Origin: Nitrospirota bacterium
Lineage (GTDB): Bacteria; Nitrospirota; Nitrospiria; Nitrospirales; Nitrospiraceae
Direction of reading: 5' to 3'
NCBI GenBank assembly: GCA_040755395.1
Contig: JBFMAX010000014.1
Span: 1-64,000 of the forward strand
Length of the DNA: 64,000 nt
Shown: in pieces, positions 1-64,000 of the stretch
Layout of the letters: each line of letters starts with the position of its first letter
How positions within the stretch are numbered: position 1 is the stretch's first letter
Notes under the pieces: generated by a model
What the model saw: only the letters and a program-made list of their open reading frames with translations
Databases searched by the model: none
Told to the model about the DNA's origin: nothing
Program-made: the position numbers and the translations under genes

Positions 1-1
1 G

Positions 2-723
2 ACCACGACGTTCACGTACGACACGCTCGGTCGGCTCCTCACGACCACCGACCCGTTGAACCGGACGATCACCTTGACCTACGATGCGGCGGGGAACGTG
101 GCGACCAGTACGGATGCGCTGAATCGCTGACGAGCTTTGAATACGATGCGTTCAATCGGCTGAAGAAAGTGACGGACCCGGCCAATGGGGTGACGCTGTA
201 TACCTATGATGGGAACGGCAACTTGCTGACAGTGAAGGATGCCAAGAACCAGGTGACGACGTTTGCCTATGATCCGGTGAATCGCTTGGCATCCACCACC
301 GACCCATTAGGAAAAACGGAAAGTTACACGTACAACGGGGCGGATAATTTGTTGACGAGAGTGACGCCGAAGAATGAGACAATTAGCTTTGCCTATGACG
401 CGGTGAACCAACTGCTGAGCAAGACCTTGCCGGGCAACCTGCTCACCAGCTACACCTATGACCAGGTCGGCAATCTGCTGACAGTTGAAGATCCCGATAG
501 TAAGCTGACCATGACCTATGATCTCGCCAATCGCCTGACGAGCGTGAAAACGGACGGGTCCCCGAACCAGCCGGCGGTCACGTTGACTTATACCTATGAC
601 AAGAATGGAAACCGGTTAACGCTGACTGACGGCACCGCGACGAACACCTACACCTATGACGCCCTCAATCGTCTCGGGAGTCTCGCCAGTCCCGCCGGTC
701 TCGCGACCTTTGCTTACGATGGA
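2..723 (+). pseudogene. RHS/YD-repeat protein fragment, frameshifted and truncated
   Basis: The translation is a run of YD repeats ('YTYDGNGNLLTV', 'TYDLANRLTSV', 'YTYDKNGNRLTLTD'), the beta-cage repeats of RHS/YD-repeat surface or toxin-delivery proteins. The 5' end lies outside the window. Positions 2-130 read in one frame and hit a TGA; from 130 the repeats continue in another frame. The motif at 121-133 lacks one C compared with the intact copy near 531-545, so a one-base deletion (or sequencing error) breaks the frame. The repeats stop near 723, exactly where a transposase-element terminus begins, and no RHS core or toxin C-terminus follows. I infer a dead fragment. Confidence 0.8.
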
Positions 724-726
724 GAG

Positions 727-1460
727 GAAAAAGGGGACAGGCTACTTATACGAAGACTTGCGGGGACGCCCACGCGGTCGCAGGGTCGATTCGAGCCCGT
801 GCGTGGTCGCGATGTGCGCTTGCCACTCAGGTGCGCCATAGGGCGCTTGTCGTGTGACACTGCGGCGGAGTGCGTTCAACTCCGGTTCCGAGAACGGCTG
901 CGCCAACCAGCCCTCCCAGTCGGCGGGCAGAGGGACAGGGCAGGGATCCAGCAGCGTGGGGGCATGCAGACTGGTCCAGGGCCAGTCCTGGACGCTCTGC
1001 ACCAGTCCCGCGCGCACGGGGTTCCAGAGTATATAGCGGAGCACGGTGAGGAGATGTGCGTCCTGCTGGATCGGGAAACTCTTGAAGCGGCCCTGCCAGA
1101 CATGGCCGCTGCTGTCGTAATGTTTGGTGATAGCGCCGGACGTGACTTGTCAACCACCACTGCATGAAGGGGCTGAGCGTGCTCGCGGTCGCGGGCTGCA
1201 GGACCAGATGGAAATGGCTCGGCATGAGGCAAAACCCGAGGAGGCGCACGGGGAAGCGGGCCTTGGCCGCGGCGAGCAGATCGAGGAAGGCCCGGTAGGT
1301 GCCGTCCTTGTGAAAAACTATGGCCCGGCCATTGCCGCGGTTGGGGACGTGATAAGCGTGGCCGGCCAAGAGGCCGCGAGGGATCCGGGGCATGGAGGAC
1401 GGAGGTTAGCGCGTTCCGCGGGTGAGGATCAACGGAAAACCAGCCTGTCCCCTTTTTTTC
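727..1460 (-). mobile_element. REP-associated tyrosine transposase (RAYT) element with inverted end motifs
   Basis: The element is bounded by an inverted motif: GAAAAAGGGGACAGGCT at 727-743, and its reverse complement with two extra A's at 1442-1460. It encloses a single Y1/IS200-type transposase reading on the minus strand. REP-like termini next to such a transposase are typical of RAYTs. The left flank is an RHS gene and the right flank is a ttuA-like gene, so the flanks do not come from one interrupted gene. Confidence 0.7.
742..1393 (-). pseudogene. REP-associated tyrosine transposase, frameshifted
   Basis: The N-terminal part (from 1393) carries the Y1-transposase hallmarks: 'GHAYHVPNRGN', the HUH-type metal site in 'MPSHFHLVL', and a candidate nucleophile tyrosine in 'SHVRRYHQ'. 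Immediately after this the frame is lost near 1118-1122. The expected continuation 'HYDSSGHVWQGRFKSF...LRYILWNPVRAGLV' is present in another frame and runs to the stop at 742. One extra A (or two missing bases) explains the break. Unrepaired, the protein would end in nonsense after its catalytic half. These enzymes nick and rejoin single-stranded REP sequences. It is probably inactive unless the shift is an assembly error. Confidence 0.8.
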
Positions 1461-1813
1461 TTCTCCTGTTCGACCTTGTGGATATGGAGCCTCGCACCGT
1501 GCGCGGCTGCGACGGTGTCGGCGAAGGTCTGCACCTTCTGCTGCGACTGCTCCGAGTAGCTCCCGATACCGAGGTTGACGTAGAGCGCGTCGGCGCGATA
1601 GCCGAGCTTGAGCAGAATGTCCCACAGCGCGAGGCTGTCCTTGCCGCCGGAGACGGCGACCAGGATGCGGTCCTGTTTCCCGAACATGTGCTCGGCCTTG
1701 ATCGCCCGCGCAACCTGGTCGTGGACGAACTCGTTGAAGCAGGGCTTGCAGAAGGCCGCATTGTGCCGCGGGAGGCCGATGACTGCTTTGGTTTTGCATT
1801 TGATGCAGCGCAT
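1406..1813 (-). pseudogene. TtuA/TtcA-like tRNA-thiolation ATPase, 3' half missing
   Basis: The first ~117 residues match the TtuA/TIGR00269 group: an N-terminal zinc ribbon ('MRCIKCKTK', 'FCKPCF') and the PP-loop ATP-binding motif 'VAVSGGKDSLAL'. These enzymes adenylate a tRNA base and replace oxygen with sulfur taken from a carrier protein. The family is about 300 residues long; here only 135 codons remain. The last ~18 residues (from 'EKKKRGQAG') are encoded by the transposase-element end and its flank. The second half of the PP-loop domain and the C-terminal zinc finger are absent. It lies 85 bp downstream of its likely sulfur carrier. Probably non-functional. Confidence 0.8.
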
Positions 1814-1825
1814 AGCCTGGCAAAA

Positions 1826-1940
1826 TTCTGAATTAGGAATTATGAATGCTGAATTACCGGCACAAACCGTTTCGAAATGACAATTCAGAACTCACAATTC
1901 AGAATTCATAATTCCCGTCATTTCCTCCGGAAATGACGGG
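1826..1940. repeat. Intercistronic word repeat, family A, with perfect 12-bp hairpin
   Basis: The gap between the ttuA-like gene and its sulfur carrier is made of variants of GAATTATGAATTCTGAATT on both strands (for example 1840-1856 and 1882-1912). It ends in a perfect inverted repeat, CCCGTCATTTCC (1914-1925) and GGAAATGACGGG (1929-1940), with a 3-nt loop. The hairpin covers the final Gly-Gly codons of the upstream gene. Confidence 0.7.
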
Positions 1941-2114
1941 TCGCACTTCCACGCTGTCCGTGTCGGCCAGCAGCTCGTCCTCGGTGACCAGGTCGTCGCC
2001 GCGGATCACGAGGTGCGCTTCCGCCACCAGGCTCAGCTCGCGCAACAACTCGCGGACGCGCTTGGGGCCTTTGATTTCGACGGATCGTTCCGGGTGGCTG
2101 AGCCGGACCTTCAT
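1899..2114 (-). CDS. MoaD/ThiS-family sulfur carrier (TtuB-like) with C-terminal extension
   Basis: A 71-residue beta-grasp protein ('MKVRLSHPERSVEIKGPKRV'...'VEVRPVISGG'). Members carry sulfur as a thiocarboxylate on an exposed C-terminal Gly-Gly and donate it to tRNA, thiamine or molybdopterin. The neighbouring TtuA-like gene points to tRNA thiolation. Here Gly63-Gly64 is not terminal: seven more residues (NDGNYEF) follow, encoded by an intercistronic repeat hairpin. Unless a protease trims them, the carrier cannot be activated. With the truncated partner this suggests a decaying pathway. The ATG at 2112-2114 starts exactly at the family's usual N-terminus. Confidence 0.75.
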   Translation of the reverse strand: MKVRLSHPERSVEIKGPKRVRELLRELSLVAEAHLVIRGDDLVTEDELLADTDSVEVRPVISGGNDGNYEF

Positions 2115-2226
2115 AGCCACATGATACGGGTGGCAAGAGGCGCGAGGCAATAGGCGATAGGTAACGGGATAGCGGGGTAACGGGGTAGAGGCGCCCCATC
2201 CACCTCTATCCCGCTCTCCCTCGCAA

Positions 2227-3231
2227 CTAAATTTCCGCTTCGCGCAGAAATTTCGCGGATTCCTCGGGCGAGACGGGGTTGATGTAGAAACCGGTGCCCC
2301 ATTCGAAGCCGGCGACCTGCGTGAGCTTGGGGATGAGTTCCAGGTGCCAGTGGTAGAAGTCGCCGGTCTTCTCGTGCTGGGGAGAGCTGTGGAGGATGAA
2401 ATTATACGCCGGCTTGGCCAGGACCTTGTCCATCCGCCGCAGCGCCTCGGACAGAATCGGCGCCAGAAACTCGAATTGGCTTTTCTGGCTTTCCTCGAAG
2501 TGGCCGGCATGTCGTTTGGGTAGGATCCACATCTCGAATGGAAACCGCGCGGCGAAGGGGGTGAGGCAGAGAAATTCCGGATTCTCGGCGACGATACGCG
2601 ACCCGTCGCCGAGTTCCTGGCGCAGGATATCGCAATAAATGCATCGCTCCTTTTGCTGGAAATGGGTCCGGCATCCTTCGATTTCGTTGACGACGCTGGT
2701 CGGCACGATCGGCAGGGCGATCAGTTGCGAATGCGTATGCTCCAGGGTCGCCCCGGCCGCCGCGCCGTGGTTCTTGAAGATGAGGATATACCGCAGCCGT
2801 ACGTCTTTCTTGAGGTCGACGATCCGATCGCGATAGGCCCACAGCACGTCCTCGATCCGCTTGGCCGGCATCTCGGCCAGGCTGTCCTTGTGATTCGGCG
2901 TCTCGATGATCACCTCGTGCGCGCCGATCCCGTTCATGCGGTCGTACAGGCCGATCCCTTCCCGCCCCAGTTCGCCTTCCACCTGCAGCGCGGGGAACTT
3001 GTTGGGCACGACGCGGATGGTCCACCCCGGCGAATTGGGCTCGCCGGGCTGCGGGCGATAGGCCAGGATCTCTTTGGGTGTCAGGCGCTCCTGGCCCGGG
3101 CAAAACGGGCACAGCGCCGTCGACGGCGATCGCGCCGGCAGGTTGCGGAGAAAATCCTGCGGCCGGGCGCTCCGCTCCGTCGAAATGATGACCCATCGGC
3201 CGACAATCGGATCGCGTCTGAGTTCAGGCAT
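2227..3231 (-). CDS. galT: Galactose-1-phosphate uridylyltransferase
   Basis: A 334-residue HIT-superfamily enzyme that exchanges UMP between UDP-glucose and galactose-1-phosphate (Leloir pathway). It opens with the family's 'PELRRDPIVGRWVIIS', then 'CPFCPGQE' (zinc-binding cysteines), and the active-site region 'EHTHSQLIALP', where the histidine preceding Ser-Gln corresponds to the nucleophile of the usual H-P-H-G-Q motif. 'WHLELIPKL' near the C-terminus is also typical. The gene follows the GH57 gene on the same strand, separated by a family-A repeat block. That suggests a role in sugar-nucleotide or glycogen metabolism rather than growth on galactose. Confidence 0.93.
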   Translation of the reverse strand: MPELRRDPIVGRWVIISTERSARPQDFLRNLPARSPSTALCPFCPGQERLTPKEILAYRPQPGEPNSPGWTIRVVPNKFPALQVEGELGREGIGLYDRMNGIGAHEVIIETPNHKDSLAEMPAKRIEDVLWAYRDRIVDLKKDVRLRYILIFKNHGAAAGATLEHTHSQLIALPIVPTSVVNEIEGCRTHFQQKERCIYCDILRQELGDGSRIVAENPEFLCLTPFAARFPFEMWILPKRHAGHFEESQKSQFEFLAPILSEALRRMDKVLAKPAYNFILHSSPQHEKTGDFYHWHLELIPKLTQVAGFEWGTGFYINPVSPEESAKFLREAEI

Positions 3232-3242
3232 GGTTCCTCCGG

Positions 3243-3355
3243 GAAATGAGAAATGTGGAATGTGGAATTGTGAAGGATTGAAGAGAAACCATATCCCTTC
3301 TCACGACCTCGTGAAGTCAGCATTCCTAATTCCTCATTCAACATTCCTCATTCAG
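3243..3355. repeat. Intercistronic word repeat, family A, inverted arrangement
   Basis: The left part reads as repeated GAAATGAGAAATGTGGAATG; the right part (3321-3355) carries the opposite-strand words CATTCCTAATTCCTCATTC and ACATTCCTCATTCAG. The two halves are imperfect reverse complements around a non-repeat centre. The block fills the gap between the GH57 gene and galT. Confidence 0.65.
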
Positions 3356-3367
3356 CGCGCAGCGCCG

Positions 3368-5569
3368 TTACACTCTCCACATCGTGGCTTCAAAGTCCCG
3401 ATCCGGCACCGTGATCGTGGCCGGTTGATGGTGCGGATAGCGGGCGACTTCCAGGCCATGCTCCGTCACGACGACGCTGAGCCGCCACTCCTGCCTGGCT
3501 TCGGCCTGCAGATCCTTGAACGGCACGGCCAGCTCGATGATCTTGCGGCGACGGATCGAACGGAAGCTTCCGACCTCGACGTAAGGCCCTCCGTCCGTCG
3601 CCAGCAGGGTGAACGATTCGGCGCCGGCCGGGGCGAGCGAAAAGACGAGCTTGTGCGCGCGGCCGCCGTGCGCCAGGTGGATCTCCGCCGTGAGCCCGGC
3701 TTGGCGTTCCAGCGTGCGCTCATCCGGGTCCAGCCGAAGGAACAACTGCTCGAGGCTGAAGCCGAACCAGATCGCGCGGAAGAGGCCCTCCGACTTCCAC
3801 ATGGCGCCGAGGGGTGGGTTGGGATTGATCGAACCCGCGCCCTGCCATTCGAAGAAATCCGTCACAAGTCCGTCGATGACGGGGTTCAGCAAGCCGGTCG
3901 GTTGGCGGACCTCGTCTCCATCCAATCGGACGCTGTCCCCGATGATCGGCAGGGTCAGCAACTCCGGCGGCGGGAGCCCGGCGCGCGTCCAGACGTTCCG
4001 CAGGTGCGCGCGGAAGAGGCGGTCGAATTCCACCTTGTAATCCGTGTCGAAGTCGTCGCCGTACCACCAGAACCAATCGCTGCCTTCCGCCGCGTAGAGT
4101 TCCTCCCAGGCCGTTCGCGCTTGCTCGGCCGGCAGGGTTCCACTGACCTCGGCCAACCGGGACCTGGTGTGCCGGAGAAGGTCCCAGGCGCGGTTGTCCT
4201 CCGGGTGCCCGATCCAAATCTTGTAATCCTGGTTGATCCAGGAACCCGAATGCAGATGGTCGAGCCGCGTTGTCGGCGGACAGGCGGACAGCGCCTCGCT
4301 GACGGTGGAGGGGGCCACCTGGGCCTGGCCGCTGCGGTTCAGGGCCCCGTCGGCCAAGGCCTTGTAGAGCAGCGACAGGAAGCGTTCCCCGCCGTCGTGG
4401 TAATGCTCCCAAGGATTTTCCCCGTCGAGGATCACGGCGATCAACGCGCGTTCGGCCGGCACGTCTTCCATGATGGCGCCGAGGCGGCGCAGGACGTCCT
4501 CCGCTGCCGACTCCGGGGTGGTCTTGTGGTAGACGAACCCGAACGCGTCGGAGAGGTCGCGGTCGCGAAAGACGATCGTGAGATCCTCTCCCGGTTGTCC
4601 GACCAGATACGGCCGGTAGAGCGCGGCGTGTCGATCCCACGGGTGGTGCTGAGCCTCCAACGACCGGGCCAGGATGCCTTCATCGGTGGCAAGCCAGCGG
4701 ATTCCGGCCGCGCGCACCAGCGGAAGCATTTCGGGACAGACCGAACCTTCCGACGGCCAGAGCCCTGCCGGCGGCCGGCCGAACGTCGCGGTGTGAAAGG
4801 CGACGGCCTGGCGGATCTGGGCCTCCGCGTCTGCCTTGGCTTGGAAGCGCGCGGGCAGGGAAAGCTCGGGCCGCGCACGCCGGGCAAAGTCCGTGTCGAT
4901 GATCAATGGAAGAATCGGGTGGTAGAACGGGGTCGTCGTCAATTCGATCTGGCCGCGGTCGGCGAGCTGCCGGTACATGGGGATGATCTCCCGCACGGCG
5001 GTCCGCTGCAGCGCCAGGACTTCCTGCTTGTCCTCCTCCGTGAACCCGCGGGCCTTCGCCCGGAGCGCGGCCAGACGCGGATACCGACCGACCATGCCGT
5101 ATCCGAACCACGCCAGGTTGTGCCAGACCTGAAGATCCAGCAGTTCCTGCGTGGAAAACTGGCGGGCCAGCCGTTCCAGATCGCGCCCTGGCACGTCCGC
5201 GCCGCGCTTGACCAACAGCTCGTGATACCGGGGGAAGGGGCGGACCATCGTGGCCCAGTTGGCGGAGAAGAAGTGCCGGATGATAAACGCCTTCTCGGCC
5301 GAGGTCAGATCGGCCGTCGGCCGTTCCGCATGGTCCAGAAACACATCGCGCACCGAGCCCGCGCCGATCTCCTGCAGTTGGAGCAGCAACGAGGGCGTGA
5401 AATTGAACGTCGCCTTGACGACCGGAAACCGGTCCAGCAGGTGCGCCATATCGAAATAGGCCTTGGTGGCGTGCAAACGGACCCACGGCATGCTGGCACA
5501 CCCGGCCACCGGGTCGGTGTAGTAGGGCTGGTGCATATGCCAGAGGAAGCAAAGCCGGACGGTTTTCAT
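3368..5569 (-). CDS. Glycoside hydrolase family 57 protein (amylase / glucanotransferase type)
   Basis: 733 residues. The start 'MKTVRLCFLWHMHQPYY' is the classic GH57 beta-strand 1 with HMHQP. 'GLWPSEGSVCPE' holds the presumed nucleophile glutamate and 'ILDGENPWEHYHDGG' the acid/base region. The C-terminal ~200 residues form a beta-rich domain seen in GH57 alpha-amylases and 4-alpha-glucanotransferases. It has no signal peptide, so a cytoplasmic role on alpha-glucans such as glycogen is most likely. Exact specificity (amylase, branching enzyme or transferase) cannot be read from sequence alone. It is the first gene of a minus-strand group with galT. Confidence 0.9.
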   Translation of the reverse strand: MKTVRLCFLWHMHQPYYTDPVAGCASMPWVRLHATKAYFDMAHLLDRFPVVKATFNFTPSLLLQLQEIGAGSVRDVFLDHAERPTADLTSAEKAFIIRHFFSANWATMVRPFPRYHELLVKRGADVPGRDLERLARQFSTQELLDLQVWHNLAWFGYGMVGRYPRLAALRAKARGFTEEDKQEVLALQRTAVREIIPMYRQLADRGQIELTTTPFYHPILPLIIDTDFARRARPELSLPARFQAKADAEAQIRQAVAFHTATFGRPPAGLWPSEGSVCPEMLPLVRAAGIRWLATDEGILARSLEAQHHPWDRHAALYRPYLVGQPGEDLTIVFRDRDLSDAFGFVYHKTTPESAAEDVLRRLGAIMEDVPAERALIAVILDGENPWEHYHDGGERFLSLLYKALADGALNRSGQAQVAPSTVSEALSACPPTTRLDHLHSGSWINQDYKIWIGHPEDNRAWDLLRHTRSRLAEVSGTLPAEQARTAWEELYAAEGSDWFWWYGDDFDTDYKVEFDRLFRAHLRNVWTRAGLPPPELLTLPIIGDSVRLDGDEVRQPTGLLNPVIDGLVTDFFEWQGAGSINPNPPLGAMWKSEGLFRAIWFGFSLEQLFLRLDPDERTLERQAGLTAEIHLAHGGRAHKLVFSLAPAGAESFTLLATDGGPYVEVGSFRSIRRRKIIELAVPFKDLQAEARQEWRLSVVVTEHGLEVARYPHHQPATITVPDRDFEATMWRV

Positions 5570-5709
5570 GGAGCGATGAATTCGCAGGACGCGCTTGCAG
5601 ATTCAAGCGCAGTATGTCACAGGGGTAGATGGGTTGCAAACAATCCCGCGGATTGCAAGCCTGCTGGGCGGCCGTCTGCGCCGGGGCTGACGGTCATGGG
5701 CGAGGCGCC

Positions 5710-6123
5710 GTGCACGTCAACGGAATTCAAAACGGGTCGCTGATCCGCCGCCTCTCGTTCCTCTGTTGGTACTGGGCGCCGCCACTGGCCTACGCGACGC
5801 TGATCTTCGCCCTCTCTTCGGTCTCGCATCCTGAAGAGACGCTGCCCTCGTTTCTGACGGAGCTGGGGGACAAGACGTTGCACCTGGCGGAGTACGGTGT
5901 GTTGGGCGCGTTGTGCTATCGGGCCTTCCGATATGCGGCCGGAGTCCGGGGAGCGCGCTACAGTCTGACGCTCGCGATCCTTGCCGCGGCGCTCTACGGG
6001 GTGACGGACGAAGTGCACCAGGCATTTGTGCCGTTGCGGGAAGCGAGCGCATGGGATTGGCTCGCCGATACCGTCGGTGCGACGGTCGGGGTCATCGGCT
6101 GGCGGTATCTCAGCGAGGACTGA
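5710..6123 (+). CDS. VanZ-like membrane protein
   Basis: About 137 residues from a GTG at 5710, preceded by a GAGG-like ribosome site; a longer reading from 5629 has a poor N-terminus. Motifs of the VanZ family are visible: 'FALSSVSHPEE', 'DKTLHLAEYGVLGALCYRA', 'YGVTDEVHQAFVPLREAS' and 'DWLADTVGATVG'. There are about four membrane segments. VanZ-like proteins are small polytopic inner-membrane proteins, one of which gives low-level teicoplanin resistance; the biochemical role of most is unknown. It stands alone between oppositely oriented neighbours. Confidence 0.8.
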   Translation: MHVNGIQNGSLIRRLSFLCWYWAPPLAYATLIFALSSVSHPEETLPSFLTELGDKTLHLAEYGVLGALCYRAFRYAAGVRGARYSLTLAILAAALYGVTDEVHQAFVPLREASAWDWLADTVGATVGVIGWRYLSED

Positions 6124-6165
6124 CGAACCGCAAGGCTCGCGAGACAGGCGAGACTCGCGGGTCTG

Positions 6166-7137
6166 TCACCACGCGTAGGCTTCCGGCGCGGGACCGCCGG
6201 GGCCGGGAAAGATCTCGTCGAGGCGCTTGAGGGTCTCCGCGCTCAGCCTGATGTCCAGCGCCCGCATGGATCCGTTCAATTGGTCCAGCGTCCGGGGACC
6301 GAGAATAGGGGATGTCACCGCCTTCTGATGCAGCAGCCAGGCGATCGCGACGTCGGCCGGTTGCTCACCGAGGTCGGCACAGAGTTTCTCATAGGCTTCA
6401 AGTCTCGCGCGGTATTGATCCGCGTCTTTCTTCACATCCTCGTCGGCGCGCCGCCCGACCCGTGCCGATCGCAGCGATCCCGCCAAGAGGCCGCCCGCCA
6501 GCGGGCTCCAAGGAATGAGTCCGATCCCGTAGGCCTCGCAAGCCGGGATCACCTCCAGTTCGATCATCCGCTGGTTCAGGTTGTAGAGACTCTGCTCGGA
6601 AACCAGGCCGAGAAACCGGCGGCTCCCGGCCGTTTCCTGGGCCTGCGCGAGGTGCCAGCCGGCGAAGTTGCTGCTCCCGATGTAGATGGCCTTGCCGTCA
6701 CGGACGAGCTGTTCCATCGTCTGCCAGATTTCGTCCCAGGGCGTCTCGCGATCGACGTGGTGCATCTGATACAGGTCGATGTGATCCGTGCGCAACCGGC
6801 GCAAACTGTCTTCGCAGGCGCGCGTGATGTGCAGCGCCGACAGTTTGGATTGATTGGGCCAGTCGCCCATGCGGCCGTACACCTTGGTCGCCAGCACGAC
6901 CTTGTCGCGCCGGCCGCCGCCCTGCGCGAACCAGCGGCCGATGATCTGCTCCGTCAGCCCTTCACCTTTTTTGTCGCCGTACACGTTCGCCGTGTCGAAA
7001 AAGTTGATCCCCAGCTCCAGCGCCCGGTCCATGATCCGAAAACTGGAAGACTCGTCGATATGCGGCCCGAAGTTCATCGTGCCGAGGCAGAGCCGGCTGA
7101 CCGTCAGACCCGAACGGCCGAGGTGCACGTACCGCAT
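6166..7137 (-). CDS. Aldo/keto reductase
   Basis: 323 residues, a cytoplasmic NADPH-dependent TIM-barrel oxidoreductase. The AKR tetrad is recognisable: Asp and Tyr in 'FFDTANVYGD', Lys in 'VLATKVYGRM' and His in 'LYQMHHVD'. 'YIGSSNFAGW' and 'LVSEQSLYNL' are further family signatures. The N-terminus 'MRYVHLGRSGLTVSRLCLGT' fits the YajO/Tas-like group. Substrate unknown. It is transcribed towards the VanZ-like gene, with the end-to-end gap containing only a short CGCGAG/CTCGCG dyad. Confidence 0.9.
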   Translation of the reverse strand: MRYVHLGRSGLTVSRLCLGTMNFGPHIDESSSFRIMDRALELGINFFDTANVYGDKKGEGLTEQIIGRWFAQGGGRRDKVVLATKVYGRMGDWPNQSKLSALHITRACEDSLRRLRTDHIDLYQMHHVDRETPWDEIWQTMEQLVRDGKAIYIGSSNFAGWHLAQAQETAGSRRFLGLVSEQSLYNLNQRMIELEVIPACEAYGIGLIPWSPLAGGLLAGSLRSARVGRRADEDVKKDADQYRARLEAYEKLCADLGEQPADVAIAWLLHQKAVTSPILGPRTLDQLNGSMRALDIRLSAETLKRLDEIFPGPGGPAPEAYAW

Positions 7138-7262
7138 GCGGTCATCTTACAGGGTTGGACACCGCAAAGAAACTCCGTCGGGGTACCCATTGCTCTGCTG
7201 ATGCACTGGGTCGTGGCCTTCTGATCGCAATCCTCGACGACTCGGAGTATAATGCGCGGCCG

Positions 7263-8366
7263 ATGGCTACGGTCGATCCGGCTGCCCCGAAGACTCCGCT
7301 CGCCCCGCCAGATCCCGATCTCGTCGCGTATACCGTCCGAACCAAGCTGCCCTTCAGCGCGGACCTTGTCGCGCTCGCTCCGCTCGCCGGCGACGCGTCC
7401 AACCGTCGCTATTTTCGCGTCGAGTTACGCGACGGACCGCCGCCGTCGCTGATTCTCATGCAGCTTGCCGAGCCCGAAGCCTTCAAGCAATCGGAAGAAG
7501 CGGTCAGCGGGGCGTCGGCGCAGATCGCGGAGCTGCCGTTCCTGAACGTGCATTCCCATCTGGAACGGGCCGGAATTCCGGTGCCCGGACTGTACTACTA
7601 CGACCGGGAGGCGGGCCTCCTCTATTTGGAGGATTTCGGCGACCTCACGCTGACGGAGGCGTGCCGGGATGCGTCTCCGGCCGAGGTCTTGGCGTTCTAC
7701 CGGCAGGCGATCGACATCCTGGTGCGGATGCAGTTGAAGGCCACGTCTCCGGCCGATCCGGCCTGCGTGGCGTTCCACCGGAGCTTCGACGTGCCGCTGT
7801 TGATGTGGGAATTCGATCATTTTCTGGAGTACGGGATCGTGGCTCGGCGGGGGAAGCCCATGTGCGCGGATGATTGGGAGGCGATCCGGGCCGAGTTTCG
7901 GAAAATCGCCGAGATCCTGGCCGGCTTGCCGCGCGTCTTTACCCACCGCGACTATCATTCCCGCAACCTGATGGTCGACGGCCCGCGGCTGGGGGTACTC
8001 GATTTTCAGGACGCGCTGATGGGACCGGCCACCTACGACCTGGCCTCGCTGCTGCGCGACGCCTATATCTCGCTGGAGGAAGGGCTCGTCGAGGACCTGA
8101 TCGACTACTATACGGCGCAGCTCGCGGAACACAAACACGTCTGGACCGACCGCGGCGCGTTTCAGCGGCTGTTCGATTGGACGAGCATCCAGCGGAATCT
8201 CAAAGCGGCGGGCCGCTTCGTCTATATCGACCGGGTGAAGAAGAACCCGAAATTCCTGGCCGACATTCCTCGGGTCTTGGGCTACGTGCGGCGCAATTTG
8301 GAGAAGTATCCTGAGCTGGCGGCGCTGCGGAAACATCTGACACCATACGTGCCGGAACTTCAGTAG
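7263..8366 (+). CDS. amgK: AmgK-like cell-wall sugar kinase (phosphotransferase family)
   Basis: 367 residues of the aminoglycoside-phosphotransferase/choline-kinase fold. 'VFTHRDYHSRNLMVD' is the HxDxxxxN catalytic loop and 'LGVLDFQDALMGPATYDLASL' the metal-binding aspartate region. It is followed by a MurU-like nucleotidyltransferase, the same order as the AmgK-MurU pair that phosphorylates MurNAc/GlcNAc at C1 and makes UDP-MurNAc, bypassing de novo MurA/MurB synthesis. The ATG at 7263 is preferred over upstream in-frame starts because the family N-terminus begins here. A TATAAT lies only ~9 nt upstream, so a nearly leaderless mRNA is possible. Confidence 0.8.
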   Translation: MATVDPAAPKTPLAPPDPDLVAYTVRTKLPFSADLVALAPLAGDASNRRYFRVELRDGPPPSLILMQLAEPEAFKQSEEAVSGASAQIAELPFLNVHSHLERAGIPVPGLYYYDREAGLLYLEDFGDLTLTEACRDASPAEVLAFYRQAIDILVRMQLKATSPADPACVAFHRSFDVPLLMWEFDHFLEYGIVARRGKPMCADDWEAIRAEFRKIAEILAGLPRVFTHRDYHSRNLMVDGPRLGVLDFQDALMGPATYDLASLLRDAYISLEEGLVEDLIDYYTAQLAEHKHVWTDRGAFQRLFDWTSIQRNLKAAGRFVYIDRVKKNPKFLADIPRVLGYVRRNLEKYPELAALRKHLTPYVPELQ

Positions 8367-8372
8367 CCGAAT

Positions 8373-8459
8373 AATGAGAAATGAGGAATGTGGAATGAGT
8401 AATGATGGTGTGCAGAAGTTTTCCCGCCATGCCACATTTCTCATTCCTCATTTCTCATT
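8373..8459. repeat. Intercistronic inverted repeat, family A, between amgK and murU
   Basis: AATGAGAAATGAGGAATG at 8373-8390 is repeated perfectly in inverted orientation at 8442-8459, 51 nt apart. The spacer contains further partial copies (TGGAATGAGTAATG, CCACATTTCTC). In RNA this would form an 18-bp stem directly between two cistrons of one operon, a few nucleotides before the murU start. Confidence 0.8.
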
Positions 8460-8465
8460 GGCTCT

Positions 8466-9236
8466 ATGAAGGCCATGATTCTCGCCGCTGGGCTGGGCAC
8501 ACGCCTGCGGCCCCTGACCAACACGATTCCCAAGCCGCTGTTGCCCGTCGCCGGCACGCCGCTCATCGTCTGGAACCTTCTGTTGTTGAAGCGGCACGGC
8601 TTCCGCGAGGTGGTCATTAATCTGCACCACCTGGGGCCGATGATCGAGCAGACGTTGGGCGACGGCGACCGGTACGGGCTGCGGATTTCGTACTCGCGCG
8701 AGCCGGTCATTTTGGGCACCGGGGGCGGGATCAAGCAGGTCGAGGCGTTTTTTTCCGGGGAGCCGTTCCTGGTGGTGAACGGGGACACGCTCTTCGAGCT
8801 GGACCTTGACGCGCTGGTCGAGTTTCACCGCCGGCGCGCGGCCGCCGCCACGCTGGTGCTGCGCAAAGATCCGGAGGCCGAACGGTGGGGACTCGTGGAA
8901 GTGGGGACGGAACACCGGATCGTCAGGATCACCGGACGAGGATTGCCGGACGCCGGCCCGACCGAGCCGCGCATGTTCGCGGGCATCCACATCCTGCATC
9001 CCCGATTGCTGCGCGACGTGCCGAAGGGCCGAGCCTCGTCCATCATCGACGCCTATGTCGCGGCGATCCAGCGCGGCGAGGCGGTGCTGGGCTACGATTC
9101 GGAAGGCTACTGGTCCGATGTGGGCTCGCCGGAGCGGTATGCGCAGACCGAACGGGACGCGGAGGCCGGGCTGATCAACCTGGCGGCGCGGAAGTCCGGG
9201 TGCGCGTCCGTCCCGGCAACAGGCGGGAATCGGTAG
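8466..9236 (+). CDS. murU: MurU-like N-acetylmuramate-1-phosphate uridylyltransferase
   Basis: 256 residues of the sugar-1-phosphate nucleotidyltransferase family. The UTP-binding signature 'AAGLGTRLRPLT' is followed by the catalytic 'IPKPLLPVAGTP'; 'FLVVNGDTLFELD' supplies a metal-binding Asp, and 'GTGGGIKQ' and 'MFAGIHILHP' are typical of the MurU/RmlA-like branch. MurU adds UMP to MurNAc-1-phosphate made by AmgK, returning recovered wall sugar to UDP-MurNAc. The adjacent amgK-like gene is the main reason to prefer MurU over mannose- or glucose-1-phosphate guanylyl/thymidylyltransferases. Confidence 0.8.
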   Translation: MKAMILAAGLGTRLRPLTNTIPKPLLPVAGTPLIVWNLLLLKRHGFREVVINLHHLGPMIEQTLGDGDRYGLRISYSREPVILGTGGGIKQVEAFFSGEPFLVVNGDTLFELDLDALVEFHRRRAAAATLVLRKDPEAERWGLVEVGTEHRIVRITGRGLPDAGPTEPRMFAGIHILHPRLLRDVPKGRASSIIDAYVAAIQRGEAVLGYDSEGYWSDVGSPERYAQTERDAEAGLINLAARKSGCASVPATGGNR

Positions 9237-9263
9237 CGTCGGCCGCCGTCGTTCGGCTCGCGC

Positions 9264-10658
9264 TCACTCCTCCGCTTCATCGTCCGGCCGAACCTTCTTT
9301 TGCTTGATCAGCCTCGCCAGATACGTCCGCTGCAGCCCCAGTCGTTCGGCCGCTTTGGTCTGGTTCCCTTCCGCCTCACGCAACGCCTGGTCGATGATGA
9401 AGCGGCTGTGCGCTTCCATGGACTCGTGGTAGGGGAGGCGCACATACGCGAGCGCCTGATGGGGTCCGGCGGGATGGGTCGTGTCCTGGAACGACATCGC
9501 CAACACTTCCGGTTCGATCGTATCGGTGGGGCTCAACACGACGGCGCGCTGGATCGCGTTCTCCAGTTCACGGATATTGCCGGGCCAGACATACCGCTTC
9601 ATGGCCTCGAGCGCGGCCGGGCTGAATTTCATGCCGGGCCGTTTGGTCTCCCGCATATGCCGTTCGAGGAAAAACTCCGCGAGCGCGGGGATGTCTTCGG
9701 TCCGTTCGCGCAGGGGCGGCAGGGTGAGGTTAATGACGCTCAGCCGGAAATACACGTCCTCGCGAAACTGGCCAGCCTTGACGGCCTGCTTCAGATCGCG
9801 GTTGGTCGCCGCGATCACGCGGATATTGACGGAGACGAGCCGCGTGCCGCCGACACGATGGAATTCGCGGTCCTGCAACACGCGCAGCAGCTTGGCCTGG
9901 AGGCTTAGAGGCATGTCCCCGATCTCATCGAGGAACACGGTCCCGCCGTCCGCCATCTCGATCTGCCCTTTCTTCTGACGATCCGCGCCGGTGAACGCCC
10001 CCTTCTCGTACCCGAACAATTCGCTTTCCAGCAGGGCTTCCGGGAGCGCGCTGCAGTTGATCGCCACCATCGGCATGGCCTGACGCGGGCTCCAATAATG
10101 GATGGAGCGGGCGAAGAGCTCCTTGCCGGTCCCGGTCTCTCCCAACAGCAGGATGCTGGCGTCCGACTTGGCCGCGCGCTGGGCCGCTTCCAGGAGCGAT
10201 TTCATCTTGGGACTGTCGCCGACGATTCTCGCGTACCTGCTCTGAAGCTCCGACTCGAGCACGGCAATCCGGCGTTTCGCCGACACCCAGTCGAGCGCCT
10301 TGCGGATGACGATCAGCAGGTGGTCCTTGTCCAGAGGTTTGGTCAGAAAATCATAGGCGCCCAACTTCATGGCCTCGACGGCCGTCGGGATGGTGCCGTA
10401 CGCGGTCATCATAATGATCGGAGTTTCCGCGAGCAGGCCCGGGCGGTTGGCGGAGAGGTGCTTCAACACCTCCAGACCGGACTGGCGCGGCAATTCCAGG
10501 TCGAGCAGCGCGAGATTGGGGGACTCCTGGTCGAGCGCCGCCAGCGCGCGCTCGCCGTCTCCCGCCGTGACGACGCGATAGCCGAGCGACTCCAGCCGAT
10601 CCTTGAGCATCGTGAGGATGTCGGGGTTGTCGTCGACGACCAGGATCTTGGCGTTCAT
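9264..10658 (-). CDS. NtrC-family sigma-54 response regulator (orphan)
   Basis: 464 residues. A receiver domain (1-120; 'LVVDDNPDILTML', phospho-acceptor Asp in 'LALLDLELPRQSG', Lys in 'DFLTKPLDK'), then an AAA+ sigma-54 activation domain (~145-380) with Walker A 'GETGTGKEL', the sigma-54-contacting 'GAFTGA', and Walker B 'GGTVFLDEIGDMP', then a Fis-type helix-turn-helix ('NQTKAAERLGLQRTYLARLI'). It activates sigma-54 promoters when phosphorylated. No histidine kinase gene lies beside it, so its signal is unknown. The gene ends 27 bp from murU, which converges on it. Confidence 0.95.
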   Translation of the reverse strand: MNAKILVVDDNPDILTMLKDRLESLGYRVVTAGDGERALAALDQESPNLALLDLELPRQSGLEVLKHLSANRPGLLAETPIIMMTAYGTIPTAVEAMKLGAYDFLTKPLDKDHLLIVIRKALDWVSAKRRIAVLESELQSRYARIVGDSPKMKSLLEAAQRAAKSDASILLLGETGTGKELFARSIHYWSPRQAMPMVAINCSALPEALLESELFGYEKGAFTGADRQKKGQIEMADGGTVFLDEIGDMPLSLQAKLLRVLQDREFHRVGGTRLVSVNIRVIAATNRDLKQAVKAGQFREDVYFRLSVINLTLPPLRERTEDIPALAEFFLERHMRETKRPGMKFSPAALEAMKRYVWPGNIRELENAIQRAVVLSPTDTIEPEVLAMSFQDTTHPAGPHQALAYVRLPYHESMEAHSRFIIDQALREAEGNQTKAAERLGLQRTYLARLIKQKKVRPDDEAEE

Positions 10659-10670
10659 CTTCTCGGTCCG

Positions 10671-10784
10671 TAGCGAATAGCGAGCAGCAAATAGCTCCTA
10701 GCTGTCAACTATCACCTTTATAGCACTCGGTCCCGTCATGGAATGCGCCTGACCCCTTACGCGTTACGGGTTACGCGTCACGGG
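10671..10784. repeat. Word repeats, families B and C, upstream of the NtrC-type gene
   Basis: 10671-10702 holds TAGCGAATAGCGAGCAGCAAATAGC-type words (family B). 10757-10784 holds ACGCGTTACGGGTTACGCGTCACGG-type words (family C). Family C extends into the end of the DUF1015 gene, where it encodes the final residues (VTRNP). Confidence 0.65.
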
Positions 10785-12107
10785 TTCCTCCATCACATTG
10801 ATCACCAGCCCAGTCAGCGGCTTGGGGAAGAAATAGGTCGACTTGTGCGGCATGCGCTCGCCGGCGGACGCCACGGCCCGGACTTCGCCGACTTTCGTCG
10901 GATTGAGCAGGAGCGCGGCTTCCCCGGTTCCTTGGCGAACCCAGTCGAGCGCCTCGTCGTCGTCTTTGGTGTAGAGGATGGCTTCCTGTTCGCGCTGGGT
11001 CGGGCAGAGCTTGGCGATCACCTGGTGCTGGAGAATGGAGACGTCCAACCGGTCTCGGGGAGAGGCGGTAGAAGGACGGTGCTGCGGGCGAAGCGCGAGG
11101 ATCGTATAGGCGCCGGCATCCCGGCAGGCGAGGCCGAACACCGTGGCGGACTGTCCCCGTTCGCGGAGCGCCTGCAGGAATCGCCGCCTGACGGCCGGTT
11201 CATCGGCGCTGGTGAAGGGGAACGCGTGGAACTCGAACGCTTCGCCCAGCAGGCTTTGCAGGCGCTGAACGGGCGGGACGGCGGCGCTCAGCACGCGGTG
11301 CGTCGGCAGCACGGTCAGGCCGGGGTCCTCCAGGCCGGCGAAGAGCATCAGCACGCTGTCGTAAGGCTGGCGGGCGATGGATGTGGAAGCGCCGGCCCGC
11401 TCGCGGCGAAGCCGCCGATACGTCAGCGCCGTCTCGTACCGATGATGCCCGTCCGCGATGAACAACGGCTTCGGCTTCATGGCGGCGATGAGCAGGTCGA
11501 GGACGGCAGGATCCGTGACCGCCCACAGGCGCTGGCGAAAGCCCGCGTCATCCTGAAACTCGATCCGCGGCTTGTCGGCCTCAACGGCTCGCTCCAGCAA
11601 GGCGATGATCGAACCGTCCGGGTCTGAATAGAGCGCCCAGATCGGGCTGAAATTGGCCCGGCAGGCTTCCAGCAGGCTGAGCCGATCCGTCTTGGCCGCG
11701 GCGCGGGTGTTTTCATGCGGGTAAATGTGACCGGTCCCGAACTCTTCCAGTTCGGCGGTCGCGAGAAACCCTTTGAGCGTCCGCATGGAACCGCCCGGGT
11801 CGCCCGCCGGCGGCCGGTACTCGATGGTGTGGTAGTACACGGCCGGTTGCGAGTCGCGGCGCAGCGCGCCGGTCCGCAGCCAATCCGTGAGCCACGCGGC
11901 TGCGCGCGTGTACTTGTTGGAGGTCGGCCCGTCGCCCGGCTCGTCGAGCCCCAGTTCCAACCTGACGATGTTCTGGGGATGCCGCTCGTACAGCGCACGC
12001 TGGGTTGCGGCGTCGATCACGTCGTACGGCGGCGCGACGACGTTGCGAATATCGCCCACGACGGCCGGATTGTAGAGTGTGCCTTGCAACGGAAGGATGC
12101 TCGCCAT
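10764..12107 (-). CDS. DUF1015 family protein
   Basis: 447 residues, recognisable as DUF1015 by 'RNVVAPPYDVIDAATQRALY', 'VRLELGLDEPGD', 'IADGHHRYETALTYRRLRRE' and the C-terminal 'MPHKSTYFFPKPLTGLVINV'. The family is widespread and often found near serine or glutamate metabolism genes, but its reaction is not established; the conserved 'ADGHHRYETA' resembles an active-site loop. No membrane segment. The last residues are encoded by an intergenic repeat. It follows a polyprenyl synthase gene on the same strand, 66 bp downstream. Confidence 0.9.
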   Translation of the reverse strand: MASILPLQGTLYNPAVVGDIRNVVAPPYDVIDAATQRALYERHPQNIVRLELGLDEPGDGPTSNKYTRAAAWLTDWLRTGALRRDSQPAVYYHTIEYRPPAGDPGGSMRTLKGFLATAELEEFGTGHIYPHENTRAAAKTDRLSLLEACRANFSPIWALYSDPDGSIIALLERAVEADKPRIEFQDDAGFRQRLWAVTDPAVLDLLIAAMKPKPLFIADGHHRYETALTYRRLRRERAGASTSIARQPYDSVLMLFAGLEDPGLTVLPTHRVLSAAVPPVQRLQSLLGEAFEFHAFPFTSADEPAVRRRFLQALRERGQSATVFGLACRDAGAYTILALRPQHRPSTASPRDRLDVSILQHQVIAKLCPTQREQEAILYTKDDDEALDWVRQGTGEAALLLNPTKVGEVRAVASAGERMPHKSTYFFPKPLTGLVINVMEEPVTRNP

Positions 12108-12173
12108 GACGACTCCGCATGAACGATGAACGTGATGGAGAAACGGTGGCGGCGGGTGTGTCTGTCGTCCAAG

Positions 12174-13178
12174 CTACCGGTCGCGGCTCACCATGTAGTC
12201 GGCGACGACCGACAGCGCTCGCCTGGGTGGGCAATCGTCGAACAACTCCAAATCGCGCTTCGCCGCGGTCACGAACGCGCGGGCCCGGTCCATCGCGTAC
12301 GCGATCGATCCGTACTCCTGCATCAGCGCGATGATGCGCAGCAGATCCGGTTCGGTCAGGGTCCGCGTTTCCATGCAGTCTTTGATCATCTGCTTGTCTT
12401 CGTCCGAGCAATGCTGGAGGAGGTGCAGCAGCGGCAAGGTCGCCTTCCCCTGCCGCAGGTCCTGCCCCAGCGATTTTCCCAAACGGTCCCCGTTGGCCGC
12501 ATAGTCCAACGTGTCGTCCGCCACCTGAAACGCGATGCCGAGGTGCTGCCCGAAGCGAAACAAGGCCTCCTGTTTCTCCTCGGACGCGCCGCCGATGATC
12601 GCGCCCATGCGGCACGAAGCGGCCATGAGGCCGGCGGTCTTATGTTCGGCGATGCGCAGGTACTCCGATTCGGGCATCGCCGGATTGCCGTTGTAGTAAA
12701 GCTGGAGGACCTCACCTTCGGCCATCTTCCGGCAGGCCTCCGAGAGCACTTCGTTGATCGCCTGGCTGCGGAATTCGACGATCTGGCAGATGGCTTTCGA
12801 ATAGAGGTAATCCCCGACCAGGATGCTGATCTGGTTGCCCCAGACTTTGCGCGCCGTCCGGCGCCCCCGCCGCAGGTCCGCGTCGTCCACGACATCGTCG
12901 TGGAGCAGCGTGGCGGTGTGGATATATTCCACTAAGCTGCCCAGCAACAGATCGTCTTTGTCCGTATAGCCGCAGAGACGGGCGGAGAGGAGGAGCAGCA
13001 GGGGGCGGATGCGTTTGCCGCCGCTGCTGAGGATGTGGGCGGCGACGGTGTTGACGAGCGCGACTTTCGAGTCGAGGTTTTTCCGGACCTGATCTTCGAC
13101 GCCTTGGAGTTCCTCGCGATAGGCCTCCCACACATCGGTCATCGTCTGGATCGTCGAGGCGACGGGTCCGTGAGACAT
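12174..13178 (-). CDS. Polyprenyl diphosphate synthase (octaprenyl/IspB-like)
   Basis: 334 residues of the trans-isoprenyl synthase fold. The first Asp-rich motif is 'LLHDDVVDDADLRRG', the second 'QVADDTLDYAANG', with 'GGKRIRPLLLLLSA' and 'KTAGLMAASCRMGA' between and before. It condenses isopentenyl diphosphate units into a long-chain allylic diphosphate for respiratory quinones. The residue size just before the first Asp-rich motif suggests a long product (C30-C50), but chain length is inference. Two possible starts are M1 and 'MTDVWEAYRE'; the latter is closer to typical family N-termini. Confidence 0.9.
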   Translation of the reverse strand: MSHGPVASTIQTMTDVWEAYREELQGVEDQVRKNLDSKVALVNTVAAHILSSGGKRIRPLLLLLSARLCGYTDKDDLLLGSLVEYIHTATLLHDDVVDDADLRRGRRTARKVWGNQISILVGDYLYSKAICQIVEFRSQAINEVLSEACRKMAEGEVLQLYYNGNPAMPESEYLRIAEHKTAGLMAASCRMGAIIGGASEEKQEALFRFGQHLGIAFQVADDTLDYAANGDRLGKSLGQDLRQGKATLPLLHLLQHCSDEDKQMIKDCMETRTLTEPDLLRIIALMQEYGSIAYAMDRARAFVTAAKRDLELFDDCPPRRALSVVADYMVSRDR

Positions 13179-13246
13179 GCGGCGGATAGTAGGGCAGCGG
13201 GTGAAACAAAGTCAAGCGAGTAGAGGCGCTCGTGCGCGCCCGAATC

Positions 13247-13276
13247 TTGACAGAAGAAGGGCCCATCCAGTAAGGT
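13247..13276 (+). promoter_or_regulatory. Possible sigma-70 promoter for gltB
   Basis: TTGACA at 13247-13252 and a weak TAAGGT at 13271-13276 with an 18-nt spacer lie about 120-130 nt before gltB, in the only non-coding gap upstream of it. The -35 is perfect and the -10 poor, so the call is tentative. The long leader leaves room for post-transcriptional or nitrogen control, but I see no recognisable riboswitch. Confidence 0.4.
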
Positions 13277-13395
13277 GTCGATTCAATTTCCCAATGAGTT
13301 ACACGGTTACGTCGTTCACGGGCCCGCACGCGTTCTGCCTTCCAAGAACGGTCCGACCGACAGGCACAGCACCTGCCTTTTAGTTAGATAGAGAC

Positions 13396-16300
13396 GTGAG
13401 AGACAACATGATGATGGTTCCCGGATTGCCCCCGAAGCAAGGGCTCTACGATCCTCGATTCGAGAAAGATTCCTGCGGGATCGGGTTTGTCGTCAACATC
13501 AAGGGACAGAAGTCCCACAGCATCGTGCAGAAGGGCTTGCAGGTCCTGGAGAATCTGTTCCATCGAGGCGCGCAGGGATGCGACCCCTGCACGGGCGACG
13601 GGGCCGGCATTCTGCTCCAGGTGCCGCACGAATTTCTCAGGCGGGCGGCGGCGGATGTCGGGATCAAACTGCCGGGCGCGGGCGAATACGGCGTCGGGAT
13701 GGTGTTCCTGCCGCGCGACGCCGCCGCGCGCAAGCCATGCGAGGTGTTGGTCGAAAAGGTAATCGCCGAGGAACGCGCGCGGTTGCTCGGCTGGCGCGAC
13801 GTGCCGGTGAAGAGCGAGGCGATCGGCACGGTGGCGCGCCGGACGGAGCCGGTCATCCGGCAGGTCTTCATCGCGCGCGACATCCTCAACGAGGGCCAGT
13901 TCGAGCGCAAGCTCTACGTCATCCGCAAACGCGTGGAGAAGGCGGTCCGGGAATCGGCCATCGAGGGCCGTGAACACTTCTATATCCCGAGCCTGTCCAG
14001 CAACACGATCGTCTATAAGGGGCTGCTGCTGCCCCGTCAGATTCCGCAGTATTACCAGGACCTGACCGATTCCAGCGTGGTGAGCGCGCTGGCGTTGGTG
14101 CACTCGCGTTTCAGCACGAACACCTTCCCCACCTGGCCCTTGGCGCATCCGTACCGCTACATTTGCCACAACGGCGAGATCAACACGCTCAAGGGCAACG
14201 TCAACTGGATGCGGGCCAGACAGGGCCGGTTGAAGTCGGACCTGTTCGGCGAGGACCTGCCGAAGCTGTTCCCCATCGTGTACGAGCATCAGAGCGACTC
14301 GGCCTGTCTGGACAATGCGCTGGAGTTCCTGGTCTTGGGCGGCCGCTCGCTGCCGCACGCGATGATGATGCTGATCCCGGAGCCCTGGGTCGGCAATCCG
14401 CACATGGACTTGGACCGTCGCGGGTTCTACGAATACCACGCGGCGATGATGGAGCCGTGGGACGGGCCGGCCGCCGTCTGCTTCACGGACGGGGAGCTGA
14501 TCGGCGCGACGCTGGACCGCAACGGCCTCCGGCCCTGCCGGTATCAGGTCATGACCGATGACCTGGTCGTGCTGGCGTCCGAAGCCGGCGTGTTGCCGGC
14601 GGACGTGAAAGAAATCCGCCAGAAAGGCCGGCTCCAGCCCGGCCGCATGTTCCTGGTCGACACGGTACAGGGGCGGATCATCGACGACGAAGAAATCAAG
14701 GCCGATATCGTCGGCCGCAAGCCCTACCGTTCTTGGGTCACACAGTACCGCATTTCGCTCGACGAGTTGCCGGAGCCGCTGAACGTGCCGCAGCCGGACC
14801 ACCCGACGATCCGCCAGCGCCAACAGGCGTTCGGCTACACGGTGGAAGAGCTGAAAATGGTCATCACCCCGATGGTGGTGACCGGCGAGGAGCCCGTCTC
14901 CTCCATGGGCACAGACACGCCGCTGGCCGTGCTGTCGGAGCGGCCGCAACTGCTGTTCAAGTACTTCAAGCAACTGTTCGCCCAGGTGACCAACCCGCCG
15001 ATCGATCCGATCCGCGAGGAATTGGTCATGTCGCTGGTCACGAACATCGGGCCCAAACCCAATCTCATGGAGGAGCATCCGGAATCCTGCCGCCGGATCA
15101 GAGTCAAGCAACCGATCCTGACCAATGCGGACTTGCAGAAAATCCGGGAGCTCGAGGACCCGCATTTCCGGAGCAAGACCTTACGCATGCTGTTCCGCGT
15201 GGCCGAGGGCCCGGACGGGCTCGGCGCGGCGGTGGAGGAGTTGTGTCACCAGGCGTCCGAGGCGATCAGGGAAGGCGATCGGTTCCTGATCCTCAGCGAC
15301 CGGGGCGTCAACGAAGAATGGGCGCCGATCCCCAGTCTGCTGGGCATCGCCGCAGTGCACCACCATCTGGTGCGGGAGTGCACGAGGACGGAAGTGGGCT
15401 TGATCCTCGAGACCGGCGAACCGCGCGACGTGCATCATTTCGCCTGTCTGATCGGCTACGGGGCGGGGACGATCAACCCCTATCTCGTGTTCGAGACGCT
15501 GGTGGACATGGAGCGCGACGGCTACTTGCCGGAGGGGTTGGACGCGCAGACGGCCGAGGGCAAGTTCATCAAGGCGATCAACAAGGGGCTGCTCAAGATC
15601 TTCTCCAAGATGGGCATCTCCACCGTGCAGTCCTACTGCGGGGCGCAGATCTTCGAGGCCATCGGCCTGAACCGTGAACTGATCGACCGCTATTTCACCG
15701 GCACGGCTTCGCGGATCGAAGGGATCGGGATCCGCGAGATCGGCGAGGAGACCCTGCGGCGGCATGCGCTGGCCTATGCGCCGGCGCCGATTCGCCAGCT
15801 CGACTTCGGCGGAGAGATTCATTACCGGGTGCAGGGCGAGCATCACAACTGGAATCCGGAGACCATTTATAAGCTGCAGCACGCTACGCGCGCCAACGAT
15901 GCCAAGACCTACGCCGAGTTCGCCGCGCTGGTGAACGACGAGAGCAAGCGGCGCTCGAACCTGCGCGGCCTGCTGGACTTCAAGTTCCTGCCCGAGCCGA
16001 TCCCGCTGGAGGAAGTGGAGCCGGCCAAGGAGATCGTCAAGCGGTTCACGACCGGGGCCATGTCGTTCGGCGCGATCAGCAAAGAAGCGCACGAGACCTT
16101 GGCCATCGCGATGAACCGGATCGGCGCCAAGAGCAACACCGGCGAGGGCGGCGAAGACCCCGAACGCTTCATTCCGCTCCCGAACGGCGACTCCAAGAAT
16201 TCCTCTATCAAGCAGGTGGCGTCGGCCCGCTTCGGTGTGACGTCCCACTATCTCGTCAACGCCAAAGAACTGCAGATCAAGATGGCGCAGGGCGCCAAGC

Positions 16301-17958
16301 CCGGGGAAGGCGGACAGTTGCCCGGTCACAAGGTGGACGAGGTCATCGCCAAGCTGCGGTATTCCACGCCGGGCGTCCAGTTGATCTCGCCGCCGCCGCA
16401 TCACGACATTTATTCGATCGAAGATCTGGCGCAGTTGATCTTCGACTTGAAGAACTCGAATCCGGAGGCGGATGTGTCCGTGAAATTGGTGGCGGAGGTC
16501 GGGGTCGGCACGGTCGCGGCCGGGGTGGCCAAAGCCCATGCCGACAAGGTGCTGATCAGCGGCGATTCCGGAGGGACGGGCGCGTCGCCGCTCTCTTCCA
16601 TTAAATATGCCGGCATCCCGTGGGAACTGGGGCTGGCCGAGACGCATCAGACCCTGGTGGTCAACGACCTGCGCGGGCGGATCCGGGTCGAGACCGACGG
16701 TCAATTGAAGACCGGGCGCGACGTGGTGATCGCGGCCCTGCTGGGCGCGGAGGAGTTCGGGTTCTCGACGGCGCCGCTGATCGTCGAAGGCTGCATCATG
16801 ATGCGCAAGTGCCACCTGAACACGTGCCCGGTCGGAGTGGCGACGCAGGACCCGGTGCTGCGCAAGAAATTCACGGGCCAGCCGGAGCACGTCGTCAACT
16901 ATTTCTTCTTCGTGGCCGAGGAAGTGCGGCAGCTCATGGCCAAGTTAGGCTTCCGCAAGATGGACGAGATGATCGGCCGAGTGGACAAGTTGAAAGTCCA
17001 AAAGGCCATCGACCATTGGAAGGCCAAAGGTCTGGACCTAACGCCGCTTCTCACGATGCCCGAGGTGGGACCCGAGGTCGCCCGGTACTGCGTCCAGAAG
17101 CAGGATCACGGCATCGCGAATGTGCTCGACAACCAGTTGATCGAGCTGTGCAAACCGGCCATCGAGCGGGGCGAGAAGGTCGCGCTCGATCTACCGATCC
17201 GGAACGTGAACCGGACGACCGGCACCATGCTCTCCAGCCGCATCGCGAAGAAGTATGGGTTGGAGGGGCTGCCGCCCGACACGATCACGATCAAGTTCAC
17301 CGGCTCGGCCGGGCAGTCGTTCGGCGCGTTTCTCTCCCGGGGCATCACGTTGATCCTGGAGGGCGAGTCCAACGACTATCTGGGCAAGGGGCTGTCCGGC
17401 GGCAAGATTATCGTGTACCCGCCCAAGGGCTGCACCTATGTGCCGGAGGAGACGATCCTGATCGGCAACACGTCGCTCTACGGCGCGACCCAAGGCGAGT
17501 GCTATTTCTATGGGACGGCTGGCGAACGGTTTGCGGTCCGGAACAGCGGCGTACGGGCGGTGATCGAAGGAACGGGCGATCACGGGTGCGAATATATGAC
17601 CGGCGGCGTCGTGGTGGTGTTGGGGAAGACCGGGCGGAACTTCGCGGCCGGCATGTCCGGCGGGATCGCCTTCGTGCTGAACGAGGACGGCAGATTCGAG
17701 TCCCGCTGCAATCTGGGCATGGTGGAACTGGAGAGGGTCGTCACCGCCGAAGACAAGCAGTTGTTGCGCGGCATGATCGAATCGCACCTGAAGTACACAG
17801 GCAGCCGCAAGGCCAAGCTGGTGTTGGAGACCTGGGAGGCGATGCTCCCCAAGTTCGTCAAGATCATGCCGATCGACTACAAACGGGTGCTGGCCGAACG
17901 GAAAGCGGCGGCCGCCAAAGAACAGGCGCATCGGGAAAAAGAGATGGTGGCGCATTAA
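13396..17958 (+). CDS. gltB: Glutamate synthase, large (alpha) subunit
   Basis: 1520 residues. An N-terminal glutamine amidotransferase domain exposes the nucleophile Cys in 'KDSCGIGFV' (Cys27 from the GTG at 13396) after propeptide removal. A central domain, the FMN-binding synthase domain ('[15 protein letters not shown]') with 3Fe-4S ligands in '[15 protein letters not shown]', and the C-terminal beta-helix ('[10 protein letters not shown]', '[11 protein letters not shown]') follow. It transfers glutamine amide nitrogen to 2-oxoglutarate. An ATG at 13408 after GAGAG is an equally good start. The gltD gene 88 bp downstream indicates the NADPH-dependent type. Confidence 0.96.
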
Positions 17959-18045
17959 AAGACGTGATGCGTGACGCGTATCTCGTGAACCGTGCGTGAC
18001 ACATGCGACGAGATGCGAGATACGAACGACGAAATACGAGTAGCG
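17959..18045. repeat. Word repeat, family C grading into B, between gltB and gltD
   Basis: The whole 88-bp gap consists of words such as GTGATGCGTGACGCGTATC, CGTGCGTGACAC, GATGCGAGATACGA and ACGAGTAGCGAAT, ending at the gltD start codon. No promoter or clear ribosome site stands out in it, so the block must also provide translation initiation for gltD. Confidence 0.65.
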
Positions 18046-18046
18046 A

Positions 18047-19483
18047 ATGGCTGACCCGAAAGGCTTCATGAAATACGCCCGCGAGGGCCCTAAGCGCCGG
18101 CCGGTCGAGCTGCGCGTGCTCGACTGGAAGGAATTCTACGAGCCGATGCCGGAAGACAAACTCCAGATCCAGGGCGCGCGGTGCATGGACTGTGGGGTGC
18201 CCTTCTGCCAAAGCACCAACGGCTGTCCGGTCGTCAATCTGATCCCGGAGTGGAACGACCTCGTCCACCGCGGGCGTTGGAAAGACGCACTGAAAGCGCT
18301 CCACACTACGAACAATTTCCCGGAGTTCACCGGCCGGCTTTGTCCCGCTCCCTGCGAATCGGCCTGCGTGCTGGGGATCAACAGCGATCCGGTGTCGATC
18401 CGCGTTATCGAGTGGAACATCATCGACAAGGGGTTCGACGAAGGCTGGGTGCAGCCCGTCCTGCCGACGACCCGCACCGGCAAGACCGTGGCCGTCGTGG
18501 GCTCCGGTCCGGCCGGGCTGGCCGCGGCGCAGCAACTGGCGCGGGCCGGTCACAGCGTCACGGTGTTCGAGAAGGCCGACCGGATCGGCGGCCTACTGCG
18601 TTACGGGATTCCCGATTTCAAGATGGAGAAATGGGTCATCGACCGGCGGCTGGAGCAGATGAAGGCCGAAGGCGTCGAGTTCAAGACCGGCGTCCATGTC
18701 GGCAGGGACATCAGCGGGGAAGAACTGCGCCGACGGTTCGACGCGGTGTGTCTGGCCATGGGCGCGGAACAGGCGCGCGACCTGCCGGTGCCGGGCCGGG
18801 AGCTCAAGGGCATCCATTTCGCGATGGACTACCTTACCCAGCAGAACAAGCGGAACGCCGGCGACGTGATTGCGGACGAGCCGATCACCGCGAAGGGCAA
18901 GCGCGTCGTCATCATCGGCGGCGGCGACACCGGGTCGGACTGTCTAGGCACCGCACACCGGCAGGGCTGCACGGAAGTGCATCAATTCGAATTGCTGCCG
19001 GAGCCCCCGCCGCAGCGGGCCGATTCAACGCCGTGGCCGCTCTGGCCGATGCAGCTCCGCACCTCGCACGCGCATGAGGAAGGCTGCGACCGGCAGTGGA
19101 GCGTCTCGACGACGAAGTTCACCGGCCGCAACGGGCATGTGACCAAGCTGCATGCGCACCGGGTGGCCTTCGAGAACGGCAGGTTCGTGCCGATCCCGAA
19201 CACCGAGTTCGAGATGGAAGTCGATCTCGTTTTGTTGGCGATGGGTTTCACCGGCCCGGTGAAGAACGGCCTGCTCGACAGCTTCGGCGTCAAGTACGAC
19301 GCGCGCGGCAACGTGGCCGTGGACGACAATTATATGACCTCCGTCGAAGGCGTCTTCGCCGGCGGCGACGTCAAACGCGGCGCCTCGCTCATCGTCTGGG
19401 CCATCGCCGAAGGCCGCAAGATGGCCGCCGGCGTGGACAAGTATCTGCGGGCGGGCCGGAGTGCGAAGGCGGCGGTGAGATGA
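18047..19483 (+). CDS. gltD: Glutamate synthase, small (beta) subunit
   Basis: 478 residues. The N-terminal cysteine clusters ('CMDCGVPFC', 'CPAPCESACV') bind two 4Fe-4S centres. An FAD-binding Rossmann motif follows at 'AVVGSGPAGLAAAQQL' and an NADPH-binding one at 'VVIIGGGDTGSDCLG'. The C-terminal 'GVFAGGDVKRGASLIVWAI' is the FAD-adenine loop. GltD passes electrons from NADPH to the large subunit. Same operon as gltB. The stop overlaps the start of a small downstream gene by four bases. Confidence 0.96.
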   Translation: MADPKGFMKYAREGPKRRPVELRVLDWKEFYEPMPEDKLQIQGARCMDCGVPFCQSTNGCPVVNLIPEWNDLVHRGRWKDALKALHTTNNFPEFTGRLCPAPCESACVLGINSDPVSIRVIEWNIIDKGFDEGWVQPVLPTTRTGKTVAVVGSGPAGLAAAQQLARAGHSVTVFEKADRIGGLLRYGIPDFKMEKWVIDRRLEQMKAEGVEFKTGVHVGRDISGEELRRRFDAVCLAMGAEQARDLPVPGRELKGIHFAMDYLTQQNKRNAGDVIADEPITAKGKRVVIIGGGDTGSDCLGTAHRQGCTEVHQFELLPEPPPQRADSTPWPLWPMQLRTSHAHEEGCDRQWSVSTTKFTGRNGHVTKLHAHRVAFENGRFVPIPNTEFEMEVDLVLLAMGFTGPVKNGLLDSFGVKYDARGNVAVDDNYMTSVEGVFAGGDVKRGASLIVWAIAEGRKMAAGVDKYLRAGRSAKAAVR

Positions 19484-19635
19484 AGAAGATCAGCAAGAAA
19501 GAAGCCCGCGAGTACATGAAGCGCTGGCGCTTGGTGAATCAGGTGCTCGATGAGGAACTGCGACACACTCCAGTCGGGATCAAATTCCAAACGATGGACG
19601 TCGCTTACCGGATGGCTGTGGAATCGAATTTGTGA
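19480..19635 (+). CDS. Small conserved-looking hypothetical protein coupled to gltD
   Basis: A 51-residue reading frame whose ATG overlaps the gltD stop (ATGA), suggesting translational coupling. The product starts 'MKKISKKEAREYMKRW', is helical and charged, and has no membrane segment or cysteine. I do not recognise a named family with certainty; similar short 'KKEAREYxKRW' proteins are, as I recall, scattered in bacteria as orphan genes. Its position suggests translational coupling with glutamate synthase, but a function cannot be assigned. Confidence 0.6.
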   Translation: MKKISKKEAREYMKRWRLVNQVLDEELRHTPVGIKFQTMDVAYRMAVESNL

Positions 19636-19987
19636 GGGCTTCCTCGCCCGTCTCGCTCGTTCCCGTCCCCTGAGCTTCCCGCAAGTCCACAAAACAGCTC
19701 CGAAGAGAGGGATGGTGGGGCCTGCGCTGCTCAAGCGCCGGGGAACCTATTGCTGTCTGTGTGCAATGGGTCGCACGACCGCACGTAAGTCTTTCGACTC
19801 AATTCGCAGTGCAGGACCAACCCTCCACCGTCCTATCGATGAAGGATTGGTCTAAAAGACAGTATCCCGAGTCTGGTCCAGCCAAGGAAGTCAGAGAAGA
19901 GAGTGCTTTCCAAGTCCCGCTTTGCTAAAATCCAACCCGCCGAATAAAGATGCAATAGGCCGCCGGCGTTGTCCCGCGGAGGCGGTT
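19636..19987. other. Non-coding gap before the ATPase island
   Basis: About 350 nt with no convincing gene on either strand. Base composition drops from very GC-rich to roughly balanced along it. There is no tRNA, obvious terminator or perfect direct repeat that I can see. The gap marks the upstream junction of the two-gene island; the last bases hold its GGAGG ribosome site at 19978-19982. Confidence 0.5.
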
Positions 19988-20998
19988 GTGATCGAGAAAC
20001 TTTCGATAGAACGATTCAAATCGATCAAGTCGCTTTCCATTCCATGCCGAAAGGTTAACGTCTTTATCGGCGCTCCCGACACCGGCAAAACCAACATTCT
20101 GGAGGCTCTGGGCTTTCTGTCCGGGCTTGGTTGGGGCTGGTCGTTGGGCCCATCTCTCCGCCTCCGGCCAGAACTCGGCTTCGATCCGCTCTTCTATCGA
20201 CAATTTTTTGATCAGCCGTTCCAGATTTCTATGCATCTCGGTGCTCCACCCGCCGCGCACCAGGCGCAACAGGTGGCGCTGAAGGCGGCAATCGCAGGAG
20301 GACCGGACCGTCGACTAAAGATTAGCTTCCCTTCATACGGATCTCCCACTGTTAACTTTGGTGGCTTTTGCCATATCCCTGCCTTAGACTGGATTCGGTT
20401 TTATTCCTATACCACTTCCCAGGATTGGCAGTACAACAGCGGTTATCATCTAGGTACGAAGGCGATCACTCCTCCCCATGGCCCCAACTTACTTTACATT
20501 GCTCGGCACAATGCTCGGGTCTATGAGTTCTTGAAGGATACAGTGGCCGGACTCAATTGGAAATTGAGGTTCGATCAAGCTCAGCGGACGTTCCGGCTTT
20601 CGGAAGTCAGACAGGATGAAATCCTGGATTACAATTTGGACTTGCTGTCGGATAGCTTGAAAAGACAGTTTTTTTATGGCGCGATTCTTCAATCCTCGGA
20701 AGAAGTGACCTTAGTGTTCGACGAGCCGGATGTCTTCGCGTTTCCGCCTTATCCAAAGGCCCTCGGTGAGATGATCGGCGCGGATCGCTCGAACCAGTTC
20801 TTCCTGACTACTCATAACCCGTATTTCTTAACCGGTATCGTCGAAAAGACGCCCGCCGAGGACCTCGCCATTTTTGTCTGCTATCGTGACAAGGAAGGCG
20901 GCACAGGTGCGAAGCTGCTCACTCAGGAAGATACCGCCAAGGTGGTCGTGCTGGGCGCGAGCGTCTTCTTCAATCTCGACGACTTCATCGGATCATGA
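19988..20998 (+). CDS. AAA-family ATPase (OLD/SMC-like, AAA_21 type)
   Basis: 336 residues from a GTG at 19988, preceded by GGAGG with 5-nt spacing. The N-terminus 'IEKLSIERFKSIKSLSIP' and Walker A 'GAPDTGKTNILEAL' are typical of AAA_15/AAA_21 ABC-like ATPases. Walker B is 'VTLVFDEPDVFAF', followed by the switch 'FFLTTHNPYFL'. The central part lacks a long coiled coil, and the signature motif ('LLSDSLKRQFF') is degenerate. Such ATPases act with nucleases in anti-phage or DNA-processing systems. It overlaps the next gene by four bases. Lower GC than its neighbours suggests acquisition by transfer. The exact system is not identified. Confidence 0.8.
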   Translation: MIEKLSIERFKSIKSLSIPCRKVNVFIGAPDTGKTNILEALGFLSGLGWGWSLGPSLRLRPELGFDPLFYRQFFDQPFQISMHLGAPPAAHQAQQVALKAAIAGGPDRRLKISFPSYGSPTVNFGGFCHIPALDWIRFYSYTTSQDWQYNSGYHLGTKAITPPHGPNLLYIARHNARVYEFLKDTVAGLNWKLRFDQAQRTFRLSEVRQDEILDYNLDLLSDSLKRQFFYGAILQSSEEVTLVFDEPDVFAFPPYPKALGEMIGADRSNQFFLTTHNPYFLTGIVEKTPAEDLAIFVCYRDKEGGTGAKLLTQEDTAKVVVLGASVFFNLDDFIGS

Positions 20999-21501
20999 CG
21001 CTCACGTTTGCGTATGAGTGTTACGCCGACGAAGACGTTGTCCTTTTTCTTCGTGACCATCGCCATCTCCCACTTCGAAAACGCCACAGCTTTGGCCAGG
21101 GCGAAGTGGTCAACGATCTCCTGAAAAAGGCTCTGGCTCATATCGGAATGGTGGACGAAGATCCCGGGAGTTCCCATCACCCTCTACGGGATCAAATGGA
21201 AGTTATAGATAGAACTGATGACCTGGAAAGACGCAGCAAGTCAGGCCGGCATCTGATCATCTTGAAGCCGGAGTTGGAAGACTGTTTCCTTCGTTCGATG
21301 AGACGGGCTTCATTGAAGACGAACCTGCCTTCAAATCCCAAGGAGCTTCAAAAGCTTCTGAACTTACCGAGGCATCCGGCTCACAAAACCTTTCGCGCAG
21401 AGTTGAGCGAATTGTACAAGGCAGCGACTGCCCAAAGGATAAACACGTTCATAACCGACCTCGAACGCATCATCCAAACATTGCTCTCTGCTAAGCTTTA
21501 G
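20995..21501 (+). CDS. Probable TOPRIM-like partner protein of the ATPase
   Basis: 168 residues, start codon overlapping the ATPase stop (ATGA). The pattern fits a small TOPRIM fold: Glu8 in 'FAYECYADEDVVLFL', the pair Asp54-x-Asp56 in 'GMVDEDPGSS', and 'IILKPELEDCFL', resembling the 'PELEAW' segment of DUF4276/DUF3226-like proteins. TOPRIM proteins cut or rejoin nucleic acids. Paired with an AAA ATPase it recalls split OLD/PARIS-type modules, but it is shorter than the known effectors. The fold assignment is inference from motif spacing; no family is certain. Base composition matches the ATPase gene, not the surroundings. Confidence 0.55.
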   Translation: MTLTFAYECYADEDVVLFLRDHRHLPLRKRHSFGQGEVVNDLLKKALAHIGMVDEDPGSSHHPLRDQMEVIDRTDDLERRSKSGRHLIILKPELEDCFLRSMRRASLKTNLPSNPKELQKLLNLPRHPAHKTFRAELSELYKAATAQRINTFITDLERIIQTLLSAKL

Positions 21502-21657
21502 AGCGGTCCTGTAGCGGCGCCTACCTGCCGTGTTCCGGCCGAGATGATTTCCCCTGCACAGTTGTGCAAGCACCTTGGAAGGAAAACGCCACACAGCGAC
21601 AAGTAGGATTCGTATACAATACACATCCCAACCGGTGAATTTCGCACTGGATCAGTT

Positions 21658-22413
21658 ATGCCCCGCATTCTCATCGGCACGTCGGGTTGGACCTATCCGA
21701 GTTGGAAGGGGACTTTCTATCCCGAAGACCTGCCCAGCGCTCGGTTTCTGGAGTTCTACGCCAAGGAGTTCTCCACCACCGAAGTCAATTATTCCTTCTA
21801 CCATCTCCCTCGGCCGGCGACGTATGAGAAATGGGCGGCGCAGGTGCCGGAGGGGTTTGTCTTCGCGGTCAAGGCCAGCCGGCTGATTACTCATACCAAG
21901 CGGCTGGTCGATGTGGAAGACCCCTGGCGCGTCTTCCTGCAAAACGCCCGCTCGCTCGGCCCGCACCTGGGACCGATTCTGTTTCAGTTCCCGCCGTCGT
22001 TCCGCTGCGATCTTGCGCGATTGGAGAACTTTCTGAAGATCGCCCAACAGGCGGTCTCCAAATCTCACCAATTGTGCCTCGCCTTCGAGTTCCGCCACGA
22101 CTCCTGGTTCACGGACGACGTCTATCGCCTGCTGAGCCGGCACGAGGCGGCCTTGTGTATCGCGGATTCGCCCCGCTATCCGCGGAAGGATGTGCTGACC
22201 GCCGGGTTCACCTATCTGCGGTTTCACGGGCGGACAAAATTGTTTGCGTCCTGCTATACGAAGAAGGAACTGGCTGAAGAGGCGAAAAAGATCAAACGGT
22301 ACCTGGGCGACGGGCTCGACGTGTACGCGTATTTCAACAACGATGCGGAAGGTCATGCCGTGGCTAACGCGCGAACGCTGCGAACCCTCGTCGAAGGACG
22401 CAGGTTCAGGTGA
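21658..22413 (+). CDS. DUF72 family protein
   Basis: 251 residues with the DUF72 (YecE-like) hallmarks: 'ILIGTSGWTYPSWKGTFYP', 'FSTTEVNYSFYHLPRPATYEKWA', 'FAVKASRLITH' and 'DVYAYFNNDAEGHAVANA' (quoted in pieces of the protein). The fold is a TIM-barrel-like hydrolase; no reaction is established. Cytoplasmic, no signal peptide. The stop overlaps the start of the following membrane-protein gene by four bases, so the two are co-translated. Confidence 0.88.
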   Translation: MPRILIGTSGWTYPSWKGTFYPEDLPSARFLEFYAKEFSTTEVNYSFYHLPRPATYEKWAAQVPEGFVFAVKASRLITHTKRLVDVEDPWRVFLQNARSLGPHLGPILFQFPPSFRCDLARLENFLKIAQQAVSKSHQLCLAFEFRHDSWFTDDVYRLLSRHEAALCIADSPRYPRKDVLTAGFTYLRFHGRTKLFASCYTKKELAEEAKKIKRYLGDGLDVYAYFNNDAEGHAVANARTLRTLVEGRRFR

Positions 22414-23576
22414 TGCTGCGGATCACCAGAATTGCGTTCGTGGTCACGCTGCTTCTCGGCTTGCCGCTGTTGGGCGTGCTCCTTGCCGGCCAGCCGCTCG
22501 AGCGCTACCTGGAATTTCCCCCACGCACCCGCTACGTCGAACATGAGCCGTTCTCTTGGTCAGTGTTTGTGGTGCTGGCGATTGCCATCCTCGGCACGGT
22601 CTATCCATTCGTCGTTCGGATCTCCTCGTCCCTCGCGCGGATCTCGGATCTCGGATCTCGTCGGTCCTCGGTGACGCTTCACGCTTCACACGTGACGCGT
22701 CACGTCCTGCCTTGGTGGGGCTGGCTGGGGGTTGGGCTGACGGTTGTCGCCTGGGTCTTGGCCTGGAATCGCTTTCCGTGGTTCGAGCTGTTCCAACCGT
22801 TCACCTTCACGCCGCTCTGGCTCGGCTACATCCTGGCGGTCAACGCCCGGACGTTTGCCCGGACCGGGCGCTGCATGATGCGGGACCGGCCCCGGTATTT
22901 TCTCTTGCTCTTTCCCCTCAGCTCGGCGTTCTGGTGGTTCTTCGAGTATCTCAATCGCTTCGTGCAGAACTGGTACTACATGGGAGTCCAGGAGTTCACG
23001 CCGCTCGAGTACTTCATCCATGCGACGATCCCGTTCTCCACGGTGCTTCCGGCCGTGCTCGGGACAACCGAATGGCTGGCATCGTATCCGCGGCTCAGTG
23101 CCGGGTTGGACAAGTGGCGGCCGATCCGGATGGTCAACGCGAAGTTGGTCGGCTGGTCTGTCCTGGTGCTGGGATCCGGTGGGCTGATCGGGATCGGCCT
23201 CTGGCCGAACTATCTGTTTCCGCTGGTCTGGGTCGCGCCGCTGCTCCTGATCACCGCGCTGCAGACGGTGTTGGGTGAGGAAACCATCTTCTCACCACTG
23301 ACTCATGGCGATTGGCGGCCGCTTTGGCTGCCCGCCCTGGCCGCGCTGTTGTGCGGCTTCTTTTGGGAGATGTGGAATGTCAAGAGCCTCGCCCACTGGG
23401 AGTATGCGATCCCGTTCGTGCACCGGTTTCAAATCTTCCAGATGCCGATCCTCGGCTACGCGGGCTATCTCCCGTTCGGCCTTGAATGCGTGGCGGTCGC
23501 GCGGTGGATCTTTCCACGGGAACGCGCTTTGCTTGACGGCCTGGCCGGCAGAGCGGTACAACCTCGCCTCGCGTGA
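22410..23576 (+). CDS. Polytopic membrane protein of unknown function with in-frame repeat
   Basis: 388 residues with roughly nine hydrophobic segments; the first starts near residue 5 ('FVVTLLLGLPLLGVLLAG'). I do not recognise a family. Between the second and third segments (about residues 77-98) the sequence is encoded by direct repeats of GATCTCG followed by the family-C inverted repeat, giving an arginine- and histidine-rich loop. The gene overlaps DUF72. After its stop another frame continues with 'YDRVGVPVNFATMAIL' to 23655, which could be a lost C-terminus or chance. Confidence 0.6.
   Translation: MMLRITRIAFVVTLLLGLPLLGVLLAGQPLERYLEFPPRTRYVEHEPFSWSVFVVLAIAILGTVYPFVVRISSSLARISDLGSRRSSVTLHASHVTRHVLPWWGWLGVGLTVVAWVLAWNRFPWFELFQPFTFTPLWLGYILAVNARTFARTGRCMMRDRPRYFLLLFPLSSAFWWFFEYLNRFVQNWYYMGVQEFTPLEYFIHATIPFSTVLPAVLGTTEWLASYPRLSAGLDKWRPIRMVNAKLVGWSVLVLGSGGLIGIGLWPNYLFPLVWVAPLLLITALQTVLGEETIFSPLTHGDWRPLWLPALAALLCGFFWEMWNVKSLAHWEYAIPFVHRFQIFQMPILGYAGYLPFGLECVAVARWIFPRERALLDGLAGRAVQPRLA
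22640..22704. repeat. Family-C repeat and GATCTCG tandem repeat inside a reading frame
   Basis: 22640-22660 is three direct copies of GGATCTC-type words. 22671-22704 reads GTGACGCTTCACGCTTCAC then ACGTGACGCGTCACG, ending in the near-palindrome CGTGACGCGTCACG. The same words occur in intercistronic gaps elsewhere in the window, but here they are translated. Confidence 0.7.
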
Positions 23577-23777
23577 CTACGACCGCGTCGGCGTGCCGGT
23601 CAATTTTGCGACGATGGCGATCTTGGGCGCCTACTTGTGGCTACGTACCGCATGAACGCCGGCGTGTGCAACCCCGGAGAAGGTCCGGGCCTTCTCCCCG
23701 CGGACCCGGCTCGTGACAGATTGGTCGCCGGTCCGCCCGAGGATTCATCCCGCTGCGGCTAAAGGAGAAATCCCACG

Positions 23778-24230
23778 GTGAATCTGCGCGCGGCGTTGAT
23801 CTTTCTTGTGCTCGGCTTCATCGGACTGCTGCTCGTGGTGGGGGCGGTCGGTTTCGTCCGATGGCTCAAGGTTTCCTATCCTCGGCGCTTCCGATCGATC
23901 CTCGCGGCGCTCGGTGTCTCGGTCGTCGGCCTCGGGTTTTGGGGCTACCGGGAGGCAGCGGAGCGCCCGGCCTTTCACCCGGGCGATCTCATCACGCTGG
24001 AAGCGCCGGTCGTCGCTCGTCTCGTTCCGGCCGAGCGCAATGCGTCCAAGACGAGCTGCATCGTGGAGATCTACGAACATCTTGCGGTCGTGGAGGTGGA
24101 GAGCGGCACGCTGACGGCGCAGGTGGAGAGCAATACTCGGTCAGGGCCGAGTTTCTGCCCGATCGGAGCCGAAGTGCAGCTCGATCCCGCATGGCTGCAT
24201 CGCTACACGCTGACGCACCGGCACTCCTGA
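23778..24230 (+). CDS. Hypothetical membrane protein
   Basis: 150 residues from a GTG with AAAGGAGA 10 nt upstream. Two hydrophobic helices (about 6-26 and 41-58) are followed by a soluble ~90-residue domain with two or three cysteines ('SKTSCIVEIYE', 'GPSFCPIGAEVQL'). The tail after the second helix would face one side of the membrane; polarity cannot be told with confidence. No family recognised. The gene stands alone between a 200-bp gap and a family-B repeat. Confidence 0.55.
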   Translation: MNLRAALIFLVLGFIGLLLVVGAVGFVRWLKVSYPRRFRSILAALGVSVVGLGFWGYREAAERPAFHPGDLITLEAPVVARLVPAERNASKTSCIVEIYEHLAVVEVESGTLTAQVESNTRSGPSFCPIGAEVQLDPAWLHRYTLTHRHS

Positions 24231-24250
24231 TCTCAACACCGCAGGGCCGT

Positions 24251-24281
24251 AGCAAACAGCACGCAGCTCGCAGCGAACAGC
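24251..24281. repeat. Word repeat, family B
   Basis: AGCAAACAGCACGCAGCTCGCAGCGAACAGC-type words in the gap after the hypothetical membrane protein gene, the same family as near 56374 and 60695. There is no clear inverted partner in this gap. Confidence 0.55.
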
Positions 24282-24426
24282 TTTGTGGAGTAATGGGCTG
24301 CAACTCCACGGGGTCATGGGGACTGCCGTCCACAAGTCTCGCTGTGGTGTTCCGAGATGGAACTCAAGGCCATAAGGCCGGCTGAAAGGAAGCCGGCACT
24401 GGACGCGGTATGCGCCGAATTTGGAC

Positions 24427-24594
24427 CTATTCGGATTCCGGCTCAGAGGGTTCGGTCGGGAGACCGGGACCGGGGACCCGGTAACGCTCTGCGGCCCACG
24501 CGCCCAGATCGATCAGTTGGCAGCGTTCGGAGCAGAACGGCCGCCAGGGATTCCCTTCCCAGGTGGTCGTTTTTCGACAGATTGGGCAGGTCAT
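24427..24594 (-). CDS. yacG: DNA gyrase inhibitor YacG
   Basis: A 55-residue zinc-finger protein: Cys3, Cys6, Cys21 and Cys25 in 'MTCPICRK' and '[14 protein letters not shown]', the invariant YacG signature. YacG binds GyrB and blocks DNA binding by gyrase. The start at 24592-24594 gives the exact family N-terminus; a longer in-frame reading from 24777 would overlap the neighbouring gene and is rejected. The acidic Pro/Glu-rich tail ('PSEPESE') is normal. It follows the formylglycine-generating-enzyme-like gene by ~60 bp. Confidence 0.9.
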
Positions 24595-24655
24595 GGGCGA
24601 AATTATACCTCTTTGGCGGGAAGAAGTTTCTGAGGGTAGAAAGGGGAGACACGCG

Positions 24656-25570
24656 TCAGTGGAAGGACTTTGCGCAGCGGAAACCGATCGTAGCGGACCG
24701 TTGGTCCGGCGGCGCCCCGCCGCGAGTGGCCGCCCGCAGCATGTGGGGCTTGCTCTTCCAGGATCCGCCGCGCACACTCTTGTATCGGCTCAGGGACGGT
24801 CCGCGTGGATTCCGCTCCGGCATGATGGAATAGTAGTCGAATCCGAACCAATCCTGGACCCACTCAGCCACATTGCCTGCCATGTGGCGGAGCCCGTAGG
24901 GGCTCTGTCCTTCTTCTCCGCTGTCCACCGCCGCGACAAGCGGGATCTCATGCACGTGATACTGCCCGAATACGGCCAGTCCCGGCTCGGGCGTCTTGGG
25001 GCCCCAGGGGAACAGGTTGCCCTCGCTGCCGCGGGCGGCCTTTTCCCATTCTGCTTCGGTCGGGAGACGCTTTCCCCGCTTGCGGCAGAAATCGTCGGCC
25101 TCCGCCCAGGTGACATACATCGCGGGCCAGCGGGCCAAGACATAATCGGGCATCGCGTGGACCGTGATCACGTGCCAGATGAGCCGTTGCAGCTCGTCGG
25201 GGATAGACCGGCGCTGTGACCGAAGGTACGCGAGATATTCGGCCAGGCTGACTTCATCGCGGTCTATCTCATAGGCGTCCAGCCAGATGCGCCGCTGCGG
25301 CAGCTCGGTGTCGTCGAACTGGGTTTCCAGCCCGTAGGGGTCGTCGTCCTTTCGATTCGTCCCCATGAGGAACCAGCCTTCCGGGACGGCCACCGTCGGA
25401 GAGAGCTGAGCCAATGCGGCGATCGCAGCGAGGTGTGCGGGCAGGGCAGTCTTCATGTCCGGCCCCGCGGCGCGCACCAAGGACGGCAGCAGGGCGGCGG
25501 TCACGAGCAGGAGGGAAACAACCCGATACTCGGCCGGCCGGTGACGCTCAGAAGGAGGGAGGATACTCAC
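24656..25570 (-). CDS. Formylglycine-generating enzyme (SUMF1)-family exported protein
   Basis: 304 residues with a signal peptide (about 1-35, '[17 protein letters not shown]') and an FGE-sulfatase domain: '[13 protein letters not shown]', '[16 protein letters not shown]', '[20 protein letters not shown]', '[14 protein letters not shown]' and '[11 protein letters not shown]'. True FGE oxidises a sulfatase cysteine using a copper-binding Cys pair. Here only part of the C-terminal cysteine arrangement is seen, so a non-catalytic or different role is likely, as for many bacterial SUMF1-domain proteins. The start overlaps the stop of the coiled-coil lipoprotein gene upstream by four bases. Confidence 0.85.
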
Positions 25571-26346
25571 AACTTGTTCGGCGACGAGACGGCTTTGGAA
25601 ATTTCCGCGATCAGCCGCCGCTCGATCTCCGCGGTTTCCTCGGGGCTGACGGCCAACGCCCGTCCGCCCTGCGCCAGTTTTTCGAACTCCGCTTTCACGC
25701 TCAGGCGGGTGACGTTGGAGGGGAGGGCTTGCAGCGAGACGAGATACTGGTTCCGAAATCCGGAGACTTCCAATGACGCCGGCGCCGACACCTTTCGCTC
25801 CGTCACGTAAACGGCCTTCTGGTCGGTCTTCACGCTCACCTTGACCGTATAGCCGTTGCGCGCCAGGGCCTCCTCGGCGGCCTTGCTGACCGCCGCCAGC
25901 GGGCGCGGCAGCTCCTCCACCTGGGCGCCTTTCTCGTCCACGCGGAGATTTTGCGACACCTGGGCGTTGGTCGCGGCGGTGCGCTGCACCTGCGCGGCGA
26001 GCTTCCTCGCTTCCGCCGCCTGGGCCTCCAGCTTGGCCGTCAGAGCCTTCACCTCGGCTTCGGCTCGTTCCGCCTCTTTCTTGGCATCGCGCAGTTCTCG
26101 ATTGAGGAGGTCGATCTGCTGCTGCATCACCTTGTTGCCGTCCTGCAGCGAGACGACCACCGACTCCTGCTTCGCCACCTGCTTACGGAGGTTGTCGTTC
26201 TCGATCCTGAGCGGAGAGTCGTCCGGCTTGCAGCCAGCGATCCAGGCGCCGGTGATAAGCAAGAGCGCTGCGGGGAGCGAACGGGACGATCGCCGGGACG
26301 GCTCGATGAGAACGCTCCTTTGCGACATGCTGACCCGATTATCCAT
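25567..26346 (-). CDS. Coiled-coil lipoprotein, hypothetical
   Basis: 259 residues. The N-terminus has basic residues, a hydrophobic stretch and a lipobox-like 'TGAWIAGC', so it is probably a lipoprotein. Residues ~45-125 are a long coiled coil ('EAERAEAEVKALTAKLEAQA'). The C-terminal ~110 residues form a soluble domain with beta-strand patterns ('GYTVKVSVKTDQKAVYV', 'NQYLVSLQALPSNVTRLSV'). No family assigned. Four-base overlap with the SUMF1-like gene implies joint action in the envelope. An alternative start is M7. Confidence 0.65.
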   Translation of the reverse strand: MDNRVSMSQRSVLIEPSRRSSRSLPAALLLITGAWIAGCKPDDSPLRIENDNLRKQVAKQESVVVSLQDGNKVMQQQIDLLNRELRDAKKEAERAEAEVKALTAKLEAQAAEARKLAAQVQRTAATNAQVSQNLRVDEKGAQVEELPRPLAAVSKAAEEALARNGYTVKVSVKTDQKAVYVTERKVSAPASLEVSGFRNQYLVSLQALPSNVTRLSVKAEFEKLAQGGRALAVSPEETAEIERRLIAEISKAVSSPNKL

Positions 26347-26439
26347 GCTTCAGCGTCGCTTGTCTATCCCGTTGGCCCGCCCGTTCGCCCGCAAGCGCGT
26401 TGGTTTGACTGCCTGTGGCGCGCACGTTATGCTCCCGGC

Positions 26440-27108
26440 ATGCGGGCAAGAACGCTGGCTCCGTTCATGCTGGCCGGTTGGGCGTGGATGATCGCGCCCG
26501 CGCTGGGGACCGCTTCCGACCGGCAGGCGGAGCCGCCCGACTCGGTTCCCGCCGAGGACTATTCGATCTACGATGTCGTCGTGCGGTCCAAGTTCGTGAC
26601 CTCCGCGACGCAACTCGTGGTCATCGAGCGGTTGACGGCCACGACGCTGTATCCGGAACAGGACAAGCCGACGCCCCGCGCGTCGCTCGAGCAGAATGCG
26701 TACTTTGAAGGGCGGCTCCCTGCGGAGCTGATGAAAGATTTCGTGATGAAGAACAGCCGTCCGTTCAGGCTGGAGTCACGGTTCGACTTCGGCGTGCGTT
26801 ACCGGTTCGTGTCCGGTGACGGAGCCGAGCAACCGGAAGTCTCGCTCGCGCCGATCCCCGTGGCGTTTCCGCGCAGGGACCTGGTGCAGGAGGGGCCTCT
26901 CCCGGTGATCGACCGGCTGGCGTTCTCGCGTGTGGCGTTCACGTCGCGCAAGGATCAGGCCCTCGTCTATGTGGCCAACACCCGTCCCGACGGCACAGGC
27001 GCGGGCTTTCTCTTCTGGCTGCACAAACCGGCCGGCACATGGGAGATCGTCGACACCGAGGTGCTGTGGGTGGCGCAGGTCGACGGGCCGCCTCAGGGAG
27101 AACGCTGA
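26440..27108 (+). CDS. Hypothetical exported protein
   Basis: 222 residues from the ATG at 26440, chosen because a signal peptide follows directly ('LAPFMLAGWAWMIAPALG', cleavage near residue 23). The mature part has mixed alpha/beta patterns and no cysteine. Its segments 'RLTATTLYPEQD' and 'VAFTSRKDQALVYVAN' match no family I know. It is divergent from the coiled-coil lipoprotein gene, with ~90 bp between the starts. Confidence 0.6.
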   Translation: MRARTLAPFMLAGWAWMIAPALGTASDRQAEPPDSVPAEDYSIYDVVVRSKFVTSATQLVVIERLTATTLYPEQDKPTPRASLEQNAYFEGRLPAELMKDFVMKNSRPFRLESRFDFGVRYRFVSGDGAEQPEVSLAPIPVAFPRRDLVQEGPLPVIDRLAFSRVAFTSRKDQALVYVANTRPDGTGAGFLFWLHKPAGTWEIVDTEVLWVAQVDGPPQGER

Positions 27109-27202
27109 CTTGAGATTCGACACGGATGAGCGATAGCATCAAGCGGGATAAGGAACTGGTGACGTGAGCGGGTGAAACAAGGCGAGGGATGGTCGCTGAA
27201 CG

Positions 27203-27841
27203 ATGACCGGGATGATCCGCAAGACCTTCTCCGTTCCTCCGTTGGGCTGTAACTGTTCCATCATCGGGGACCCCGTCACCAAACGGGCGATCGTGGTCGA
27301 TCCGGGAGGCGCGCCCGAGCGGATCCTCCGAGAGGTGCAGGATCTGGGATTGACCGTCGTGAGCGTCCTCCACACGCACGCCCATTTTGACCATTTCCTC
27401 GCATCAGGCGAGATCAAGAAAGCCACCGGGGCGGCGCTGTGTCTGCATCCCGACGATCGGGATCTCTGGCGGATGCTCGACGTCCAGTGCCGCGTATTCG
27501 GCGTGCCCTACGTGCCGGTGCCGCCTCCGGACTACTGGTTACAGGACGAAGAAAAGATCATCGTAGGCGGGCTCGAAGGCCTGGCGCTGCATACGCCCGG
27601 CCACACGCCCGGGTCGATGAGCTTTCACTTTCCGGCGGAGAAGCTGCTGCTCGCCGGCGATACGCTGTTTCGGGGAGGGATCGGGCGGACGGACCTGTGG
27701 GGCGGGGATTTCGACGCGATCGAGCGGTCCATCCGCGAGCGCCTCTATACGTTGGACGAAACGACGCGTGTGATCACCGGTCATGGACCGGACACGGAGA
27801 TCGGCCTGGAACGGGAATCCAACCCGTTTGTCCGGGCGTAA
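27203..27841 (+). CDS. Metallo-beta-lactamase-fold hydrolase (glyoxalase II-like)
   Basis: 212 residues. The metal-binding signature 'HTHAHFDH' is intact, as are 'HTPGHTPGSMSF' (third His), 'LLLAGDTLFRGGIGRTDL' (bridging Asp) and 'VITGHGPDTEIG' (last His). This pattern fits glyoxalase II-like thioesterases (YcbL type), which hydrolyse S-lactoylglutathione or related thioesters. It is cytoplasmic. It precedes an exported DUF151 gene by 38 bp. Confidence 0.88.
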   Translation: MTGMIRKTFSVPPLGCNCSIIGDPVTKRAIVVDPGGAPERILREVQDLGLTVVSVLHTHAHFDHFLASGEIKKATGAALCLHPDDRDLWRMLDVQCRVFGVPYVPVPPPDYWLQDEEKIIVGGLEGLALHTPGHTPGSMSFHFPAEKLLLAGDTLFRGGIGRTDLWGGDFDAIERSIRERLYTLDETTRVITGHGPDTEIGLERESNPFVRA

Positions 27842-27879
27842 GCAGGAGCCTTTCGGCGCTTCAGCCGAAGGAGGGAACC

Positions 27880-28404
27880 ATGAAACATCTCGGTCGGTCG
27901 ATGCAGGTGTGGCTGGTCTTCATCGTCGTAGCCGGTTTGCCGGGGTCGGTCTCCCGCGCGCAAACCGAGCCGCCAAGTCCTCCGTCTTCTTCGCAGGTGA
28001 CGATCTCGGACGTGCAGGTCCGGCTTTCGGATCATGGGCCGGTGGTTCTCCTCAAGGCCGAGGGCAAGACCATTCCCATCTTCGTGGACATGACGGTCGC
28101 CAGCTCCATCTACGGCGCGCTCACGGGCGAGAAGATGCCGCGGCCCATGTCGCACGACCTGATGCATTCGATTCTCGAAGCCTTCGGCGGAAAGGTGACG
28201 CAGACCGTGATTACGTTGAAAGGCGGTACCTATTACGGCGCGCTGACGGTGGCGTTCAAAGACCAGGTGAAGGTGTTCGACAGCCGATCCTCCGACTCCA
28301 TCGCGCTGGCCATTCACTTCAAGGCGCCGATCATCGTCAGCCGGGAATTGTTGGATTCGGCGGGCAAGGTGCTGACCCCCGAGAGCAAGGCGCAGACGTT
28401 GTAA
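27880..28404 (+). CDS. Exported DUF151 (bifunctional nuclease domain) protein
   Basis: 174 residues. A signal peptide (about 1-28, 'MQVWLVFIVVAGLPGSVSRA') precedes a BFN/DUF151 domain ('KTIPIFVDMTVASSIYGALTG', quoted to show the core strand; 'PMSHDLMHSILEAFGGKVTQ'; 'SRSSDSIALAIHFKAPIIVS'). DUF151 proteins are usually cytoplasmic and were described as nucleases in plants, so the signal peptide is unusual. The GGAGG before the ATG at 27880 lies in the right arm of a hairpin (27848-27874, CCTTTCGGC / GCCGAAGG), which may limit translation. Confidence 0.75.
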   Translation: MKHLGRSMQVWLVFIVVAGLPGSVSRAQTEPPSPPSSSQVTISDVQVRLSDHGPVVLLKAEGKTIPIFVDMTVASSIYGALTGEKMPRPMSHDLMHSILEAFGGKVTQTVITLKGGTYYGALTVAFKDQVKVFDSRSSDSIALAIHFKAPIIVSRELLDSAGKVLTPESKAQTL

Positions 28405-28407
28405 CGC

Positions 28408-28725
28408 TTACTCTTTCGCCATCCGCTCATCAAGCAGCTTGAGGCGCTTTTCGGTCGCTTGCTTGATGAAGGCGATGTTTTCCTGCAGGTGTTGCTCCGC
28501 GGTGATTTTGCCTTCTTCCCGGCGTTTCTGCTGCGCCAACCCGAACCGCGCGACTTCGGCCTCGCCCTGCTCGTTCAACTCTTTCCAGATCGCCGCGCAC
28601 CGCACCTGTTTGTTGGTGGGATAGCGGTCGCATGGCGGCTCCGCCGCGGCCGGACTCCCGATCCAGAAGAGGGAAAGCAGTGAAAAGAAGCACGTCCACC
28701 ATCCGCGTGCGCCCGATTCGTGCAT
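28408..28725 (-). CDS. Small exported helical protein, hypothetical
   Basis: 105 residues with a signal peptide ('CFFSLLSLFWIGSPAAA', cleavage near residue 28). The mature part has two cysteines ('EPPCDRY', 'QVRCAAIW') that may form a disulfide, and then a long charged helix to the end. No family recognised. It converges on the DUF151 gene with only three bases between stops, and lies downstream of the PEGA-type lipoprotein gene. Confidence 0.6.
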   Translation of the reverse strand: MHESGARGWWTCFFSLLSLFWIGSPAAAEPPCDRYPTNKQVRCAAIWKELNEQGEAEVARFGLAQQKRREEGKITAEQHLQENIAFIKQATEKRLKLLDERMAKE

Positions 28726-28770
28726 GATGGACCTCCCGTGAAACGCGGTCGAACGACTGCGGACGCCGAG

Positions 28771-29190
28771 TCAAGGAGATTGAGGCGGGAGAGAGTCGCC
28801 CGACGCCTGCTTCGCCAAGGTGACGCGGATCTCGTCGTCGAAGGCGTAGTAGCCGCCGTCGCGGCGGTCTTTCTGGATGCAGTTGACGATGAAGATGAGG
28901 CAGACCACATTGCCCATCACCCACCAGGACATCCCGCGCTCGATTTTGATGGTCGCCGGTTCGTACCCGTCTTTCTCCACGATCGCGACATGGTCGGATT
29001 TCCGGTTCAACGACACCGTGCCCGGCGCGATGACGCGCAGATAGTCGTCGATGACGACGTTGGCTTCCGGCGGATCGGTGAAAATCGTCACGGACTGACG
29101 GTCGGAATTGATGCTCGTGGCGCAACTTGACAGGGCGAGCATGATCCCGGCCAGCGCGTGAAGGGGCGGACGCAGCGAAACTCTCCTCAT
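28771..29190 (-). CDS. PEGA-domain-like lipoprotein
   Basis: 139 residues. Signal peptide with lipobox 'MLALSSC' (lipid-modified Cys about residue 23). 'VTIFTDPPEANVVIDDYL' and 'VAIVEKDGYEPATIKIERG' are the typical PEGA carrier-type beta repeat found in surface and envelope proteins. A hydrophobic helix ('WWVMGNVVCLIFIVNCI') follows, as in YbbD/YfgH-like lipoproteins. The ATG at 29188-29190 overlaps the trpS stop. Function unknown; probably an envelope structural protein. Confidence 0.72.
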   Translation of the reverse strand: MRRVSLRPPLHALAGIMLALSSCATSINSDRQSVTIFTDPPEANVVIDDYLRVIAPGTVSLNRKSDHVAIVEKDGYEPATIKIERGMSWWVMGNVVCLIFIVNCIQKDRRDGGYYAFDDEIRVTLAKQASGDSLPPQSP

Positions 29191-30176
29191 ATCTTCATCG
29201 CCTCCTTGACTTCTTCCAGCGTCTGATGCGCGACGGCCGCTGCGCGCCGGCTGCCGTCCTGGACGATGTCGTCGAGCTCGCTCGGGTGTTTCGTCAACTT
29301 GCCGCGCGCTTCCCAGATGGGCGCCATGCGCTCCACGATCCGATCCGCCACCAGTTTCTTGCAGTCGATGCAGCCGATCGCCGCGGTGCGGCATTCGCGG
29401 TTGACCCGGTCGATGACGGGCTGAGGCGAGAAAATTTTGTGGAAATCGAAGACCGGGCAAACGTCGGGGTTGCCGGGATCGTTGCGGCGGACCCTCGCCG
29501 GATCCGTGACCATCGTCTTGAGTTTCTGCCGGACCGTCGGCTCGGGATCCGACAGGTTGATCGTGTTCCCGTAGCTCTTGCTCATTTTACGGCCGTCGGT
29601 GCCGAGGACCTTCGGGAACCGGGTGAGATGTTCCATCGGTTCGGGGAAGACCGGCTTGTAGAGACTGTTGAACCGTCGCGCCAATTCGCGAGTAAGCTCC
29701 AGATGGGGCAACTGGTCCTTTCCGACCGGGACGTAGTCGGGTTTGTACAGGAGGATATCCGCCGCCTGAAGCACGGGATACCCGAGGAAGCCGTAGGTGC
29801 TGAGGTCGCGCTCTTTGATCTCTTCCTGTTTTTCCTTGTAGGTGGGGTTTCGTTCCAGCCAGGAGATCGGGATGATCATCGAGAACAGCAGGTGCAGGAT
29901 CGCATGCTCCGACACGCGGGACTGGATGAAGACCGTGGATCGTTTCGGATCGATGCCGGCCGCCAGCCAGTCGATCAGGAGTTCGCGCACGAATTCCCGG
30001 ATCCGGCTGGTGTCGGCGTAATTGGTGGACAGCGCGTGCCAGTCGGCGACGAAAAAGTAGCAGTCATACTGCTCTTGCAGCGCTTTCCAGTTGTCGAGGG
30101 CGCCCAGCAGGTTCCCCAAATGCAGCAGGCCGCTGGGCTGCATGCCGCTCAGGACGCGCTTTCGCTGTGTGGTCAT
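29187..30176 (-). CDS. trpS: Tryptophanyl-tRNA synthetase
   Basis: 329 residues, class I aminoacyl-tRNA synthetase charging tRNA-Trp. The HIGH-like motif is 'GMQPSGLLHLGNLLGA', 'KMSKSYGNTI' is the KMSKS loop, and 'GYPVLQAADILLYKPD' is the tryptophan-site signature. Cytoplasmic. It overlaps by four bases both the upstream site-2 protease gene and the downstream lipoprotein gene, so it sits inside a tight minus-strand operon. Confidence 0.96.
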   Translation of the reverse strand: MTTQRKRVLSGMQPSGLLHLGNLLGALDNWKALQEQYDCYFFVADWHALSTNYADTSRIREFVRELLIDWLAAGIDPKRSTVFIQSRVSEHAILHLLFSMIIPISWLERNPTYKEKQEEIKERDLSTYGFLGYPVLQAADILLYKPDYVPVGKDQLPHLELTRELARRFNSLYKPVFPEPMEHLTRFPKVLGTDGRKMSKSYGNTINLSDPEPTVRQKLKTMVTDPARVRRNDPGNPDVCPVFDFHKIFSPQPVIDRVNRECRTAAIGCIDCKKLVADRIVERMAPIWEARGKLTKHPSELDDIVQDGSRRAAAVAHQTLEEVKEAMKI

Positions 30177-30901
30177 GCTCCACTCAGAACGGTGGTGAGC
30201 AGTGTTCCGGCCATCACGTTGACCAGTGTGCCGGTGATCGTTCGAATGACGTGAATCTGCGGGTCGAATGCGATCAGCGCAACGATGATTAGCATGCCAT
30301 AGGGCTCCAGCCTGGCCAGAGCCAACGCAGGACGAGCGGGCAGGAGGCTCGTCAGGACGCGCCCGCCGTCGAGCGGAGGAATCGGGATGAGATTGAAGAC
30401 CATCAACAGGATGTTGATGAACACCGAGTACAGCGCCATCGCCGCGATCGGCAACAGCAACATGCCGAGCCAGTCGCGTCGCGGTTCTTGGCCCGGCTGC
30501 GGCGGCCAGGACGCCATGAGCGTCGGATCGATCAAGATCAAGACGCTCAGCAAGACAGCGCTGGCGATCGCCAGTGCGAGGTTCATCCCCGGTCCGGCCG
30601 CCGCCACCAGCGCCATGTCGCGACGCGGGTTGTCGAGTCGTCTGGGATCGATCGGGACAGGTTTCGCCCAGCCCAGAAAAAGCCCACCGGGCATAAGGAG
30701 ACAGATCAGCGGCAGAATCACTGTGCCGAACGGGTCGATATGCGCGAGCGGATTGATCGTCAGCCGTCCTGCCAGCTTGGCGGTGGGATCGCCATAGTGA
30801 TTGGCGACCCAGCCGTGCGCGTACTCATGGAGCACCATGGCCAACATCAGCGGAAGAGCCATGTAGGAGAGGGTATGAAGAATCTGGGTGAGCGAGTTCA
30901 T
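30173..30901 (-). CDS. Site-2 protease family (M50) membrane metalloprotease
   Basis: 242 residues with about five or six membrane segments. The zinc site HExxH is 'VLHEYAHGWVA', and the third ligand region near 'NLIPIPPLDGGRVL' carries the conserved NPxPPLDG-type motif with Asp. This Rip-like subgroup lacks a PDZ domain. Such enzymes cut membrane-embedded substrates, for example anti-sigma factors, but many have no known substrate. Four-base overlap with trpS. Confidence 0.9.
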   Translation of the reverse strand: MNSLTQILHTLSYMALPLMLAMVLHEYAHGWVANHYGDPTAKLAGRLTINPLAHIDPFGTVILPLICLLMPGGLFLGWAKPVPIDPRRLDNPRRDMALVAAAGPGMNLALAIASAVLLSVLILIDPTLMASWPPQPGQEPRRDWLGMLLLPIAAMALYSVFINILLMVFNLIPIPPLDGGRVLTSLLPARPALALARLEPYGMLIIVALIAFDPQIHVIRTITGTLVNVMAGTLLTTVLSGA

Positions 30902-30927
30902 GGAGCCGCGCTTCCGTCCGATCGAGT

Positions 30928-32910
30928 TTATTCCACCTGCACGAATCTGCCCTGTTTCACTTGGATCACGAACACGCGACGGTTGAGCGTACCTCCGGCG
31001 TCGAAACCGGCCGGCCCGGCCAACGTCGGCAGATCCTGCTGCAACGCCAGATAGTCCCGCACGGCTTCGCCCGATGCCGCCCCTTTCCGAATGGCCTCCA
31101 GCACGAGGCGCGCGGCTTCGTAGGCCTGAGCTGCGAACAGCGTGGGACTGGTCTGAAACCGCCGCTGATAGCGTTCGACGAAATCCTGCACGTTTGCGAG
31201 AGGACTGTCAATAAAGAATCCGTCGACAAAGACGCCGCCGTCGATGGTACGGTCGGCCAGGCGGGGGAAGTCGGGCGAGTTCCAGCCGTTCGCGCCCAGC
31301 AGCGGAACTTTGATGTCGTGGAACACAAGCTGCGCTGCGATCAGCGCCACCTCGATGGAACGGCCGGGGACAAACACCGCGTCGAATCCCGGCGTATAGA
31401 TGACGCGCTTGGCGCCCTTCATTGTCTTGCCGTTTTCCACCGGAACGGCGATCCCGTACTTCTTCAGGTCTTCCGCTTGGAGTCGTTTGATCTGGGGGCC
31501 GAAGTCCGTTTCGCCTTCTTTGTAGGATTCGACCGCGACAATCTCTCCGTTATGTCGGCGCACCTCCTGTGCAAACAGCCGGGCCAGTTCGCGGCCGTAG
31601 ACCGTGTCCGGATGGAGGATGCAGAACCGACGGTACCCCGGCTCTCCGGTCGCATAGTCCGCGATGCGCTTCGCTTGGAGCGGATAGGTGAGCGCCGTGC
31701 TGAAGACATAGGCGCCCAAGCGGCGGACGTTCGGAAAGGTGGCGGCCGGCGTGATGACCGGGATTTTGGTCCGCTCGGCCAACTCCGCCATCACCGGAAG
31801 ATTCTTCGAGAGCAGCGGCCCGATGACGGCCAACGGCCGGTCTTCGAACAACAGATCAGTGAGGTCGTTGAGAAACGTCGCGCGATCGGCTTCGCTGTCC
31901 TTGACGATCAGTCCGACCGAGGCGAGCCCTAAACTGTCCTTGCCTTTCTCCAGCGCCAGTTGAATCCCGTTGAGGACTTCGGCGCCGAACGGCGCGAGTT
32001 TGCCGGAGAGCGGGAGCACCGCGGCGATCACGTGCTGATACGACTTGAGCTTGGCCTTGAATGAGGCGAGCAGGTCTGACGCCTTGGCCGCAAACTCATG
32101 GTTGGGAAAACGTCGCACGAAGAGCCGGATGTTCCGTTCGGCCAGATGGTCCTCGCCCTTGGCTGTTTGCAGTTCGATGAGCCGGATCAACGCGATGTCG
32201 CCGGGAAACGACTTCGGGTAGGCGTCGCGCAGGCGAATGAGGGTTTTTCGGTCGAGCTGCTCCCTGACCAATTCCTGGATACGGTTCTTTATTTCAGCCG
32301 CCTGCTCTTCCGGGCTCAGTTCGATTTCATCCAGCCAGGCTTGAACGGCGCGCAGATGATCCTTTTTTTGAAGCTGTAGCTCGCCCGTCAGCCGGAGCGC
32401 TTCGCGTTTCGTCTCGAGATCGGATGAGAGACTCCGGATTTCGGCCAACACGGGCAACGCGAGATCGAGATTGCCCAAGGCCGCCTGAGAGCGCGCCAGC
32501 ATCAGGCGCGCACGATCGGCCAGATCGGACGTCGGAAGCTCGCCGAGAAGCTGGTTCAAATACCTGATCGCCTCGCCGTACTCCTTCGTGTGATACAACG
32601 CGGCGCCGAGCAGGAGATACGCGTCATCCAAGTGTTCGGGTTTCGGAGAAGCGCCGATGAAGCTCTTGAGCAGAGGCACCGCCGCGTCGGCCCGTTGAGT
32701 TTCGATCAGCCGTTTGGCTTGGTCCAAGACGACGGGGATGGACTGGTTTCCCGGGGATTTGCCCCGTTCAGCGCGGGTCGGGCGGGGCGAAGGCTCCGTC
32801 GCGCCGAAAGTCGTGGAGGCGTCGGCAAGGGCGAACGATAACAACAGGACGACGAACGGAGAAACGAACGTCGAACCGGCGAGGGGGCGAAAGAAAAGCG
32901 GATTGGACAT
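30928..32910 (-). CDS. Penicillin-binding protein activator / LpoA-like TPR and periplasmic-binding protein
   Basis: 660 residues. Signal peptide (1-30), then TPR-like helices (~55-260; 'AYLLLGAALYHTKEYGEAIRYL'), then a type 1 periplasmic-binding fold (~280-655, Peripla_BP_6: 'IAAVLPLSGKLAPFGAEVLNG', quoted once). This architecture matches LpoA, the outer-membrane activator of PBP1A, and related amino-acid-binding proteins. I see no strong lipobox. It lies 26 bp upstream of the site-2 protease gene and has a near-consensus promoter (32957-32985). Confidence 0.78.
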   Translation of the reverse strand: MSNPLFFRPLAGSTFVSPFVVLLLSFALADASTTFGATEPSPRPTRAERGKSPGNQSIPVVLDQAKRLIETQRADAAVPLLKSFIGASPKPEHLDDAYLLLGAALYHTKEYGEAIRYLNQLLGELPTSDLADRARLMLARSQAALGNLDLALPVLAEIRSLSSDLETKREALRLTGELQLQKKDHLRAVQAWLDEIELSPEEQAAEIKNRIQELVREQLDRKTLIRLRDAYPKSFPGDIALIRLIELQTAKGEDHLAERNIRLFVRRFPNHEFAAKASDLLASFKAKLKSYQHVIAAVLPLSGKLAPFGAEVLNGIQLALEKGKDSLGLASVGLIVKDSEADRATFLNDLTDLLFEDRPLAVIGPLLSKNLPVMAELAERTKIPVITPAATFPNVRRLGAYVFSTALTYPLQAKRIADYATGEPGYRRFCILHPDTVYGRELARLFAQEVRRHNGEIVAVESYKEGETDFGPQIKRLQAEDLKKYGIAVPVENGKTMKGAKRVIYTPGFDAVFVPGRSIEVALIAAQLVFHDIKVPLLGANGWNSPDFPRLADRTIDGGVFVDGFFIDSPLANVQDFVERYQRRFQTSPTLFAAQAYEAARLVLEAIRKGAASGEAVRDYLALQQDLPTLAGPAGFDAGGTLNRRVFVIQVKQGRFVQVE

Positions 32911-32956
32911 CGCCTTCGATAATCATCATAGCGGACGCTCACGCCGCGACACAGCT

Positions 32957-32985
32957 ACTATAGGAAAGGCTCGGAGGGGTGTCAA
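32957..32985 (-). promoter_or_regulatory. Sigma-70 promoter for the LpoA-like / site-2 protease / trpS operon
   Basis: Read on the minus strand: TTGACA (32980-32985), a 17-nt spacer, and TATAGT (32957-32962). The match to consensus is excellent and the distance to the LpoA-like start (32910) is about 45 nt. Confidence 0.8.
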
Positions 32986-33073
32986 GGTCAAGTCCTCGGC
33001 GGCATTGTGTTCCGTTCGGGGCTTGGCTATAGTCGCCGTCAAACCGCATGACACGCGGACTTCGCCGGGCGAG

Positions 33074-34054
33074 ATGAGCAGAATGGATCGAGATGGGAAT
33101 CCGCCGGCATGCGTCGAGGCTCGACCGCATGCGGTGATGGCCGGCTTGATCGAGCGGTATTGGAGCTATCTCCGGGTTGAAGGCGGACTCTCGACGCTGA
33201 CGCTGGAGGCCTACCGACGCGACCTGGAGAAGTTTGCATCCTTTCTGCTCGGTCAGAAGATCCGGAGCCCGGCCGACGTCACGCGACACACGATAGCGGA
33301 GTTTCTCATTCATCTGAAGCGGCTGCGGCTGGCTCCGGCCTCGACGGCTCGTTGCTTGTCGGCGCTTCGAGGGTTTTTTCGGTTTCTCGTGCGAGAACGG
33401 TTGGTGCGGGAAAATCCGATGGTCGGGCTGAACAGTCCGCACCGGGGGACGCGCCTGCCGGCCGTGCTGACACAACACGAAGTGACCGCCTTGCTGGAAT
33501 GGGCGGGCAAGTCCGGACCGGAAGATGTGCGTGACGCCGCGATGATTGAATTATTGTACGCGACGGGCGTGCGGGTTTCGGAATTGGTCGGCCTCCGGAT
33601 GACCGACCTCAACCTGGATTCGGGTTACGTGCTGGCGACGGGGAAGGGTTCCAAACAACGGCTGGTGCCGATGGGAGAAATCGCGAAGCGCAAGATCATG
33701 CGCTATTTGCGGAGCGGGCGAGCCGAGTTGCTCAAGAACCGGGAATCGGCCTATGTCTTCATCACGCGTCGAGGACGGCCGCTGACCCGGCAAGGGTTTT
33801 GGAAATTGTTGCGCCTCCGCGCCGCCGCCGCAGGCATCCCCAAAACGATTTCGCCGCATATGTTGCGTCACTCGTTCGCCACGCATCTGTTGGACCGCGG
33901 CGCCGATCTCCGCTCGGTCCAGGCGATGTTGGGTCATGCGAACATTGCGACGACGCAGATCTACACGCACGTCGAACGCGAACGATTGAAGCGACTGCAT
34001 GCACAGTTTTTCCCGCGCAAGCAGCGCCGCCGCATGCCGGGCCCGACGGCTTGA
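33074..34054 (+). CDS. XerC/XerD-type tyrosine recombinase
   Basis: 326 residues. N-terminal SAM-like core-binding domain ('LTLEAYRRDLEKFASFL'), then the catalytic domain with Arg in 'YATGVRVSELVGL', Lys in 'GKGSKQRLVP', His-x-x-Arg in 'SPHMLRHSFATHLLDRG', His in 'MLGHANIATTQ' and nucleophile Tyr in 'TQIYTHVE'. All are typical of XerD/XerC, which resolve chromosome dimers at dif. It is followed by tRNA genes, but it does not look like a phage integrase. Starts at 33074 and 33137 are both possible; the first is used. Confidence 0.88.
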   Translation: MSRMDRDGNPPACVEARPHAVMAGLIERYWSYLRVEGGLSTLTLEAYRRDLEKFASFLLGQKIRSPADVTRHTIAEFLIHLKRLRLAPASTARCLSALRGFFRFLVRERLVRENPMVGLNSPHRGTRLPAVLTQHEVTALLEWAGKSGPEDVRDAAMIELLYATGVRVSELVGLRMTDLNLDSGYVLATGKGSKQRLVPMGEIAKRKIMRYLRSGRAELLKNRESAYVFITRRGRPLTRQGFWKLLRLRAAAAGIPKTISPHMLRHSFATHLLDRGADLRSVQAMLGHANIATTQIYTHVERERLKRLHAQFFPRKQRRRMPGPTA

Positions 34055-34120
34055 ACGAGATGGAACATGCAGGGGTGATCCGACACGAAGGCGGTTGTGC
34101 AAGAAAGGTGCGAGATTCGG

Positions 34121-34149
34121 TTGACAAGGTATGCCGGACTTGATAGCAT
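34121..34149 (+). promoter_or_regulatory. Sigma-70 promoter for tRNA-Val
   Basis: TTGACA at 34121-34126, a 17-nt spacer and TAGCAT at 34144-34149, ending 29 nt before the tRNA-Val gene. tRNA-Asp, 158 nt further on, may be read from the same promoter. Confidence 0.8.
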
Positions 34150-34178
34150 CCGCAACCATTCGGGCTATCAAGGAAATT

Positions 34179-34254
34179 AGGCGGATAGCTCAGTCGGGAG
34201 AGCGCTGCCCTTACAAGGCAGAGGTCACAGGTTCAATCCCTGTTCCGCCTACCA
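34179..34254 (+). tRNA. tRNA-Val (anticodon TAC)
   Basis: The cloverleaf is complete: acceptor AGGCGGA with TCCGCCT, D arm, anticodon stem CTGCC/GGCAG with loop CTTACAA (anticodon TAC), variable AGGTC, T arm ACAGG-TTCAATC-CCTGT, and an encoded ACCA end (34251-34254). Confidence 0.95.
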
Positions 34255-34412
34255 GGTCGGCGGACAGAGGGCCTCAGCGGTGGGGGCAGAGCCTGAAGAC
34301 TTAAGCGCAGCAGGAACTCACAGGAACAGTAAGCATCGACCACTCCAGACCTCTACCGGGAGCCGGTCGAATTGTGAGGACGTCCAGTTTCTTCTCTACC
34401 TCTGATCTGCGC

Positions 34413-34491
34413 GGGGCCGTCGTTCAGCTTGGTTTAGGACGCCAGATTGTCAATCTGGAGGTCGCGGGTTCAAATCCCGTCGGCCCCGCCA
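34413..34491 (+). tRNA. tRNA-Asp (anticodon GTC)
   Basis: Acceptor GGGGCCG pairs with CGGCCCC; anticodon stem CCAGA/TCTGG with loop TTGTCAA (anticodon GTC); T arm GCGGG-TTCAAAT-CCCGT; encoded GCCA 3' end (34488-34491). Its last 27 nt before the A are repeated 180 bp downstream. Confidence 0.95.
34464..34490 (+). repeat. att-like direct repeat, copy 1 (3' end of tRNA-Asp)
   Basis: A 27-bp segment covering the T arm and acceptor 3' strand of tRNA-Asp; copy 2 at 34644-34670 differs at one base. Such pairs are what integrases leave at tRNA genes. Confidence 0.7.
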
Positions 34492-34548
34492 CATATCTCA
34501 GTCTCAGCCCTCTGTCGAGTGGATGTGAATCCGCGACGGAGGGTTCCG

Positions 34549-34598
34549 AAGGGGATCGGTCCCCTTCGTGGGGAGCGTACGAGGGGGCTGGCCCCCTC
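34549..34598. repeat. Two perfect GC-rich hairpins downstream of tRNA-Asp
   Basis: AAGGGGA-TCGG-TCCCCTT (34549-34566) and GAGGGGGC-TG-GCCCCCTC (34581-34598) lie between the two copies of the tRNA-Asp 3' end. Neither is followed by a T-run, so they are not standard intrinsic terminators. Confidence 0.65.
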
Positions 34599-34643
34599 GG
34601 TAGGAGCCGGCGAGACGCCCTTCAGGGTCGAGCTGGCGACAGA

Positions 34644-34670
34644 GCGGGCTCAAATCCCGTCGGCCCCGCC
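34644..34670 (+). repeat. att-like direct repeat, copy 2 (displaced tRNA-Asp 3' end)
   Basis: 27 bp identical to the 3' end of tRNA-Asp except T to C at one position, exactly 180 bp from copy 1. The upstream bases (GAGCTGGCGACAGA) do not complete a tRNA. Confidence 0.7.
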
Positions 34671-34743
34671 CTCTTTCCCCTACGATCGGATTCGTTTAGG
34701 TGGGCTGTTCATTTCTTGACAGAGGAGGAGAAGCTCTAGAGTA

Positions 34744-35472
34744 ATGATGTTTCAATCGGGCCTGACGGGGCTTATCGGTTCTCTCGGACTTGTCTCAAAG
34801 GTTATTCTGCTCCTGCTTTTTCTCTTCTCCGTTATTTCCTGGGCCGTGATTCTGTACAAGTGGCGCGTTTTCCGCACAATTGATCGAGAAGACCAACGCT
34901 TCCTGACCGCCTTCGCGAAGAGCAAGGATTCCGATGAACTGCGGCGGCAAGCGCGCCGGGCGATCGGAAGCCCAAGCGCCAGTGTTTTCATGGGGTTAAT
35001 GGATCGGCTGGACACCGGACAAGCAGAGGAATCAGGCGGCCGACTTTCTCACCTGCGTAGCCAGGAGGGCGGGGATGATCCTGGCAGCTTGGATCGACAA
35101 TATATCGAGCGGACTGTGGCATATATCGTGCAGAATCAGATCGCTCAATTAGAGGCGTACTTGCCGTTCTTGGCCACCACGGGAAACATTACTCCGTTTA
35201 TCGGCTTGCTCGGCACTGTCTTGGGGATTATTGATTCGTTCAGGGAGATCGGGCTCCAGGGAACGGCCAGCATCGCGGCTGTGGCGCCGGGAGTGGCGGA
35301 GGCGCTGATCGCCACGGCGGCCGGACTGTTCACGGCTATTCCCGCGGTGATTGCGTATAATTATTACTTGACGCGCATTCGCCGGACGGCGTTCCGCCTG
35401 GAAACGTTCAGCGTCGATCTGCTGAACTCGGTCCAGACCCAGAGGAGACAGGCCGGCTTGGGGGTCCGATGA
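34744..35472 (+). CDS. tolQ: TolQ-like proton-channel protein
   Basis: 242 residues with three membrane segments: about 15-37, 140-165 and 180-205. The conserved 'YLPFLATTGNITPFIGLLGTV' region (quoted to show the second segment) and 'AAVAPGVAEALIATAAGLFTAIPAV' side are typical of TolQ/ExbB. With TolR it forms the proton-driven motor that powers Tol-Pal during envelope constriction. It is the first gene of tolQRAB-pal. The start lies ~13 nt from GGAGGAG, a wider spacing than usual; an alternative ATG is three bases later. Confidence 0.92.
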   Translation: MMFQSGLTGLIGSLGLVSKVILLLLFLFSVISWAVILYKWRVFRTIDREDQRFLTAFAKSKDSDELRRQARRAIGSPSASVFMGLMDRLDTGQAEESGGRLSHLRSQEGGDDPGSLDRQYIERTVAYIVQNQIAQLEAYLPFLATTGNITPFIGLLGTVLGIIDSFREIGLQGTASIAAVAPGVAEALIATAAGLFTAIPAVIAYNYYLTRIRRTAFRLETFSVDLLNSVQTQRRQAGLGVR

Positions 35473-35930
35473 CGATCTTTGAGACCAGGCATCGGCGCTT
35501 CCTCGCCGAAATCAATGTCATTCCGCTGGTCGACGTCGTTCTGGTCCTGTTGGTGATTTTTATGGTGACGGCCCCCATGCTGTATCGCGGCATCGACATC
35601 AAACTCCCGGCCTCCGCGACCAACACGATCAAGCCGGAGATGCGCGTCGTCTTGACGATCGAGAAGGATCAACGACTCTATCTCGATAAGGACGCGGTGA
35701 GCGTCGCGCAGCTTGAACGCCGTCTCAAGTCGCTGAAGGAACAGAACTCGGAGGTGTCGGTGTACTTGCGGGCCGATCGCGAGGTGCCGTACGGGATCGT
35801 CGTGCAGGTGATGGACGGCGTGAAGCGGGCGGGGATCGAAAAACTCGGCATGGTGACCGATCCCGTCGTCGGAGAACGAGTGATGGAACAGCAGGTCACG
35901 CCAGCGAATCGTCCTAAAAGGACGCTCTGA
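35469..35930 (+). CDS. tolR: TolR/ExbD-like motor protein
   Basis: 153 residues. 'LAEINVIPLVDVVLVLLVIF' is the single membrane helix; its first Asp is the proton-carrying residue. The periplasmic domain (~45-140) has the ExbD/TolR fold with 'VYLRADREVPYGIVVQVMD'. It is co-translated with tolQ (ATGA overlap). Confidence 0.93.
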   Translation: MTIFETRHRRFLAEINVIPLVDVVLVLLVIFMVTAPMLYRGIDIKLPASATNTIKPEMRVVLTIEKDQRLYLDKDAVSVAQLERRLKSLKEQNSEVSVYLRADREVPYGIVVQVMDGVKRAGIEKLGMVTDPVVGERVMEQQVTPANRPKRTL

Positions 35931-35956
35931 AAAGGACGCTCTGACTCACGGCTCTT

Positions 35957-37111
35957 ATGGCGACGCATGCGCTCCCCCATCTGCTGCCCCTTGCGCTCAG
36001 CGCGGACCAGCGCGATGCGTTGGGCGTGCGGTTGAAATGGACCGTGATCGCCTCGCTGGCGTTGCACGTGTGCGTACTGCTCGCGGCTTCGGGGATGCGA
36101 TTCATGCAACACGGTGAACGTCCGCTGGCGTCGGTGCAGGTCTCGCTGGTGACGATGCCGGCCCCCGCCCGGCCGACTGAGATTCCTCCTGCGCGGCAAG
36201 CCGATGCGATGAAGCCTCACAAGGTTGTCCAGCCGACTGTTCCGCCGCCTCCGGTCAAGTCCGCGCCGCCGGTCCCGGCTGCGGCAGCCAAGCCGGTCGC
36301 GCCGGCGCCGGTCCTGCCTCCGCCGGTGCGAAGCGACGCGCCCGGCGCCCGACGGTCGTCGGGGGACGTGATGCGTGACGTCTTGAAGGGCATCGAGTTG
36401 CCGCCCGATGCGCCGAAATTCGGCGAACTGAGCCCGGCCAAACCCGTGACTCCATCGCAGCGGGTGGATGTGCCGCGGCCCGACCGCGCTCCCGAAAAAG
36501 TCAACAGCGACATCGATACGCTCTTGGGCAAGTTAAGAGTTCCCGACGTGACGCCCATGACGCCGGCGGCTCCCAAGGAGCCGGTCAAGACGGCGCAGGT
36601 GCAACCGCGCCAGCCGTCGTTGGCCGAACAGTTCGACCAAGAGTTGGAGGAAGAGATCAAGAAGCTCCGGTCCATACCGCGTTCCGTCAAGCCGGTCGAG
36701 CCGCCGCAAGAGGCCAAACCGATGCCGGAACCGGCAGTCAAGCAGGCCCCGGCGGCTGTGGCCAAGGTGCCGACCGTCCGGAGCCCCGAAACGTCCATGA
36801 AGGTCTCTTCGACAGGGCCCGGGTCCAATCGCTACCTCGCCAGGGTGCAGCAGAAGATCAGCAGCCTCTGGACGGCTCCGCCGGTCGATGTCCCGGAGAA
36901 GGCGCTTACCGTCGTGGTAAAGTTTAGGCTGCACCGCAGCGGGTCGGTCAGCAATGTGATCATCGAGCAGTCGTCCGGAAACGACTATTACGATCTGGCG
37001 GGAAAACGCGCGGTCTTGAGCGCCAACCCGCTCCCCGCGTTTCCCCCGGAGATGACGGAGTCGTATCTGGACGCCCACTTCAGTTTTACGGTCGGAGAGC
37101 AGGTCGGTTGA
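35957..37111 (+). CDS. TolA/TonB-type energy transducer
   Basis: 384 residues. One N-terminal membrane helix (about 33-53, 'VIASLALHVCVLLAASGM'), a long proline-rich periplasmic spacer (60-270; runs such as 'VPPPPVKSAPPVPAAAAKP'), and a C-terminal TonB/TolA-type domain from about 290 ('YLARVQQKISSLWTAPP', 'FRLHRSGSVSNVIIEQSSG'). Its position between tolR and tolB makes it the TolA of this system, although the C-terminal domain looks TonB-like. It links the TolQR motor to Pal/TolB at the outer membrane. Confidence 0.88.
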   Translation: MATHALPHLLPLALSADQRDALGVRLKWTVIASLALHVCVLLAASGMRFMQHGERPLASVQVSLVTMPAPARPTEIPPARQADAMKPHKVVQPTVPPPPVKSAPPVPAAAAKPVAPAPVLPPPVRSDAPGARRSSGDVMRDVLKGIELPPDAPKFGELSPAKPVTPSQRVDVPRPDRAPEKVNSDIDTLLGKLRVPDVTPMTPAAPKEPVKTAQVQPRQPSLAEQFDQELEEEIKKLRSIPRSVKPVEPPQEAKPMPEPAVKQAPAAVAKVPTVRSPETSMKVSSTGPGSNRYLARVQQKISSLWTAPPVDVPEKALTVVVKFRLHRSGSVSNVIIEQSSGNDYYDLAGKRAVLSANPLPAFPPEMTESYLDAHFSFTVGEQVG

Positions 37112-37116
37112 CTCTC

Positions 37117-38439
37117 ATGAAAGGTCTGAGCGTTTTGATCATGGCCCTCGTCCTCGGGGCGGGGTTGGTGGGAATTCTGGAGTCCAAGGCAACGGACGTC
37201 TTTCTCGAGGCGACCCGTCCGGACTTCGAGAAAATTCCCATCGGGGTGTTGGGCTTCAAGAACGGCAGCGGGCCCGAGTGGCTCGGCGGGCGGGTGGAGG
37301 AGGTGCTCAAGGCCGATCTTCGACGCTCGCTGGTGTTCACCTTGGTCGATTTGCCCAGCCTCGGCATCAAAGTGCGGGATGTCGGAAACGCCGAAAAGGC
37401 CGTCTTCAAGCAGGCGACGGACAACGGCGTCGCCGTCCTGGTGTGGGGGAGGGCGGGGCTCAAAGAAAATGGCAAAGAAGCCGACGTCGTCGTGGATGGC
37501 TATGTCTATGACGGCGGCAGCGACGAGGTCGTGGGAGGGAAGCGGTACGTCGGCTCGACCTCCGTCGTCAGGCTGATGGCGCACCGATTTGCGGACGAGC
37601 TGGTCTACCGCTATACGGGGGAGCCGGGCATCGCGAGGACAAAAATCGCGTTCGTCTCGGAAATCGGCAATGCGCGCGAGCTGTTCGTCATGGATTACGA
37701 CGGATACGAGCCTCGGCAGATCACGGCCGACGGCTTTCTGAATCTGATGCCGCGATGGTCGCCCGATCGGCGGTTTCTGGTGTTCACGGCGTACCGGAGC
37801 CGAAATACCCAGGACATCGATCTGATCGAACTGGCCACGGGGAAACGGTGGACGCTCGTATCGCTGGGGGGATTGAACATTACGCCGGCGCTTTCTCCGG
37901 ACGGCAATTATCTGGCGTTCACGACGAGCCAGGACGGCAATGCGGAAATTTACCGGCTCGACACCAGGACGAAAGTGCTGCAGCGGCTCACCGTCAATCC
38001 AGCCGGAGACCTCTCGCCGTCCTGGTCGCCTTCCGGACGGGAGATCGCCTTCACCTCCGATCGGGGCGGCGGGCCTCAAATCTACTTGATGAGCGCGGAC
38101 GGGTCGAATGTCCGACGACTGACCTATGAAGGCGACTACAACGCCGCACCTGCCTGGTCTCCTCGAGGAAACTGGATCGCGCACGTCTGCCGGACTCCTC
38201 GAAGAGAATATAAGCTGTGTCTCATCAGTCCGGACGGGCAGAAGCGTGTCCAGATCACGACCGGCCCCGGTGTGGACGACTCGCCGGCGTGGTCTCCGGA
38301 CGGCCGGCACTTGGTGTTCAGCTCGACGGCCGACGGGAAAAGCCATATCTATATGATCAATGCCGACGGAAAAGATTTGGAACGGTTGACGTACGGGGGG
38401 ACCCATTACAGTTCGCCCGCATGGTCGCCGGCTCTTTAA
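37117..38439 (+). CDS. tolB: TolB, Tol-Pal beta-propeller protein
   Basis: 440 residues from the ATG at 37117. Signal peptide (~1-26), an N-terminal alpha/beta domain (to about 160), then a beta-propeller with repeated PD40 blades: 'PRWSPDRRFLVFTA', 'PALSPDGNYLAFTT', 'PSWSPSGREIAFTS', 'PAWSPRGNWIAHV', 'PAWSPDGRHLVFSS'. TolB binds Pal in the periplasm and is released on TolA binding. Confidence 0.95.
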   Translation: MKGLSVLIMALVLGAGLVGILESKATDVFLEATRPDFEKIPIGVLGFKNGSGPEWLGGRVEEVLKADLRRSLVFTLVDLPSLGIKVRDVGNAEKAVFKQATDNGVAVLVWGRAGLKENGKEADVVVDGYVYDGGSDEVVGGKRYVGSTSVVRLMAHRFADELVYRYTGEPGIARTKIAFVSEIGNARELFVMDYDGYEPRQITADGFLNLMPRWSPDRRFLVFTAYRSRNTQDIDLIELATGKRWTLVSLGGLNITPALSPDGNYLAFTTSQDGNAEIYRLDTRTKVLQRLTVNPAGDLSPSWSPSGREIAFTSDRGGGPQIYLMSADGSNVRRLTYEGDYNAAPAWSPRGNWIAHVCRTPRREYKLCLISPDGQKRVQITTGPGVDDSPAWSPDGRHLVFSSTADGKSHIYMINADGKDLERLTYGGTHYSSPAWSPAL

Positions 38440-38508
38440 TCGAACTGCCGTGAGAAGCCTTGATGAGCGAGGTCGAGCGATCCATTAAACACAAGAGGAG
38501 AGCAACCC

Positions 38509-39294
38509 ATGAATGCACGATCCTTAACAACCTGCCTTGTAGTCATAGTCGGGCTGATATTGATGACCGGGGCCGGTTGCTCCAAGAAATCCGTGCAGGC
38601 CGGCTCGGGTTCGAAGTCCTCGGAGGAGAGAATGGCAAAGTCCCGGAGCGGAGCCGGTGCGCCGGGCGAAAGCTTGAGCGAGGGATCTCTGGGCATGTCG
38701 GGAGGAGCCGGTGATTCCGGGCAAGGCGCAGGGGCGAGCTCCAGTTTCCCCGATCTGACCGTCGCGGGCCGCGGAACCGATGCGTCAAGCGCCGGGTCCG
38801 AAGGCGGAGGCCTCAGGGGCTTGGAGCCGGTCGGGCCAGGCAAAGGCGCCACTGAGGAGCGGGTCGGAGGCGGGACCATGATGGCGAAGGTCCAGCCTTC
38901 GGACAGCGCCTCCAGGCAGGTCGAGGAGATGCGCCGTGAGCAAGCCGCAGCCGCTGCGGCCGGGCTGCGGGACGTGTTCTTCGCATTCGACAGTTGGACG
39001 ATCACGGAAGAGGGACGGATGGCCTTGGCCCATGATGCGGAATGGATCAAAGCGAACCCCGGTTCGCTGATCAAGATCGAAGGGCATTGCGATGAGCGCG
39101 GCACGTTGGCGTACAATTTGGTGTTGGGTGAGAAGCGCGCCAAGGCCGTACGGAATTATCTGGTCGAGCTTGGCGTGAGCGCCAATCGGCTGGCGGTCGT
39201 GTCCTACGGAAAGGAGCGGCCGTTCTGCAAGGAGCATACGGAGTCTTGTTACCAGCAGAACCGGCGAGGCCACCTCGTGCTTCGAACAAAGTGA
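38509..39294 (+). CDS. pal: Peptidoglycan-associated lipoprotein Pal
   Basis: 261 residues, longer than the usual ~170 because of a Gly/Ser-rich spacer (~30-135). Lipobox 'LMTGAGC' (Cys24). The OmpA-like domain binds peptidoglycan: 'FFAFDSWTITEEG', 'IEGHCDERGTLAYNLVLGEK' and 'SYGKERPFCKEHTESC'. AGAGGAGAG ribosome site before the ATG. It anchors the outer membrane to the wall. Confidence 0.95.
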   Translation: MNARSLTTCLVVIVGLILMTGAGCSKKSVQAGSGSKSSEERMAKSRSGAGAPGESLSEGSLGMSGGAGDSGQGAGASSSFPDLTVAGRGTDASSAGSEGGGLRGLEPVGPGKGATEERVGGGTMMAKVQPSDSASRQVEEMRREQAAAAAAGLRDVFFAFDSWTITEEGRMALAHDAEWIKANPGSLIKIEGHCDERGTLAYNLVLGEKRAKAVRNYLVELGVSANRLAVVSYGKERPFCKEHTESCYQQNRRGHLVLRTK

Positions 39295-39350
39295 CGTCGC
39301 AGAGCGACGAGGTGACCGAAGATTCGATGCGCGGCAACGACGGAGCTCCG

Positions 39351-40937
39351 ATGAGTAAACCGAAGGCAAGCAAGGTCAGTCCGTACGGTTATGGTCTTCC
39401 GATCTTCGGCTTGTTGGGGGGCCTGGTCCTGTCCGGTTGCCTGGCCCAGCAGGCGGATTTGAGACAAACCAACAGGGAGCTGCAGAAAAGTCATCAGGAG
39501 TTGCAGCTCAAGATCCAGAAGGCCAAAGAGGAAATCGATCGGATGGTGGGAGAAACACGTGCGCGCCTGGCTGAAGAGATCAGGAGCGTGAAGGAGGAGC
39601 AATTGCCCAGCCTCCGAGGAGACATCCAGGTGACGGCGCACCAGGCCATGCAGTTGGTCAGGTCTCAGGAAGACAAGCTGGTCAGGCTGGAGCAATTTGT
39701 GCACAAGCAGGAACATGAGCAGAAGGCCAAACTGGCTTCTTTGGAGAGCAAGTTCGAGAAAGACCTGCGCGATCACACCGCGGCCCTGAAACAGGAGTTG
39801 GGATCGGAATCTGCCAGGACGTCGGCCCGTCTGGATGAAGTGGCGGCCCGTCTGGACGCCGTGCACAAGACGGTCAGCGCGCTGACCAAGGCGATCGACG
39901 CGCGGCTTGATGAGCATCAAAAGTCGATCGCCGCCGCCGACGCCAGGTCCGCCGCGTTGGCCCAGCAACTGGACGCGCAAAGCAAGACGTCGAACGAGCA
40001 GGCGGCGAAGTTCACTCATGCGCTGAGCGACTTTAAGCAGGGCTTGATCAAGTTGGGCGAGGAAATGAAGCAGCAGGAGCAAGCCGTCAAACAACTGTCG
40101 GCTTCTTTTGAGCAGCAGACCGCTGCGCTTTCAAAGCGAACCGACGCCCTGGCCGCCAAAGTCGAAGCGGACACCAAGGCCGCGACCAATCACATCAACG
40201 AGGTGAACCGGGTCATGACCGGCCATCTCAACGAGGTCAACAGGAGCGTCTCGTCCGTGGCCAAGGCTCTTGAGACCGCGGGCGAGAAGTTCGCCGCGCG
40301 TTTGGACGAACAGGATCGCCGCCTGGACGATATCTCCAGAGCGGTAGGAGAGGTTGCGCAGGTTCGCTCCCAGCCCGGTCCGCCGCAGCGACAACCGAGC
40401 CAACGGCCGGCTCAACGCTCGACGCTCAACCAAATGGTCGAGCAACCCAAGGCCGCCGCTGAAGAGCCGGGAGCGGCGGCTTCGCAGTCAGCGCAGGGGG
40501 ATGCCGCCGGTTCTGTCGAAGCGGCCTCCAGGGCCGAATCCGACGCCGCGGACATCAATCCGCGCGAAGTGTACGAACGCGTGCTCAACAAGTTCAAGGC
40601 GGGCGACTTGGAAGGAGCCCGCCAGGGGTTCGCCGCCTTTCTGGCCGAGTATCCCAATTCGGAGCTTGCGCCGAACGCGCGGTTCTGGCTGGGGGAGACC
40701 TATTACGGCAAGAAGGACTTCAAGCGAGCGATCGAGGCGTACGATCATGTACAATTGGATTATCCGAACAGTGAAAAGGTGCCGGCCGCGCTCCTCAAAA
40801 AAGGCTATGCCTACCTGGCCCTGAAGGATCGGAAGCGCGCGTCTACGACCTTGAGACAGGTCATCGAGCTGTACCCTCGGACACCAGAAGCCGGAAAGGC
40901 GCTCGACAAACTCAACCAGCTGAAGGATTCGCGTTAA
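39351..40937 (+). CDS. YbgF/CpoB-like tol-pal lipoprotein with long coiled coil
   Basis: 528 residues, twice the usual CpoB size, from an ATG with GGAG 5 nt upstream. Lipobox 'LVLSGC' (Cys30). Residues ~35-345 are predicted coiled coil ('LDEVAARLDAVHKTVSALTK'), then a Pro/Ala linker, then TPR repeats with the CpoB signature ('ARFWLGETYYGKKDFKRAIE', 'TTLRQVIELYPRTPEAGKAL'). CpoB coordinates PBP1B with Tol activity. The coiled coil could span the periplasm. Confidence 0.85.
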   Translation: MSKPKASKVSPYGYGLPIFGLLGGLVLSGCLAQQADLRQTNRELQKSHQELQLKIQKAKEEIDRMVGETRARLAEEIRSVKEEQLPSLRGDIQVTAHQAMQLVRSQEDKLVRLEQFVHKQEHEQKAKLASLESKFEKDLRDHTAALKQELGSESARTSARLDEVAARLDAVHKTVSALTKAIDARLDEHQKSIAAADARSAALAQQLDAQSKTSNEQAAKFTHALSDFKQGLIKLGEEMKQQEQAVKQLSASFEQQTAALSKRTDALAAKVEADTKAATNHINEVNRVMTGHLNEVNRSVSSVAKALETAGEKFAARLDEQDRRLDDISRAVGEVAQVRSQPGPPQRQPSQRPAQRSTLNQMVEQPKAAAEEPGAAASQSAQGDAAGSVEAASRAESDAADINPREVYERVLNKFKAGDLEGARQGFAAFLAEYPNSELAPNARFWLGETYYGKKDFKRAIEAYDHVQLDYPNSEKVPAALLKKGYAYLALKDRKRASTTLRQVIELYPRTPEAGKALDKLNQLKDSR

Positions 40938-40954
40938 TCCGAAAGGCGCCCCGC

Positions 40955-41725
40955 ATGTCCCGTCGCGCGAAGATGTTCTCCGGATTGCTGGCAGCGTCGT
41001 TGGCGGCCTCCGGTTGCGCCAAGCACGCGGATTTCGTCGACCTGCGGGAAGAGCTGCGCACCGTTGCCAAAACGCAGGAGCAGGAGCTGAAGCGGCAGGA
41101 AGCGATGCAACGGCGGCTGGAGTCTTTGGAAAAGGGCAGAGACGCCGACGGGTTGAAACAGCGGCTCGAAGACGTCGCCGCCCGACTCCAGAAACTGGAA
41201 GGTCGCTTGGCCAAGTTGGAAGAGGGGCAGATCAGTCAGGCGGCCGCTTCGAAAGCGGATGCCGCGATGGCGGAATCCTCCCGTCAGTCCAAGCCGGCGA
41301 AATCGCCGGCAGTGCCGGATCTCTCTCCGGCGCTGCCCGGCATGCCGGCGATCACGCCGACCTCGGCCTTCAATCTGGCGTATAACGATTACCTGAACGG
41401 CCGGTATGAGTTGGCCGTGACGGGATTCCAGCGGTTCATCAAAGATTTTCCCGCCACTTCGCTGACCCCCAACGCGTATTACTGGCTCGGGGAATCGTAC
41501 TACAACATGAAAGACTACGTGCGGGCGATCCAATCGTTCGAGCACGTCGTGAACGAATATCCCGGGAACGAGAAAGTGCCGTCGGCTTTGTTCAAGTTGG
41601 GGTTGTCGGCCGCCGAGACCGGCGATATCGCCAAATCCCGGAAGTTCCTGAAGCGGGTGATCGAAGAGTTCTCTTCCTCCGACGAAGCGAAGCTGGCCAA
41701 GGCCAAGTTGGCCGAGATCCGATGA
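40955..41725 (+). CDS. Second YbgF/CpoB-like lipoprotein
   Basis: 256 residues with lipobox 'LAASGC' (Cys21), a short coiled coil (~45-95) and C-terminal TPRs ('AYYWLGESYYNMKDYVRAIQ', 'RKFLKRVIEEFSSSDEAKLA'). This is the normal-size CpoB. It follows the long paralogue by 17 bp, so the operon encodes two versions side by side. Confidence 0.9.
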   Translation: MSRRAKMFSGLLAASLAASGCAKHADFVDLREELRTVAKTQEQELKRQEAMQRRLESLEKGRDADGLKQRLEDVAARLQKLEGRLAKLEEGQISQAAASKADAAMAESSRQSKPAKSPAVPDLSPALPGMPAITPTSAFNLAYNDYLNGRYELAVTGFQRFIKDFPATSLTPNAYYWLGESYYNMKDYVRAIQSFEHVVNEYPGNEKVPSALFKLGLSAAETGDIAKSRKFLKRVIEEFSSSDEAKLAKAKLAEIR

Positions 41726-41793
41726 CCGCAGGCCTGCCGCGACAGTTTCCGTTCGCCTGTTTTGTCCCTTCCACCTCTCCTGGAGCGTGATCG

Positions 41794-43620
41794 ATGAGTC
41801 CCGACGGCGGCGTCGGAAAAATCCGCGTGCTGCCTGTCGAGGTCGTCGGCCGCATCGCGGCCGGTGAGGTCATCGAGCGTCCGGCGGCCGTCGTCAAAGA
41901 GTTGCTCGACAACAGTCTGGATGCCGGAAGTTCCACGATTACGGTCGAGGTGAGAGATGGAGGATTGGGGCTGATCCGCGTGACCGACGACGGCGAGGGG
42001 ATGAGCCGCGTGGATGCGCCCCTGGCGTTTGAGCGGCATGCCACGAGCAAGCTGCGCTCGGATCGAGACCTCTGGTCCGTGCGCACGATGGGATTTCGCG
42101 GTGAAGCCCTGCCCAGCATCGCCGCCGTCTCGAAAGTCCGGCTGCTGACGAGCAGTCGGGACGAGCCGGTTGGCACGCAGGTGTCCGTCGTCGGGGGCTC
42201 GGTGACCGGCGTCGAAGACGTCGCTGCGGCGCGGGGCACACGCGTCGAGGTCACCGATCTGTTCTTCAACACGCCGGCACGGAAGAAGTTTCTCAGGTCA
42301 TCGACCACCGAGTTCGCCCGCATCAGCCAGACGGTTCAGCAAGCCGGCCTGGCCTGGCCCTCCGTCCATTTCCGTCTCCTCCACAACGGCCGCGAAGTGC
42401 TCAATCTCCCGGCCGTCTCTTCCGTGCGCGATCGGGTCCTGCAGATCCACCGCGCCCTCTTTCTCGACCGGGCGGTCGAAGTGAGCGGACAACGGCCCGG
42501 CCTCAGCATCGGAGGCTTCGCGATTCAGCCGGTCCACGCGCGCGCGTCCAGGACGCCGCAGGATCTGTTCGTCAATCGTCGGCCGGTCCGCAACGCGGCG
42601 GTCTTCCACGCGATCACCGAGGGCTATGCGTCTTTTCTCGCGAAAGGCCGTTATCCGGTGTTCGTTCTGTTTTTGGACGTGGATGCGAATCGGGTGGATG
42701 TCAATGTCCATCCGACCAAGCGGGAGATCCGTTTCGTCGATCAGGAGACCGTGCACCAAGCCGTCCGCCAGGCCGTACGCGAAGCCTTGGGCGCCACGCT
42801 GCGTTCCGTTCAGGTTGCGGGTGTCCGGTTCGACGGCAGAAGCGGCGGCGTCCATGCATCGAGGGAATCGACCGCCTCAAGTCCGGCCCAGGCCGCGTTG
42901 GGCCCGCCGGACGTCCGGTCCGGTCAACGGCCGGGTACGGCTGTAGCGATCGAACAGTCGATGGTAAAGGAAGCCTTAGGTGGAGAGACCCTTCAGACAT
43001 CATTTGTTCATGAACCGGACCGATCCTACGAGACGGCGGGAGGACTTGAAGTCCTCCCGCTCGGGCAGGTCAATCGGACCTTTCTCGTGGCGCAGGTGGG
43101 GTCGGAACTCCAGGTGGTCGATCAGCATACGGCCCACGAGCGGGTCTTGTTTGAACGGCTCTGGCGGGCCTGGCAGAGCCGAGCCGTTCAGTCGCAGCCG
43201 CTGCTGCTCCCGGAGCCGATCGAAGTGCCGTCCGACAAGGCGATTTTGTTGGAACAGCGCCTGAGCGAATTCGAGCAACTGGGGTTGGCGATCGAGCCCT
43301 TCGGCTCGGGAACGTTCATCGTCCGGGCGGCTCCTGCGCTCTTAGGGCGCCTCGATGCGGCGTCGCTGATTCAGGATTTGATCGACGATCTGTCTGAATG
43401 GGAATCGCTGTCGTCGCTGGAGGCGAAGATGCGCCCCGTGATCGCGTCCTTGGCTTGCCATGGAGCGGTTCGAGCGGGGCGAGCGATGGCCCTGCCGGAA
43501 ATGAAGCAGTTGATCGAGGACTGGGTCCGAGAAGGTCTCATCATGACCTGCCCGCATGGTCGCCGCGTCGCCTTGCGCCTGCCGGCCGAGGAGCTGTCGA
43601 AGATATTCGGTCGGGCATGA
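41794..43620 (+). CDS. mutL: DNA mismatch repair protein MutL
   Basis: 608 residues. GHKL ATPase N-terminus: 'AAGEVIERPAAVVKELLDNSLD' contains motif I (quoted once), 'DDGEGM' is motif II, 'RHATSKL' and 'GFRGEALPSIA' motif III. The C-terminal dimer domain starts near 430; I do not see the endonuclease motif DQHAxxERxxxE in full, since it reads 'VDQHTAHERVLFERLW', which is close to it, so endonuclease activity is plausible. It couples MutS to strand removal. Confidence 0.95.
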   Translation: MSPDGGVGKIRVLPVEVVGRIAAGEVIERPAAVVKELLDNSLDAGSSTITVEVRDGGLGLIRVTDDGEGMSRVDAPLAFERHATSKLRSDRDLWSVRTMGFRGEALPSIAAVSKVRLLTSSRDEPVGTQVSVVGGSVTGVEDVAAARGTRVEVTDLFFNTPARKKFLRSSTTEFARISQTVQQAGLAWPSVHFRLLHNGREVLNLPAVSSVRDRVLQIHRALFLDRAVEVSGQRPGLSIGGFAIQPVHARASRTPQDLFVNRRPVRNAAVFHAITEGYASFLAKGRYPVFVLFLDVDANRVDVNVHPTKREIRFVDQETVHQAVRQAVREALGATLRSVQVAGVRFDGRSGGVHASRESTASSPAQAALGPPDVRSGQRPGTAVAIEQSMVKEALGGETLQTSFVHEPDRSYETAGGLEVLPLGQVNRTFLVAQVGSELQVVDQHTAHERVLFERLWRAWQSRAVQSQPLLLPEPIEVPSDKAILLEQRLSEFEQLGLAIEPFGSGTFIVRAAPALLGRLDAASLIQDLIDDLSEWESLSSLEAKMRPVIASLACHGAVRAGRAMALPEMKQLIEDWVREGLIMTCPHGRRVALRLPAEELSKIFGRA

Positions 43621-43633
43621 GCGCGTCGAAGGT

Positions 43634-44680
43634 ATGTCCCCTGTTTCAACCATGAGCCGGACCGAGGAATTCGTCAGATTCAAGCCGGTCGTGGTCGTGG
43701 TCGGCCCGACCGCCGTCGGCAAAAGCCGGGTCGCCGTCGGATTGGCCAAGCGCCTGCAGACCGAAGTCCTGGCGGCGGATTCCAGACAGGTCTATCGGGG
43801 AATGGATATCGGAACGGACAAGCCGACTCTGGAAGAGCGGGACGGCGTGCCGCACCGTCTGATCGACTTGGTCGATCCCGATGAGGCGTTCAATGCAGGG
43901 ATATACCGGCGAACGGCCTTGCCGGAAATCGACCGGCTGCATCGCGAAGGCCGTCTGCCGCTGGTGGTGGGGGGGACAGGGCTCTATGTCCGCACTCTGA
44001 TTCGCGGGCTGTGCGAGGGGCCGGAGGCCGACCCGACTTTCCGCGCCAAGCTTGAGGAGGAAGCGCGACGAACAGGGGCGGAGGCCCTGCATCGTGAGCT
44101 GACCCGTGTCGATCCGGAGTCGGCCGCCCGGCTGCATCCGCATGACCAAGTCAAAGTCATGCGGGCGTTGGAGGTCTATCATCTGCTGGGACGACCGCTC
44201 TCCTCGATGCATCAACGCCACGTATTCGGCGAGTCGCCGTTTTCAGCGCTTCTGATCGGCCTCATGAGGGAGCGGAAAGCCTTGTACCGCCGGATCGAAG
44301 AGCGGGTGGATTCGCAGTTGGCCCGCGGGTTGGTCGACGAAGTTCGGGGTCTGCTGGCGAGAGGCTGCGATCGACGGTTGGGCTCGATGAAGGGGCTTGG
44401 CTATCGGCAGATTGCCGCCTATCTCGCCGGGGACTGCGAGTACACGGAAGCCGTTCGGTTGTTGAAGCGGGACACGAGGCGGTTTGCCAAGCGGCAACTC
44501 ACCTGGTTCCGGAAGGAACCCGGGATCCTCTGGTTGTCGCTCGCGGAGGACGAATCGGTGGAACGGATCACCGACAAGGTTCTGGCGATGATCGAAGGGT
44601 TCCTCGCGGGGTTGGGTCGGGAAGCGCAGGGGAACAAACAAAGCGGCCGCATGGCTGCAGCGGGAGTCACGGCGGGATGA
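43634..44680 (+). CDS. miaA: tRNA dimethylallyltransferase MiaA
   Basis: 348 residues. P-loop 'VVGPTAVGKSRVAVGLA', 'VLAADSRQVYRGMDIGTDKP', 'LVVGGTGLYVRTLIRGL' and 'LTWFRKEPGILWL' are MiaA signatures. It transfers a dimethylallyl group to A37 of tRNAs reading UNN codons. Starts at 43634 or 43652 are both possible. It follows mutL by 13 bp, the well-known mutL-miaA arrangement. Confidence 0.95.
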   Translation: MSPVSTMSRTEEFVRFKPVVVVVGPTAVGKSRVAVGLAKRLQTEVLAADSRQVYRGMDIGTDKPTLEERDGVPHRLIDLVDPDEAFNAGIYRRTALPEIDRLHREGRLPLVVGGTGLYVRTLIRGLCEGPEADPTFRAKLEEEARRTGAEALHRELTRVDPESAARLHPHDQVKVMRALEVYHLLGRPLSSMHQRHVFGESPFSALLIGLMRERKALYRRIEERVDSQLARGLVDEVRGLLARGCDRRLGSMKGLGYRQIAAYLAGDCEYTEAVRLLKRDTRRFAKRQLTWFRKEPGILWLSLAEDESVERITDKVLAMIEGFLAGLGREAQGNKQSGRMAAAGVTAG

Positions 44681-45576
44681 AGACGGCGACAAACAAGGCC
44701 CGGGCGACGGTGGGAATTATCGGAGGGAGCGGTCTCTATGAAATGGACGGCCTGAGCCAGGTTCGCAAAGCCAGCGTGCGGACTCCGTTCGGGCGGCCGT
44801 CGGATGCCGTCGTGCTCGGAACGCTGGACGGGGTGCGGGTGGCCTTCCTCTCCCGCCACGGGCGCGGTCATCGCTTCAACCCCGGCGAAATCAACTATCG
44901 TGCCAACATCTATGCGCTGAAGTCGCTCGGCGTGCACCGTGTCATTTCGATCAGCGCAGTCGGGAGCATGAAGGAGACGATCAAGCCGGGCGAGGTCGTC
45001 CTGCCCGATCAATTCATCGACCTGACCAAACGGCGCATGTCCACCTTCTTCGAAGGAGGAGTCGTCGCCCACGTCGCCTTCGGCGATCCTGTGTGCCGGT
45101 CGTTGGCCCGGTCCTTGTCCAAAGCGGCGCATGAAGCCGGCGCCGCCGTTCATGAGGGCGGCACGTATCTCTGCATAGAGGGCCCGCAGTTTTCATCCCG
45201 TGCGGAGTCCCTGCTGTACCGCAAGTGGGGCGTGGACGTGATCGGCATGACCAACATGCCGGAAGCCAAGCTGGCGCGGGAAGCCGAGCTGTGCTACGCG
45301 ACGGTCGCTCTCGTGACGGACTATGATTGCTGGCACGAGACCGAAGAGGCGGTCACGGTTGAAGCTATTCTCGCGACCTTGCGCAACAACGTCGCGCTGG
45401 CGAAACGCCTGCTGCGGAAGGCGCTAGAGTCGACCGGGATCGAGCAGACCGGTTGCGCGTGCGGACAGGCGCTGAGAGACGCCCTCGTGACGGATCCGCG
45501 GACGATCCCCACAGAGACACGGAAGCGTCTGGACCTCTTGATCGGCCGGTATCTGAACGTGACGCGTGAGGCGTGA
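44677..45576 (+). CDS. mtnP: S-methyl-5'-thioadenosine phosphorylase
   Basis: 299 residues of the PNP/MTAP family: 'VGIIGGSGLYEMDGL', 'FLSRHGRGHRFNPGEINYRA', 'YLCIEGPQFSSRAES' and 'VIGMTNMPEAKLAREAE'. It cleaves methylthioadenosine to adenine and methylthioribose-1-phosphate (methionine salvage, polyamine by-product). It overlaps miaA by four bases. Its last residues are encoded by a family-C repeat. Confidence 0.93.
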   Translation: MKTATNKARATVGIIGGSGLYEMDGLSQVRKASVRTPFGRPSDAVVLGTLDGVRVAFLSRHGRGHRFNPGEINYRANIYALKSLGVHRVISISAVGSMKETIKPGEVVLPDQFIDLTKRRMSTFFEGGVVAHVAFGDPVCRSLARSLSKAAHEAGAAVHEGGTYLCIEGPQFSSRAESLLYRKWGVDVIGMTNMPEAKLAREAELCYATVALVTDYDCWHETEEAVTVEAILATLRNNVALAKRLLRKALESTGIEQTGCACGQALRDALVTDPRTIPTETRKRLDLLIGRYLNVTREA

Positions 45577-45621
45577 AGCGGACTGCGGAAAACAGGTCGT
45601 GGAAACGAGGGTGAAGATAAA

Positions 45622-46536
45622 ATGGGCAAATTGCTAGTTGTCGGGTCGGTGGCGCTCGATACGGTCAGAACGCCGTTCGGCGAAGCGGCCGAGGTGCTGG
45701 GAGGGTCGGCAACCTACTTTGCCACCGCCGCGAGTTACTTCACCAGCGTCGATCTGATCGCCGTCGTCGGGGAGGACTTCCCGGAACACCATATGAAGTT
45801 TCTCAAAAGCCGCGGAATCGACCTGGCGGGTCTGGAGCGGCGGCCGGGGGCGACCTTTCGGTGGAAAGGCGAATATACCCATCAGCTCAACGAGGCCCAC
45901 ACGTTGGACACGCGGCTGAATGTCTTCGAGTCCTTCCGGCCGAAGATCCCCCCGCACTATCGAACGCCCGACGTGCTGTTCCTCGGCAATATCGATCCGG
46001 AGCTTCAGTTGGATGTGCTGCGGCAGGTGAAGCGACCATCGCTGGTCGCCTGCGACACCATGAATTTCTGGATCACGGGCAAGCGCGAGGCGCTGTGGCG
46101 GGTTCTCGAGCACGTCGACATGCTGATCATCAACGACGCCGAGGCCAGGGCACTCGGCGATCATCCCAATCTGGTTCGGGTGGCCAAAACCATTTTGGCG
46201 AGAGGGCCGAAGCATCTGATCGTCAAGCGCGGAGAATACGGGGTCCTGATGTTCAACGAGAAGCAGGTGTTCGGAGCGCCGGCGTTTCCTTTGGAAGAAG
46301 TCCGTGATCCGACCGGAGCGGGCGACACGTTCGCGGGCGGGTTCCTGGGATTCCTGGCGGCGACGGGGAATCGGTCTCCCGAGGCGATCCGCCAAGCGGT
46401 CGTCTTCGGTAGCGTGATGGCCTCCTTTACCGTGGAAGCCTTTAGTCTTGACCGGTTGCGCGTCCTGGATTACAAAGAGATCCAAGATCGATTCCGTGAG
46501 TTTAAGCGATTGACGCATTTCGAGGATTTGCCGTGA
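45622..46536 (+). CDS. PfkB-family sugar/nucleoside kinase
   Basis: 304 residues. N-terminal 'MGKLLVVGSVALDTV' and 'GGSATYFATAASYFTSVDLI', and the catalytic 'DPTGAGDTFAGGFLGFLA' of ribokinase-like enzymes. Candidate substrates are adenosine, ribose or inosine; with mtnP just upstream, processing of nucleoside salvage products is likely but not proven. Cytoplasmic. Overlaps the next gene by GTGA. Confidence 0.88.
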   Translation: MGKLLVVGSVALDTVRTPFGEAAEVLGGSATYFATAASYFTSVDLIAVVGEDFPEHHMKFLKSRGIDLAGLERRPGATFRWKGEYTHQLNEAHTLDTRLNVFESFRPKIPPHYRTPDVLFLGNIDPELQLDVLRQVKRPSLVACDTMNFWITGKREALWRVLEHVDMLIINDAEARALGDHPNLVRVAKTILARGPKHLIVKRGEYGVLMFNEKQVFGAPAFPLEEVRDPTGAGDTFAGGFLGFLAATGNRSPEAIRQAVVFGSVMASFTVEAFSLDRLRVLDYKEIQDRFREFKRLTHFEDLP

Positions 46537-47237
46537 CGGTCGGAGTCGACAGATATCCCGCATCCCGGAGGCATGACCGTCGCGCCCTGCTCCTCTGGCT
46601 GCTGGCGTTGGCGGCGATTCAAACCTCGGCGCTCACCGGATGTGCGACGGAAGAGAAGATCAAGAAGTCCAACGGATACTATCAGGAAGGCGTAGCCAGC
46701 CTGAGCGTCGATCGCCAAAAAGCGTTCGTGTCGTTCCAGAAAGCGATTCAACTGAATCCCGACAACAAGGAAGCCCATTACGGCCTCGGCCATATTTACG
46801 CCTTGCAGGGCAAGTTCAGGGAGGCGGAAGAGGCGTTCCGTGAGGCGATCCGTCTCGACGCCGACTATTCGGAAGCCCATACGTATCTCGGGCAGGTGCT
46901 GGCTCAGCAGGATCGGTGGAGCGAAGCGATCAAGTCGTATAAACAGGCGTTGAGCAATCCGCTCTACGCCACGCCCGATCTGGCGCGATTCCACCTGGGC
47001 CGCGCCTTGGCGCACGAAGGCGATATGCAGGCGGCCGTGGAGGCGTTCGAAGATGCGTTGCTGGTCGATCCTCCGAGCGTGCCGCCGGCCATGCTGCATC
47101 TGGAGTTGGGGCGCGCTTACTACAAATTGGGCTACGACAACAAGGCGCGCGAAGTGTTGGCGAAAGTCTCGACCTTCGACAAAGGAGGCGAGTATACCGC
47201 CGCCGCCGATCGACTCCTGGAGCGGCTGAAACGATAG
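46533..47237 (+). CDS. TPR lipoprotein
   Basis: 234 residues from a GTG overlapping the kinase stop. Lipobox 'SALTGC', followed by several TPRs ('AFVSFQKAIQLNPDNKEAHY', 'AEEAFREAIRLDADYSEAHT', 'AVEAFEDALLVDPPSVPPAM'). This matches PilF/PilW-like pilotin lipoproteins in size and in position before a RodZ-like gene. A pilotin or an assembly-scaffold role are both possible; I cannot choose from sequence. Confidence 0.7.
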   Translation: MTVGVDRYPASRRHDRRALLLWLLALAAIQTSALTGCATEEKIKKSNGYYQEGVASLSVDRQKAFVSFQKAIQLNPDNKEAHYGLGHIYALQGKFREAEEAFREAIRLDADYSEAHTYLGQVLAQQDRWSEAIKSYKQALSNPLYATPDLARFHLGRALAHEGDMQAAVEAFEDALLVDPPSVPPAMLHLELGRAYYKLGYDNKAREVLAKVSTFDKGGEYTAAADRLLERLKR

Positions 47238-47245
47238 GACATCGC

Positions 47246-48160
47246 GTGGAATCGGTCGGCGAATTTTTCAAGCAAGTGCGGGAGACCAAAGGTCTGACGA
47301 TCGACGAAGTCGCGTCCAAGACCCGCATCCGCTCCGACTTTGTCAAGGCGCTGGAAGAGGGCAACTTCGCCAAGCTGCCCGATCAGGTGTTTGCGAGAGG
47401 ATTCGTCCGATCCTATGCCCGTTCACTGGGGCTGGACGAGGAGGACGCGATTCACCGGTTCGTCCAGTCGGCCGGCGCCTTCTATGAAAAACAGGATGAA
47501 CGGGAGCGGTTGCGGATCCGGCAGGCGGAAGAAGAGCGGCGCCGGAAAGCGAACCGCAAAGCAATCAGTATCGCGGTCGGCGTCGCCGTGTTGGCCCTGG
47601 TCCTGCTCCTGAGTCGCGAACAATCCTCGGTGATCCAGCGTTCCGTTCCGGAGCCCTCCTCTGCTGTGTCGAAAAAATTGACACTTCCGCCGAAGGAGAC
47701 GCGCGAGACCGTTCAGAGGCAGGCTCAGGAGCATGCCGAGCCGAGCGGCCTATCCGCGGTCGGCGAAGGATCGACGGGCAGGGCGGAAAGCCGGCCGTCA
47801 GAGGCAGTATCCCAGTCGTCGACCGCGTCGGTGGCTGAGCCGGAACCGGCGAGCACCTCGTCGCCGGGTTCGGAGGGTCCATTGGCCGGGTTGGCGCTCG
47901 ACGGACCGGGCTCGGGAGACGAGCCGTTGATCTTGGATCTTGAAGCAACGGAGTTAAGCTGGGTAGTGGTACAAATCGACGGCGGCAGCCCGCAAGAAGC
48001 GCTCCTGAGGCCAGGCGAAAAAGCCCGCTGGAAGGCGCAAGACCAATTCACGCTCACGTTGGGGAACGCCGGCGGCGTGCGGGCTGAACTGAACGGGAAA
48101 CCGCAGAAACCCTTCGGCCCTAGCGGCAAGGTCGCACGGGATATCGTGCTGAAACGCTGA
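47246..48160 (+). CDS. rodZ: RodZ-like helix-turn-helix membrane protein
   Basis: 304 residues from a GTG. Cytoplasmic HTH (1-70; 'FFKQVRETKGLTIDEVASKT', 'FARGFVRSYARSLGLDE'), a membrane helix at about 105-123 ('AISIAVGVAVLALVLLL'), a Ser/Pro/Glu-rich linker and a C-terminal DUF4115 domain (~225-304; 'SWVVVQIDGGSPQEALLRPG'). RodZ links MreB to the elongasome. It is the last gene of the long operon. Confidence 0.82.
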   Translation: MESVGEFFKQVRETKGLTIDEVASKTRIRSDFVKALEEGNFAKLPDQVFARGFVRSYARSLGLDEEDAIHRFVQSAGAFYEKQDERERLRIRQAEEERRRKANRKAISIAVGVAVLALVLLLSREQSSVIQRSVPEPSSAVSKKLTLPPKETRETVQRQAQEHAEPSGLSAVGEGSTGRAESRPSEAVSQSSTASVAEPEPASTSSPGSEGPLAGLALDGPGSGDEPLILDLEATELSWVVVQIDGGSPQEALLRPGEKARWKAQDQFTLTLGNAGGVRAELNGKPQKPFGPSGKVARDIVLKR

Positions 48161-48455
48161 GCCGGTTTCCTGACTCCTGCCATCCTCCTCCGCCGCGATC
48201 CAATAAAACCCCTTTGCCGGTGGGGCGGACGTGAAAGCTGAGGCGCAAAGGCGCCTCGTGCGCCCGGTCTCGGGTGCCGCTTAGGCGCGTCTCTCCGCTA
48301 ACCGGTCGGCAGAATGCGCGTCTTTGCACGTTGTCGCGTGGCACGGTCCTTGTGATGAGAACGGCTTGGGAAGTCGGACGGTTCCGCCCGGGGAGTTGGA
48401 AGCGGAGGCGGGAAAAGCCGGCCACGACGCGTGGTCTTGCGCGGCAGCGCAATTC
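48161..48455. other. Non-coding gap between rodZ and the cytochrome c promoter
   Basis: No gene on either strand. It holds a perfect hairpin GAGGCGC-AAAG-GCGCCTC at 48240-48257 and further GC-rich words (48258-48300), without a T-run. I see no riboswitch that survives inspection. Confidence 0.5.
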
Positions 48456-48485
48456 TTGACAAAGCGCGCGGCTCGTTGCTATAGT
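48456..48485 (+). promoter_or_regulatory. Sigma-70 promoter for cytochrome c
   Basis: TTGACA (48456-48461), 18-nt spacer, TATAGT (48480-48485). This near-consensus promoter leaves a ~105-nt leader before the cytochrome gene. Confidence 0.85.
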
Positions 48486-48599
48486 GCCGCCGCTTCAGCG
48501 GCTTGGATGATCGCTGTCGGCTCATCCGCTTCATTTATTATTTACTCAGGGCACAATATCAACCACGGAGTGGTTCTTCTACAAAAAGGAGGAGTCGTG

Positions 48600-49049
48600 A
48601 TGGGGTATCTGTCGAGGTCTCTTGGTATCTTGACCGCATTCATGTTCGTGACGGCCACGGTGGCTGTCGCCGAGGAACGCGATCCGCTCAAACCCCGGGT
48701 CCCGCCGGATCAGATCGCTGAGGCCAAGGCGCTGAAGAACCCGATCCCGAAAACGCCGGAAAACCTGGCCAAGGGCAAGGCCTTGTTTGAGGGGAAGGGC
48801 ACCTGCTTCAACTGCCACGGCAAGGAAGGGAAAGGTGATGGGCCCGCCGGGCAGATCCTGAACCCCAGCCCGCGCAACTTCACGAACTGCAAGTTCCACA
48901 AGAAGCGGAAGGATGGAGAGCTGTTCTGGGTGATTAAGAACGGCAGCCCGGGCACGGGCATGGTTTCCTTGATCCCTGCCGCCATTACGGAGGAAGAAGC
49001 CTGGACGATCATCAATTACGAGCGGAGCTTCTGCAAAGAAGGCAGCTGA
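48600..49049 (+). CDS. Periplasmic monoheme c-type cytochrome
   Basis: 149 residues from the ATG at 48600 with AGGAGG at 7 nt. Signal peptide (1-24, 'LTAFMFVTATVAVA'). Haem site 'CFNCH' (Cys69, Cys72, His73) and a distal Met in 'GTGMVSLIP'. Class I cytochromes of this size shuttle electrons between periplasmic oxidoreductases and terminal oxidases. Strong promoter and strong terminator indicate a highly expressed, monocistronic gene. Confidence 0.9.
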   Translation: MGYLSRSLGILTAFMFVTATVAVAEERDPLKPRVPPDQIAEAKALKNPIPKTPENLAKGKALFEGKGTCFNCHGKEGKGDGPAGQILNPSPRNFTNCKFHKKRKDGELFWVIKNGSPGTGMVSLIPAAITEEEAWTIINYERSFCKEGS

Positions 49050-49070
49050 TAAAGCGGTTTTGACGACTGC

Positions 49071-49108
49071 ACAAAAGGCGGCGGGACCCGAGTCCCGCCG
49101 CCTTTTGT
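49071..49108. terminator. Bidirectional intrinsic terminator
   Basis: A perfect 17-bp stem (49071-49087 with 49092-49108) with loop CCGA. The A-rich left flank and T-rich right flank (ACAAAAGG ... CCTTTTGT) let it work in both directions, for the cytochrome gene and for the converging caspase-like gene. Confidence 0.9.
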
Positions 49109-49151
49109 ATTTGGTTCAAAACTCGGGCGGCCTTGTCAAACGTCCCTCGAC

Positions 49152-51068
49152 CTACCGAACCTCCGAGAGCGTCCCCCCAGGCCCGGGTTGGGTCAGGATC
49201 ACGCCCGCGACCGCATCCGTCGGTCGCAGGGCCGGCACGATAAGCGGACGTTGCTCCAGGCTGAAGCCCGATTTGGCGGCGGCCGGCACCTTCTGGTCCA
49301 AAAAATCGATCAGTTCGCCCAGCGTCACCGCTCCGTCACGGTTGGCATCGGCGTCGCCTTCCAAGCCGCGGAGCAGATAGTGCGTGAACAATCCATGCCG
49401 GAGCTTGTCAGACTCCAACCCTTTGCCGAATCCGTTGAGACCGATGAGGTGAATCACCCCGTTGTTCGCGGCGTCCCAGCGCGGAGGCTTGCTTTTCGTG
49501 CGGGCGTCTCCGCCGAGCCTGGCCACGCCTCCGTCGAAGATAAAGAGCGTCTGTTTGGGGTGGAGTTTCGCCAGCGCCGCTTCCAGCTCCTTCAGCGGAT
49601 AGAGTCGCGAGGGCGAGGCGCTGCCGCCGTCGTAGGGAACGAGAAAGGTCTCGCCCGTCGACGCGACGAAGGCCTGTCCGGCGAAATAGACGATCACGAG
49701 GGATTCGCCATGCACGCGCGTGGGCAACCAGTCGAGCAGCGCTTCCTCGATGTCCGGCCGCAGGGCCTTCACATCCTGCAGGACCCGTACGTTGGCGGCG
49801 GGAACGCCGCCCAGCGACCGGAACGAGGCGGCAACGTGCTCGGCGTCCCGCGCCGCGTATTTGCGTCCCGGGATCTGTTGATCGCGATAAAGACTGAGTC
49901 CGATCGCGACGACGTAGGTGTCGAGACGGCGGAGGGCGGTCGGAACGGTCGGAGCCGCATCGGCTGCCTCCGGTCTCGAGTCCCTTGAACGGATGGATGC
50001 GGTGAGGGTCTGAACCGGCGCGATGGGAGCCCCCGACGGGTCCAACAGGGTTACCTGCAATTCGCCGCGCTGCGGCTGGATCGACGGCGGGAGCGTGGCG
50101 ACGAATTCGATAGAGCGGGAGTCCCCCGGCTGAAGCGTGCCGACCGGCAGTGTCGTGGCCGGAAATTGCGACACCACCGCCGGTGTGCCCGCAATCGAAG
50201 CGGAGACACCGTGGACGGCCTGTCCGCCGCCGTTTGCCAGGTCGATACGAACCCGAAGGCGTTCGCCTCCCTCCAGAAGAAGATCGCCGTTCTCGTCCAC
50301 CAACGTCGCTTTGAACGAGACGGCGGAGATCGACGATCTCGTCGGGGCGGGCCCCGACGGTGGAACCGCCTGGGCCTGAGCCGCCGGCGCGGGAGGCGCA
50401 GGCGAGACCGTCCGGCTGCCGGACTCATACTGGGCTCGGGCAGCCCGAACGAACTGGGTCGACAGCGCGACCGCCGCCTCGTAGATGAACTCGTCCATAT
50501 TGCCGTAGTTGCACCGACGCTGCGTCGGTTCAAGGATCAGTCGCTGCTTGTGCTGGACGGAGAGCGCTTGTTGGTTCACCACCGTTCCCGAGGCGTCTTT
50601 GAATGTCGCAACGGCTTCCAAGACCAGTTCGGCGGGCACTCGGTCGTAAATATTGTCCGTGAGCAGCTTGAGCCCCGACCGTTGCAAGTCGATGTGTATT
50701 TCATAGGTCGGCGAAGTCGGCTGAGGGTTCGCCCCGGAGGCCGAGACCGACTGGAAGTTTTGCGCGGCCGCGTCGAGCAATACCGACTCCAGTTCGGCGC
50801 CGAGAGGGATTTCGTAAGGACTGTTGCAGGCGTCGATATACTGCGCCCTCGCGTTGGTCAGCGACGGGTCGAACGTCAGCTTCACGGAGACGGGAAGGCG
50901 AGGACCCATGTCCGGCAGCGGCGTGCGCCGAACCAAGCCGGTGAGTTTGTCACAGGCCGTCAGCTCCAGTGCGAGGAGACCCAAAACCACGACGGTGCAG
51001 GTCCGCACGGCGATCCGGTTCGCCGACAACCGAACGTCGGTTGAACGAACACTTCCACGACCGAGCAT
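49152..51068 (-). CDS. Caspase-like (C14) lipoprotein without catalytic dyad, with EF-hand
   Basis: 638 residues from the ATG at 51066-51068; a GTG at 51107 is possible. Lipobox 'LALELTAC'. The N-terminal half resembles curli-type/CsgG-like repeats and a beta-sandwich (~210-365). The caspase domain spans ~370-560: 'YVVAIGLSLYRDQ', 'LVIVYFAGQAF' and 'TLFIFDGGVARLGG'. The catalytic His of 'YxGHG' is replaced by Gln (Gln465) and the Cys of 'DxCxSG' is Gly (Gly514). 'DADANRDGAVTLGELIDFL' is an EF-hand calcium site. Probably a pseudo-protease with a scaffold role. Confidence 0.8.
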   Translation of the reverse strand: MLGRGSVRSTDVRLSANRIAVRTCTVVVLGLLALELTACDKLTGLVRRTPLPDMGPRLPVSVKLTFDPSLTNARAQYIDACNSPYEIPLGAELESVLLDAAAQNFQSVSASGANPQPTSPTYEIHIDLQRSGLKLLTDNIYDRVPAELVLEAVATFKDASGTVVNQQALSVQHKQRLILEPTQRRCNYGNMDEFIYEAAVALSTQFVRAARAQYESGSRTVSPAPPAPAAQAQAVPPSGPAPTRSSISAVSFKATLVDENGDLLLEGGERLRVRIDLANGGGQAVHGVSASIAGTPAVVSQFPATTLPVGTLQPGDSRSIEFVATLPPSIQPQRGELQVTLLDPSGAPIAPVQTLTASIRSRDSRPEAADAAPTVPTALRRLDTYVVAIGLSLYRDQQIPGRKYAARDAEHVAASFRSLGGVPAANVRVLQDVKALRPDIEEALLDWLPTRVHGESLVIVYFAGQAFVASTGETFLVPYDGGSASPSRLYPLKELEAALAKLHPKQTLFIFDGGVARLGGDARTKSKPPRWDAANNGVIHLIGLNGFGKGLESDKLRHGLFTHYLLRGLEGDADANRDGAVTLGELIDFLDQKVPAAAKSGFSLEQRPLIVPALRPTDAVAGVILTQPGPGGTLSEVR

Positions 51069-51240
51069 CGACACCCCATCGGCAACGGGAAGGAGCAAGA
51101 AGTCCACACCGTACAGAAACCGCCGGACGATTGCAACACGCCCCTCATGATTGTGCCTTGCCAGTGGAGGAGAGCTCGTTTATCCTTACGCCGCCGGTGG
51201 AGGCTGGGCAGCGTTCTCGTCGACCTCCGGAGATCGTCTG

Positions 51241-52959
51241 ATGCTGGTCCTGGGTCTGTCGAACATGCGGGATGCGGCCGCCGCGCTCGTCCGGGATGGA
51301 CGGATTGTGGCGGCGGCCGAAGAGGAGCGGTTCGTCCGCGTCAAACACGTGACCGCCTTACCCCTGCAGGCGATTCGCTATTGCCTGCGCGAAGCCGGGG
51401 TGCGGCTCGACGAGGTGGACGCGATCGCCGTTCCGTGGAAGTACTGGGTGCTGGGACGCCGAGCGGCGCTGGCGCTCGGGTCGATGCTGCGGTCTCCGCA
51501 GCTCTTCCGGGTGAAGGGCCGGCGGAGCCTCGAACGGCTCAGCCGGGAGTGGGCGGAGCTGGTGTTCCTGAAGCGCCGGCTGAGCCGGCACCTCGGCGGC
51601 GTCGACCGCCGTCCGGTGTTTTTGGATCACCATCTCTGTCATGCCGCGAGCGCTTTCCTGGTGTCGCCCTTCGAGCGGGCGGCGATCTTGGTGGTCGACG
51701 GGGCGTCCGAATCGCATACCGTGATGCTGGCGGCGGGGGAAGGACAGGACATCCGCGTGCTGAAACGGATCGCGTTGCCGCATTCCCTCGGACAATTCTA
51801 TGCCGCCGTCACGTCGTTTCTGGGGTTTCGTCCGGACTACGATGAGTACATCGTGATGGGGCTCGCCGCCTACGGGGAGCCCACATTCGCGCCCCTGCTC
51901 CGCGCCCACATATTGCCTCTGCGGCCGGACGGCGAATTTCGGCTGAACACCGGATTGCTGGACTTTCACCTGGCGCGGGTGCGGATCTTTTCGCCCGAGT
52001 TGATCCGCTTGCTGGGGCCGAATCGGCGCCCCGGTGAAGAGATCACCCAGCGCCACCGCGACATCGCCGCCAGCGCGCAATTGGTGTTGGAAGACACGTT
52101 GCTGCACCTGGCTCGCTCGCTGTACGCGGGCACTCGCGCCCAATCGCTCTGTCTGGCCGGAGGCGTCGCCTACAACTGCGTAGCGAACAGCCGGCTGCTC
52201 CGGGAAACGGATTTCCGGCGGATCTATGTCCAGCCGGCGGCGGGGGACTCGGGTGCGGCCTTGGGCGCCGCGCTCCGGTGGACGTCCCGTTGCGGCGGGA
52301 TGCCCGACCGGGACGTGATGCGGTCGGCGTATCTGGGGCCCGCATTCGACGAACAGGAGTGCCGGCGCGCGCTCGATCGGGCCGGCTTGATCGCCGCCGC
52401 GCTGCCGGAGGGCGAGCTGTGTGAACGCACCGCGGCGGAACTGGCACGAGGCCGCCTCGTCTTCTGGTTCCAGGGCCGAATGGAGTGGGGCCCGCGCGCG
52501 CTGGGCAACCGCAGCCTCTTGGCGGATCCGCGGCGCGAAGACATGCGCGAACTGATCAACGCCAAGGTGAAGTTGCGGGAATGGTTTCGCCCGTTTGCGC
52601 CGTCGGTCTTGGAAGAGCGCGCCGGAGACTATTTCGATCCACCGTCGCCGTCGCCCTTCATGCTCCTCACCGCACGGGTGTTGCCGGCCGCCAAGGGTCT
52701 CATCCCCGCGGTCACCCACGTGGACGGAACCGCCCGGGTGCACACCGTCGATCGCGAGTCCAATCCGCGCTTCCGGAAATTGCTGGAAGCCTTCGAACGT
52801 CGGACCGGGGTGCCGGTCCTGCTCAACACCTCCTTTAACGTGAACGAGCCGATCGTGTGCACACCGGACGACGCGATCCGTTGTTTCCTCCGCACGGGCG
52901 TCGACTGGCTGGTGTTGGACAATCTGCTGGTCGGGCGACCGGAGGCCGTCACGCGGTAA
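51241..52959 (+). CDS. NodU/CmcH-type carbamoyltransferase
   Basis: 572 residues. N-terminal ASKHA-like domain ('MLVLGLSNMRDAAAALVRDG', 'FLDHHLCHAASAFLVSPFE', 'CLAGGVAYNCVANSRLL') and C-terminal domain ('WFQGRMEWGPRALGNRSLLA', 'VPVLLNTSFNVNEPIVCTPD'), all typical. It uses carbamoyl phosphate and ATP to carbamoylate a hydroxyl on a sugar or secondary metabolite. The ATG at 51241 gives the family N-terminus. With the next two genes it forms a small cell-surface/glycan-modification group (inference). Confidence 0.92.
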   Translation: MLVLGLSNMRDAAAALVRDGRIVAAAEEERFVRVKHVTALPLQAIRYCLREAGVRLDEVDAIAVPWKYWVLGRRAALALGSMLRSPQLFRVKGRRSLERLSREWAELVFLKRRLSRHLGGVDRRPVFLDHHLCHAASAFLVSPFERAAILVVDGASESHTVMLAAGEGQDIRVLKRIALPHSLGQFYAAVTSFLGFRPDYDEYIVMGLAAYGEPTFAPLLRAHILPLRPDGEFRLNTGLLDFHLARVRIFSPELIRLLGPNRRPGEEITQRHRDIAASAQLVLEDTLLHLARSLYAGTRAQSLCLAGGVAYNCVANSRLLRETDFRRIYVQPAAGDSGAALGAALRWTSRCGGMPDRDVMRSAYLGPAFDEQECRRALDRAGLIAAALPEGELCERTAAELARGRLVFWFQGRMEWGPRALGNRSLLADPRREDMRELINAKVKLREWFRPFAPSVLEERAGDYFDPPSPSPFMLLTARVLPAAKGLIPAVTHVDGTARVHTVDRESNPRFRKLLEAFERRTGVPVLLNTSFNVNEPIVCTPDDAIRCFLRTGVDWLVLDNLLVGRPEAVTR

Positions 52960-52997
52960 CCGTTGAACGTGATGGTTTGTGCGCGGACGTACTCTCC

Positions 52998-54533
52998 GTG
53001 GCGATTCGCGATTTACGTGAAACGAAGAACCCGGCTTCGGGTTTTCCCGCCCTCGACGCGCTGCTGCTTTTCTTCATTCTGAACCTCGCGCTCCAACCCC
53101 TCGTCGAACCCGACTTCGGCTGGCACTTGCGGACGGGGCTCGATCTGATCCGTCAGGGATGGCGATTGCCGGCCACCGATCCCTATTCCCACACCATGCC
53201 CGATTGGCCTTGGGTGGAGCACGCGTGGCTCACGGACGGGCTCATCGCCGCCATCTTTCAGGGTCCGGGTCCGGTCGGCCCGTTGGGGGTCATCCTGTTG
53301 TTCTCGGCGGTGACGATCGGCGCATGCTGGACGGCTGTGGGAGCGGCGGAGACCGGGCGGACGCAAAAACTCGTCGCCGTCGCCGTCGTCCTCTGGGTGG
53401 CCTTGCCGTTCCTGGGCGCCAGGACGCAACTGGTGACCCTCCTGGGGATGGCGCTCGCGCTCCGAACCGTTCACCATGCCCGCTTCGCCGGACGAGGCCG
53501 CTGGTGGGTGCTGCCGCCGTTGTTTCTGCTCTGGGCCAATCTCCATGGCGGGTTTACGGCCGGGCTGTTCCTGCTGGGATTGATCCTGAGCGCCTCCGCG
53601 ATCATGCGATGGATCGTCTCCCGCCGGCCATGGCTGGAGGATCGTCTCGATGAACCGGTCATGCCCGGGCGCGAGATCGGTCGGTTCGCCGTTGCCCTGG
53701 CCGCATCGGCATTGGTGACGCTTATCAATCCCTACGGCTGGCGACTGTATGCGGAAATCTATGCGTCGCTGAACGACCGCTTCATGATTGACGTGTTACA
53801 CGAGTGGCAGCCAGTCTCCCTCCAGAGCCGCGCCGGGCTTGTCTACGTCGCCTATGTGCTCGGACTCGGCTTGACCGGCTTCTGCTGCTATCGCCGGGTC
53901 GAACCGGTTCGCTGGACCGTCCTCCTCGTCTTTCTCGTCCTCTCCTTGCAACATTGGCGGAATGTGCCGCTCTTTCTCATCGTCAGCCTGCCGTGGTGCG
54001 CGGAACAAGTGGCCACGGTGACTGAACGAGCGACGCGATTCCTACCGGCGCGGGTCTCCCGGACCAAGGCCTGGCTGTTGGCCGCGACGGTCGTCATGGG
54101 CCTCCTGATGGGGCTGGCCGGGCCGGACCATCTCCGACGGGTGGCGCTCTCGGGACTCGATCCCGGCGAGTTCTTCCGCCAGACCGACTACCCCATCGAG
54201 GCGGTGCAGTGGGTGCAAACGCATCGCGATCAGGTGGGGACCAGGCTGTACAACGACTACGGCTATGGAGGGTTCCTGCTCTGGTGGCTCCCGGAAGAGA
54301 AGATTTTTATCGACGGCCGCATGCCAGCCTGGCGGATCGGCGATCGGTGGATTTTTTATGACTACGTCGCGTTGACGAACTGGGACCCTCCGGCGCTGGG
54401 CGTGCTCGACAAGTACGGGGTCGACTGGGCGCTCGTTCGCCGCGGGAGCCCGCTGGACCAAGCCCTTCGGCGCGAAGCCGGTTGGCACCCGGTGTACGAA
54501 GACGCCAAGGCCGTCATTTACGTGAGAAAGTGA
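52998..54533 (+). CDS. Polytopic membrane protein (GT-C-like glycosyltransferase candidate)
   Basis: 511 residues from a GTG at 52998, or a TTG at 52977. About eleven hydrophobic segments. The first extracytoplasmic loop ('EPDFGWHLRTG', 'DPYSHTMPDWPWVEHAWL') is shared with uncharacterised GT-C-like membrane proteins. The tail 'YNDYGYGGFLLWWLPEEKIF' is another recurrent motif of that group. No confirmed substrate. It probably transfers a lipid-linked sugar in the periplasm. It follows the carbamoyltransferase by ~38 bp. Confidence 0.6.
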   Translation: MAIRDLRETKNPASGFPALDALLLFFILNLALQPLVEPDFGWHLRTGLDLIRQGWRLPATDPYSHTMPDWPWVEHAWLTDGLIAAIFQGPGPVGPLGVILLFSAVTIGACWTAVGAAETGRTQKLVAVAVVLWVALPFLGARTQLVTLLGMALALRTVHHARFAGRGRWWVLPPLFLLWANLHGGFTAGLFLLGLILSASAIMRWIVSRRPWLEDRLDEPVMPGREIGRFAVALAASALVTLINPYGWRLYAEIYASLNDRFMIDVLHEWQPVSLQSRAGLVYVAYVLGLGLTGFCCYRRVEPVRWTVLLVFLVLSLQHWRNVPLFLIVSLPWCAEQVATVTERATRFLPARVSRTKAWLLAATVVMGLLMGLAGPDHLRRVALSGLDPGEFFRQTDYPIEAVQWVQTHRDQVGTRLYNDYGYGGFLLWWLPEEKIFIDGRMPAWRIGDRWIFYDYVALTNWDPPALGVLDKYGVDWALVRRGSPLDQALRREAGWHPVYEDAKAVIYVRK

Positions 54534-54539
54534 GGGAAT

Positions 54540-55424
54540 TTAAGAAGGCGGGGAGCCGGGATGGCTCAGCACGACGTCGGCGGCGTGCGGCAACGACCCG
54601 GCGGGGGCATACCGTCCCTGCGCGTCGCTGCGTCGGATGGCGAAGAGGTCGCGCACCATGCGAAGGCCGTCGCGGACGACCTGGACTTTCGAACCCGGCT
54701 GATCAGCCCAGTTGACCGGAACCTCCGCGATGCGATAGCCGCGGCGTTGGGCGACGTAGAGCAGTTCGAGGTCGAAGCCATACCCGTTGATGCTGGCGAC
54801 CGAAAACAGGTCCTGGGCGACGGACCTCCGAAACAACTTGAACCCGCACTGGGTGTCGGCGATGCCGACGATGCCCGCGCGCCGGACCAGCATGTTGAAG
54901 AGCGCCCCCAACACGCTGCGATGCCATCGCGCGCGAACCGTGTAACGCGGATCGCGGGAGGCGAGCGTGCGGGAACCGATGGCCAGATCGGCCCCGTCGA
55001 TCACGGCCTGTTCCAACCGCTGAAGCTCTTCGATCGGGGTCGCGCCGTCCGCATCGGTGAACAGGAGCAGCCGGCCTCTGGCCTCCAGCATGCCCTTGCG
55101 CACGGCCGCGCCCTTCCCTTGATTCGCCGGCAACCGGATCAGTCGGACCGCCTGGCACTCGGCGCCGAAACGTTCGACCACGGCCGCGGTGCCATCCCGA
55201 CTGCCGTCGTCCACCACAAGAACCTCGTAAGGCGCGCCATGCCGGTCGAGGTAGCGCACAAGACGGTGAAGGGAGGGGAAAATGCGCGCCGCTTCGTTGT
55301 AGGCCGGAACAATGACCGAAAGATCCGGGAGGAACGAAGGATGTCGCACAGGCATCGGACGCTCCGAGGGTCGCCACCCTGCCGCTTCTCCACCGTAGAT
55401 GGTCGAGGGCGGTTGAGCCGCCAC
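54540..55424 (-). CDS. Family 2 glycosyltransferase (dolichyl-phosphate-sugar synthase type)
   Basis: 294 residues. GT-A core: 'LSVIVPAYNEAARIFPSL', 'EVLVVDDGSRDGTAAVV', 'LLLFTDADGATPI' (DxD-like) and 'DTQCGFKLFRRSV'. The family makes polyprenyl-phosphate-linked sugars for GT-C enzymes. The GT-C-like membrane protein converges on it (6 bp apart), which supports that role. The likely start is 'MPVRHPSFLPDL' (M24). No membrane helix at the C-terminus. Confidence 0.88.
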   Translation of the reverse strand: MAAQPPSTIYGGEAAGWRPSERPMPVRHPSFLPDLSVIVPAYNEAARIFPSLHRLVRYLDRHGAPYEVLVVDDGSRDGTAAVVERFGAECQAVRLIRLPANQGKGAAVRKGMLEARGRLLLFTDADGATPIEELQRLEQAVIDGADLAIGSRTLASRDPRYTVRARWHRSVLGALFNMLVRRAGIVGIADTQCGFKLFRRSVAQDLFSVASINGYGFDLELLYVAQRRGYRIAEVPVNWADQPGSKVQVVRDGLRMVRDLFAIRRSDAQGRYAPAGSLPHAADVVLSHPGSPPS

Positions 55425-55551
55425 ACCCTAGCCGAGTCCGAAGTCGATTGCAAGGTCCGGAGGGGCTTGACAGATCCGTCGAACGGGAGCGAACGTATGT
55501 GTATGCTAAAGAGAAGTCCCGAGGCAGGCTGAACGACGGGAGGGGGGAATT

Positions 55552-56322
55552 ATGCGGATCCAAGTCAAAACCGTCTGTCTTGCGTTAGGGCTGCTCTCAC
55601 TGGCCGCCTGTGCGTCCGCGGTTCCTCCGAGCCGGATGGCCGATTATCTTGGCCCGCAGGCGATCACGGAACCGCCGGTCTCGCTTCTGCCCGCGGAGCG
55701 ACCCATTCACGCCGGGCTGGTCGTGATCGCCGATGCGTCGGCCCCGGATGCAGCCCCGTCTCCGCCGGACGAAGCGGTGAACCGGCTGGCTCAGACCCTG
55801 AAGGAACAGATCAGTCAACATCTTCCGATCGCCATCGACAAGATTCTCCCCGCCGATGACCTCAAACCCACAGGAGACATCGCCTCGTTCCGCGAGTTGG
55901 GCAAGCGGTACGGCGTGGACTATTTGGCCGTCGCGGTGCTCTCCAGTACCGAGCAAGAATATCCGATCTACGTGTTTCTCGGATGGACGACGCATATGCA
56001 ACCGGGGTTCCGGCGCGATAACTGGTCGTTGATCGAAGTCGCGTTGATCGACGTCAACGCCGGCCGGTCTTTGCTGCATGCGGAGGGGCGCGCGTGGGCG
56101 ACGCTCGACAGTCCGTCGGCTCCCGGAATCAACCAATGGTATCCCGTGGTGTATCTCCGACCGCAGGATCCCGAGCGACGCTTCTGGCCGCCGACCTTCG
56201 AAGGTGCGCCGAACACTCTGCGCGTCGTATCCATGAACCAGGCCGCAAAACGTCTCATCTTGAGTCTCCAGGATGCCTGGCTCCACAAGCGACGGACAGA
56301 AATGAATCCGGCCCAGGGATAA
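55552..56322 (+). CDS. Hypothetical lipoprotein
   Basis: 256 residues. Lipobox 'LSLAAC' (Cys20). The mature part contains 'PDEAVNRLAQTLKEQISQHL' and 'ELGKRYGVDYLAVAVLSSTE', a pattern seen in periplasmic lipoproteins that sense or bind something through a Rossmann-like half, but I recognise no family. A TTGACA at 55467 lies upstream without a good -10. Terminator-like hairpin downstream. Confidence 0.6.
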   Translation: MRIQVKTVCLALGLLSLAACASAVPPSRMADYLGPQAITEPPVSLLPAERPIHAGLVVIADASAPDAAPSPPDEAVNRLAQTLKEQISQHLPIAIDKILPADDLKPTGDIASFRELGKRYGVDYLAVAVLSSTEQEYPIYVFLGWTTHMQPGFRRDNWSLIEVALIDVNAGRSLLHAEGRAWATLDSPSAPGINQWYPVVYLRPQDPERRFWPPTFEGAPNTLRVVSMNQAAKRLILSLQDAWLHKRRTEMNPAQG

Positions 56323-56373
56323 CCACGGGGCATGACCTTTGGAGCCATTTGACAGGACGAACAGACTCAACGG

Positions 56374-56444
56374 CGAGCAGCGAATAGCCGATAGCGAATA
56401 GCTCGGAACTCTTTCCTGTTTGCTACGGCTACCCGCTATTTTCT
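56374..56444. repeat. Word repeat, family B, inverted arrangement
   Basis: CGAGCAGCGAATAGCCGATAGCGAATAGC on the left; the right half (56420-56443, TTTGCTACGGCTACCCGCTATT) is the opposite-strand version. It fills the gap before a terminator-like hairpin and the htrA promoter. Confidence 0.7.
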
Positions 56445-56456
56445 AAAAAAGGACGA

Positions 56457-56493
56457 TCCCTTCTCGGCGAGGCTTTTTCTCGCCCAGAAGGGA
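56457..56493 (+). terminator. Probable intrinsic terminator of the lipoprotein gene
   Basis: TCCCTTCTCGGCGAG (56457-56471) pairs with CTCGCCCAGAAGGGA (56479-56493), 14 of 15 bp, T-rich loop, followed by CTTTTAG. A short T-tract makes this a moderate terminator. Confidence 0.6.
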
Positions 56494-56503
56494 CTTTTAG
56501 TCT

Positions 56504-56533
56504 TTGAAGGCGGTTCGGTGAATGGTGTACAAT
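56504..56533 (+). promoter_or_regulatory. Sigma-70 promoter for htrA
   Basis: TTGAAG (56504-56509), 18-nt spacer, TACAAT (56528-56533), ~108 nt before the htrA start. The rest of the 56323-56641 gap holds only the family-B repeat and the hairpin. Confidence 0.75.
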
Positions 56534-56641
56534 CACCTTTCGCAGAACGCAAGAAACCGGATCAGTGAGGTTTAAGGGGACAAGAGCGATCGCATTCCGT
56601 GGCCCCGTGCTCGGACCAGGTGAGTCGAGGAAATCATCATC

Positions 56642-58171
56642 ATGAAGCATATCAGCAATGCGGAGGAATCCGTTATGGGACATCGAGATCAACGAGCTCT
56701 CGCTGTGGGCTCAGCTTTTTTCATGGGCTTGGTAGCTGTGGCTGGGATCGCCTTTCAGCACGTCACCACGGCTGACGCGGCAGGTGTGCCGCCGGCGTTT
56801 GCTCAAGGGTTCTCGGAAATCGTGAAGCGGGTGACTCCGGCGGTGGTCAACATCGCCGTGACCGGCGGCGGGGAGGGGCGCCGCGAAGGCCGACGCCCGT
56901 TGCCGCCCGGTCCGTTCGGAGGACCCCCGGGAGAAGAGCCTCCGGGAGCCGAGCCGCCCGGCCCTCCGCCGTTTCCTCCCGGTCCCCGTCATCCGGACCA
57001 GAGCGCAGGCTCCGGTGTCATTTTGGACCCGAACGGCTACATCGTGACCAACAATCATGTGGTCGAGAACGCTTCCCAGATCACGGTGACCTTGAGCGAC
57101 CGGCGGGAATTCACGGCGAAAGTCGTCGGGTCCGATCCCAAGACCGATCTGGCGGTGATCAAGATCGACGCGAAGGATCTCCCTTACCTGAAGTGGGCGG
57201 ACTACGAGAAATTGCAGGTCGGCGACATCGTCCTGGCGATAGGCAGCCCGTTCGGGCTGAGCTCGAGCGTCACGCTGGGCATTATCAGCGCGCTCGGTCG
57301 CGGCAATGTCGGGATCGCGGATTATGAGGACTTCATCCAGACCGATGCGGCGATCAATCCCGGCAACTCGGGCGGCGCGCTGGTGAACATGAATGGCGAG
57401 TTGATCGGCATCAACACCGCGATCTTCTCGCGGACGGGCGGATCGGAGGGCATTGGGTTCGCCATTCCCAGCAGCATCGCCGTCGATATCGTCGACAGCC
57501 TGGTGAAGACCGGCAAAGTCGTGCGTGGGTGGATGGGGGTGGCCATTCAGGAGATCACGCCGGCGTTGGCCAAGTCGTTCAAGATTCCGGATCAGCGGAA
57601 GGGCGTGCTGATCAGCGACGTGAACGAAAACGGACCGTCCGCCGCGGCGGGGATCAAGCGCGGAGACGTGGTCATTGCGTTCAACGGCAAAGAAGTGCAG
57701 AGCGTGAGCCAACTGCGCAACATGGTCGCGCGCACGGTCGTGGGGAAAGATGCGGAGGTCAAGATTCTTCGCGACGGCAAGGAACAGACGATCAAGGTCA
57801 AGGTCGCCGAGCGGCCGTCCGACGAGGTGCTGGCTCGGAGAGAACCCCCTCCGCCTCCAACCGAAACCGTGAAACCGCCGGACAACGTGTTGGCCGCCAT
57901 CCGGGTCCAGCCGCTCGATCCGGCGATGATGAGCCAGTTGAACCTGCCGGCCAAAACGACGGGCGTCGTGATCAACCAGGTCGAAGCCGGAAGTCCGGCC
58001 GAAGCGGCCGGCCTGCAGCGGGGAGACGTCATTCAGGAGATCAACCATGAGGTCATCAAGAGCATGGAGGATTACCAGAAGGCGTCGGCCAAGATTAAGA
58101 AAGAGGAAATGGTCGTGCTGCTGCTCAGCCGGCAGGGGAACAACCTGTTCGTGGCGGTAAATCCGAAGTAA
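56642..58171 (+). CDS. HtrA/DegP-family periplasmic serine protease
   Basis: 509 residues from 56642 (an alternative Met is residue 12). Signal/anchor helix (~20-42). Trypsin-like domain with the triad His139 ('TNNHVVEN'), Asp169 ('KTDLAVIK') and Ser243 ('GNSGGALV'). Two PDZ domains (~290-385 and ~415-505). Between the anchor and the protease domain lies an unusual Pro/Gly-rich linker (about 85-120, 'GPFGGPPGEEPPGAEPPGPP'). It degrades misfolded envelope proteins. The gene has its own promoter and precedes tatC. Confidence 0.95.
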   Translation: MKHISNAEESVMGHRDQRALAVGSAFFMGLVAVAGIAFQHVTTADAAGVPPAFAQGFSEIVKRVTPAVVNIAVTGGGEGRREGRRPLPPGPFGGPPGEEPPGAEPPGPPPFPPGPRHPDQSAGSGVILDPNGYIVTNNHVVENASQITVTLSDRREFTAKVVGSDPKTDLAVIKIDAKDLPYLKWADYEKLQVGDIVLAIGSPFGLSSSVTLGIISALGRGNVGIADYEDFIQTDAAINPGNSGGALVNMNGELIGINTAIFSRTGGSEGIGFAIPSSIAVDIVDSLVKTGKVVRGWMGVAIQEITPALAKSFKIPDQRKGVLISDVNENGPSAAAGIKRGDVVIAFNGKEVQSVSQLRNMVARTVVGKDAEVKILRDGKEQTIKVKVAERPSDEVLARREPPPPPTETVKPPDNVLAAIRVQPLDPAMMSQLNLPAKTTGVVINQVEAGSPAEAAGLQRGDVIQEINHEVIKSMEDYQKASAKIKKEEMVVLLLSRQGNNLFVAVNPK

Positions 58172-58172
58172 T

Positions 58173-58245
58173 CAGCGAACAGCCGACGGCCGTCAGCGGC
58201 AGGGTTCCTGAGCTGATGGCTGATAGCTGGTAGCTGAGGGCTGTG
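58173..58245. repeat. Word repeat, family B variant, between htrA and tatC
   Basis: CAGCGAACAGCCGACGGCCGTCAGC followed by GAGCTGATGGCTGATAGCTGGTAGCTGAGGGCT. It starts right after the htrA stop and ends just before the tatC start. Confidence 0.65.
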
Positions 58246-58249
58246 GAGT

Positions 58250-59194
58250 ATGGCTGACGGCCTGAAAAAGTTCGAAAAGTGGCTGCACGACTCTGTCTTC
58301 AAGCCGCTCGAAGACAAGAAGATGCCGGTCATGGAGCACCTGGTCGAGCTCCAGGTCCGGCTGACCCGGGCGGTTATCGCCACGGGAATCGTCTTCGTCG
58401 TCACGTTCTTCTATGCCGACACCCTCGTGCAGTGGCTGCGGGTCCCGCTCCAGAACATGTTCGTGCCGGGGTCCCTGACCTGGGTCCCGACCGATCTTCC
58501 GACCGTGCCCTTTGTGTTCCTCGCTCCCGCCGAAGCACTGTGGCAGAACGTCAAGGTCGCCGGTCTCTTCGCGGTCGTCCTGGCCACGCCCTATATTCTC
58601 TGGGAAATCTGGCAGTTCGTCGTGCCGGGGTTGCATGTCCATGAGCGACGATTCGTCGGGCCGTTCGTGCTGCTCAGTACCGCCGCGTTCTACGCCGGCG
58701 TGCTGTTCTCTTTTTTCTTTGTCCTGCCGTTCGCGCTGAACTTTCTGATTTCCTACGGCGTCAATGCGGGGTTCATTCCGCAACTCTCGATCGCGCAGTA
58801 TGTGGGATTCGCCCTGTGGTTCCTGATGGTCTTCGGGGTGATTTTCGAAGTCCCGTTGGCCATCACGCTGATGGCGAAGCTGGGCTGGGTCGATGCGCCG
58901 TTTCTTAAACGCTACCGAAAATGGGCCTTCCTGGGAGCGTTTCTCGTTGCGGCGATCCTGACGCCGACGCCCGATCCGTTCAATCAGTGCATCATGGCGC
59001 TGCCGATGTATTTCTTCTATGAAGTCGGCATCGTGAGCGCGGGCGTGTTCGGCAAGAAGCGTCCGGCTCAGGAGGCGCAGACCGTCACGAGCGTAGCGAC
59101 GACTGGAACGAAACCGGTCGCGCCGATGCCGAAACCGGCGATGGCGGCGGAGGGCGAATATGTGGGGGTGCCCACGGCAGGGCACCGACGCTGA
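58250..59194 (+). CDS. tatC: Twin-arginine translocase subunit TatC
   Basis: 314 residues with six membrane segments. 'MPVMEHLVELQVRLTRAVIA' contains the TatC N-terminal signature, and 'PFALNFLISYG', 'GVIFEVPLAITLMAKLGWVD' and 'AFLVAAILTPTPDPFNQ' follow. The C-terminal ~50 residues form an extra soluble tail. It recognises twin-arginine signal peptides and exports folded, cofactor-bearing proteins. The following molybdenum-cofactor genes fit that use. Confidence 0.95.
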   Translation: MADGLKKFEKWLHDSVFKPLEDKKMPVMEHLVELQVRLTRAVIATGIVFVVTFFYADTLVQWLRVPLQNMFVPGSLTWVPTDLPTVPFVFLAPAEALWQNVKVAGLFAVVLATPYILWEIWQFVVPGLHVHERRFVGPFVLLSTAAFYAGVLFSFFFVLPFALNFLISYGVNAGFIPQLSIAQYVGFALWFLMVFGVIFEVPLAITLMAKLGWVDAPFLKRYRKWAFLGAFLVAAILTPTPDPFNQCIMALPMYFFYEVGIVSAGVFGKKRPAQEAQTVTSVATTGTKPVAPMPKPAMAAEGEYVGVPTAGHRR

Positions 59195-59206
59195 CGGCAA
59201 GGTTCC

Positions 59207-59683
59207 ATGTTGAAGGTGGCCCTGCTCGTCATCAGCAGCAAGGTTGTGTCCGGACAGGAAACCGATACGGGGCGGGAGGAACTGGAGCGGATGGTCAGGG
59301 AGTTGCCGGGGACGGTCGCCGTTTATGCCTGCGTACCGGACGACCGGACGGCTATCCGCGAGCAACTGCTCAAGCTCTGCGACAGCGGAGAGCCGGACGT
59401 CGTTCTGACGATCGGCGGAACCGGAGTCCGCCAGGACGATTGGGCGCCGGAAGCGACGCGAGACGTGATCGAAAAGGAAATTCCCGGCATCGGCGAGGCG
59501 ATGCGAATGGAAAGCCTGAAAAAAATGCGGACGGCTATGCTGTCGCGTGGCACGGCCGGCATCAGGGGCTCGACGTTGATCGTCAATTTGCCGGGCAGTC
59601 CAAGGGGAGCCAAGGAAAACCTCGCCGTCATTTTGCCGATCCTGGACCACACGGTGGAGAAAATCGGGAAACGTCATGCGTAA
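59207..59683 (+). CDS. mog: Molybdopterin adenylyltransferase MogA/MoaB
   Basis: 158 residues. 'ALLVISSKVVSGQETDTG', 'DVVLTIGGTGVRQDDW' (the conserved GGTG), 'RGSTLIVNLPGSPRGAKENL' — MogA/MoaB signatures. It activates molybdopterin with AMP before MoeA inserts molybdenum. It starts 12 bp after tatC. The final residues precede a family-C repeat. Confidence 0.9.
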   Translation: MLKVALLVISSKVVSGQETDTGREELERMVRELPGTVAVYACVPDDRTAIREQLLKLCDSGEPDVVLTIGGTGVRQDDWAPEATRDVIEKEIPGIGEAMRMESLKKMRTAMLSRGTAGIRGSTLIVNLPGSPRGAKENLAVILPILDHTVEKIGKRHA

Positions 59684-59733
59684 TGCGTCTTGCCTGCAGC
59701 ATGCCCTGCGCATCACGTGTCACGCATTACGAG
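59680..59733. repeat. Word repeat, family C, inverted, between mogA and mrp
   Basis: CGTAATGCGT near 59684 and its reverse complement ACGCATTACG near 59722 flank GCATCACGTGTCACG-type words. It covers the mogA stop and ends before the mrp ribosome site. Confidence 0.65.
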
Positions 59734-59743
59734 GAGAAGAAAC

Positions 59744-60694
59744 ATGCCGCGCGAACTGAACGTGATCCAGCCTCGAGGGTCGGACAACGGCGACGCCTGC
59801 ACCTATATGTGGGCCTGCGCCATCTGCGATGAGAATGAGACCTGTCAAAAGGACAAGGAAGGGCACAGCCGGTGGCTCGTCGCGAAGCGGATGGAGCGGA
59901 TCGAATACAAGGTGCTCGTGATGAGCAACAAAGGCGGGGTGGGCAAGAGCACGGTTACCACCAACCTCGCCGTCAGCCTGGCGCTCAAAGGCTGGCATGT
60001 CGGTATTTGCGACATGGATATTCACGGCCCGAACATTCCCAAAATGCTCGGAGCCGAAGGACAGAAACTGAAGATCAGCACGTCCGGTGGCATCATCCCT
60101 TACCAGACCTACAATCTGAAAATCGCCTCCATGTCCTTCCTGCTCCAGAACTCTGATGATCCGATCATCTGGCGGGACGCCTACAAGTACGAATTCATCA
60201 ACCAACTCCTCGGCGGGGTGGAATGGCAGGACCTCAATTTCCTGCTGATCGACCTGCCACCCGGGACCGGCAACGAGTCGGTGACGACGATCGACCTGCT
60301 CGGCGCCGTGAGCGGCGCCGTCATCGTGACCACGCCGCAGGAGGTGGCGCTGCTGGATTCACGCAAGTCCGTCACGTTCTGCAAAGACAGCGAAGTGCCG
60401 ATCATCGGGATCGTGGAAAATATGAGCGGGCTTGACTGCCCGCATTGCCACAAGCACATCGAAGTCTTTCGCAAGGGCGGCGGCGAGGCCTCGGCGCACG
60501 ACATGGGCGTGCCGTTTCTGGGGCGGATTCCGCTCGATCCCGACGTCGTCACCCAGTGCGACGCGGGCGAGCCGTTCGCGATGTTCTACTCGGACACGCC
60601 GACGGCGGAGGCGTATCACGAGATCGCGAACAAGGTCGAGGCGTTCTGCAAGAAGAGCGGTTCGCTGGTGAAAGTCGCGCCGCGGCGAAGCTGA
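59744..60694 (+). CDS. Mrp/NBP35-type iron-sulfur carrier ATPase
   Basis: 316 residues from the ATG at 59744 (GAGGAGA upstream). N-terminal cysteines Cys19, Cys25, Cys28 and Cys34 ('CAICDENETC') resemble the NBP35 cluster site. P-loop 'MSNKGGVGKSTVTTNLAVSL' (deviant Walker A), 'ICDMDIHGPNIPKMLG', 'LLIDLPPGTGNE' and C-terminal 'LDCPHCHKH' (CxxC bridging cluster). It assembles Fe-S clusters and is placed here for Fe-S molybdoenzymes. Confidence 0.92.
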   Translation: MPRELNVIQPRGSDNGDACTYMWACAICDENETCQKDKEGHSRWLVAKRMERIEYKVLVMSNKGGVGKSTVTTNLAVSLALKGWHVGICDMDIHGPNIPKMLGAEGQKLKISTSGGIIPYQTYNLKIASMSFLLQNSDDPIIWRDAYKYEFINQLLGGVEWQDLNFLLIDLPPGTGNESVTTIDLLGAVSGAVIVTTPQEVALLDSRKSVTFCKDSEVPIIGIVENMSGLDCPHCHKHIEVFRKGGGEASAHDMGVPFLGRIPLDPDVVTQCDAGEPFAMFYSDTPTAEAYHEIANKVEAFCKKSGSLVKVAPRRS

Positions 60695-60798
60695 TTGCGA
60701 ACAGCAAACACCCAACAGCTAACAGCCAAAGGCCAACCGTATGCAAATGCCAGAACGAAACTTTGTGCTGCGAGCTATTCGCTATTCGCTGTTGGCTC
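60695..60798. repeat. Word repeat, family B, inverted, between mrp and moeA
   Basis: Left GCGAACAGCAAACACCCAACAGCTAACAGCC; right GAGCTATTCGCTATTCGCTGTTGGC, whose reverse complement GCCAACAGCGAATAGCGAATAGC is the consensus of the family. It fills the 116-bp intercistronic gap. Confidence 0.75.
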
Positions 60799-60810
60799 GA
60801 TGGAGTTGCA

Positions 60811-62091
60811 ATGCAAGGCCTGACACCGTTACATGAAGCGCAAAAGGTGGTGCTCGAGGCGACCGCGCCGCTCGGCTTGGAGAAGGTCCCCATCCTGGAC
60901 GCGCTGGGCCGTGTGCTCGGCGAGGACATCATCGCGGAGCGTGACAATCCGCCGTGGGACAATTCGGCGATGGACGGCTTCGCGGTACGATGGGAAGATA
61001 TCAAGCAGGAGCATGCCATCGCTAAACCGGTCACGCTGAAAGTGATCGAGGACGTACCGGCGGGCAAGACGCCGACTCAGACCGTCGGGCCCGGGCAGGC
61101 GATCCGCATCATGACGGGTGCACCGATCCCGAAGGGAGCCGACACGGTCATCAAGGTCGAGGATACCGAGCATACACCGGACTCGGTGAAGGTCTTCAAG
61201 CCCGAAGTGCGCGGAGCCAACATCCGTCCACAGGGCGAGGACGTCAAGAAAGGCGACTGCATCATCGCCAAGGGCACGCAAATCCGGCCCGCCGAAGCGG
61301 GCATGCTCGCGATCCTCGCCAAGTCTTTCGTGCTCGTGTGTCAGCGGCCGCGCGTGGCGATTCTCTCCACGGGCGATGAGCTGGCCGATCTCGACGAGCG
61401 GTTCAGCGAGGACAAGATCATCAACTCGAACAGCTACGGCATCGCGGCGGCGGTGCAGGAGGCCGGCGGCATTCCGATCCTGCTCGGCATCGCGAAGGAT
61501 CAGCCGGCGGCCTTGAAAGAGAAGATTTCGCACGGGCTGAACGCCGAAATCCTGGTGCTGTCCGGCGGCGTGTCGATGGGCGACTACGATTTCACCAAGG
61601 CCGTGTTCAAAGACCTGGGCGCGGAGATGAATTTCTGGAAGCTGGCGATCCGGCCCGGCCAGCCGCTGGCCTTCGGGAAAATCCAGGGCAAACTGGCCTT
61701 CGGCCTGCCGGGCAATCCGGTCTCGTCGATGGTGACCTTCGAACAGCTAGTGCGGCCCGCGATATTGAAAATGGGCGGCCACCGCAGCTACGGCCGGCCG
61801 GTCGTGCAGGCCGTCTTTCAGGAAAAGTTCTCCAAGAAACCGGACCGGCGCCATTTTCTGCGCGGCATCCTGACCCGTGAAGACGGCGTCTTCAAGGTGC
61901 GGACGACCGGCGACCAAGGTTCCGGCATCCTCACCTCGATGGTGAAAGCGAATTGCTTGATCGATGTGCCGGTGGAAGTCGAGCGGCTCAATCCCGGCGA
62001 CACCGTCTCGGTGCAACTCTTGAGCGGCCAGATGTGGCTGCGGGAAGGCGAGACGCCGGCGGCGGCCGGCGGCCGGCAGTCATGTTGCTGA
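60811..62091 (+). CDS. moeA: Molybdopterin molybdenumtransferase MoeA
   Basis: 426 residues. 'NPPWDNSAMDGFAV', 'VGPGQAIRIMTGAPIPKGAD', 'VAILSTGDELADLDE', 'LVLSGGVSMGDYDF' and 'GLPGNPVSSMVTFEQLVRPA' are the MoeA hallmarks. It inserts molybdate into adenylated molybdopterin. The C-terminal 'RQSCC' tail is odd, but is encoded by the natural stop at 62091. Confidence 0.95.
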   Translation: MQGLTPLHEAQKVVLEATAPLGLEKVPILDALGRVLGEDIIAERDNPPWDNSAMDGFAVRWEDIKQEHAIAKPVTLKVIEDVPAGKTPTQTVGPGQAIRIMTGAPIPKGADTVIKVEDTEHTPDSVKVFKPEVRGANIRPQGEDVKKGDCIIAKGTQIRPAEAGMLAILAKSFVLVCQRPRVAILSTGDELADLDERFSEDKIINSNSYGIAAAVQEAGGIPILLGIAKDQPAALKEKISHGLNAEILVLSGGVSMGDYDFTKAVFKDLGAEMNFWKLAIRPGQPLAFGKIQGKLAFGLPGNPVSSMVTFEQLVRPAILKMGGHRSYGRPVVQAVFQEKFSKKPDRRHFLRGILTREDGVFKVRTTGDQGSGILTSMVKANCLIDVPVEVERLNPGDTVSVQLLSGQMWLREGETPAAAGGRQSCC

Positions 62092-62114
62092 CCGCGTAAT
62101 CCAGGCGAGGCCGA

Positions 62115-62630
62115 ATGTCCATCCCGATTCTCTGCTTTGTGGGCCGGTCGAACAGCGGCAAGACCACCTTGATTGAACGGGTCATTCCCGAATTGGTCCG
62201 CGCCGGCTATCGGGTTGCGACCGTCAAACACGCCGGTCACGGTTTCGATCTGGACACGGAGGGCAAGGACAGTTGGCGGCACAAACGGGCCGGCGCGAGC
62301 GCCGTGATCGTGCTGTCCAAAGGCAGCCTCGCGATGTTTGCGGACGTCTCCGACCAGATCAAGGTCGAGGAGATCCGCGACCGTTTTCTCGACCACGCCA
62401 TCGACCTTGTCATTGCCGAAGGGTGGAAGAGCGAGGGCTATCCGAAGATCGTCGTGGTGCGGGATCAACTGGGCGAGGTCCCGGTATCGCCCGAAGGGCT
62501 GCTGGCGGTGGTGTCGAACAAACCGGTGGATCCGCCGGCGCCGATTCCCGTGTTCGATCCCGACGACGTCGCCGGCGTCGCCGCGCTCATCGTTCGGCAC
62601 TTCCCCAAACGCGAGTCGCATGAGACCTAA
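62115..62630 (+). CDS. mobB: Molybdopterin-guanine dinucleotide biosynthesis adaptor MobB
   Basis: 171 residues. P-loop 'FVGRSNSGKTTLIERVIPEL', 'VATVKHAGHGFDLDTEGKDS' and 'IDLVIAEGWKSEGYPKIVVV' are MobB signatures. A GTPase that assists MobA in making MGD cofactor. The stop overlaps the start of the multiheme cytochrome gene by 11 bases. Confidence 0.93.
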   Translation: MSIPILCFVGRSNSGKTTLIERVIPELVRAGYRVATVKHAGHGFDLDTEGKDSWRHKRAGASAVIVLSKGSLAMFADVSDQIKVEEIRDRFLDHAIDLVIAEGWKSEGYPKIVVVRDQLGEVPVSPEGLLAVVSNKPVDPPAPIPVFDPDDVAGVAALIVRHFPKRESHET

Positions 62631-63327
62631 GTCCCGGGCCATTGTGATCATGGCGATCGTCGCCGGCGCAGTGGCCTTGGGCGGAGTGGCGATCCCGCTA
62701 ACCAATCATCCAAAGTTCTGCGCGAGCTGCCACAACATCAAGCCCTCCTACGAGAGTTGGGTCCAGTCGTCCCATAAAGACGTCACCTGTGTGGATTGTC
62801 ATGTGCGCCCTGGAGTCGAGGGTTGGCTGCTGGACAAAGCCTGGGCGGGGACCAAGGATGTCGCCATTTATCTGTTCGGGACGCCGACCGATCCCCATAA
62901 TCTTCAGGCCAAGGTCGATTCCGGTGTCTGCATCGGGTGCCACCGGCATATCTTGCGTGTGTCCGAAGTCGCGCCGCGCGATCTTCCGCCGCCGGTGAAG
63001 GATGTGGGACTCGTGATGAGCCACCGAAGGCACATGGAGGCCTTCGCCAAACGGGGCTTGGGGGAAGGCTGCACCACCTGCCATTCCGGGGTCGTGCATG
63101 ACAAGCCGATCAAAGGCTATCCCATCGTGATCCCCCGCGGGCACGTCAAAGCCGACAGCCAGCCCTGGTATCCCGATCACCCCGAGGGGTCTTATCTCCG
63201 CACGCGGGCGCTCGCAGATTGCTTCCGCTGTCACGACGGGAAGACCCCCTACGAAGGCAAAATCCTCAGCCAAAGGTGCGAGACCTGCCATATTCCGGAG
63301 AAGGTCGGAGAACTGCTGTTTAATTGA
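62620..63327 (+). CDS. Membrane-anchored hexaheme c-type cytochrome (NapC/NirT-like)
   Basis: 235 residues from the ATG at 62620. Membrane anchor (8-27), then six CxxCH motifs: 'CASCH' (34-38), 'CVDCH', 'CIGCH', 'CTTCH', 'CFRCH' and 'CETCH'. NapC/NirT proteins usually have four haems and pass electrons between the quinone pool and periplasmic enzymes. Two extra haems make this unlike the standard form. Its partner may be a molybdoenzyme matured by the upstream genes. Confidence 0.88.
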   Translation: MRPKSRAIVIMAIVAGAVALGGVAIPLTNHPKFCASCHNIKPSYESWVQSSHKDVTCVDCHVRPGVEGWLLDKAWAGTKDVAIYLFGTPTDPHNLQAKVDSGVCIGCHRHILRVSEVAPRDLPPPVKDVGLVMSHRRHMEAFAKRGLGEGCTTCHSGVVHDKPIKGYPIVIPRGHVKADSQPWYPDHPEGSYLRTRALADCFRCHDGKTPYEGKILSQRCETCHIPEKVGELLFN

Positions 63328-63431
63328 TCGTCCCGGCTGGAAGCCCAGGCGAGGAGCCTTCGGCTTTCAGCATTGACCGAACAATTCCGAAAGCCGACTG
63401 GTGGTAGCCGACGGCCGATACGCTCATCCCC

Positions 63432-64000
63432 ATGCCGCCCATCGTCCAGGTTAGGAATCTCACCAAGCAGTTCGGCGACTTCACCGCCGTCGACGGAATC
63501 TCGTTCGATATTCGGCAGGGCGAAATTCTCGGACTGTTGGGGCCTAATGGAGCGGGCAAAACCACCACGATCCAGATGCTGCTGGGGTTGATCACTCCCA
63601 CAGCCGGCTCGATCCGTATGTTCGGCCTGGACTTCACGACGCACCGAGAGGAGATCCTCCAGCAAGTCAACTTTTCCTCGACCTACATCTCCATGCCTTT
63701 CTCGCTCACAGTGGAGGAAAACCTCCGCGTGGTCGCCAGACTGTACGGTCTGGCGAACGTCGAACGGCGCATCGACGACGTGGTCAAGAAACTGGAGATG
63801 GAAAGCTTTCGCAGCAAGTTGACCAGACGCCTGTCCTCCGGCCAGATGACCCGCCTCACGCTGGCCAAGGCGATCCTGACGGAACCGAAGATTCTTTTCC
63901 TGGATGAGCCGACGGCCAGCCTGGACCCCGACATCGCCCACAAGACCCGCAGCCTGCTGAGGGAAATCCGCACCGCGACCGGCCTGACCATGCTTTATAC
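63432..64000 (+). CDS. ABC transporter ATP-binding protein (3' end beyond window)
   Basis: At least 189 residues. Walker A 'GLLGPNGAGKTTTIQMLLGL', signature 'RRLSSGQMTRLTLAKAILTE' and Walker B 'PKILFLDEPTASLDPD' are intact. The sequence resembles drug/polysaccharide exporter or NatA-like ATPases. The end is cut by the window edge; the permease is presumably downstream. Confidence 0.92.
   Translation, partial: MPPIVQVRNLTKQFGDFTAVDGISFDIRQGEILGLLGPNGAGKTTTIQMLLGLITPTAGSIRMFGLDFTTHREEILQQVNFSSTYISMPFSLTVEENLRVVARLYGLANVERRIDDVVKKLEMESFRSKLTRRLSSGQMTRLTLAKAILTEPKILFLDEPTASLDPDIAHKTRSLLREIRTATGLTMLY

Follow-up and report, generated by a model that had tools for sequence, protein, structure and literature searches.

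A Nitrospira lipoprotein family with a caspase fold and a substituted catalytic dyad, possibly acting by binding without cutting

We describe a gene from the window (the whole stretch of 64,000 nucleotides that was analysed) whose product is a predicted lipoprotein with a caspase-like domain of the C14 family, in which both catalytic residues are replaced. The first-pass annotation had proposed a lipid-anchored pseudo-caspase of this kind with its fold motifs kept, and that proposal was borne out by the alignment of Gln465 and Gly514 with the catalytic positions, by the lipobox and by the C14 fold. Since the fold has been retained and the dyad lost, while a calcium-type loop and an acidic pocket have been kept, the protein probably binds rather than cuts; the fuller reading, that it is a pseudo-orthocaspase lipoprotein of Nitrospira working by binding, as a scaffold or a receptor, has in our judgement an even chance of being right.

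Bacterial pseudo-caspases are known, and few of them have a phenotype. The present family is near-universal, encoded by a single-gene unit and syntenic; its catalytic sites drift while its putative substrate pocket and its calcium loop are fixed, which makes 'binding without cutting' a testable idea. Soils and wastewater plants are settings in which Nitrospira perform both nitrite oxidation and complete ammonia oxidation. The case also cautions against annotating such proteins as caspases or cell-death proteases.

Gene and domain architecture

The gene is an intact ORF on the minus strand (window 49152–51068; ATG at 51068, stop at 49152) coding for a 638 amino acid protein; its assignment as a single-gene unit draws on the intact frame, on 80 named orthologues and on dN/dS (below). 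All protein features given here lie on the same strand. Residues 1–39 (50952–51068) form a predicted signal sequence ending in the lipobox LTAC39. In the alignment of the window protein and the 80 named orthologues, C39 is present in 75/75 rows with a residue at that position, and the residue following it is acidic (D/E) in 53/55 such rows. An acidic residue after the lipidated Cys can mean inner-membrane retention in E. coli; the acidic +2 residue may be compatible with such retention here, and the outer-envelope placement given in the first-pass annotation is thus only one of two possible sites, the inner or the outer membrane.

The N-terminal domain (residues 55–215; 50424–50906) has a conserved pair of cysteines, Cys81 (78/78 rows) and Cys186 (80/80 rows). 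When the full-length model was searched with Foldseek, this domain resembled 2iqi (XCC0632, a DUF330 protein; E = 5.2e-7, TM 0.59 by target length), a representative of the ABC-transport auxiliary, PqiC-like lipoproteins. A Pfam match to DUF330/ABC_trans_aux was found in 0/63 members at E < 0.1, and the domain is DUF330-like, as far as the model goes, in fold only. We know of no DUF330/PqiC-like member with a caspase or an Ig part. The middle domain (residues 247–368; 49965–50330) is mostly strand in the full-length model and appears to be an Ig-like module of the CARDB/NEW3 type, Pfam CARDB being found in 29/63 members and NPCBM_assoc in 17/63. It is followed by the pseudo-caspase (C14) domain (about residues 384–600; 49269–49919), which includes the EF loop within its fold.

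A caspase fold with a substituted dyad

Pfam Peptidase_C14 matched residues 387–517 (E = 3.8e-4, 20.6 bits, slightly below the curated cut-off of 21.4 bits), and the same model was matched by 52 of the 63 members of the aligned set, with a best E of 3.9e-10. The only NCBIfam result was a weak match of the model 'caspase_w_EACC1', far under its cut-off, in two proteins: a paralogue and the orthologue from N. defluvii. An AlphaFold model of the full-length protein, based on an alignment of 63 sequences, reached a pLDDT of 81.3; modelled alone (251 residues, 66 sequences), the caspase domain reached a pLDDT of 93.5 and a pTM of 0.93. Foldseek comparison of the domain model with the PDB returned human MALT1 (E 8.2e-13, TMq 0.66–0.71), plant metacaspase 9 and caspases. 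We regard the presence of a p20-type alpha/beta caspase fold as confirmed at the level of the predicted structure. Bacterial pseudo-orthocaspases are characterised by having no separate p10 domain. No p10 family was called here; yet the structural matches to MALT1 and caspases span about 250 columns, and the C-terminal half of the domain may be p10-like. Against the sequences of solved structures, the full-length profile gave no match and the domain profile gave weak EF-hand matches, one weak metacaspase match and one chance match. The MALT1 paracaspase, the best solved-structure match to the domain, has Ig domains as well; however, it acts as a protease inside the cell and its Ig3 comes after the caspase domain, whereas the Nitrospira protein is a predicted lipoprotein that has lost the dyad and carries its Ig-like domain ahead of the caspase domain.

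When the protein was aligned with active relatives (YAGHG...LDSCFSG), Q465 (49674–49676) lined up with the catalytic His and G514 (49527–49529) with the catalytic Cys, which agrees with the residue numbers first assigned. The only cysteines in the whole protein are at positions 24, 39, 81 and 186, and the caspase domain contains none. The survey of the dyad covered 81 rows: the window protein and 80 named Nitrospira/Nitrospiraceae loci, including Ca. N. defluvii and N. moscoviensis. The His column is occupied by Q (51 rows), L (26), V (3) and H (1), and the Cys column by I (20), T (19), M (17), A (9), S (5), G (3), V (3), N (2), K (1) and L (1), with one gap; Cys never occurs. Among the 80 orthologues, Cys is thus absent from 80/80 and His from 79/80, and the domain has no other conserved Cys. 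By entropy, column 514 ranks at the 98th percentile of the domain, among its most variable positions. From the alignment, the protein lacks the catalytic His-Cys dyad that would mark it as an active peptidase.

The expectation that Gln and Gly would be conserved in place of His and Cys did not hold: four residues alternate at the first position and ten at the second. A fixed Gln/Gly pair forming a new active site is ruled out by the variability of both columns across the 81 rows. A nearby Cys/His pair that could stand in for the dyad was looked for in the sequence and none was found; such a hidden pair is ruled out, as cysteine is missing from the domain and H558, though invariant, is shared with 50/66 active relatives, for which reason we take this histidine to be structural. 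It might still be supposed that the protein has remained a protease with another nucleophile, Ser or Thr at position 514, with or without the His. Thr or Ser does occupy the Cys column in 24/81 rows, a few of the sequences having HS or HT as their pair; but in most rows that column is I, M, A, G or V and the His is replaced by Q or L, and the window protein itself has Q and G, so that we consider this reading very improbable. Chance is excluded as an explanation for either the loss of the dyad or the EF loop, because both features are resolved by the 80 orthologues.

The EF loop and the acidic pocket

The segment DANRDGAVTLGE (D574–E585; 49314–49349) is a canonical 12-residue EF-hand loop, with ligands at positions 1, 3, 5 and 12 and Gly at position 6. 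It joins helix 560–572 to helix 583–602 in the full-length model. An EF-hand loop had been annotated here beforehand; the loop is real, but it starts two residues later than the string then quoted. D574 and E585 are found in 80/80 rows with a residue at these columns and N576 in 78/80. Pfam EF-hand_5 scored 11.2 bits, under its cut-off of 25.9, and a single EF loop was found in the protein. EF-hands usually operate as pairs. In the sample of domains compared, a canonical loop is present at the same columns in 26/64 distinct active C14 domains and in 123/127 pseudo domains. Since the loop lies inside the caspase fold and occurs in active relatives, it is no special acquisition of this family; EF-hand motifs have already been recorded in archaeal orthocaspases (PMC6426788), and the combination is therefore less unusual than the first-pass annotation had made it. 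What is notable, as judged from the aligned rows, is the contrast between a dyad that drifts and the predicted calcium-ligand residues D574 and E585, which are invariant.

Basic residues are accommodated by Asp95 and Asp211 in the T. brucei type I metacaspase (cited in PMC6426788). Alignment with metacaspases places D408 (49845–49847), a putative S1-pocket acid in an 'NDA' motif aligned with the metacaspase ND, and D512 (49533–49535), the acid two residues ahead of the lost Cys, at the corresponding positions. D408 is present in 81/81 rows; D512 is present in 79/80 rows and also in 66/66 active relatives. Retention of an acidic pocket has likewise been reported for other pseudo-orthocaspases (PMC6426788). 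The conservation of D408 and D512 supports binding without cutting, if the correspondence drawn from the alignment is correct; the two residues could instead have been kept for folding.

The binding reading can be set out as a sequence of steps. The lipobox would anchor the protein to a membrane, in the periplasm; the DUF330-like domain would fix it within an envelope assembly, with the Ig-like domain providing distance; the EF loop, once loaded with calcium, would make its two flanking helices in the caspase fold more rigid; and the old active-site groove would retain a basic peptide or ligand uncleaved, which would give the protein the role of a scaffold or receptor. A more specific version makes these proteins a class of envelope receptors in nitrifying Nitrospira: pseudo-proteases that, depending on calcium, would recognise basic (Arg/Lys) peptides or termini in the periplasm and leave them intact. 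The class would have become established in the order once catalysis had been lost, a single time, and almost all members of the family would have retained it; in this full form we think the idea rather unlikely.

The same features have to be weighed against a purely structural envelope lipoprotein, in which the caspase domain would serve only as a robust alpha/beta unit, calcium in the EF loop would clamp two helices together, and nothing would bind in the groove. The EF loop is indeed unpaired and inside the fold, the old Cys position varies freely, and the Ig and N-terminal domains are strongly conserved. Moreover, among relatives from the order's other families D408 is missing in 10/15 rows, and H558 has often gone as well. 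On the other hand, D408 and D512 are fixed in the Nitrospiraceae clade while the catalytic positions drift. We consider the structural reading possible, though somewhat unlikely.

Distribution, descent and selection

A match was obtained in 95 of the 100 related genomes searched. Within the family, 55/60 genomes (its own included) gave a match with an identity of 41% or more; a small number of these matches are partial and one (in genome G003) contains a stop. Another orthologue (L152:8791-10740) is broken into two reading-frame pieces within the caspase domain, through either a sequencing error or a real disruption. Pairwise dN/dS values range from 0.09 to 0.28 for the whole gene and from 0.07 to 0.24 for the caspase and EF region. 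The gene has been under purifying selection since the dyad was lost, and a degrading pseudogene is ruled out by the values for the caspase region.

A tree was computed for 105 C14 domains; it was midpoint-rooted and obtained by a quick search, and the sequence in which losses occurred on it is therefore inferred. The 46 pseudo rows of this broad family comprise orthologues, paralogues of the L002 type described below and relatives from two further families of the order, and they group in a single clade with a support of 99. This clade is nested among active C14 domains, and the whole tree needs two changes of label, the second being that of a C14-TPR family. As all sampled Nitrospirales proteins of this design fall in one clade among active C14 domains, the dyad would have been lost once and long ago; read most simply, the tree places a single loss of catalysis in the pseudo-caspase lipoprotein family, before the order diversified.

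Relation to known orthocaspases

The dyad is lacking in 858 of 9,994 bacterial orthocaspases (PMC6426788), and the Nitrospirae were listed in 2012 with only 57% dyad conservation (PMC3501461); a bacterial pseudo-caspase is accordingly not as rare an object as had been supposed at the outset. The proteins closest in kind are the bacterial pseudo-orthocaspases (Klemencic et al. 2019, PMC6426788), among them SyOC of Synechocystis (PMC7889975), deletion of which leads to higher tolerance of oxidative stress. These share with the present family a C14 p20-like domain, a substituted dyad and a retained acidic pocket. However, the known sets come mainly from Alphaproteobacteria and Cyanobacteria and have YS, YN, YG, FS or QC dyads (PMC6426788), whereas the predicted lipoprotein described here comes from the Nitrospirales, joins its caspase domain to DUF330-like and Ig-like domains, and belongs to a family in which the residues replacing the dyad vary. 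The string 'Nitrospir' is absent from the main text of PMC6426788. Literature searches on Nitrospira caspases returned survey papers only, with no description of this lipoprotein family, and no solved structure of a bacterial pseudo-caspase was found. We have filed the pseudo-orthocaspases as an already established kind and the Nitrospira lipoprotein family with this architecture as new within that kind.

Other C14 proteins and genomic context

Three C14-like proteins were found in the genome: the pseudo-caspase lipoprotein (QG at the dyad), its 29%-identical paralogue L002 (RS) and L003, a secreted C14-TPR protein (HG). None is an active C14 protein with a Cys, and no other was detected in this genome. 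L002 (G000:C1:236417-238198) has the same architecture as the window protein, and represents a parallel pseudo-caspase family present in many Nitrospiraceae genomes.

Inactive caspases of eukaryotes had been cited at the outset as scaffolds or regulators, and the present protein might likewise be a regulator, a decoy or inhibitor of active caspase homologues in the manner of cFLIP-type pseudo-caspases or of trypanosome MCA4. Active C14 proteins do occur in many Nitrospiraceae genomes, and in one lineage a C14-TPR caspase homologue adjoins the gene. Yet the gene is kept in this genome, where no C14 with a Cys was detected, and the adjoining C14-TPR protein, in which the H is paired with P or G, is a pseudo-caspase too. 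Because the genome has no detected active C14, decoy or regulation of the host's own caspase, in the eukaryotic manner, is unlikely here and was set aside as the main idea; the regulator reading as a whole seems to us quite improbable. The C14-TPR neighbour was also rejected as a partner, being a separate pseudo-caspase family that is not adjacent in this genome. Where it does adjoin the orthologue, in convergent orientation (L134:10910-12313, L136:10871-12274, L137:10871-12274 and L192-L194), it is secreted, has an HP dyad and is about 60% identical to L003, of which it is the orthologue; in this lineage two dead caspases are immediate neighbours.

In the window, a cytochrome c gene converges on this gene from beyond a hairpin of 17 pairs, and on the other side lies a divergent carbamoyltransferase gene. 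The hairpin (49071–49108) is terminator-like, with a T-rich tail, and was called on the plus strand; since it is a near-perfect palindrome between A and T runs, it is probably shared by both convergent genes. A partner was searched for among the neighbours, and a block of cytochrome c, RodZ-like, TPR, PfkB, MtnP and MiaA genes was found to be syntenic at most loci; as the adjacent genes are convergent or divergent, no operon partner is indicated. The neighbouring gene (window 48324–49046) codes for a small cytochrome c that scores 142 bits with the 'cytochrome 579' model (cut-off 280) and is syntenic in 69/80 loci. At one locus (L112:11868-12914), the cytochrome c and RodZ-like genes beside the orthologue are separated by an insertion that codes for an active HC caspase homologue and for a lipoprotein with ankyrin repeats.

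The Nitrospira C14-FGE and other active C14 proteins (L058, L059 and L060) belong to the same C14 subfamily as the window protein and partly have the same EF loop, but their HC dyad is intact. FGE-sulfatase-like domains are numerous in this genome (L058, L059 and some 14 further sites in G000), one being located at window 24656–25570. In a relative, active C14 domains with the EF loop are joined to a domain of this kind in one protein.
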